A DNA stretch of 26,818 bases from a virus. Each line of letters opens with the position of its first letter. Position 1 is the stretch's first letter. The stretch spans positions 1 to 26,818 of IMG/VR virus record IMGVR_UViG_3300045967_000011. One strand, 5' to 3'. The notes beneath the pieces are model-generated. The model saw only the letters and a program-made list of their open reading frames with translations, searched no databases and was not told the DNA's origin. This document shows positions 1 through 26,818 of this stretch, piece after piece. The position numbers and the translations under genes were made by a program.

Positions 1-2
1 TT

Positions 3-218
3 GCTGCACCTGCCGATTGGGGGCCACACGAAGATACTGATAGAATAGCCGATGTCAGTAGTGGTCTGCTTCAAGCACTCGGCATCGAAACAGACGATGA
101 AGTTGAAGTCATCTTTCCTGTCGTGTTTGAAAGGAAGTTCAATGAAAAGATACTTGCTCGCTTTAAGCGCCATGACGTTAGCATTGACAGCAACAACGGA
201 GGCAATGGCAGCGCGTAA
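3..218 (+). CDS. 3' end of a gene entering from the left (partial)
   Basis: An open frame runs from the left edge (phase from base 3) to a TAA at 216-218, giving 71 C-terminal residues. It reads AAPADWGPHEDTDRIADVSS and ends in a Gly/Asn/Ser tail. The pattern DWGP...T.R.AD.S..L..ALG..TDDEVEV.FP resembles, from memory, the C-terminal part of phage and bacterial secreted cell-wall or double-psi-barrel proteins, but I cannot name the family from a fragment. The next gene (start 142) has its start codon inside this frame and overlaps it by 77 bases in another frame. Real coding is supported by the ordered acidic/hydrophobic composition and the long open frame. The function is not assigned; the start lies outside the window. 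Confidence 0.6.
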   Translation, partial: AAPADWGPHEDTDRIADVSSGLLQALGIETDDEVEVIFPVVFERKFNEKILARFKRHDVSIDSNNGGNGSA

Positions 219-474
219 GCACGTTCGCATCTACAAACCATCACCGCCACCTGTTGTGTCGCAGCCTATCTACTATCCGCTGGCTGCTGCTGTACCTGTT
301 GTCATTGCGTTCGACATTGCACGTAGAACAACGTGCGATACTAGGATCGCTGTCAGCACTGGTCCCGGTGATCCCGGTTTCGATCCCAAAGGACCAAAGA
401 CCGGCAACTTCTTAGTGCCTGCAATCTACCGTAGCGAGTGCAACGGTGTGCGGCCTAAGTGGTATGGCTGGTGA
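142..474 (+). CDS. Small secreted protein with Sec signal peptide
   Basis: 110 aa. The start at 142 is chosen over the upstream ATG at 52 because AAGGA stands 6 bases before it and because the protein then begins with a textbook signal peptide: MKR, a hydrophobic core LLALSAMTLALTA, and a likely AMA cleavage site near residue 23. The mature part has a Pro-rich stretch (KPSPPPVV), a hydrophobic segment near residues 45-60 (YYPLAAAVPVVIAFDIA), and two Cys that could pair in the periplasm. There is no lipobox Cys, so it is not a lipoprotein. The 5' end overlaps the previous gene by 77 bases. The family is not recognised. Export to the periplasm or envelope is inferred from the signal peptide only. 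Confidence 0.75.
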   Translation: MKRYLLALSAMTLALTATTEAMAARKHVRIYKPSPPPVVSQPIYYPLAAAVPVVIAFDIARRTTCDTRIAVSTGPGDPGFDPKGPKTGNFLVPAIYRSECNGVRPKWYGW

Positions 475-484
475 TTGGAGAAAC

Positions 485-580
485 ATGCCAAAATCAAGGA
501 AACGGAAGACAGCAAGACGCAAGCCCGCTAAGAAAAAGCGCAAACGTGCTGCGCCTAAAGCTGCTCCCGTTGTAGTGTAA
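485..580 (+). CDS. 31-aa very basic peptide (Lys/Arg/Ala-rich)
   Basis: A short gene: ATG at 485, TAA at 578-580, GGAG 4 bases upstream. The product MPKSRKRKTARRKPAKKKRK followed by an Ala/Pro/Val tail is about half Lys plus Arg, like a histone H1 tail or a packaged DNA-condensing peptide. It sits 10 bases after the secreted protein gene and 13 bases before the next gene, so it is part of the same late operon. A nucleic-acid-binding or virion-packaged role is inferred from charge only. No family is recognised. Confidence 0.65.
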   Translation: MPKSRKRKTARRKPAKKKRKRAAPKAAPVVV

Positions 581-593
581 CAGAGGAAGTGCT

Positions 594-749
594 ATGCCCA
601 AACAGTATGAAGCTATACGTGACAGGCTCATAGCGCAAGGCTTGCGTGAAGCTGCTGCAAAGAAGTCTGCGGCACGCATCTACAACAGCCAGCATCCTAA
701 CAAGCCTGTCACGAACAAGCACAAGGCTCCACCGAAGCGGAGTAAATAA
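594..749 (+). CDS. 51-aa conserved small phage protein
   Basis: ATG at 594 with GAGGAAG 4 bases upstream; TAA at 747-749. The product starts MPKQYEAIRDRLIAQGLREA, then AAKKSAARIYNSQHPNK, and ends basic. The pattern M-P-x-x-YEAIRD...G...AA...AARIYNS...PV...HK matches, from memory, a family of small hypothetical proteins found in many tailed-phage late operons. Residues 3-33 look like two amphipathic helices. The function is unknown. The stop is followed after 1 base by the next start codon, so translation is probably coupled. Confidence 0.7.
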   Translation: MPKQYEAIRDRLIAQGLREAAAKKSAARIYNSQHPNKPVTNKHKAPPKRSK

Positions 750-750
750 C

Positions 751-924
751 ATGCCAATCGGTCTGATCTTTTGGGTGTTAATGCTGCTGTGGATCATCGC
801 TACTATTACACGTAGAGTAGGCGGCACGAACTTTCCGTGGGCCGATCCTGCAGGTGATGTGCTAGCGTTGATCTTGTTCTTTCTACTAGGTTGGAAAGTG
901 TTTGGCTTCATAGTACACGCATGA
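751..924 (+). CDS. 57-aa membrane protein with two hydrophobic segments
   Basis: ATG at 751, with GGAG 8 bases upstream inside the end of the previous gene. Hydrophobic segments lie at about residues 2-18 (PIGLIFWVLMLLWIIAT) and 35-55 (DVLALILFFLLGWKVFGFIV), separated by a short polar loop. Size and topology fit a small holin or another phage inner-membrane protein, but there is no diagnostic holin motif. The stop overlaps the next start as ATGA (921-924), which implies coupled translation with the acetyltransferase. Confidence 0.75.
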   Translation: MPIGLIFWVLMLLWIIATITRRVGGTNFPWADPAGDVLALILFFLLGWKVFGFIVHA

Positions 925-1463
925 AAGTACGAGAACTAAACACGCCCGCACAGGGTCTTGATGTTGAATGGCTAGCACAGCTACACCATGAAGAGTTTGG
1001 TGGTAGCCGCGAGTTCGATACTAAGGCTGTTGAGCGGGCGTGTATACACTGTATAACTGATACCAAGCGTAGGCATCTTAACTGCTGGATTGTGTACGAT
1101 GAAGCATTTGACAAGCCGGTTGGTTACTTGGCTGCAACGATGCACTCATCGTTCTATAGTTTCCGTAGTTACGCCGTGCAAGAGATGTGGTACGTGCTTC
1201 CCCATTTCAGAGGGACGAGTGCTGCAATCAGGCTTGTGCGTGAGTTTGAGCAATGGGCGCATGAACGTGGAGCGGAACGAGTGTACATGCAAGTCGAGCA
1301 TGATGACGACAAGCAATTGGTTGAACGGATTTTCTCACTTATCGGTAAATTAGGTTATCACAAGAAGGGCTACATTGCCGTCAAAGTACTCAACAATGTA
1401 GAGGACATGAAAGATGCTCGCACCACACATAGCAGCGTGGGCGCTGAACAAGCGCAAGTCTAA
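921..1463 (+). CDS. GNAT-family N-acetyltransferase
   Basis: 180 aa. The core is GNAT-like: a beta strand VQEMWYVLPHFRG leads into the acetyl-CoA pyrophosphate-binding turn RGTSAA at residues 97-102, then helix IRLVREFEQWAHERGA, strand VYMQV, and a closing LGYHKKGYIAVK. Such enzymes transfer acetyl from acetyl-CoA to an amine; the substrate here is unknown. GNAT genes are common just upstream of internal virion genes in podoviruses, where the product may be injected or may modify host proteins. Translation is probably coupled to the upstream gene through ATGA. The 3' end overlaps the next gene by 50 bases. The gene contains a perfect copy of the TATACA-N-TGTATA palindrome at 1042-1056, the only exact copy on the late side. 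Confidence 0.85.
   Translation: MKVRELNTPAQGLDVEWLAQLHHEEFGGSREFDTKAVERACIHCITDTKRRHLNCWIVYDEAFDKPVGYLAATMHSSFYSFRSYAVQEMWYVLPHFRGTSAAIRLVREFEQWAHERGAERVYMQVEHDDDKQLVERIFSLIGKLGYHKKGYIAVKVLNNVEDMKDARTTHSSVGAEQAQV
1042..1056. promoter_or_regulatory. Dispersed palindrome GTATACACTGTATAA (inside late GNAT gene)
   Basis: Exact core in the acetyltransferase coding sequence, the only exact copy in the 10.7-kb late block. Confidence 0.55.
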
Positions 1464-2523
1464 AGACGACAGCGAGCGGCATGTAGCTGCGACGGCAGTG
1501 ACTACGCCGCTCTCTGACAAACCTAAGAAGCGCGCAAAGAAGGAGCGCGTGTTGGAGACAAAGGGCGGCGGCACATATATTCCTCCGCAACCCACACCGC
1601 AGGAACAAGCTGCTGCGCGTGATTGGGAAGCACAAAAAGAGTTCGAGCGCGAAGAGCGTCGTGCTGCTGCTGAGCGTGAGAGACTTGCTGCAGAGAAAGC
1701 TGCAAGTGATCTTGCGTGGACAGGCAGCAAGAATGCTGCGTACAATGCAGCGTTGCAAGGTGGTACACAGCGCTTGCGTTCGCTAGGCATTGAAAGCGGT
1801 GATCCCTACGGTGTATATGATCAATTCACTGGCAGGATCAATCAAGCCAATGCTGGTCTGCAAGTTGGCTCTGACTACTCGACAGCGTTTGCACCTACTA
1901 TTCTCGATGAGATACTAGGTGGTGCACGTACTGGTCAGCGCAACAAGTATCGCACTGCGTTTAATGCTGCAGTGTCTCCATACTATGCGGAGGATCGCTT
2001 CGGCAGCACTAGCGATGATGCTATCTTGGCTTCGATCCTTGAAGACCAATATGGCACTGCCTCAAGTGACTTGACTGCAGCACGTGATCGTGGGCAGATC
2101 AGTGACATTGCCTACAACCGTGCAGCCAAAGACCTACTCACTGCACGCTCGACCGCAAACACCGAACTGCAGAACATCGGCGGTGGCGTGTTGTCAGGTT
2201 ATCAAGATGCAATCAATCAGCGTCGGCAGAGTGCACTTGATCGTGCTGCTGAATGGGATTTCGGCTCTATCTACGATCCTAATCAGGAAGCCGGTCGCAT
2301 TCGCTCGTATGCTGACACGCGCGGTGCAGGACTTGAAGGTGACATTCGCGGTGCAATCGGTGGCCGCGAGTTCTTCGACATCAACTCCATCATCGGTAAA
2401 GCTGCTGCAAAGGTTGGCAATCAGACTACAGGTACTACGCCGGGTACTGGTGCGCTGCTTGACACCTTCACTAATCAACAGCAGCAGAACAACGCTACCC
2501 GCGCTAATGAGGGCATCTTCTAG
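1414..2523 (+). CDS. Internal virion-like structural protein (369 aa)
   Basis: The start at 1414 has GAGGA 8 bases upstream, inside the acetyltransferase gene. The N-terminus is basic (KPKKRAKKERV, residues 36-46). It is followed by a Pro/Gly stretch, then a charged Ala/Glu/Arg coiled coil at about residues 65-105 (EFEREERRAAAERERLAAEK). The rest is Gly/Ala/Asn/Gln-rich with helical repeats, ending in a Gln/Asn tail. I recognise no enzyme motif. Composition, size and position before the peptidoglycan-hydrolase virion protein fit an internal core or ejection protein of a short-tailed phage; this is inference from context. Confidence 0.7.
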   Translation: MLAPHIAAWALNKRKSKDDSERHVAATAVTTPLSDKPKKRAKKERVLETKGGGTYIPPQPTPQEQAAARDWEAQKEFEREERRAAAERERLAAEKAASDLAWTGSKNAAYNAALQGGTQRLRSLGIESGDPYGVYDQFTGRINQANAGLQVGSDYSTAFAPTILDEILGGARTGQRNKYRTAFNAAVSPYYAEDRFGSTSDDAILASILEDQYGTASSDLTAARDRGQISDIAYNRAAKDLLTARSTANTELQNIGGGVLSGYQDAINQRRQSALDRAAEWDFGSIYDPNQEAGRIRSYADTRGAGLEGDIRGAIGGREFFDINSIIGKAAAKVGNQTTGTTPGTGALLDTFTNQQQQNNATRANEGIF

Positions 2524-2534
2524 GAGTAGCGCTT

Positions 2535-3563
2535 ATGCTTGAAATGATAGGCGGCATACTCGGTGCAGGTGCAAGCCTAGCGAGTGGTATCATTGGTGCG
2601 GAAGCTGCTGATGAAGCAAGCGAACGCAACTTTGCTATCAACCTGTACAACTTGCAACTACGCGAACGCGAGCGTCAGGAGAGTATGGCGCTCGCGGCGC
2701 AATTGCGTAGAGAAGGCAAGTTAGGTACTACTGACATACGCGGCATACGCACACACTTCGTTCCCGGTAAAGGTTGGGTAGTTGACGCACCTGCTAACGT
2801 CAAAGCCATGATGGCTGCACAAGACGCTGAGCAGATGAAGCAACTCTTACAAGACCTGCCCATGCGCCGCAAGGTGATGGAGCGTAACTACGCGCGTGGG
2901 ATTGAGGATGAAGGTGTTGCGGACACGTTTAGGCGGAAGCTTGCTAACGTCTATACGCCAAGCGACGAAGCGTATGCTGCGGATTTGTACAATGCACAAG
3001 CAATGGGCTTGCGTGAAGCTAGCAGAGATGCTGGTAAGCGTGTCTTTACGCAGGCTATGCGTACTGGCAATAACAGCAACTTCGCGGACATAGCGAGTGC
3101 AATGGCGACTAGTGCTAATGATGCGTATGCTAAAGCTGCACTAACGTCAAAGCTCATGTCTCGCGGTGCTGGTCAACGCGAAGCAGACGACAGGCGTAAG
3201 TCGCTTGCTAATCTGTATAACCTGTTTGCTACTCGCGCTGGTCAACTGCCTGAAGTCAACTACAGGCCGCAAAACTTGGGCGAAGGTGACTTGAAGTTGG
3301 CGATGAGTGGCAACGCACAGAGTGGTCGTGATGCACTACAAGCTACCATGATGCGTGGCGGTAGTCTCGACTACGTACAGCCTAACTATGGTTGGGCTAA
3401 CGCTGTTGGTGGCGCAGGTAGTGCGCTTGCTAGTGCGTTCCGCATGGGCGGTGCTAAGTCACGCTACGACAACGCAGGTGGTGGTGTGACTGGCTTCGGT
3501 TCTCCCGGTGGTTATGGTGATGATGAGTTGTATCAGGGTGGTGAAGGCGATTACTTCTCATAG
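2535..3563 (+). CDS. Internal virion-like protein with hydrophobic Gly/Ala N-terminus (342 aa)
   Basis: ATG at 2535, with AGGAG 8 bases upstream. Residues 1-25 (MLEMIGGILGAGASLASGII) form a Gly/Ala hydrophobic helix. Long helical, Ala/Arg/Glu-rich sequence follows to about residue 230, then a Gly-rich disordered C-terminus (GGGVTGFGSPGGYGDD). This arrangement resembles small ejection proteins of the T7 gp14 class, which insert into the outer membrane early in DNA delivery. The similarity is by architecture, not by a sequence motif I can name. The gene lies 11 bases after the previous one and 8 bases before the next. Confidence 0.7.
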   Translation: MLEMIGGILGAGASLASGIIGAEAADEASERNFAINLYNLQLRERERQESMALAAQLRREGKLGTTDIRGIRTHFVPGKGWVVDAPANVKAMMAAQDAEQMKQLLQDLPMRRKVMERNYARGIEDEGVADTFRRKLANVYTPSDEAYAADLYNAQAMGLREASRDAGKRVFTQAMRTGNNSNFADIASAMATSANDAYAKAALTSKLMSRGAGQREADDRRKSLANLYNLFATRAGQLPEVNYRPQNLGEGDLKLAMSGNAQSGRDALQATMMRGGSLDYVQPNYGWANAVGGAGSALASAFRMGGAKSRYDNAGGGVTGFGSPGGYGDDELYQGGEGDYFS

Positions 3564-3571
3564 GTGTAACA

Positions 3572-6415
3572 ATGGCTGTCATTCCTAGCGGTACAAGTGA
3601 ACCGTGGTTTTGGGCTGCACGTGAGGCTGCAGCTAATGATGCACTTGCGCGATTGTTCATATCGCTAGCTGCACAACGTGAACGCAGCCGCGAACACATG
3701 CAAAATCAGCGTGAGTTGCTTGAGCTACGTGACCGCTATACACGTGGTATATATGAAGACTACGGTGCACCCGGTACACGTGGCGGCGGGAGGAATACAG
3801 ATGCACCATACTATCCCGAAAACAATCCTCTTGGTCCCGGTGCTGCTGGCAGTGGTAGGACCGCTCCTGCTGCACCTAGTAGTGCGCCTCCTAAACTGAT
3901 CCCCGGTGCACAACCACTAGGGCCGGGAGTAGGCACATTCACTCCTACGCCGCAACAAACAAGTGAGCTTGAGGTTGATGAGAGTGACGGCACTACTACG
4001 ACACTTAGTGCACAGTCGCGTCAGCCGCAAGCTGGCGCTGCTCCTGTACCTGCACAACCTTATGCGCCTAAGTCTGTACGTACTACAACTGAACCTACAC
4101 AACTACCGCGTCAACCGCGCGTGAGTGGTGGTGGACAGAGACAGAGCGCTGCGTTTGTGCCTATACGTCCTGAAGTGTTGCAAGCGTGGAACGCTGCAGA
4201 GAAGAAATATGGTCTACCGCAGGGTATGCTGCTTACACTACTCGGCATGGAGAACAGCGGCGGCAGAAATCTCAATCGCAATCCGCAGTCGAGTGGTGGT
4301 GCTGAAGGCATCTTTCAGTTCACACGCGACTTGCGTAAGGAGTACAATATACCTGACAGCGATCTGCGCGATCCTATCAAGATGGGCGATTGGGCTGCAC
4401 GTAATATGCGCCGCAATGCCGATGCATTCACTAAGTTGACAGGTCAGAAGCTCGGCAACACGCAAGACGATGTACTTGACTACGCGCTGTTGCATCAATT
4501 CGGCATTGGCGACGGGCCAAGGATTGTTGCTGCTACTCGGCTCAATCCTGACATGCGTATGTCAGACGCAATGCTCAAACTCAATGGTCGTGATAACTAT
4601 CGCGTGCTTGTCAACAATGGCATCCCCGGCAATGCGTCGGTGAAAGCTGTAGTTGATAGTCACGGTAAGCGCATTGCACCGTGGCAGAGTGCTGCAATCA
4701 AGCTACAAGACAATCCAGAAGCTACATCATCAACCGCTACTACAGCGCCTCCGTCCGCAGGAGGGGACGATGGCGGTGACGCCTCTACCTTTCTCGACAG
4801 CAGGAGCAGGGGAGCTAGAATTGCAGGACTTGATCCAGTCTTTACAGACAGGTTAGCTGCTGCTGCTAAGGAAGCAGAGGAAGCAACCGGACATCGTATA
4901 CAAATCAACTCCGGTCATCGCACTACTGCAGAGCAAGCTGACATCTTCCGTCGCAGTGGTGGTGGTAGGCGCTTCTTAGCAGCACCGCCGGGGAGAAGTA
5001 GACATGAAAGTGGCGCTGCAGCGGACATTGCACACGGTCCAGCGTTGGATTGGTTGCATCAAAACAGAGGATATATTGCTCGCAAGTATGGCATTGACTT
5101 CTTGCGTGGGCGTGCTTTTGGCCGTGATCCTGTGCATGTACAAATGATCCCCGGTCGTGTTGATCCTAATGTTAGGTTCTTCAAACCGACGCAAGTTGCA
5201 CAAGAGGCTCCTAAGCCGCCTGAGTTGCCTAGCATGCGTGGCACGGACAACCTCACTCAATACTCACAACCTAGTGCACCTATTGCTACTGCTGATGTGT
5301 TTGGTGGTACTCGCACTAATCCTCAAGTTATGGCCGATATACCACTACCACGTAGTCAGCCTGATGTAGCAACACCGGACATACCCGATGCAGCCGCAGC
5401 ACAAGCGAAGCCGCAGCCGACGCAAGAGTTGGAGAGGCCGCAGGTTAATCCAACGGTACAAGCACAGCCACAGTCTTATGTTACTGACGACGAAGCTCGC
5501 GCTGCTATGCAACGACCGGGACAGCCGGGAGCAGGTGTGCAAGCTGTCGGCAGTGCTATGCAGTCAATACGCGAGCTAGCTAGGAAGTATGCTAGAGGCG
5601 GTACAGGTGAAGACACACGCAACGTGACTGCTGATGAAGCACAACGTGTACCGTCTACAGCGCTGCAAGCTGGCGAGCCTGACAATCCTTTCATGCCAGT
5701 TGATAGGCCGATGGTGAGTGTGGGTACGTTGCTTGACAAGTTCTCAGCACAGCCGCAACGCGACATACCCGCGCCGCGTGGTGCGGAGTTGTATGGTCAG
5801 CCGTCAGTGCCGCGACCTGATGAGCGCTATGCACCACCTGTAGCGCAGTACTCGCCGGGGCAACTTGACCCTGATACAATTAGGCAGATGGAAGAGATGA
5901 TCTTGAACAGGCGTAGTGAAGCTACACCGCCTGACACACGTGGCAGTGTGATCGACAACGTGCGTGACTTTCTCAATAAGATGTATGTAGGCGGCGGCAT
6001 CGAGAATGAGATGGGCTACTTTGGTCAAGAGAACATACCAACAGCAGCACCCAAAGTTGTAGCACCTAAACCTATACCTGTCGCGCCACCGCGTAGCGTG
6101 AAGACGCTTGCCATTGGTCCTAATGGCGAAGTGCTTGAACCTGAAGTTGAACAGCAGCCGCTTGGACCTGCATTCGTGCCGAAGAAACAGCAAGGCGCAC
6201 CGCCTCCTGTGACTGGTCCTATACCTATGGCTCCTGCACCGGGAGCAGGTGGTGCTGCACCTAAACCACAGGGTATACAGCGTATACCCGATCCTAATAA
6301 CCCCGGCAAGTTCATCTATCGTACACCGGATGAAACACAGTTCATGGAAGGTGACGATGGTCAGTTTCCGTTAGCTGAACTTGATCCACTTGCAGAGGAA
6401 GTGACCTTTGGCTGA
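3572..6415 (+). CDS. Virion peptidoglycan hydrolase: SLT-like plus M15 peptidase-like domains
   Basis: 947 aa, start ATG 3572 after AGGTG. Residues about 205-330 form a lytic-transglycosylase-like domain: EKKYGLPQGMLLTLLGMENSG with candidate catalytic Glu227, followed by GGAEGIFQF (the G-A-x-G-l-x-Q signature). Residues about 415-530 form a DD-peptidase/VanY-like (M15) domain with SRHESGAAADI (zinc ligands His478 and Asp485) and DPVHVQM (His522, with Asp519 nearby). The linkers and the C-terminal 400 residues are Pro/Gln/Ala-rich and probably disordered. One protein could therefore cut both glycan strands and peptide stems to let the DNA channel cross the cell wall. Its place among internal virion genes supports a virion-borne, not lysis, role. 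The overlap with the next gene is 8 bases. Confidence 0.88.
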   Translation: MAVIPSGTSEPWFWAAREAAANDALARLFISLAAQRERSREHMQNQRELLELRDRYTRGIYEDYGAPGTRGGGRNTDAPYYPENNPLGPGAAGSGRTAPAAPSSAPPKLIPGAQPLGPGVGTFTPTPQQTSELEVDESDGTTTTLSAQSRQPQAGAAPVPAQPYAPKSVRTTTEPTQLPRQPRVSGGGQRQSAAFVPIRPEVLQAWNAAEKKYGLPQGMLLTLLGMENSGGRNLNRNPQSSGGAEGIFQFTRDLRKEYNIPDSDLRDPIKMGDWAARNMRRNADAFTKLTGQKLGNTQDDVLDYALLHQFGIGDGPRIVAATRLNPDMRMSDAMLKLNGRDNYRVLVNNGIPGNASVKAVVDSHGKRIAPWQSAAIKLQDNPEATSSTATTAPPSAGGDDGGDASTFLDSRSRGARIAGLDPVFTDRLAAAAKEAEEATGHRIQINSGHRTTAEQADIFRRSGGGRRFLAAPPGRSRHESGAAADIAHGPALDWLHQNRGYIARKYGIDFLRGRAFGRDPVHVQMIPGRVDPNVRFFKPTQVAQEAPKPPELPSMRGTDNLTQYSQPSAPIATADVFGGTRTNPQVMADIPLPRSQPDVATPDIPDAAAAQAKPQPTQELERPQVNPTVQAQPQSYVTDDEARAAMQRPGQPGAGVQAVGSAMQSIRELARKYARGGTGEDTRNVTADEAQRVPSTALQAGEPDNPFMPVDRPMVSVGTLLDKFSAQPQRDIPAPRGAELYGQPSVPRPDERYAPPVAQYSPGQLDPDTIRQMEEMILNRRSEATPPDTRGSVIDNVRDFLNKMYVGGGIENEMGYFGQENIPTAAPKVVAPKPIPVAPPRSVKTLAIGPNGEVLEPEVEQQPLGPAFVPKKQQGAPPPVTGPIPMAPAPGAGGAAPKPQGIQRIPDPNNPGKFIYRTPDETQFMEGDDGQFPLAELDPLAEEVTFG

Positions 6416-9400
6416 TTACACGCGCGAAGAGTTCATTGAGAAGTTTGGCTACGATCCTGACACTGCTGTTGCTGATGAACAGCCGCAGGAAGGTGAAGGA
6501 TTGCTGAAGCGTTATGGTCGTGCTGCTGCAGTAGGTGCTGCTACTATACCTACTGATCTACTCGCATTGCCAGATATAGTGTATCAAGGCGGCAAGGCGT
6601 TAGTGAGTGGTGATAAACCATTCATGGAGCAATTCGGTGAGAACATACAAGTAGAGGGAGCAGCCGACAATGTGCGTAAGCATCTTACAGATATTGTCAC
6701 CGCGTGGCAGCAACAGAACCCGCAACTCTCGCAGCAAGACATCGAGCGTGGACTTGAAGACTACCAAAAGACGAAAGAGTTTGAAGACTTCAAGAACGAG
6801 CAGCTTAAAGGTGGTGCGTGGTTAGCTACTACAGCTAAGAACACTGTGAGGAAGTTTCTAGGTGACACGCGCACTGAAGAGCAGCGACCGTGGACAGAGA
6901 GTGTTGCAGAGATTGCAGGTGGTGCCATTGTGCCGGGTACTGCTGCTACTAAAGCAGCTAGTGCACTAACTCGCGGCGTGGTTGAGAGTGCATTAGCGAG
7001 TAGCAAGTTAGCACGTGGTGCTGCACGTACTGTTGAAGTGCTTACGCCACTTACTACACCTTATACTCCCGGCAACATAGCGCTCAATACAGCAGTAGGT
7101 ACGGGTATTGATCAAGCGCTGCGTGTTGCACAGGGTAAAGAGAGTGCATTCACCCCGAAAGATGAAGACACTGCAGGTGTGGGTACACTAGCGACGATAG
7201 CTGGCGGCGGCGCGGCGGCTGCTGCTTTCATTGGCGCTGTTAGAGGTAAGAGCAACGTAGCACTGCAAGCCAGTCAAACACGCAAAGCGCTTGAAGCTCA
7301 TCCACCTGTTGATATTCGTGTACCTGCTGAACCTAAAACAGGTCAGGCTGGCATTGAGAGTACTGTCGAACAGCAACTCAATCCACCTTCATACATCGAA
7401 CAACAGCCGTGGTACAAACGGCCAATGCAACGTCTTGCTAATCAGTTCGTAGATCAAGGCGCGGGGCTTGACGCTGTTATTAGACAAGAGCGTGGCTATG
7501 CTGAAGCGCAGAGGTTTGAAGGCATACGTACTACTAACACTGGCGCTGTACTGAATGACACCGTGTATGCTAACACTAATACGTCACTGCGTGATCTAGT
7601 ACATGCGGTCGATCAACTAGCGCCGGAAGAGCGTAGAGCGGTGCAAGCTGGCATGCAAATGTCATCGTATGCTGCACACTTGGGCGTGGTCGAACAGACT
7701 ACACTCGATCGGTTGTCTGCACTACAGCAACGGTTGAATAAGGCATCTAACAATCTGCAGCGTAGCAGGATACAGAAAGAGTTTGACCAACTTACTAATG
7801 ACTACTCGCGGTTCAAGCTTGACGATCCTAGTGCTAGGCCGATGTTGCCTGAGTTGCCTATGGCACAGGTCAAAGCAATAGCGAAGGCGTTTGAGAATGA
7901 TACGACACCGGGAGTAGTGAAAGTACGCGAAGCATTGAAAGCTTGGGGCGATGAAATGCTCAAGCTGCAAGTGCAAGAAGGTAAGATGTCTGCTGCGTAT
8001 GCTGCTAGCTTGCGCTCACGCAATCCTTACTATGTGCCTGTTATCAACGATCCTCTTAAAGGTGCGACTGGCTTCAACCGCTTGTACAAGAGCATCACCG
8101 AGAGCATCACTAGGCGCATGTCGAAACAGAGTGAGGGCACTGGTGGGGCTGTGCTACGCGAGACACCTATACAAGAGTTGAGCAAAGAGATACCTGCACC
8201 GCGCACTAATGCACTCGCACCTGAGAGCCGCGTTACTACGCCGCTGCATCCACTTAGCTCTATACGCTTCTACACTGAGCGAGCGTATCGAGATGTCGCG
8301 CATACGCATATGCGTAATGAGTACTTGCGTACATTGGCTAAACTGCCTGACGGTAAAGACACCGCATTCGTGCGTGATGGTCATATGCGCGTTGTACGCT
8401 TTACAGCGCCGGGGAGTGGTGGCAGGTTTAGTAACAAGACATGGCACGCTGCCGATGAGTTGGGTTCACCGCTTGTACGCGAAGCTGCTGAAAGTCCGCG
8501 TGTTGTACCTGAGTGGCAGAATGGGCGTGTGAGGCTGTGGGAGTTTGGTGATCTTGAACACGCAGCGATGCTACGTGCTGAGCCTGTTGTGTTGAATGGT
8601 TTGATGAAGGCGTTGAATACTACGTCACGCTTCTTCAAATTCTTCACCACAGGCAAAGGCAATCCTGTGTTTGCTGTCAAAGGTGCACTATATGATCTGA
8701 CTATTGGACTACTCACACACAGCGCTAATCGTGCGTTTGGTCCGCTGTCTACTGGTCTGCGACATATACTGCCAGAGAGCCTTGCTCGACACACGATAGG
8801 CCGCATTCCTGATCCTACTGCCATTGCTGCACCTGTGTATCACGCGATGCGGAGTGTGATTGATACGACTGTTAACTACGTCGCACATGCTACTGCTCAA
8901 ACACTCGCGCGTGAGAACGCTGCGTTTGGTGCAATGAGGCAGGTGCTAGGTCCGAAGCTGTGGAATGACGTAGTAGCTGCAAGCACGAAGGTTGCGTTGT
9001 GGACAGACAACTTCAAGACGATGCAGCTAATGCGAGCGGGAGTTGCACATGGTGTTACCGCTGTTGATGATATATCCAAGGTGCGCGGTGCTTGGGCTAT
9101 CTCTGTTGATAGCATACCTAAACCGTTGCGAGCGGCGTGGCAATTCTACGGAGACTTAGTTAACTCGATCTATCTCGCACCGAAACGTATGTTCTACACA
9201 GAGAACTACGGCTTGTTGTATCGTAAGTACAACGGCAACATACCGAAGCAAGCGCTTGATCAACTCATACATGAGACACGCACTATTGGCGGTGACATGA
9301 GTAAGATACCTGCCAGCAAGCTTATGCGTGATGCTGAGATGATCTTCCCTTACCTGACACAGACTAAGTTGGGCACTTATCATCTATACCGCAACATGTT

Positions 9401-10679
9401 TCATCCGCAGTTGGCGCAATACGTGCTACCGCGCATGGCGATTGCCATGTACGGTGTCGGTGCCAGCTACTACATGATGACGTATTGGGACGAAGGCTCG
9501 CGTGAAGAGTTCTGGAAACGCATGGCTGACTATGAACGCTGGCGTGTATTATTTCTACCCACGCCACAACTTGCTACCATGTGGGCGCGTGGTGAACGGC
9601 CAGCGTATGATCGCTCGCTCGTACACAAGTTGACACTGCCGCCAGATATAGCACCTATTGTTGCTGGTACTGCAGCGTTCATGCAATCACTTGGCATGCT
9701 ACCGGCTGATGCATTGCCTAAGCCGATTAGCAAGTCGTTGCCTAATGTGTTGCTTGACAGCTTAACACCTGCAATGCCGCCAGCGCTGCAAGCGTTGCTT
9801 GGCGCGTTCGGTTATAAGCTCGATCCGCAGTCTGCAGATACACGCGGCGGCAACTGGATACGCAACTACAATCAGACATTCCGCAGTGGACCACAGGCTG
9901 AAGCTGCTACCAACTTGGGTGAGGTCAGTAACTCTACATCGCTCATGCTCAATGCATTGTTTGGCAGCATGGGCGCTAATGTCGCTGGCGCTACTGATGT
10001 ACTCATACACGCGAGCAAGTTTCATCCGTCGCTTGGTGCTGGCAATGTCGTCACTATGAGGCAAGCGCAGGATTTCTCTGAAGGTCTACGCGCAGCTACC
10101 ACTGAGTTGTTCAAACGCTCTACCGCTAACGTGCCTGATGTTGTACCTGTGTGGGGTGGCAAGCCGAAGTACATGACTATGACCAGCGCATATACATATG
10201 TGCGCGAGAACAATGAGCATATACGCAGTATAGCTGGCATGCGTGATAATGCTGTAGGCAAGGCGGCTGCGTTGCGTAGGCAGCAAGCTGCACAAGTGGG
10301 TGGTGTGCCACAGCAAGCGCTCGTCGATGCTTCGCTTATTCAACTAGCGCAAGATGTCTACAGGTGGCAAGGTGCAAAGGGTGATCTAGGTCTGCTGCGT
10401 AAAGAGTACAAAGACCTAGCTACCATGTCAGGGTCACTGCGTATGCAGTATCAGATGCCGCAAGAAGAAAAGCAACGCAGGATGAATGAGATTATCAAGC
10501 GGCAACAGGACAACATGGAGCAACAGCATCTTGCTATCAAGTACTTTGAGCAAGAAGCAACCGCCCGCTACGGCCCTTATCTGAAGCAGCAGCTAGGCGG
10601 TCGCCCATTGTCGTTGTCTGTCATGGATCAGTTGATGCGTGACAGCTTAGGTAATCCTGCATACTCGCAGTCACCCTAA
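6408..10679 (+). CDS. Giant virion/ejection protein (1423 aa), polyvalent-type
   Basis: The start is TTG at 6408, supported by AGAGGAAG 7 bases upstream and an 8-base overlap with the previous stop. The N-terminus is MADYTREEFIEKFGYDPDTA. Ala/Gly-rich hydrophobic stretches lie near residues 45-75 and 250-280 (GTLATIAGGGAAAAAFIGA). A central segment, RFFKFFTTGKGNPVFAVKG, followed by ALYDLTIGLL resembles, from memory, the NPxF...RD region of large polyvalent-protein-associated domains (LPD38-like); this is a candidate only. The C-terminal third is helical and charged. Size and position (last and largest gene of the late block) match the large internal core protein that T7-type phages thread into the host. 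No RNA polymerase, protease or transglycosylase motif was seen. The stop at 10677-10679 lies inside the convergent gene. Confidence 0.75.
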   Translation: MADYTREEFIEKFGYDPDTAVADEQPQEGEGLLKRYGRAAAVGAATIPTDLLALPDIVYQGGKALVSGDKPFMEQFGENIQVEGAADNVRKHLTDIVTAWQQQNPQLSQQDIERGLEDYQKTKEFEDFKNEQLKGGAWLATTAKNTVRKFLGDTRTEEQRPWTESVAEIAGGAIVPGTAATKAASALTRGVVESALASSKLARGAARTVEVLTPLTTPYTPGNIALNTAVGTGIDQALRVAQGKESAFTPKDEDTAGVGTLATIAGGGAAAAAFIGAVRGKSNVALQASQTRKALEAHPPVDIRVPAEPKTGQAGIESTVEQQLNPPSYIEQQPWYKRPMQRLANQFVDQGAGLDAVIRQERGYAEAQRFEGIRTTNTGAVLNDTVYANTNTSLRDLVHAVDQLAPEERRAVQAGMQMSSYAAHLGVVEQTTLDRLSALQQRLNKASNNLQRSRIQKEFDQLTNDYSRFKLDDPSARPMLPELPMAQVKAIAKAFENDTTPGVVKVREALKAWGDEMLKLQVQEGKMSAAYAASLRSRNPYYVPVINDPLKGATGFNRLYKSITESITRRMSKQSEGTGGAVLRETPIQELSKEIPAPRTNALAPESRVTTPLHPLSSIRFYTERAYRDVAHTHMRNEYLRTLAKLPDGKDTAFVRDGHMRVVRFTAPGSGGRFSNKTWHAADELGSPLVREAAESPRVVPEWQNGRVRLWEFGDLEHAAMLRAEPVVLNGLMKALNTTSRFFKFFTTGKGNPVFAVKGALYDLTIGLLTHSANRAFGPLSTGLRHILPESLARHTIGRIPDPTAIAAPVYHAMRSVIDTTVNYVAHATAQTLARENAAFGAMRQVLGPKLWNDVVAASTKVALWTDNFKTMQLMRAGVAHGVTAVDDISKVRGAWAISVDSIPKPLRAAWQFYGDLVNSIYLAPKRMFYTENYGLLYRKYNGNIPKQALDQLIHETRTIGGDMSKIPASKLMRDAEMIFPYLTQTKLGTYHLYRNMFHPQLAQYVLPRMAIAMYGVGASYYMMTYWDEGSREEFWKRMADYERWRVLFLPTPQLATMWARGERPAYDRSLVHKLTLPPDIAPIVAGTAAFMQSLGMLPADALPKPISKSLPNVLLDSLTPAMPPALQALLGAFGYKLDPQSADTRGGNWIRNYNQTFRSGPQAEAATNLGEVSNSTSLMLNALFGSMGANVAGATDVLIHASKFHPSLGAGNVVTMRQAQDFSEGLRAATTELFKRSTANVPDVVPVWGGKPKYMTMTSAYTYVRENNEHIRSIAGMRDNAVGKAAALRRQQAAQVGGVPQQALVDASLIQLAQDVYRWQGAKGDLGLLRKEYKDLATMSGSLRMQYQMPQEEKQRRMNEIIKRQQDNMEQQHLAIKYFEQEATARYGPYLKQQLGGRPLSLSVMDQLMRDSLGNPAYSQSP

Positions 10680-10910
10680 TACGTCATGCCATACTAGCTC
10701 GCTGCCATATTCAGGATGGCCGTGTATAGCAAGCATGTCATCCATTGATGCCCATATGGCTGTTGATCGTCGCGCTGTCATCCAACGAATTGCAACGCTA
10801 CCATCATCAAACACGCAACCTTGAAACTGCGGTTGATCGGCAGGATTTTTCTGCTCGTCAGTGTGTGGTGCATTTGTCATGTCACGCCGATACATCGTAA
10901 AGCATCTCAT
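10671..10910 (-). CDS. 79-aa conserved small phage protein
   Basis: The start at 10910 (MRCFTMYRRDMTNAPHTDEQ) is preferred over an in-frame upstream ATG at 10952: it overlaps the polymerase stop as ATGA and has GGAG 8 bases upstream. The C-terminal half, VFDDGSVAIRWMTARRSTAI followed by a segment containing MLAIHGH and ending ELVWHDVLG, is a compact beta-rich domain. From memory it resembles small hypothetical proteins (FDDG.VA.RW...ST....S...M..IHGH) of phages and bacteria. The function is unknown. It is the last gene of the minus-strand operon. Its 3' end overlaps the 3' end of the late operon by 9 bases. Confidence 0.75.
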   Translation of the reverse strand: MRCFTMYRRDMTNAPHTDEQKNPADQPQFQGCVFDDGSVAIRWMTARRSTAIWASMDDMLAIHGHPEYGSELVWHDVLG

Positions 10911-13441
10911 TTGTGCAACTCCGTTTGCTTGATCTTCTTGATAGTTGACCAACGATGTACGCCGCCTTCGTCAGGCACACTGATACCGCATTCAGCAGGT
11001 ATGATTAGCTGCTTACCACCTATCAACAGCGGCGCTTCTGCGTGTTTCACCATGATGCGTAGCGCTTGCTTCGCTACATCTTTGCGAGCTATGCCTACTA
11101 GACCATCGTGCGTGTTGAGCGCGATGCGGGCGCGGCCTTTGGGCCACTTGTCATCGTCGTGGCACTTATAAATGACGCGGCATATGTGATCCCCTATAGT
11201 GGACTGTGGATAGAAGGCGACGATTGCTTCGGTACTTTCCTCCGTCACCGGAATTAATTGAACGTACCGCCTTCCGTAGGCGTTGTAGATGGCACGATCT
11301 TCTCGTACTCGGTTCAAGTCTGCCGTCCACCCGACTTTAAGCTCTGGCGTCAGCTTGTGGTACTTGACAAACGCTTCGCTTGCTGTAGATAGAGACAAGC
11401 CTGTTGTAAGTGCTAGACGATCAGGCATCATTCGGTAGTTAAGACCATGACGACATCTCTTTGCAATGTAGCGGATAGTCGGTTGCCCCGCCTTGTCAGG
11501 GACAAACTGAATGCCATCACGCTTCGCGGCGGCTTCGTCCAAGGGATAACGGTCGAAGGTGGGAACATCTGCATACGGTACGTTGAACATGTCACTGGCG
11601 AGAGCGCGGTGGCAGTCGTAGCTCCCATCACGGCGAGCGCGTTCAAACTGTTCAATCCATGTGCCGATGTTGTAGCGCCAGCCAACGACACGCGCCTCCG
11701 CTTGCGAGCCATCTATGTAAATAAAGCAGCATTCAGGGTCAGCTATGAACATCTCCTTCGCGCGGTCAGGGATGTTTTGCAGGTTGCCACCCGAACCCCA
11801 AAGCGTTTGAGCGCTTGACAGACGACCGGGCGCTGACTTGACGCCGGTTTGTCTGTAGTCACAACGCATACGGTCGTCGCTGTCAGGTTGTGCTGAAGCG
11901 TATACACTGTAGAACTTGTCATCTTCAATGTATGCGTCAACTGCATTAAGCACAGCGCGAGCGGCGGCTGATGTGCGTGGATGCTTACGCATTAGCTCCC
12001 GATTAGTAGCGTCGGTAGATGTACCGCGACCTACTAACTTTAGCTTACTGAAGTATAGCTCTGCCATCTGCTTAGGTGAGTTTGGATTTGGCGTGTAGGT
12101 TTGATCACCTACAGCATCGCGTGCTGCTGTGTAGAAGGCATTGAGCTTACGTTGTAGATCGTCGTATAGATTGCCGGGAGTGTTAACGTCGAGCATGCGA
12201 TGGCGCAGCGGCATGTCATTCAACACACCACCGACAGTCATCCACACTAGATGCGCTTGCAAACGCATTACATGCTCGAAGTAGAACTTGTCCAACTTCT
12301 GCTCGCGTAGCTCAGCAACGATCTTGCTATTGCTGGCAAGTGTAAGGGCGCAGTCCTTGCAGTTGTACGTCCAGTAATTGTCGATACCTCCAGTATGTCG
12401 CCATTCGTCCTTCTCATTCTTGTAGAACGGATGGGTAGTATACTGCTTGACGATGAAACCAAGATCGTGCGGCATGGTAGGGTATAGAACATGATGACCG
12501 AGCATTGTGTCAGAGTACGCTGGACGACAACGTATCTTATCCTTAAACCACAGCCACGCCATGTCGAAGCCGCCATTCTGCCACACCACGCGGACAGATG
12601 GTGTTGAATAAAGACGTTGGAGCGATCGACGTATTTGGATTTCTTCTGCTTTAGTGTAGACGTTTTCTTGTTCATTGCGGAACGCGATGCACATTGCTTC
12701 CTTCGCGGAGTGAGCGAGGCCAACGCACGCTGTTTCATTGCTGACCACTTCGATGTCACTGCCAATGGGGTCACGTGATGCTTGACAATGAGCAATGTAT
12801 GATATAGCTTCGGTCGCGGTTGGATTGATGATCGCGTTGACGACATGTGGTTTGAACTTTCCTAATATGACTGGCCGCAGCTTGTCGGCTATGTCCATGT
12901 CGAAGATGATGTGTGCCATTGGGTCACGTGCACAGAACGCAGGGTTAAATGTCGTTATACATTGTATACTACGATCCCCTACGTGGGCGTCCAATACGCT
13001 ACCACGCCAGTTCGTTATCCCCTTGCGCCCGCAGATGGCTTCAACTGCATAGTTACCTAACAGAAGAACATGCTTCAAGTTCGGAAGCTGACGTAGTTCC
13101 CACAGTAGAAGCTCCTGCCATGACGTTAGCTCATGCTTCCCAATTGGCCGACGAGTTGCGCTGTCGTGTACGTCAAATGCTACTTGACGCTTGGCAACGT
13201 TAGTGATGTAGCATTCGTGACGCTTGACTTCAGGACAATAGGTTCGGATAGACTTCCACAGTATGTTACCCGCACCGCCTATGAGCGGTACGCCTTGTGC
13301 TACTTCATTACGACCGGGAGCTTCAGCTACAACAGCGAGCGTTGCGCCGAGTGTACCGGACATAGCACATTCAACTTGCAAGCCAGCAGCTTGTGCCTGC
13401 AATGAGAATGCCTCTTTGAGTTCTGCTATTGTTGTGATCAT
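10907..13441 (-). CDS. Family A DNA polymerase with N-terminal UDG-like domain
   Basis: 844 aa from the ATG at 13441, chosen because it forms ATGA with the helicase stop (an ATG 15 bases earlier is possible). Residues about 30-185 look like the uracil-DNA-glycosylase superfamily: AEAPGRNEVAQGVPLIGGAG at 39-58, ITNVAKRQ, LLLGNYAVEAI and TFNPAF, where the usual His is Asn166. Residues about 225-375 form the 3'-5' exonuclease: DIE (229-231), NGGFD (289-293), YNCKD (359-363). The polymerase motifs are A, YIDGSQAEARVVG (Asp577); B, RYIAKRCRHGLNY (Arg657, Lys661, Tyr669); and C, NTHDGL (His778, Asp779), where the usual HDE is HDG. It replicates the phage DNA with proofreading. It also contains palindrome copies at 12955-12969 (exact) and 11900-11914 (one mismatch). 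Confidence 0.95.
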   Translation of the reverse strand: MITTIAELKEAFSLQAQAAGLQVECAMSGTLGATLAVVAEAPGRNEVAQGVPLIGGAGNILWKSIRTYCPEVKRHECYITNVAKRQVAFDVHDSATRRPIGKHELTSWQELLLWELRQLPNLKHVLLLGNYAVEAICGRKGITNWRGSVLDAHVGDRSIQCITTFNPAFCARDPMAHIIFDMDIADKLRPVILGKFKPHVVNAIINPTATEAISYIAHCQASRDPIGSDIEVVSNETACVGLAHSAKEAMCIAFRNEQENVYTKAEEIQIRRSLQRLYSTPSVRVVWQNGGFDMAWLWFKDKIRCRPAYSDTMLGHHVLYPTMPHDLGFIVKQYTTHPFYKNEKDEWRHTGGIDNYWTYNCKDCALTLASNSKIVAELREQKLDKFYFEHVMRLQAHLVWMTVGGVLNDMPLRHRMLDVNTPGNLYDDLQRKLNAFYTAARDAVGDQTYTPNPNSPKQMAELYFSKLKLVGRGTSTDATNRELMRKHPRTSAAARAVLNAVDAYIEDDKFYSVYASAQPDSDDRMRCDYRQTGVKSAPGRLSSAQTLWGSGGNLQNIPDRAKEMFIADPECCFIYIDGSQAEARVVGWRYNIGTWIEQFERARRDGSYDCHRALASDMFNVPYADVPTFDRYPLDEAAAKRDGIQFVPDKAGQPTIRYIAKRCRHGLNYRMMPDRLALTTGLSLSTASEAFVKYHKLTPELKVGWTADLNRVREDRAIYNAYGRRYVQLIPVTEESTEAIVAFYPQSTIGDHICRVIYKCHDDDKWPKGRARIALNTHDGLVGIARKDVAKQALRIMVKHAEAPLLIGGKQLIIPAECGISVPDEGGVHRWSTIKKIKQTELHK
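12955..12969. promoter_or_regulatory. Dispersed palindrome TTATACATTGTATAC (inside polymerase gene)
   Basis: Exact core within the part of the polymerase gene that codes for the UDG-like domain. Its position inside a gene argues for a transcription-blocking or DNA-structural role over a start-site operator. Confidence 0.6.
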
Positions 13442-14775
13442 TTCTTTCGCTTCCATCCGAGTGAGCGCAGTGATGTTGAATACGAACGTTGATCTGTGAG
13501 GATGGTGACTTGCTTTGCGGCGCGTGTTACTCCTGTGTAGAAGTTAGGACGGCTAAGGTTGAAGAACGCACATGATGCCATAGTATAGCATACTGTGTCG
13601 TACTGGCTACCTTGACACTTGTGCGTTGTGAGTGCGTATGCTAGCTCTATCACCTTTCGGGGATCGTAGTGAAAGTGATAACGCTTTCGCATATTGTATT
13701 CCTCAACACGCGGGGGTAGTTCAACAACTCTATCCCCGAAGTCGATTTCAAGTACGCCATACTCATCAATGTTGGTGATCCTACCAACCTCCCCATTGAG
13801 CATCTGCTTAGTCTCTGGACATGGTATGAATGTGCTAATGATACCGACGCCGTTAGCGTCGTACTCTCCGAAGCGTTCGTTGTAGTCGCGTAGATCGTAG
13901 CTATTAGTATTGCACACAACCTTGTCGCCAACGCTGACAAATACACGGTTCTTTGTCTCCCACTTATTGCGCGGCAGTTCGATCTTGCATGGCATGTGTG
14001 GATTGAAGCGAGCTTGCAAGATGCTATTCAATCGTATGGTGCCTATGTCTGACTTACGTGCCGGCGATACGATTTGATTGTTGAGACTACACCAGTCAAC
14101 GGACTTGTCGCTGTCGAGATAGTCATACAATGAGCGTAGCACAGCATCGTGCATAGTCACACGTACATCTTGATTAGCTGTGAAGAACAAGCCACGTGCT
14201 ATACGGCGAGCTACTTCGATAATGCCATTGCCTTCAGCTTGACGATAGATGTTCGCAAGCGTGAAGGTGTTAGGCATCTCTAAGCATTTCTTGAATGGCG
14301 ATGTTGGGTCAGCTAGATCAGTATTCTCGATAGGTGGCAGTTGTTGTATGTCACCAAATACACGCAAGCAACTGCCGGGACGCATGGCACTCACTAAGTC
14401 GCGGTGTAGACCTGTGCCTACCATCGCATACTCATCAGCGATGATGACATTGTGTGGCATTGGATTGTGTCGTGTATATCCCGGTTGACTGACAGATGTA
14501 GCTTCACCTGTCTCTTCGTCAAAGTCAGGGCGATTGAATGCAAGCAGCTTGTGTATAGTTGAAGCAGGATGGCCGGTTGCTTCGCGTATACGGCGAGCAG
14601 CTTTGCCTGTAGGTGCAGCTATAGCGTAGTCAATGCCACGCTCCTTGAGCGCGTCTGCAACCTGTTTGATAATGGTGGTTTTACCTGTGCCAGCTTCGCC
14701 AGTGACGGCGACTAGGCGTTTGCTAACGTCTGTGCACGTATCGACAGCACGTTGCTGTTCTGCGTCTAAGTTCAT
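13438..14775 (-). CDS. SF1B DNA helicase, RecD/Pif1-like
   Basis: 445 aa. The start at 14775 (MNLDAEQQRAVDTC) has GGAG 9 bases upstream; a longer frame to 14859 would cover an upstream hairpin region and is less likely. Motifs: Q-like DAEQQRAV; Walker A GEAGTGKTT (26-34); motif Ia AAPTGKAARRI; Walker B IIADEYAMV (Asp114, Glu115); motif III FGDIQQLPPI (140-149); a C-terminal UvrD_C_2-like motif LTTHKCQGSQ; and motif VI GVTRAAKQ. These are diagnostic of 5'-3' SF1B helicases of the RecD2/Dda type. It probably unwinds DNA for the polymerase encoded immediately downstream, with which it is translationally coupled (ATGA). It could also serve recombination with the nuclease and Sak4 genes upstream. 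Confidence 0.93.
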   Translation of the reverse strand: MNLDAEQQRAVDTCTDVSKRLVAVTGEAGTGKTTIIKQVADALKERGIDYAIAAPTGKAARRIREATGHPASTIHKLLAFNRPDFDEETGEATSVSQPGYTRHNPMPHNVIIADEYAMVGTGLHRDLVSAMRPGSCLRVFGDIQQLPPIENTDLADPTSPFKKCLEMPNTFTLANIYRQAEGNGIIEVARRIARGLFFTANQDVRVTMHDAVLRSLYDYLDSDKSVDWCSLNNQIVSPARKSDIGTIRLNSILQARFNPHMPCKIELPRNKWETKNRVFVSVGDKVVCNTNSYDLRDYNERFGEYDANGVGIISTFIPCPETKQMLNGEVGRITNIDEYGVLEIDFGDRVVELPPRVEEYNMRKRYHFHYDPRKVIELAYALTTHKCQGSQYDTVCYTMASCAFFNLSRPNFYTGVTRAAKQVTILTDQRSYSTSLRSLGWKRKK

Positions 14776-14821
14776 GATGAAGTTCTCCGCGCATAGGTTT
14801 CGCGCTGTTGTAGTGTTAAGA

Positions 14822-14849
14822 GTGCCACACGCTGTTACACGTGTGGCAC
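14822..14849 (-). terminator. Perfect 10-bp hairpin in helicase leader
   Basis: GTGCCACACG and its exact complement CGTGTGGCAC are separated by 8 bases. Read on the minus strand, the hairpin is followed by TCTTAAC, a weak U-run. It lies between the 92-aa gene and the helicase start, in a 158-bp gap. It could be a weak terminator that lowers transcription of the replication genes, or an RNA processing site. The rest of the gap shows no gene. Confidence 0.55.
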
Positions 14850-14933
14850 CCCTTCGCAAGCTACTTGTCGCCTGTTTGCAATACCTCTTAGAATGCAGAT
14901 GAATACATCAGCATTAGGTTGAGGGATTAACGA

Positions 14934-15212
14934 CTAGCCGACCTGCGTAGCTCCGTCGCTCTCCTGACCGCGCTTGCTTGAGATGATTTCGTGCTTGACA
15001 CGTGTCAGCCCCAAGTTCGCATAGTCGGGTGTATCCATGAACTCAATCACCTTCCGTGCGTCGGAGATGATGCGCTCGACTTGCAGCTTCGCGCCGGGAA
15101 TGGTGTTCCCGCTAGCATCAACGACCTTCACGAAGAAATGAAACGTCCGCTTCTGCGGTGCACGCTGTTGTGGACGCTTCGCCTTGGTAGTACCTGATGG
15201 CGCTTGTGCCAT
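14934..15212 (-). CDS. 92-aa protein with basic N-terminus, function unknown
   Basis: The start at 15212 (MAQAPSGTTKAKRPQQR) has TGAGGA 8 bases upstream; the alternative ATG at 15227 lacks a ribosome site. Residues 1-25 are disordered and basic (Lys/Arg/Gln/Pro). From residue 26 a small folded domain runs FHFFVKVVDASGNTIPGAKL, then an amphipathic helix (ARKVIEFMDTPDY) and a basic strand. The VxDxxGxxIPGA turn looks beta-rich. Flanked by the SSB-like and helicase genes, it may be a DNA-binding accessory factor for replication or recombination; that is context only. Hairpins flank the gene on both sides, so it may be expressed at its own level. Confidence 0.7.
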   Translation of the reverse strand: MAQAPSGTTKAKRPQQRAPQKRTFHFFVKVVDASGNTIPGAKLQVERIISDARKVIEFMDTPDYANLGLTRVKHEIISSKRGQESDGATQVG

Positions 15213-15240
15213 GACTATAGTCCTCATTGAGAGAGAAAAT

Positions 15241-15266
15241 GCTAGGCGGCGGGATTACCGCCTAGC
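15241..15266 (-). terminator. Hairpin terminator/attenuator between SSB-like gene and 92-aa gene
   Basis: A perfect 9-bp stem GCTAGGCGG / CCGCCTAGC with an 8-base loop. On the minus strand it is followed directly by ATTTTCTCTCTC, a moderate U-rich tract, so it reads as an intrinsic terminator for the Sak4/SSB transcript. It would leave the downstream replication genes to read-through or to a promoter near 15295. Confidence 0.6.
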
Positions 15267-15294
15267 TGTTGCGCTGTATTGAGTACCACACTCG

Positions 15295-15309
15295 TTATAC
15301 ATTGTATAG
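15295..15309. promoter_or_regulatory. Dispersed palindrome TTATACATTGTATAG (operator candidate)
   Basis: Exact TATACA-N-TGTATA core, 3 bases after the stop codon of the SSB-like gene and upstream of the terminator hairpin and the 92-aa gene. No clear -35/-10 pair was found around it. Confidence 0.7.
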
Positions 15310-15311
15310 TG

Positions 15312-15719
15312 CTAGAGTGGCAGCACCCTACCGATTTCCGCCCGCTTGTTCTTCTCCAAGTCCATGCCCATGCGGACGGCAGCACGTGCCTCACGACCTA
15401 CGAAGTCGTTAGGGTCGATGTTGCTGGACATCGGAACGCCGAAAGCCTTGCATGTATTCTTCATGCGCCAACGGTCGGCGGGAATGTCACGTGCAACAAC
15501 GTTGAGAGTGAACGTAAGCTCGTCAACACCTTCACCGGGATCGAAGTCAGCAGGGAACTCCGAGCGCGGTATCTGCAACGTAAGTGTCAACATCGGGTTG
15601 CCAGATGATGCAGCCTCTTTATCGACTGCAGCAGTGCACACACACTTGTATTCTCCCGGCGGGAGTTGTGGGGGTGCTTCTGCATCGGCAATGTTTTGAC
15701 TAAATGCGAGTAGACCCAT
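15312..15719 (-). CDS. DUF669-like / single-strand DNA-binding-like protein
   Basis: 135 aa, with a strong site AAGGAGGT 5 bases before ATG. The sequence LPPGEYKCVCTAAVDKEAAS, then SGNPMLTLTLQIP, ELTFTLNV, a middle segment with NTCKAFGVP, and DFVGREARAAVRM follows the pattern of the DUF669 family (GxYxV...SGNxxLxLxL...LK...AxGxP...LxGxxxxV). DUF669 genes lie beside Sak4 ATPases and PD-(D/E)XK nucleases in many phages and are thought to encode an OB-fold, SSB-like partner. The location directly after the Sak4 gene supports this. Family membership is judged by eye. Confidence 0.75.
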   Translation of the reverse strand: MGLLAFSQNIADAEAPPQLPPGEYKCVCTAAVDKEAASSGNPMLTLTLQIPRSEFPADFDPGEGVDELTFTLNVVARDIPADRWRMKNTCKAFGVPMSSNIDPNDFVGREARAAVRMGMDLEKNKRAEIGRVLPL

Positions 15720-15829
15720 AGTCTACCTCCTTGTGTTTGAGCGACTTGTCAGATAAGCACACAGCCAGAGAACTAGCAAGCCGCTAGAACTAGTACTCGT
15801 AGCAAGCGATTAAGCTATTAGTAGTGTGC

Positions 15830-16612
15830 CTATTTCGGAAGCGGAAGCTTGTTATAGCCGCCGTCTACATATGTTGTCCACCACTCGTCAATGCGCGGAC
15901 CTTTGTTCGTGTTGCTGTTGTACGACCACTCGAAGTTGGTCTTGCTTGTCATGTCGAACATGCGCGATTTCATCGGCGCACGGAAGCGTTCTGGACGAAT
16001 GGCGATGTAGCGTTTGCCGCCATGATCGCGCATGTTCCAGACTTCGGATATGTCTTTGCTTGTGACGTTGGGTAGTTGTCCACCGAGCATCATGCTAACG
16101 CCAATGATTGCACCATCGTCGTTACGATCTGCATCGCGTTCGTGTGTGATGAAGATAAGATGCTTGTTGAGCTTCTTCGTGATACGTAACATGTTGCTCA
16201 CGAAACTGCCGACACATACGTTGCGCGCACCATAACCGTTCAATCCCGGCATGAGTAGAGTTGACTTAGCACTGACGTTGACGGCGTAGCGTAAGGCGTG
16301 TTCGCTGAACTTGGTCAAGCTATCAACAATTACGGTGTCGATGTGTTGATCTTCAAGTATACGGTGTATACCGAACGGCTCAGGCTTCATTGCTTCTTTA
16401 GCTATGTCGATGCTGTCTTCACCTGACATGTCAATGCGCTGCCAACCCGGCATGTTGCGGATTGATTGATCGCCATCAGGATCGAATAACAGGAACAGCT
16501 TGTTACCGGGAGCGGTTGCAGCGAGTGTAGTCTTACCACAACCTGCATCGCCCCACAGTGTCATAGATATACGGCTGATAGTGTCGCTTGGTTTCTCGAC
16601 TTTGATTTCCAC
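15830..16612 (-). CDS. Sak4-like recombination ATPase (AAA_24/RecA fold)
   Basis: 260 aa. The start is GTG at 16612, supported by GAAGGAG 7 bases upstream. Walker A is GDAGCGKTT (21-29). The strand FLLFDPDGDQSI (40-51) is typical of Sak4-like proteins. Walker B is IDTVIVDSLTKF, with Asp97. The sensor-like strand is HLIFITHERDADRND. Sak4 proteins are minimal RecA/Rad51-like ATPases that promote phage homologous recombination together with an SSB. Here the SSB-like gene follows and an exonuclease gene precedes, forming a complete recombination cassette. A near-match of the palindrome (GTATACGGTGTATAC, 16357-16371) lies inside the gene, and another lies 15 bases before its start codon. Confidence 0.88.
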   Translation of the reverse strand: MEIKVEKPSDTISRISMTLWGDAGCGKTTLAATAPGNKLFLLFDPDGDQSIRNMPGWQRIDMSGEDSIDIAKEAMKPEPFGIHRILEDQHIDTVIVDSLTKFSEHALRYAVNVSAKSTLLMPGLNGYGARNVCVGSFVSNMLRITKKLNKHLIFITHERDADRNDDGAIIGVSMMLGGQLPNVTSKDISEVWNMRDHGGKRYIAIRPERFRAPMKSRMFDMTSKTNFEWSYNSNTNKGPRIDEWWTTYVDGGYNKLPLPK

Positions 16613-16627
16613 TTGCTGTCTCCTTCA

Positions 16628-16642
16628 TTATACATAGTATAA
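16628..16642. promoter_or_regulatory. Palindrome TTATACATAGTATAA (one mismatch to the array)
   Basis: It differs from the consensus TTATACANTGTATAA at one base. It sits 15 bases before the GTG start of the Sak4-like gene and overlaps the -10 box of the promoter candidate at 16636-16663, as expected for a repressor operator. Confidence 0.55.
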
Positions 16643-16663
16643 CACACGTGCAATCACCCGCAA
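16636..16663 (-). promoter_or_regulatory. Promoter candidate for Sak4-like gene
   Basis: On the minus strand: -35 TTGCGG (16658-16663), 16-bp spacer, -10 TATACT (16636-16641). The -10 is inside the palindrome at 16628-16642. The spacer length equals that of the two strong promoters at 19453 and 26557. The -35 box lies mostly beyond the stop codon of the upstream 77-aa gene, inside its coding end. Confidence 0.45.
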
Positions 16664-16887
16664 GTCTTGTAGAATGTATCACATGCGGTGTGAGCCTCTT
16701 CATATGTCTTGAACTCGCCTAAGTCGATGCGAGTTTTGTCGAACGGTTTAGCACCTACTGGTTTGGCGCTAGCAGCATATACACCATCATCTAGTGAGAT
16801 CATGAATGTATGCTTCGTACCCATAGCACCCCACATAGGCATGTCAGGAAACACACGCGGTGTTGGTTTGAATACGAGTGTCATCAT
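16654..16887 (-). CDS. 77-aa protein, function unknown
   Basis: Start ATG 16887, overlapping the nuclease stop as ATGA with AGGAG 5 bases upstream (a second ATG follows directly). A compact alpha/beta protein: strand TKHTFMISLDDGVYAA, strand TRIDLGEFKTYEEAHTAC and a terminal helix DTFYKTC. The D-GEF-TYEEA pattern resembles small single-domain phage proteins in which a strand precedes an amphipathic helix. No function is recognised. It is co-translated with the nuclease and ends just before the Sak4 promoter. Confidence 0.7.
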   Translation of the reverse strand: MMTLVFKPTPRVFPDMPMWGAMGTKHTFMISLDDGVYAASAKPVGAKPFDKTRIDLGEFKTYEEAHTACDTFYKTCG

Positions 16888-17945
16888 ACTAGCTCCTGAT
16901 CTAACGGCGACCAGCGCTCTTCCTTCATCTCGTTGTCGAATATGTGCTGGCGTTGTGCTGGTGGTTCGGTGCAGAACGGGATAAAGCTACACGCACGGAA
17001 GTAGCGGTTGCAGCTATGTGTGTAGGTAGGTGCATTAACTGGATCGTCTTTGTAGTTGTGTAGTAGATGTAGAGTGTGAGCAAACCACTGTGCCCATGAC
17101 AAGAAAGCATCACCATCGCGTGATGTAGGATAACGCATTACACCATCGGTGTAGCTGCTAGCTTTAGGCACAGGTATTTGCAATCCCCACATCACCACGT
17201 TTCTAATGTCGCTCGAAAGCAAGCAGGACATAGCGACACAGTACCCTGTGACTTGATGTGAAACATCGAAGCTTGACGACCACACGGTGTCGATACGTGA
17301 GCCAGTCTTGTTCTCATGGACTTCTGGCGTTTGATCAGAGGTACGGAGTGTATCGGTGCAAACTGCATCAATACGCCCCACGAAGCGGATTGGTTTAAGA
17401 TCAGTGTCAGGGAAGCTAACTGTGACATCGAATGGTATCTCCACTCCGATGAAGTCTTTGTTGTAAATCGGTATGAAGCGACCGAGCGGGTAGCGCTGTA
17501 TGTAGTTGATAGCAGCGCTCTCAAGGTTTGCTTGTGTGCGCTTAGTATCACGTGGGTCATCGTGATAGCCACTAGTATCTAGCAGCGATAAGCCCATCTG
17601 CATCGCACGTGTTTCTTTGTCTTCCTTGCCTTCGTAGTAGCGCACAGCTTCACGCCAGCGCTCAGCACCGAATAGCTTGTCGCCATAGCTGTGTACGAAA
17701 GCTACAAATTCTGCCTGTTGGTTCTCTTTATTATGCTCAAGCAGATCGAACAAGCGGACGCATGCAAAGACATCATGCATAGCGCGACCAGCTTCAAGAG
17801 GTAGCACACGGTCAACGCCGCTAGGCAAGCGCTTGCCGTACCAGCTATGCACAATGCCCCATCGCGGACACGTGTTAACTGCCGAGAGTGTGGAGTAGTC
17901 AACCCATTCAAGTGTCGTGTCGGTTGTTCTGTGTACGAGCATCAT
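16884..17945 (-). CDS. PD-(D/E)XK exonuclease with Fe-S-type cysteines (RecB/Cas4/AddB-like)
   Basis: 353 aa. The N-terminus WVDYSTLSAVNTCPRWG carries Cys26 in the typical 'S.l..f..CP..w' start of RecB-family nucleases. The catalytic core is GRIDAV (Asp193), then ENKTG (Glu211, Lys213), and QVTGYCVAM (the Q-x3-Y motif). Near the C-terminus, Cys312, Cys319 and Cys325 with Cys26 form the four-cysteine layout of AddB/Cas4-type 4Fe-4S nucleases. It probably resects DNA ends to provide single strands for the Sak4/SSB pair downstream. The start is MM at 17945, overlapping the previous stop as ATGA, with no strong ribosome site, so coupling is likely. Confidence 0.88.
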   Translation of the reverse strand: MMLVHRTTDTTLEWVDYSTLSAVNTCPRWGIVHSWYGKRLPSGVDRVLPLEAGRAMHDVFACVRLFDLLEHNKENQQAEFVAFVHSYGDKLFGAERWREAVRYYEGKEDKETRAMQMGLSLLDTSGYHDDPRDTKRTQANLESAAINYIQRYPLGRFIPIYNKDFIGVEIPFDVTVSFPDTDLKPIRFVGRIDAVCTDTLRTSDQTPEVHENKTGSRIDTVWSSSFDVSHQVTGYCVAMSCLLSSDIRNVVMWGLQIPVPKASSYTDGVMRYPTSRDGDAFLSWAQWFAHTLHLLHNYKDDPVNAPTYTHSCNRYFRACSFIPFCTEPPAQRQHIFDNEMKEERWSPLDQELV

Positions 17946-18205
17946 TGGCTGTATTTATCCTCATCGGTTGGGTAGTGTGCAGCTTTCAGCTTCTCGAAGT
18001 CATCCTTCAACCGCTTACCGACAGTTGATATGTCAGCAACGATGTTAGCCATCATATCGACGGTCTTCACTACGCCAGCCATCTCTTGACGTAGCATCTC
18101 GTTGTCTTCACACACACGCTCTAACGCCTTGATTAGACCGCGCTCGACACCGTGTTCTTTGATAAGCAAGCGCACATCACGCGCACGTTGGACGTAGTTC
18201 ACCAT
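17942..18205 (-). CDS. 87-aa coiled-coil protein
   Basis: The start at 18205 (ATG, overlapping the previous stop as TGATG, GGAG 7 bases upstream) is preferred to the GTG one codon earlier. The sequence is almost entirely helical with heptad-like spacing (ALERVCEDNEMLRQEMAGVV, then TVDMMANIVADISTVGKRLK) and an acidic tail. A dimeric helical-bundle protein is likely. The function is unknown. Its place before the exonuclease suggests a partner or regulator, with no direct evidence. Confidence 0.7.
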   Translation of the reverse strand: MVNYVQRARDVRLLIKEHGVERGLIKALERVCEDNEMLRQEMAGVVKTVDMMANIVADISTVGKRLKDDFEKLKAAHYPTDEDKYSQ

Positions 18206-18591
18206 CACTCTGCTCCATCGTTGGGGAAGTCACCAGCTACAAACACAGGGAAGGCGTGCTTGCGGTCTTTCTTGAACTCGTCAATGAACTCAGCAGGTGT
18301 AAGTACACGATCAGTTGTACCGAGTGGATTGCGTGTGATCATGCGGAAGGTAGTGACATAGTACACAACACGCCGACCGTCGAAGCGGAATGATAGTGCG
18401 CCTGTACTTGAGTTGAACGCCATATGCATAACGATAGGACACTGCTTGACAGCATCAATAAGAGGTTGTGCACCTAGTATCAACCTCTGTGCATGTGCTT
18501 GGCGTTGCATACGCATGCGATCAAGCTTGGTGCGATGTTCAGGTGTGAATTGTCTACGATTTGGTGGGCGAGTGATTGGTCTTTGTGGCAT
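18205..18591 (-). CDS. 128-aa protein with basic N-terminus, function unknown
   Basis: ATG at 18591, inside the end of the upstream gene (38-base overlap), with only a weak ribosome site. Residues 1-35 are very basic and Gln/Pro-rich (MPQRPITRPPNRRQFTPEHR). The rest is a folded domain with strands LSFRFDGRRVVYYVTTFRM and a helix TPAEFIDEFKKDRKHAF. It may bind nucleic acid through the basic tail; this is inference. I do not recognise a family. Confidence 0.65.
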   Translation of the reverse strand: MPQRPITRPPNRRQFTPEHRTKLDRMRMQRQAHAQRLILGAQPLIDAVKQCPIVMHMAFNSSTGALSFRFDGRRVVYYVTTFRMITRNPLGTTDRVLTPAEFIDEFKKDRKHAFPVFVAGDFPNDGAE

Positions 18592-18955
18592 CTGTTATGT
18601 CCATGTCCGTGTGTTGTAGTGTCAATGCGCGTAGATCGTAGATAAGTTCTTCCAACTTATCTAACGCCTTGCCAGCGCGATCTAGCTGACGCTGTACTTG
18701 ATCAGCTTTCTTCTCAAGCTTGACGCTAGCTTGCACGCTACTGGCGTAGCGCTTTGCTTCTTGTGCTGCACGTAGCGCTTCAGCAGCACGCATGCGACGG
18801 TCGCGGAGCGATGACAAGAATGCATCTTGCTCCAAGTCTGACATGTCTAGTAGGGATTTGGGAGTGATAGCTTCATCAACACTAGAAGCAGCCACAGGCT
18901 TGTTAACCTGTGGCTGCCTCAGTTTGACGACTTTGTTGTTGTCGCCATTTGCCAT
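18554..18955 (-). CDS. 133-aa coiled-coil protein
   Basis: ATG at 18955, with GGAG 9 bases upstream. After a short disordered N-terminus, residues 35-115 form a long charged coiled coil (LRDRRMRAAEALRAAQEAKR, then SVKLEKKADQVQRQLDRAGK). No catalytic motif. It lies between the 150-aa gene (6-base gap) and the 128-aa gene (38-base overlap) in one operon. The function is unknown. Confidence 0.7.
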   Translation of the reverse strand: MANGDNNKVVKLRQPQVNKPVAASSVDEAITPKSLLDMSDLEQDAFLSSLRDRRMRAAEALRAAQEAKRYASSVQASVKLEKKADQVQRQLDRAGKALDKLEELIYDLRALTLQHTDMDITDATKTNHSPTKS

Positions 18956-18961
18956 CTGCTG

Positions 18962-19414
18962 CTACTCCGCTTGGCGCGATGCTGTGATAGAGAGTGCTGG
19001 CGTTGCTTTCTTACTCACTTTGTTGATAGCTGCGTCGATCAGATCAACGTTGATACCAACACGCACAAGCTCTGTACGCAGTTCGTCAACATCTGTTATA
19101 AGACGCGGACGGTTAGCAGAGAAGTTCAATGACCAGTCTTCACCATGTACGCTGGTGCCAGTCTTGACCATCAGTTCAGCAGCTTTACTGCGTACTTCAA
19201 CTATCTCTTTCTCGTACTCGTCACTGACACGCGCCTTCACTGTCTCGTAGCGCTTCTCAGCGTATGAGCGCAGCATGTGTGCTGTAGCAAACTCTGCACC
19301 TAGCTGGTCTAAGCTGTCTTGAGTTGTCTTCGGTGCAGGAAAATCGTTTATACACTGTGCAACTCTTGCTTCAAGCGGCAGTTCAACTACCGCTGGCTTT
19401 GTCTTTGCTGGCAT
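18962..19414 (-). CDS. 150-aa phage protein, first gene of the recombination operon
   Basis: The start at 19414 (MPAKTKPAVVELPLEARV) has AAGGAG upstream, unlike the longer frame from 19450. A helical region (HMLRSYAEKRYETVKARVSD) is followed by GTSVHGEDWSLNFSANRPRL, a helix on LRTELVRVGI, and KKATPALSITASRQ. The arrangement (coiled helix, then a small beta unit ending in PAL-x-I) recalls phage proteins found near Sak4/SSB cassettes, but I cannot name a family. The strong promoter at 19453-19480 points at this gene, making it the first of the recombination/replication unit. A degenerate palindrome (TTATACACTGTGC..., 19348-19362) lies inside it. Confidence 0.75.
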   Translation of the reverse strand: MPAKTKPAVVELPLEARVAQCINDFPAPKTTQDSLDQLGAEFATAHMLRSYAEKRYETVKARVSDEYEKEIVEVRSKAAELMVKTGTSVHGEDWSLNFSANRPRLITDVDELRTELVRVGINVDLIDAAINKVSKKATPALSITASRQAE

Positions 19415-20102
19415 CGCTTGTGTCTCCTTGTGTTGTGTTGGTAGTATCATTAATTATAGCAGATGTAGGATCAGATGCAAGCCGCGACTTCTTCAAATCA
19501 TCTAATCTACGTCTGCGTATGGTTGCGTATGCATCACCCCACGGCCACTCGATGTGCTTGTAGATGACGCGCATGCGTATTTTGCGTATCACGCTGGCGT
19601 CTATTTGTAGATCATAGCCTTCTCTCATCTTCGCACTGATGAACGCTGCATCGCAGCCAATTTCTAACATCTGCATGATGCGGCGTATTTGGTAGTGCTT
19701 CATGCCGACACGTTCACGCTTGATCATGTCGGCTACGTTGTCAGCTTGTGTGCCGATGATCATATGTGTGGGATTGCAGCACCAACAGTTGTCGCACTTG
19801 TGACGCACGACTTCACTTGAGCGCAGCTTGTAGCCTGTGTAGAGTTCATAGACGATGCGATAGACGTAGTAATCCTTTTGGCCTATCACAACACGTGGAC
19901 GGTATTCGCCACGTGTACCCTTACCGTGTGCGCCTTTCCATTCCCAACATACATCAACGTCGCCATTGTGCATGTTGATACGCTGGAATACGTCGTGCAG
20001 TTCTGCGTGCTGCTTTTGCTTTCGCGGCAGCTTTTCTTTTACCGCTTCGCGTTGCTCTACTACGTGCTGCGGGATTGGCTTGTGGTTCACGATAGTCTCC
20101 AT
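19383..20102 (-). CDS. HNH endonuclease (HNH_3/homing type)
   Basis: 239 aa. Residues 52-122 carry the domain: CWEWKGAHGKG, strand RPRVVIGQKDYYVYRIVYEL, then VVRHKC (His101) and CCNPTHMIIGT (Asn110, His113) with a zinc-type Cys cluster and the closing QADNVADM. The C-terminal part has a helix-turn-helix-like stretch (EIGCDAAFISAKMREG, then IDASVIRKIRM), as in free-standing homing nucleases that find a DNA site through such modules. It overlaps the genes on both sides (149 bases upstream, 32 downstream), which suggests a late insertion. There is no ribosome site at the start, but a perfect 14-bp palindrome lies 5 bases upstream. It probably nicks or cuts DNA of competing phages. Confidence 0.85.
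   Translation of the reverse strand: METIVNHKPIPQHVVEQREAVKEKLPRKQKQHAELHDVFQRINMHNGDVDVCWEWKGAHGKGTRGEYRPRVVIGQKDYYVYRIVYELYTGYKLRSSEVVRHKCDNCWCCNPTHMIIGTQADNVADMIKRERVGMKHYQIRRIMQMLEIGCDAAFISAKMREGYDLQIDASVIRKIRMRVIYKHIEWPWGDAYATIRRRRLDDLKKSRLASDPTSAIINDTTNTTQGDTSDASKDKASGS
19453..19480 (-). promoter_or_regulatory. Sigma70-like promoter, second copy of the TTGCATCTGAT type
   Basis: On the minus strand: -35 TTGCAT (19475-19480), 16-bp spacer, -10 TATAAT (19453-19458). The 11 bases TTGCATCTGAT are identical to those of the promoter at 26557-26584. Transcription would start near 19446 and enter the 150-aa gene and the whole recombination/replication operon. It lies within the 3' end of the HNH gene. 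Confidence 0.8.
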
Positions 20103-20214
20103 TCAAGCGCTTGTACAAGCGTAATGTCGCATAGGTTGGAATGAAGTACAACAGCACGAATAGAGTGACTGTTGTACTCCAATAGACGGAGTAGTAGTAT
20201 ACATTGTATAACAT
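19954..20214 (-). CDS. 86-aa membrane protein with basic tail (possible)
   Basis: The start ATG at 20214 overlaps the previous stop as TGATG. One hydrophobic segment (residues about 8-30, YSVYWSTTVTLFVLLYFIPTY) is followed by a very basic Ala/Lys/Arg tail (SGKRKAAAKAKAARRTARR). It overlaps the HNH gene by 149 bases in another frame, so one of the two N- or C-terminal parts may not be translated as drawn. A palindrome copy (20197-20211) covers codons 2-6. Membrane location is inferred; the function is unknown. Confidence 0.45.
   Translation of the reverse strand: MLYNVYYYSVYWSTTVTLFVLLYFIPTYATLRLYKRLNGDYREPQANPAARSRATRSGKRKAAAKAKAARRTARRIPAYQHAQWRR
20108..20121. repeat. Perfect 14-bp palindrome CGCTTGTACAAGCG
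   Basis: It ends 5 bases upstream of the HNH start codon and lies inside the 86-aa frame. It is a candidate operator or RNA hairpin controlling the HNH gene, or the nuclease's own target half-sites. Confidence 0.5.
20197..20211. promoter_or_regulatory. Dispersed palindrome GTATACATTGTATAA (operator candidate)
   Basis: Exact TATACA-N-TGTATA core, directly after the TGATG junction at 20212-20216 and thus at the very start of the 86-aa frame. Confidence 0.7.
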
Positions 20215-20513
20215 CAGATAGTCTCGTCGCGCGGCATTGGCGTGTTCTCTTCCACAACTAGCTCGTAAGTCTTGCGGAAGATGTCAGGCTTGCACGGATA
20301 AAACTCGCCTTCAACACCGCGAATGATGTAGTCACCGAGCGTGGCAGTCATTGTGCCTTCAAGCGTGTGAATGAGTGCACGTATGAGGTAGATGCCATCG
20401 AGTGCATAGATGAACTCGACGTTGCCTGTAATCCAATCAGGAGGGGGTTCTTCAGGCTTGCTTGTGAAGAGCCATGCGTCTACTTCAACTGGTATCTTGC
20501 GATAACGTGGCAT
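20214..20513 (-). CDS. 99-aa conserved phage protein (GDYIIRGVxGEFYPCKPDIF family)
   Basis: ATG at 20513, with AGGAGGT 5 bases upstream. It starts MPRYRKIPVEVDAWLF and ends with the very recognisable GDYIIRGVEGEFYPCKPDIF, followed by a YELVVEE tail. This is a widespread small protein family of unknown function in phages and prophages, with the pattern YRKKPVxVEA..., PxW, TLEGxM.A.xGDYIIxGVxGEFYPCKPDIFxxTY. It is probably a small beta-rich fold. It belongs to the early operon, 10 bases after the previous gene. Confidence 0.85.
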   Translation of the reverse strand: MPRYRKIPVEVDAWLFTSKPEEPPPDWITGNVEFIYALDGIYLIRALIHTLEGTMTATLGDYIIRGVEGEFYPCKPDIFRKTYELVVEENTPMPRDETI

Positions 20514-20523
20514 TGTAAACCTC

Positions 20524-20943
20524 CTAGTGTTTCTTGTCAGACGATGAAGGTTGTTCTGCTATCAAGATGCTGCCATCAACGTACTCGATAACGTCGAATG
20601 CAGGACGCTCACCGACACGTGGCTTGACGAAATCGTGTTTTGCGAACGGCTCTGGCGGTCGCAATCCCTCAATGAGATTGCTGTTTTCAGGCAGCACGCA
20701 GATAGGCAGTAGTTTAGCCTTGTGCTTGATGTCGAGTATGTGAGCGCACAGCACATACACATATTGACCATCGCGTAGCGTTGTGAACTCGACAACTACT
20801 AAGTCACCTAACTCACATGCCATGAGCAGATGACGTAGAGATGTATTGACGCCAGCCGGTAGCGGCGTTTCACCGTTGCCTACACATTCAACCATGTAGT
20901 TCTCCCCTGTTTCGTCAATCAGAGGGTTTATTGGCTTGCTCAT
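20524..20943 (-). CDS. 139-aa protein, function unknown
   Basis: ATG at 20943, with AAGGA 8 bases upstream, overlapping the membrane-protein gene by 29 bases. The middle is beta-rich (ELGDLVVVEFTTLRDGQYVY, then VLCAHILDI), suggesting a small barrel. The tail is acidic and basic mixed (SSSDKKH). No family is recognised. A palindrome copy lies 20 bases before its start codon, so this gene may be a direct target of that regulator. Confidence 0.7.
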   Translation of the reverse strand: MSKPINPLIDETGENYMVECVGNGETPLPAGVNTSLRHLLMACELGDLVVVEFTTLRDGQYVYVLCAHILDIKHKAKLLPICVLPENSNLIEGLRPPEPFAKHDFVKPRVGERPAFDVIEYVDGSILIAEQPSSSDKKH

Positions 20944-21172
20944 CTTGTCGTTCCTTTATTCTTTTATACAGTGTATAACGCAGCTTACGCCTACCAGCTA
21001 CACGCTCGCAGTAGTCAGCAAATGGTTCTGCATAGTAACCTACTATGACACCTATTACTAAACCGCAGGTAAACGGGTAGTGATCAATAAGTCGTGATCC
21101 CCACCAATCCAACTCGATCCACATGCGGAGTTGGTGTAGTCTGAACGCTATCTCGTCGTATGCTTCATACAT
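20915..21172 (-). CDS. 85-aa single-span membrane protein
   Basis: The start at 21172 (MYEAYDEIAFRLHQLRMWIE) has no clear ribosome site. One membrane segment at about residues 33-52 (YPFTCGLVIGVIVGYYAEPF) is followed by a basic cytoplasmic tail (RRKLRYTLYKRIKERQDE). The palindrome at 20964-20978 codes for YTLYK within it. The function is unknown. Confidence 0.65.
   Translation of the reverse strand: MYEAYDEIAFRLHQLRMWIELDWWGSRLIDHYPFTCGLVIGVIVGYYAEPFADYCERVAGRRKLRYTLYKRIKERQDEQANKPSD
20964..20978. promoter_or_regulatory. Dispersed palindrome TTATACAGTGTATAA (operator candidate)
   Basis: Exact core, 20 bases upstream of the 139-aa gene start and inside the end of the 85-aa gene. No convincing -35 box at the right distance. 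Confidence 0.72.
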
Positions 21173-21231
21173 GAGAGTGGTAGGAGAGTGCGGTCTGTGT
21201 AGAGACTGCCAGCCACACCCTCCCCCTCACA

Positions 21232-21954
21232 CTACGCCGTTACAGGCGCAGGTGTAGTCTGCATAGCAGCTTCAGCCTTCTTACGCCTACGCATAAGCCA
21301 GCCTAGACCTGCCATACCACTACCGAACAACCACACTGCACCCGGTATAGGTACAGGTGGCGGGTTGTCAAACGGTGTTGGCGTGCCACCGCTCAAGTCA
21401 ACAAACCCTGTTCGTCCATTAGTACCTGATAAGATGTCAAGCACCATGAACGCTTGTGTGTCACCGGGAGGATTGCTCGACAGTTGAGCAAAGCTTGCCA
21501 GTGTTAGACCAGCACCACTGATACTGAAGGTGGTGTCGCCGGGACCATTGCCGCCGTTCCACGTACCTTCAATACCATATTCAAACAAGCCGAAGCCATC
21601 AGCAGTCAGTGCGCCAGCGTTTTGCTGGTTAACAGGTATCACACCGGGAATGCTGAAGAGCGGCGACAAGCCTGAGTAGGTGATGGTAGGATCACCGACA
21701 AGGTTAAAGCCAAAGACAACACCTTGACCTCCATTGGCGAAGTGATTGCCATTGAGGAAGTTGATGGCGATGTCAATAGTGCCATTGCCTTGATCGGTAG
21801 CTGTGATAGTCGCAAAGCCACTTGGCTGTGGACCACACAAGTCCGTACAGTGATCAGAACGGAACACGCCAGTTCCGACTGTCACTGCACTCGCTGCAGT
21901 TGTTGCAAGCGCGGCGAGCGACACCGCGATTGCCATGAGAGCTAGCTTTCTCAT
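21232..21954 (-). CDS. Secreted PEP-CTERM sorting-domain protein
   Basis: 240 aa, with a strong site AAGGAG 5 bases before ATG. The signal peptide MRKLALMAIAVSLAALATTA is followed by ASA (cleavage near residue 23). The mature part is Gly/Asn/Thr-rich and beta-strand-like (FATITATDQGNGTIDIAINF), with an SDHCTDLCGPQ cysteine pair. Near the C-terminus, PPPVPIPGAVWLFGSGMAGL is followed by GWLMRRRKKAEA: the PEP-CTERM tripartite tail (V-P-x-P, a hydrophobic span, an Arg/Lys cluster) cut by exosortase. About 12 residues follow the basic cluster, longer than usual. Such proteins belong to Gram-negative envelope and exopolysaccharide systems; a phage copy is unusual. The gene is isolated, with 59 and 153-bp gaps, like a moron. 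Confidence 0.85.
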   Translation of the reverse strand: MRKLALMAIAVSLAALATTAASAVTVGTGVFRSDHCTDLCGPQPSGFATITATDQGNGTIDIAINFLNGNHFANGGQGVVFGFNLVGDPTITYSGLSPLFSIPGVIPVNQQNAGALTADGFGLFEYGIEGTWNGGNGPGDTTFSISGAGLTLASFAQLSSNPPGDTQAFMVLDILSGTNGRTGFVDLSGGTPTPFDNPPPVPIPGAVWLFGSGMAGLGWLMRRRKKAEAAMQTTPAPVTA

Positions 21955-21987
21955 GTCTTCTCCTTATGCTGCTACTCAGTGATACAT

Positions 21988-22018
21988 CGCAACAAGTGTA
22001 GCAGCTTTACTCGTTGCG
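21988..22018 (-). other. Hairpin in the PEP-CTERM leader
   Basis: Arms CGCAACAAGT and ACTCGTTGCG (9 of 10 pairs) flank an 11-base loop, about 35 bases before the start codon. There is no U-tract, so it is more likely a leader structure than a terminator. Confidence 0.45.
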
Positions 22019-22022
22019 AATG

Positions 22023-22103
22023 TGGTGGAGGCTCACTGCAGTATGTGGCGTCAGAGGTCCACTGGTGGGAGACACAGGGACATGGCTACTACAGGAGCCT
22101 CCA
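22023..22103 (-). ncRNA. Structured non-coding element with tRNA-like ends (candidate)
   Basis: On the minus strand, TGGAGGCTC (22103-22095) and GAGCCTCCA (22034-22026) pair perfectly over 9 bp around 60 bases, and the 3' arm is followed by CCA, as at a tRNA 3' end (...A-CCA). An inner CCAC/GTGG repeat is present. The length from the first G to the discriminator base is 77, near tRNA size. However, I find no D-loop GG, no T-loop TTCRA and no proper anticodon arm, so it is not a canonical tRNA. It lies in the 153-bp gap between the GHKL gene and the PEP-CTERM gene, with no ORF. It could be a tRNA-like structure, a degenerate tRNA or a processing hairpin. Confidence 0.35.
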
Positions 22104-22107
22104 TAAG

Positions 22108-23343
22108 CTACTGATTACTCTCACTATGTTCGATTTGATAGACCTGTTCCATCAATGAAGCGCACTTGTCCACAAGAACATTCTGCATCTTGCGTGTGTG
22201 ATCTTCAAGCTCTTCGCTATAATGTAACCATTCTTCGTAGATGGTTCCGAGTATAGCAACTGGACCACGCTCGAAAGCTAACTTAGCGATGTATATCTTG
22301 CCATCACGTGTCAAGCCGAGTACATCGTCTGGCAAGCTGACACATAGATGCAGTACGTTATGTGTCACCATGATGTTGTGATGGTTCAACACCTTGATAG
22401 CATGATCGAGTTGCAAGCGCTCAAACTTGGTAGGCTTGTAGCGGTCGTATTGTTCGTCGAGCGGTCGCGTCTTGATGTACGTATCACGTGCCCACAACGG
22501 CATCGTCAGATGGTGTTCGACTAGGAACGCACACGCCTTGATGAAGTCAGCACTAGGTTCACGATAGCTAGGTTGTAGCTGGCTTTCATAGTACGATGAA
22601 TGAGCGATCTTCGGCAGATGCTCTACGAGTGCATCGTAGGTCATACCACGTATCCACAAGTCATAGATGTGCGACGAGATGTACCACGGATCAGCTAATG
22701 TACGATCTTCCGTGAGTTGCACCTTGTGTACATAGTCGTATGTGAAGTACGTAGGCTTCTCCGTCTTTGTACCTGTGTACATAGAGCGATAATAGATGAC
22801 GTTATCATCGTTGTGACGCTTCTCAACGCAACGGATTATCTTGTCGCTAGCAACAGCGTCAGCTTTGATGAAGTACTTGTCATGCTCCGCTGCAATTGCA
22901 ACAAGCTCATTCAACTCAACAATGACCATGACACTGCCCATGTTCTCGAACTCTTGCACAGGTGCATCGGTAGTCATTACACCGCCGCCTTCATCGAGTG
23001 CGTTGGTATATAGCTCACGGTATGCTTGCCACAGCTTCCAGTTAGCGCCTAAGTGAGTAGTGAATGGAAGCTCAAACTCCCTGTCAGTCGTCATGTCGTG
23101 TGCGTAGATGAAGTCGAACTCCTTGTCACGGAAGCTGCCCTTGTCTGTATAGAACACATATTTAGTTTCGGGCGTGATTACACTGATGTCTGCGCCATGT
23201 CTTAGCAACACAGACAAAGCGTATTTGAAGCCTGTGCCAAAGAAGCCAATAGCATTGTCGCTAGACTTAGCAGACAAGCCAAGCATAGTGAATGCACGGC
23301 GGTCGAGTGTGCCGTTGTTGTAGAAGATAACACGTGTAGTCAT
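22108..23343 (-). CDS. GHKL-type ATPase-like protein
   Basis: 411 aa, ATG with GGAG 7 bases upstream. The N-terminus NNGTLDRRAFTMLGLSAK followed by IGFFGTGFKYALSVLL (residues 32-47) matches the G1/G2 ATP-lid region of Bergerat-fold ATPases (Hsp90, gyrase B, MutL, histidine kinases). RELYTNALDEGG (Glu110, Asn114, Asp117) matches the N-box ExxxNAxD, but it comes after the G boxes, the reverse of the usual order. Near the C-terminus, IYEEWLHYSEEL (Glu371, His374) resembles a metal-binding helix. Phage ATP-binding proteins of this look exist, from memory, without a proven role; T4 rIIA also carries a GHKL-like domain. An early host-takeover or anti-defence ATPase is possible. Confidence 0.75.
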   Translation of the reverse strand: MTTRVIFYNNGTLDRRAFTMLGLSAKSSDNAIGFFGTGFKYALSVLLRHGADISVITPETKYVFYTDKGSFRDKEFDFIYAHDMTTDREFELPFTTHLGANWKLWQAYRELYTNALDEGGGVMTTDAPVQEFENMGSVMVIVELNELVAIAAEHDKYFIKADAVASDKIIRCVEKRHNDDNVIYYRSMYTGTKTEKPTYFTYDYVHKVQLTEDRTLADPWYISSHIYDLWIRGMTYDALVEHLPKIAHSSYYESQLQPSYREPSADFIKACAFLVEHHLTMPLWARDTYIKTRPLDEQYDRYKPTKFERLQLDHAIKVLNHHNIMVTHNVLHLCVSLPDDVLGLTRDGKIYIAKLAFERGPVAILGTIYEEWLHYSEELEDHTRKMQNVLVDKCASLMEQVYQIEHSESNQ

Positions 23344-23380
23344 GATAGTTCTCCAATGGTTGTAGTGTCGTGTCTTGTTG

Positions 23381-23408
23381 GTTATACAGTGTATAGTCTA
23401 TGGCTCAA
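23381..23408 (-). promoter_or_regulatory. Promoter candidate overlapping a palindrome, before the GHKL gene
   Basis: On the minus strand: -35 TTGAGC (23403-23408), 16-bp spacer, -10 TATAAC (23381-23386). The palindrome at 23382-23396 covers the -10 and most of the spacer. It is weaker than the two TATAAT promoters but has the same spacing. Confidence 0.35.
23382..23396. promoter_or_regulatory. Dispersed palindrome TTATACAGTGTATAG (operator candidate)
   Basis: Exact core, 1 base after the stop codon of the 48-aa gene and 38 bases before the GHKL gene start. Confidence 0.72.
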
Positions 23409-23544
23409 ACTTGTAGCCAATAACTACGTCGATCTGCTCTAGCAACTCAGCTATAGCTTCACGATGACGCTGTTCCTCTTGAGCGACCGCTTCAAGCAGT
23501 TCACTCAAATTCTTCTGCGATTTAGCTGGTCTTCCGCGTGGCAT
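23398..23544 (-). CDS. 48-aa protein with AT-hook-like start and coiled coil
   Basis: The start at 23544 is fixed by AAGGAG 6 bases upstream; the frame upstream of it is not needed. It begins MPRGRPAKSQKNLSELLEAV: PRGRP is the core of an AT-hook, which binds the minor groove of AT-rich DNA. The rest is a Glu/Gln-rich helix (AQEEQRHREAIAELLEQIDV). It may dimerise and bind DNA. As a small DNA-binding early protein it is one candidate, among others, for binding the AT-rich palindromes. It overlaps the upstream gene by 23 bases. Confidence 0.65.
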   Translation of the reverse strand: MPRGRPAKSQKNLSELLEAVAQEEQRHREAIAELLEQIDVVIGYKFEP

Positions 23545-23962
23545 CTTGCTCTCCTTCAGTGCTACCGCCATTCTGCGGTAAGCGTTGTAGCAGGTTTTCA
23601 AGTTTAGCTACATCAGTGCTACTAACCTGCGGAGTTAGCACTGCTGTAGGACGATATGCAGCACGTTTAGCTTCCTCAATGGTGCTGCTTATGAGCGTTT
23701 GAATGTTGTTCAGGCGTGCTGTTAGCTCCGTACAGTAGCGCATGTAGTGATCACGCTCGACGGTGGCGGTCGCCAGCCTGCCTTCGAGTTGATTAGTGCG
23801 CTCGCGGAACAGAGCAAGTTCTGTCATCATGCGGTCGTTGTTGCGTAGTAGCTCATCACGCTGAACGACTATAGCATGTATAGCCTCAACGCCACGTGCT
23901 GCTGTTTCGTGCAGCGCATCAGCTACAGGTGTACTGTTGGCTTTACCGTTGGGTACGTTCAT
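23522..23962 (-). CDS. 146-aa coiled-coil protein
   Basis: ATG at 23962, with GGGGAG 8 bases upstream. Residues about 20-100 form a long coiled coil (QRDELLRNNDRMMTELALFR, then ERTNQLEGRLATATVERDHY). The C-terminus is Ser/Thr/Gly/Gln-rich. No enzyme motif. Overlaps of 20 and 23 bases with its neighbours show tight operon packing. The function is unknown. Confidence 0.7.
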   Translation of the reverse strand: MNVPNGKANSTPVADALHETAARGVEAIHAIVVQRDELLRNNDRMMTELALFRERTNQLEGRLATATVERDHYMRYCTELTARLNNIQTLISSTIEEAKRAAYRPTAVLTPQVSSTDVAKLENLLQRLPQNGGSTEGEQDATRKTS

Positions 23963-24212
23963 ATGTAATGCTCCCCTTTGTCGGTGGTCTGATCATCAAC
24001 TCACGCACTTCTGTCTCACTACGAAAGTGTTGCATGCACTTACCATCAGCGAATAGCTGCAAGTATGTGCCGCGCCACTCACTACTAGGGCCATTGCGTG
24101 AATTGGTAGCAGTCCACGCCTCCCATGATTGCGAGTATACACTGTATACCAGCATATGAAGGCGTGTGCCGGGATGCAGCCACACCTTGTCTTCATTCAG
24201 GCGATGTGTCAT
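23943..24212 (-). CDS. 89-aa protein, function unknown
   Basis: The start at 24212 (MTHRLNEDKVWLHPGTRLHM) has GGTGAG 5 bases upstream; a GTG two codons earlier is possible. The sequence is beta-rich and Trp/Tyr-rich in the middle (MLVYSVYSQSWEAWTATNSR). No family is recognised. It contains the most symmetric copy of the palindrome (24135-24149). It overlaps both neighbours by about 20 bases. Confidence 0.65.
   Translation of the reverse strand: MTHRLNEDKVWLHPGTRLHMLVYSVYSQSWEAWTATNSRNGPSSEWRGTYLQLFADGKCMQHFRSETEVRELMIRPPTKGSITYERTQR
24135..24149. promoter_or_regulatory. Dispersed palindrome GTATACACTGTATAC (operator candidate)
   Basis: A perfect 15-bp dyad with one central base, the most symmetric copy in the window. 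It lies within the 89-aa coding sequence, not in a gap. Confidence 0.65.
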
Positions 24213-24426
24213 CGTCACTCACCACTATTGTAACACGTGTCACTAACTCGTCTGCATCACCAAACATGTCAGCAGGTATGTTGGTGCGTACATAGACTTT
24301 CTCACCACATGAGCCGTGAGTGAGTGCCATCTTCTCCCAATACTCAGGAGCGCTACTAGAGAACAACTCGCCGGGGAGTAAATCACGTGCGCGGACACGT
24401 TCTGCTTTGATGACTACGTTTCTCAT
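24193..24426 (-). CDS. 77-aa small phage protein
   Basis: The start at 24426 (MRNVVIKAERVRARDLLPGE) overlaps the previous stop as ATGA with AAGGA upstream; the longer frame to 24495 is rejected. RARDLLPGELFS is a motif often seen at the start of small phage regulatory or beta-strand proteins, followed by KVYVRTNIPADMFGDADELV and an acidic end. The function is unknown. Confidence 0.7.
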   Translation of the reverse strand: MRNVVIKAERVRARDLLPGELFSSSAPEYWEKMALTHGSCGEKVYVRTNIPADMFGDADELVTRVTIVVSDDDTSPE

Positions 24427-25367
24427 TTGGTTACGTCCTTCTCTGTGAACATCACACCTAGTGCAGGGTCGCCACGATAATGCGGCTCGATCCACACGGT
24501 GTATGGTGGATCGTGTTCATCATAGTGTCGGAAGTGACCCATGACTTTGTGATAGCGGCGATGTTGTTTAGCTGCTTCACTCTCTGTGTCTAGTAATGTT
24601 TCACCTTCGCTGATCTGTGGTCTTATCTTGCTAGGCACGTAGCGCGTTGCAGGTGTGAGTACACGCATGCGTATACGCCTGTATTCAAGCAACGGAGGCT
24701 TGTTAGACTTCTTACGTGCAGCTTGCTTCTTCGGATGCCACTCTACACGCTCTTCTTTGTATATCTTAGGCTGCGTGACTAGAAAGATACCGAAGATAAG
24801 CTCGCTCACTATGCTGCCTAGTTCGTCGATGGCACCAGCATAGTCACGCATGTTCTCACGTATGTTGAATGCATACTCAACATCAAACTGCAGTGCACTA
24901 CGACCTTTGAACCGTTCGCTGTTAACGAGTGGAGGCCAACGATCGAAGTTGCACACATAAGCAATAGTGCTGGCGAACTTGTTGCTATCCTCAATGCCAG
25001 CGACGATGTACATCTTGACAGCACCATCTTGTGTATTGCCAGTACGCTTGATAAGCGCTCCATACATGCCACGTTTGATGTCATCATCTGGAACTACTCC
25101 CATCTTGGTAGAGTACTCAATCCAGAAGCAATCGTATGGCAGCTTTGCAGAGTTGATCATCGAATGGAAGGATAGCTGCTTATTATCCCATAGCGAATAC
25201 AACAACGTCGGAACGTCGTCAGTGAAGACGATGCGTTCCGCGATGTTGTTCAGTACTGCTACGCTACTAAATGGATTGAACTTATCAGGTATGGTTAGGT
25301 GCGCTTCAAGTACTTTGTCGTATCTAGTACGCGCACGTTCGCCATATAGCCACGCTTGCGCTAGCAT
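24423..25367 (-). CDS. 314-aa conserved phage protein, function unknown
   Basis: ATG at 25367, with GTGGGAG 6 bases upstream. The N-terminal and middle parts are mixed alpha/beta. Residues about 205-235 are basic (HPKKQAARKKSNKPP). The C-terminus KVMGHFRHYDEHDPPYTVWI followed by EPHYRGDPALG is the most characteristic part: a GHFR...VWI.PH.RGD pattern known, from memory, from hypothetical proteins of phages and plasmids. No catalytic site can be named. A palindrome copy lies 16 bases before its start codon. It is early in the operon, so host interaction is possible. Confidence 0.72.
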   Translation of the reverse strand: MLAQAWLYGERARTRYDKVLEAHLTIPDKFNPFSSVAVLNNIAERIVFTDDVPTLLYSLWDNKQLSFHSMINSAKLPYDCFWIEYSTKMGVVPDDDIKRGMYGALIKRTGNTQDGAVKMYIVAGIEDSNKFASTIAYVCNFDRWPPLVNSERFKGRSALQFDVEYAFNIRENMRDYAGAIDELGSIVSELIFGIFLVTQPKIYKEERVEWHPKKQAARKKSNKPPLLEYRRIRMRVLTPATRYVPSKIRPQISEGETLLDTESEAAKQHRRYHKVMGHFRHYDEHDPPYTVWIEPHYRGDPALGVMFTEKDVTK

Positions 25368-25383
25368 TGTAGTCTCCCACTAG

Positions 25384-25398
25384 TTATACAGTGTATAA
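25384..25398. promoter_or_regulatory. Dispersed palindrome TTATACAGTGTATAA (operator candidate)
   Basis: Exact core in the 32-bp gap between the DUF932-like gene stop and the 314-aa gene start, 1 base after the stop and 16 bases before the next ATG. Confidence 0.75.
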
Positions 25399-25399
25399 T

Positions 25400-26221
25400 C
25401 TACGCCGCCTTCAACAAATCTTCAGCGCCTTGCCACACAGCCTGATTGATGTTGATGTTGCGATCAACTGCTCGTACATCTTGCAAGCGGCGCACGCTGT
25501 TGCCGCTCGTTTGATAAGAGAAGCCGCCACGAATGACGTTCTCTTGGATGACGTTCATGACTGTATACATGTCATCACTAGCGTCTTCACGGCGACGATG
25601 ATGTAGTATACGCTGACGCATATCAGCAATAAATCCTACGCTGCGATCTTCGCCAAAGCGCGCACGGATGGCGATGTCAGCTAGTGCAATACGCTCACCG
25701 ATGTTTGTCTTGTGATCTTTCATACGCTGGACACGTTCACGCAGTGTGTTGATCGGCTGCTCTATGTCGTCAATCTCAAGCATGATCTGCGCCATCAAGT
25801 CAGGCGCTAGATGCATGAATGATTTGCTATACAACACATCACCAGCAATCATGCCGTTCATGCAGATGAACTTGATGATGCCTAAGCATAGCTTGATGCG
25901 TGAGCTACCATCATGGCTATCAATGACGATCAACTCAGGTGCTTCATCGCGGCTATCATAGGCAGAGTGACGCATACGCACCATCACCTTAGCGTACTTG
26001 TTCTGACCACCTTGCACACTAGATACCTTGAAGCCCTTATTGTGTATGTGGGTCAAGATGTCATAGGTGTTAGTGAATGCGTAACGCTCACTCATCTTCG
26101 GATGCGCTGTAGTTGTGAATAGTGCAGGTGCACGTTCATACATCGCGTCTGCATCAGCAAATAAGCTAGCAGTACGCATTGCATCAACTTCACTCTTGGC
26201 GAATAGATCGCTTTGCAACAT
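25400..26221 (-). CDS. DUF932-like protein
   Basis: 273 aa, ATG with GGAG 8 bases upstream. The sequence YAFTNTYDILTHIHNKGFKV, then VRMRHS, ELIVIDSHDGSSRIKLCLGI and FICMNGMIAGD follows the DUF932 pattern (phage/plasmid-like proteins: ...VINSHDGS...L..G..R.VC.NGL..G). These proteins are common early or accessory genes of phages and plasmids; the biochemical role is unknown. It is the second gene after the strong right-hand promoter, 24 bases after the 68-aa gene. Confidence 0.82.
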   Translation of the reverse strand: MLQSDLFAKSEVDAMRTASLFADADAMYERAPALFTTTAHPKMSERYAFTNTYDILTHIHNKGFKVSSVQGGQNKYAKVMVRMRHSAYDSRDEAPELIVIDSHDGSSRIKLCLGIIKFICMNGMIAGDVLYSKSFMHLAPDLMAQIMLEIDDIEQPINTLRERVQRMKDHKTNIGERIALADIAIRARFGEDRSVGFIADMRQRILHHRRREDASDDMYTVMNVIQENVIRGGFSYQTSGNSVRRLQDVRAVDRNININQAVWQGAEDLLKAA

Positions 26222-26245
26222 GGCTATATCTCCATCTCCTATGTG

Positions 26246-26452
26246 TTACTTAACGTCAACGATCAAGCCCGACTTCATCGTGACTTGACCAAACCACTCG
26301 CGGCCTTTGTGTGTGATATGTGGACGGTTAGCTACTGTAAGCACACCATCATGTCTGTACTCAGGACCGAATACAGATGTTTCAATGTAGCGCAACGGCT
26401 TACCTACATTAGCCTTGCACTCTTTCTTCGTCGCGTAGTTAGCTATCAACAT
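26246..26452 (-). CDS. 68-aa first early gene
   Basis: Three in-frame starts exist. The ATG at 26452 (MLIANYATKKECKANVGKPL) has GGGAG 6 bases upstream and is chosen; the ATG at 26458 would abut the ribosome site and the frame from 26497 would run across the palindrome. A small alpha/beta protein ending GREWFGQVTMKSGLIVDVK. No family is recognised. As the first gene after the strong promoter, it is made first after infection. Confidence 0.7.
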   Translation of the reverse strand: MLIANYATKKECKANVGKPLRYIETSVFGPEYRHDGVLTVANRPHITHKGREWFGQVTMKSGLIVDVK

Positions 26453-26474
26453 GATCATCTCCCACTGATTGATG

Positions 26475-26489
26475 TTATACACTGTATAA
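26475..26489. promoter_or_regulatory. Dispersed palindrome TTATACACTGTATAA (operator candidate)
   Basis: Exact core between the strong early promoter and the first early gene, 22 bases before its start codon and about 60 bases downstream of the likely transcription start. Confidence 0.75.
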
Positions 26490-26507
26490 GACATCACAAG
26501 TCAGCAT

Positions 26508-26537
26508 TAGCCACCACTAGCCACCTTTAGCCGTATC
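26508..26537 (-). repeat. Three 10-bp tandem repeats in the early leader
   Basis: TAGCCACCAC, TAGCCACCTT and TAGCCGTATC follow one another with a 10-bp period. In the transcript they read GGTGGCTA repeats and lie just downstream of the expected start site at about 26550. They could be a protein- or RNA-binding element. Confidence 0.5.
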
Positions 26538-26556
26538 TCCTGTGTGTCCAAGTATT

Positions 26557-26584
26557 ATTATATCACATACAAAATCAGATGCAA
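26557..26584 (-). promoter_or_regulatory. Strong sigma70-like early promoter
   Basis: On the minus strand: -35 TTGCAT (26579-26584), 16-bp spacer, perfect -10 TATAAT (26557-26562). The start site would be near 26550. It drives the early block from the 68-aa gene onward. The block TTGCATCTGAT is shared with the promoter at 19453-19480. Confidence 0.85.
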
Positions 26585-26818
26585 GTCACTAAATATACAT
26601 ATTAACACTTGTGGCAAGCACTAAATCTAGTGGCCCAAGTGGGCTGGCTTGAGTTCTTCGTTTGTTCACTCATGCGAGCGAGCGGGCGAAGCCCGTCTAT
26701 GTGCTGCCGCAGTCTACATGTATACATTGTATAGCACGCACGCGGTGATGACTGAAGCGGCACAGTGAGTGCGTGTGTGCTGTGCGCTTGCGTGAATTTG
26801 CGGGTGTATGAGTGGCGG
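26585..26818. other. Non-coding right end upstream of the early promoter
   Basis: With the leader, the stretch from 26453 to the window edge is about 366 bases without a convincing gene on either strand. It holds an AT-rich segment just upstream of the promoter (26590-26605), a short GC hairpin CGGGC-GAA-GCCCG (26683-26695) with no U-run, one palindrome copy (26720-26734), and GT-rich sequence to the edge. It may be the start of a genome-end or origin region; the window does not show which. Confidence 0.5.
26720..26734. promoter_or_regulatory. Dispersed palindrome GTATACATTGTATAG (operator candidate)
   Basis: Exact core about 136 bases upstream of the early promoter -35 box, in non-coding sequence. 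Confidence 0.68.

Follow-up and report, generated by a model that had tools for sequence, protein, structure and literature searches.

The window, a stretch of 26,818 nucleotides covering positions 1 to 26,818 of the IMG/VR virus record IMGVR_UViG_3300045967_000011, derives from a tailed phage, here called phage A. Its minus strand contains a gene for a 240-residue protein with a signal peptide and a C-terminal region of the PEP-CTERM type. PEP-CTERM is a tag by which bacteria direct their own proteins to their surface, and exosortase sorting is a bacterial system linked to exopolysaccharide and floc formation. The gene and its immediate surroundings comprise the following features:

20915..21172 (-), gene for a small single-helix membrane protein, a possible partner; a 38% homologue lies directly after the PEP-CTERM gene pair of phage C (see below)
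21173..21231 (-), structured 3' gap with a hairpin (z -2.6 vs shuffles)
21232..21954 (-), PEP-CTERM-type gene of phage A, ATG start, 240 aa
21235..21276 (-), extra C-terminal tail of unusual length, residues 227-240
21277..21354 (-), sorting signal, residues 201-226: VPIPGA motif, hydrophobic helix and RRRKK
21355..21885 (-), ectodomain, residues 24-200, with a CTDLC cysteine pair, mostly beta strands predicted (low-confidence model)
21886..21954 (-), signal peptide, residues 1-23 (MRK, hydrophobic core, ASA), from sequence and hydropathy
21960..21965 (-), Shine-Dalgarno site AAGGAG, 5 nt before the ATG
21960..22107 (-), structured 5' intergenic region with an inverted repeat at 21987-22019 (z -4.1; none of 200 shuffles folds equally well)

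Architecture of the encoded protein

The signal peptide and the sorting-type tail, which an earlier, sequence-only reading of this DNA had pointed out, are confirmed by the open reading frame, its hydropathy and the order of its motifs. The predicted Sec-type signal peptide has a Kyte-Doolittle value of 2.13 across residues 4-20 and ends with ASA. At the other end of the protein, VPIPGAVWLFGSG is followed by the hydrophobic helix, RRRKK and AEAAMQTTPAPVTA. The segment VPIPGAVWLFGSGMAGLGWLMRRRKK begins at residue 201 and leaves 14 residues after it; the first A of AEAAMQTTPAPVTA is the last residue of the sorting signal, and 14 residues come after RRRKK. A PxP motif, a hydrophobic helix and a basic cluster are all present within residues 201-226, in the order found in PEP-CTERM proteins. 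The motif reads P-I-P, the VPxPxxWLF version, rather than a literal P-E-P, and isoleucine in place of the middle glutamate is also seen in many of 98 cellular tails. The ectodomain is probably beta-rich according to prediction. No related solved structure was retrieved for it by sequence search, and the structure model of the whole protein is poor (pLDDT 51).

Similarity to PEP-CTERM models and to cellular proteins

The curated PEP-CTERM models align exactly to the tail of the window protein, all of them below their own cut-offs: TIGR03370 gives 20.0 bits (cut-off 25.35; E 5e-4), TIGR02595 12.5 bits (cut-off 16) and PF07589 13.7 bits (cut-off 20.7). The FxDxF-family model NF038126 (cut-off 50 bits) does not match the protein, while floc_PepA (NF033554) matches weakly and in the C-terminal part only (10.8 bits, cut-off 80). 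A tail model built from the 98 cellular tails scores it at 50.1 bits (E 2.6e-14), whereas neither reversed decoys nor other, non-PEP ORFs did better than E 0.5; this test is partly circular, since these tails were collected by a profile including the phage family to which the window protein belongs.

Full-length cellular relatives with the PEP-CTERM organization were found in Bradyrhizobium (L062), in a betaproteobacterial metagenome-assembled genome (L063) and in a further genome of the same class as the latter (L083); the matches of L062 (E 2e-9) and L083 (E 1.2e-12) cover nearly the full profile. A scan of genome contigs with the single window protein returned no relatives, and an alignment-based scan of such contigs returned two. 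Together with a 77% identical copy in another phage, the full-length cellular homologues indicate that the likeness to PEP-CTERM proteins is more than chance. The PEP-CTERM identity proposed at the outset therefore stands on architecture and homology and falls short on the models, TIGR02595 included, whose cut-offs are not reached; because of these scores, we name the protein PEP-CTERM-type by homology and not as a model-certified member.

The phage profile matches 37 of 369 genomes in the class of L063 and 4 of 289 in the class of L062, many of them through the tail alone. Exosortase is present in 34 of the 41 matched genomes and in 6 of 19 unmatched ones, the latter being the first ones listed and not a random sample. 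An exosortase encoded by the phages themselves is ruled out for the 13 viral records searched (the window and 12 related ones), none of which contains PF09721. As anticipated from the window alone, the host enzyme would thus be needed, if the tag is used.

According to the model of Haft et al., exosortase cuts PEP-CTERM proteins near the motif (PMC1569441). The window protein resembles the cellular VPxPxxWLF type (TIGR02595, TIGR03370, PF07589; PMC1569441) in signal peptide, PxP motif, helix, basic cluster and ectodomain homology. It differs in being phage-encoded without an exosortase, in scoring under the cut-offs and in a tail about 14 residues longer.

Genetic context in phage A

The window gene is flanked on both sides by phage genes of the same strand, and this strand is also shared by the DNA polymerase, helicase, Sak4-type and nuclease genes. 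The gene is set apart from its neighbors by 153 nt on the upstream side and 59 nt on the downstream side, and both gaps are more structured than shuffled sequences. Hence its placement, its own ribosome site and its isolation by gaps and hairpins are as the sequence-only reading described them. A consensus search yielded no promoter of sigma-70 type upstream of the gene, and no RNA family was found near it. For the small membrane protein encoded downstream, the phage C homologue is the only one found.

The upstream gene (22108-23343, minus strand) matches phrog_8203, a family without assigned function, at E 4e-62. A GFFGTGFKYAL stretch in its product resembles, by eye only, the glycine box of GHKL ATPases.

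Over 10.6 kb that include the PEP-CTERM gene, the window agrees at 99.99% identity with another record (L002/G001), which carries the phage A genome on as far as the genes for terminase and a P22-type portal. The composition of the gene is that of its phage: GC3 is 0.49, compared with 0.52 +/- 0.05 for phage A, and the codon usage of the copies in phages A and B is in each case closer to the own phage than to the other. No defence-system match was found for the gene.

Recurrence in other phages

Phage B is represented by four records (L003-L006) of up to 49 kb and 59% GC, all of which contain the gene internally. Its protein is 77-78% identical to the window protein, and the nucleotide match between phage B and the window is confined to the PEP-CTERM gene. 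At the protein level one further pair was detected, a coiled-coil-like early protein (window 23522-23962, minus strand) with 51% identity, the sole other protein common to both phages at the threshold used. Phage B is otherwise mostly unrelated to phage A. Between the two ectodomains pS equals 0.79 and pN 0.12; among the changed codons of the sorting core 7 are synonymous and 2 non-synonymous, and VPIPGAVWLFG is identical despite saturated synonymous change. This substitution pattern indicates that the window gene is under purifying selection.

Phage C (L031) carries a third member of the family, with 34-36% identity. In phages B and C alike, the tandem neighbor of the gene is a PEP-CTERM gene of the FxDxF family (NF038126) that exceeds the curated cut-off; the two genes overlap by 13 nt in phage C. 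The FxDxF partners of B, C, L074 and L076 reach 51.6-76.4 bits against the cut-off of 50; no FxDxF gene was found in phage A. In tail type and tandem location the FxDxF family matches the relatives that the window gene has in B and C, yet its ectodomain belongs to a different family from that of the window protein. The structure model of the FxDxF partner is moderate (pLDDT 69), and its best PDB neighbors are collagen-binding and CBM6-type beta-sandwiches (E 5e-3 to 1e-2), which is only a hint that the partner may bind a ligand.

A search with the FxDxF partner recovered 20 viral loci. Combined with a scan for VPxP[GA]AxWLFGxG, it yielded one connected cluster of exported proteins on 18 distinct viral contigs, some linked by the ectodomain and others by the tail alone. 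Tandem or near-tandem pairs occur in phages B, C, D and H and in L065, L072, L073 and L074. The partners in D, L065 and L072 have DPHLSGTGDNV in common, and those in L073 and L074 share NPCIICGxNQ with a gene of phage E. FxDxF-family members retain the ectodomain but differ in the tail, which is of the VPLPxxWLF, VPEPATW (L074) or VPGPIVGAGLPGL type; the VPEPATW-tailed protein of L074 scores above the NF035944 and TIGR02595 cut-offs. Confirmation by hallmark genes covers phages A, B and D (terminase, portal, head-tail or tail genes), phage C (a phage primase and a virion protein) and L072 (terminase). No relatives of the window protein were detected in INPHARED phages or PLSDB plasmids. Overall, these sequence comparisons indicate that the window protein is no isolated example and belongs to a wide range of exported proteins encoded by phages, whose genes often form tandem pairs.

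Three loci (L065:7995-8543, L069:74-643 and L072:7947-8480) combine the FxDxF ectodomain with a VPGPIVGAGLPGL...RRRR-type tail; a search of 240 alphaproteobacterial genomes for this tail (VPGPxVGAGLPGL) gave one chance-like match. Two more viral lineages (L058, L059, L060) carry one or two PEP-CTERM genes each among collinear neighbors, which include another signal-bearing protein, MKNILLT... The alphaproteobacterial tail motif VPEP[AS][ST]WxM occurs in at least 120 viral stretches (L181-L300), where at least 121 ORFs have it at most 45 residues from the C-terminus and at least 109 of these sequences have a signal-like start, a tally to be taken as a lead and not as a count, since host flanks and prophages are still included.

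The replication block of phage L076 is collinear with that of the window (exonuclease, Sak4, SSB-like, helicase and DNA polymerase; 27-43% identity), and its FxDxF PEP-CTERM gene sits between the helicase and polymerase genes, which overlap directly in the window. That distinct PEP-CTERM genes occupy distinct positions within a shared replication block indicates repeated gain, as for morons. The sporadic presence in related phages and the sharing between unrelated ones, both typical for morons, are seen in L076 and in the phage B copy. The moron-like character of the window gene is supported by its own ribosome site, the structured gaps, the phage B copy and the L076 contrast, although the consensus search gave it no promoter of its own.

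The long C-terminal tail

Tail length, counted from the first PxP through the C-terminus, is 40 residues for the window protein and 37-40 throughout the set of five proteins from phages A, B and C. The median of the 98 cellular tails is 26, about 14 fewer than in the window protein, and the unusual tail length noticed at first sight is thereby supported. Tails of at least 35 residues are found in 6 of 16 phage proteins and in just 2 of the 98 cellular ones (Fisher p 7e-5; the phage sequences are not mutually independent). The residues at the very end are not conserved in sequence between phages A and B, and many other phage PEP-CTERM proteins have tails of ordinary length. The long tail could hamper processing of the window protein. 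It may also be a trait of the host lineage, given the non-independence of the phage sequences and the greater average length of alphaproteobacterial-type tails in viral records (28-45).

Probable role of the window gene

We consider it fairly probable that the window gene is a moron whose product, sorted by the host exosortase, remodels the surface of the infected cell. The protein would be made during infection from its own ribosome site and exported by Sec, after which the C-terminal helix would hold it in the inner membrane with RRRKK inside. An assumed exosortase of the host would recognize VPIPGA and cut off the helix and tail, setting the ectodomain free to the outer surface or the exopolysaccharide layer. 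There, it would most likely alter the surface as offered to other phages or neighboring cells. We infer these steps, i.e., time of expression, export, cleavage, location and effect (superinfection exclusion, matrix), from the features described above.

Surface remodelling seems the most likely role in view of two known phenomena: in Zoogloea, exopolysaccharide retention on cells requires PEP-CTERM proteins (PMC9012009), and phage proteins that exclude other phages by surface change are well known (PMC10883804). Zoogloea PepA (floc_PepA, NF033554; PMC9012009) is a possible model of how the window protein works, although it is a cellular gene product with a weak C-terminal match only. With P22 GtrABC, P22 SieA and the HK97 gp15 moron (PMC10883804) the proposed common outcome is an envelope change through a small accessory phage gene; however, no exosortase tag is described for them in PMC10883804, and an exclusion role of the window protein is only proposed. 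Surface remodelling is favored by the phage B copy, purifying selection and cellular homologues, by the enrichment of exosortase in matched genomes with none in viral records, by sister phage proteins above curated cut-offs and the 18 linked viral contigs, by the different PEP-CTERM gene of L076, which lies at another position, and by the composition of the window gene, which fits its phage. It is weakened by scores under the cut-offs, the long tail and the lack of a solved relative or reliable model of the ectodomain.

The helix could instead be a mere anchor of an unprocessed membrane protein, whose periplasmic ectodomain would, e.g., block DNA entry of other phages. The low tail scores agree with this, as does the gene for a second membrane protein that comes next in phages A and C, but the strict identity of VPIPGAVWLFG between A and B exceeds the needs of an anchor and the partners score above sorting-domain cut-offs, so we find it unlikely. 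Quite unlikely, too, is a decoy or inhibitor which, poorly released owing to its long cytoplasmic tail, titrates the host exosortase, so that host PEP-CTERM proteins and their matrix are lost from the surface. The tail lengths in the A, B and C proteins fit such a function, whereas a mere decoy would not need an ectodomain under such strong purifying selection, the tail sequence is not conserved, and tails of ordinary length are found on many of the other PEP-CTERM proteins of phages. Genomes that have the system contain large numbers of cellular PEP-CTERM genes, and a passenger acquired from the host without function for the phage might be expected from this; purifying selection, repeated occurrence and phage-like composition make it very improbable. 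Finally, a misassembled host fragment, the objection that the sequence-only reading had itself raised and to which the cellular relatives lend some color, is hardly credible and was rejected in view of the nearly identical second record, the gene within all four phage B records and the phage-like composition.

Returning to surface remodelling by an exosortase-sorted moron product, the recurrence of such genes in unrelated phages suggests that phages borrow the host sorting machinery to change the surface. A wider proposal, which we put forward tentatively and with less than even confidence, is that proteobacterial tailed phages carry a recurrent, exchangeable tandem surface cassette with host-matched tails that takes the exosortase route, the long tail of the A, B and C proteins adding a function. 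Such a cassette would combine an FxDxF protein with one of at least three other families, keeping the ectodomains and suiting the sorting tail to the host. The sorting system itself is already known; what seems to be new is that phages use it, in tandem sets that recur; the open-access full-text literature searched holds no earlier report of phage-borne PEP-CTERM proteins. If conserved, recurrent phage-borne tagged proteins are real, they would form a direct link between infection and the surface and matrix that environmental proteobacteria display, and their genes would offer defined tools for testing how exosortase works and how phages control the cell surface.

Other features of the phage A genome

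No integrase was found among the matches listed (25 of 28 Pfam and 25 of 36 PHROG families), so phage A gives no sign of a temperate lifestyle on these families, and no tRNAs were found as a clue to the host. The DNA polymerase ORF (10907-13456, minus strand) seemingly begins with a uracil-DNA-glycosylase-like domain, followed by exonuclease and polymerase A domains; UDG, DNA_pol_A_exo1 and DNA_pol_A matched one member each, and placing all three on this ORF is our reading of the sequence. On the plus strand, an ORF at 52-474, at the window's opposite end, has the internal start MKRYLLALSAMTLALTATTEAMA and by eye looks like another exported protein, and a GNAT-type acetyltransferase (891-1463; PF00583, phrog_1249) is encoded among the virion-side genes.
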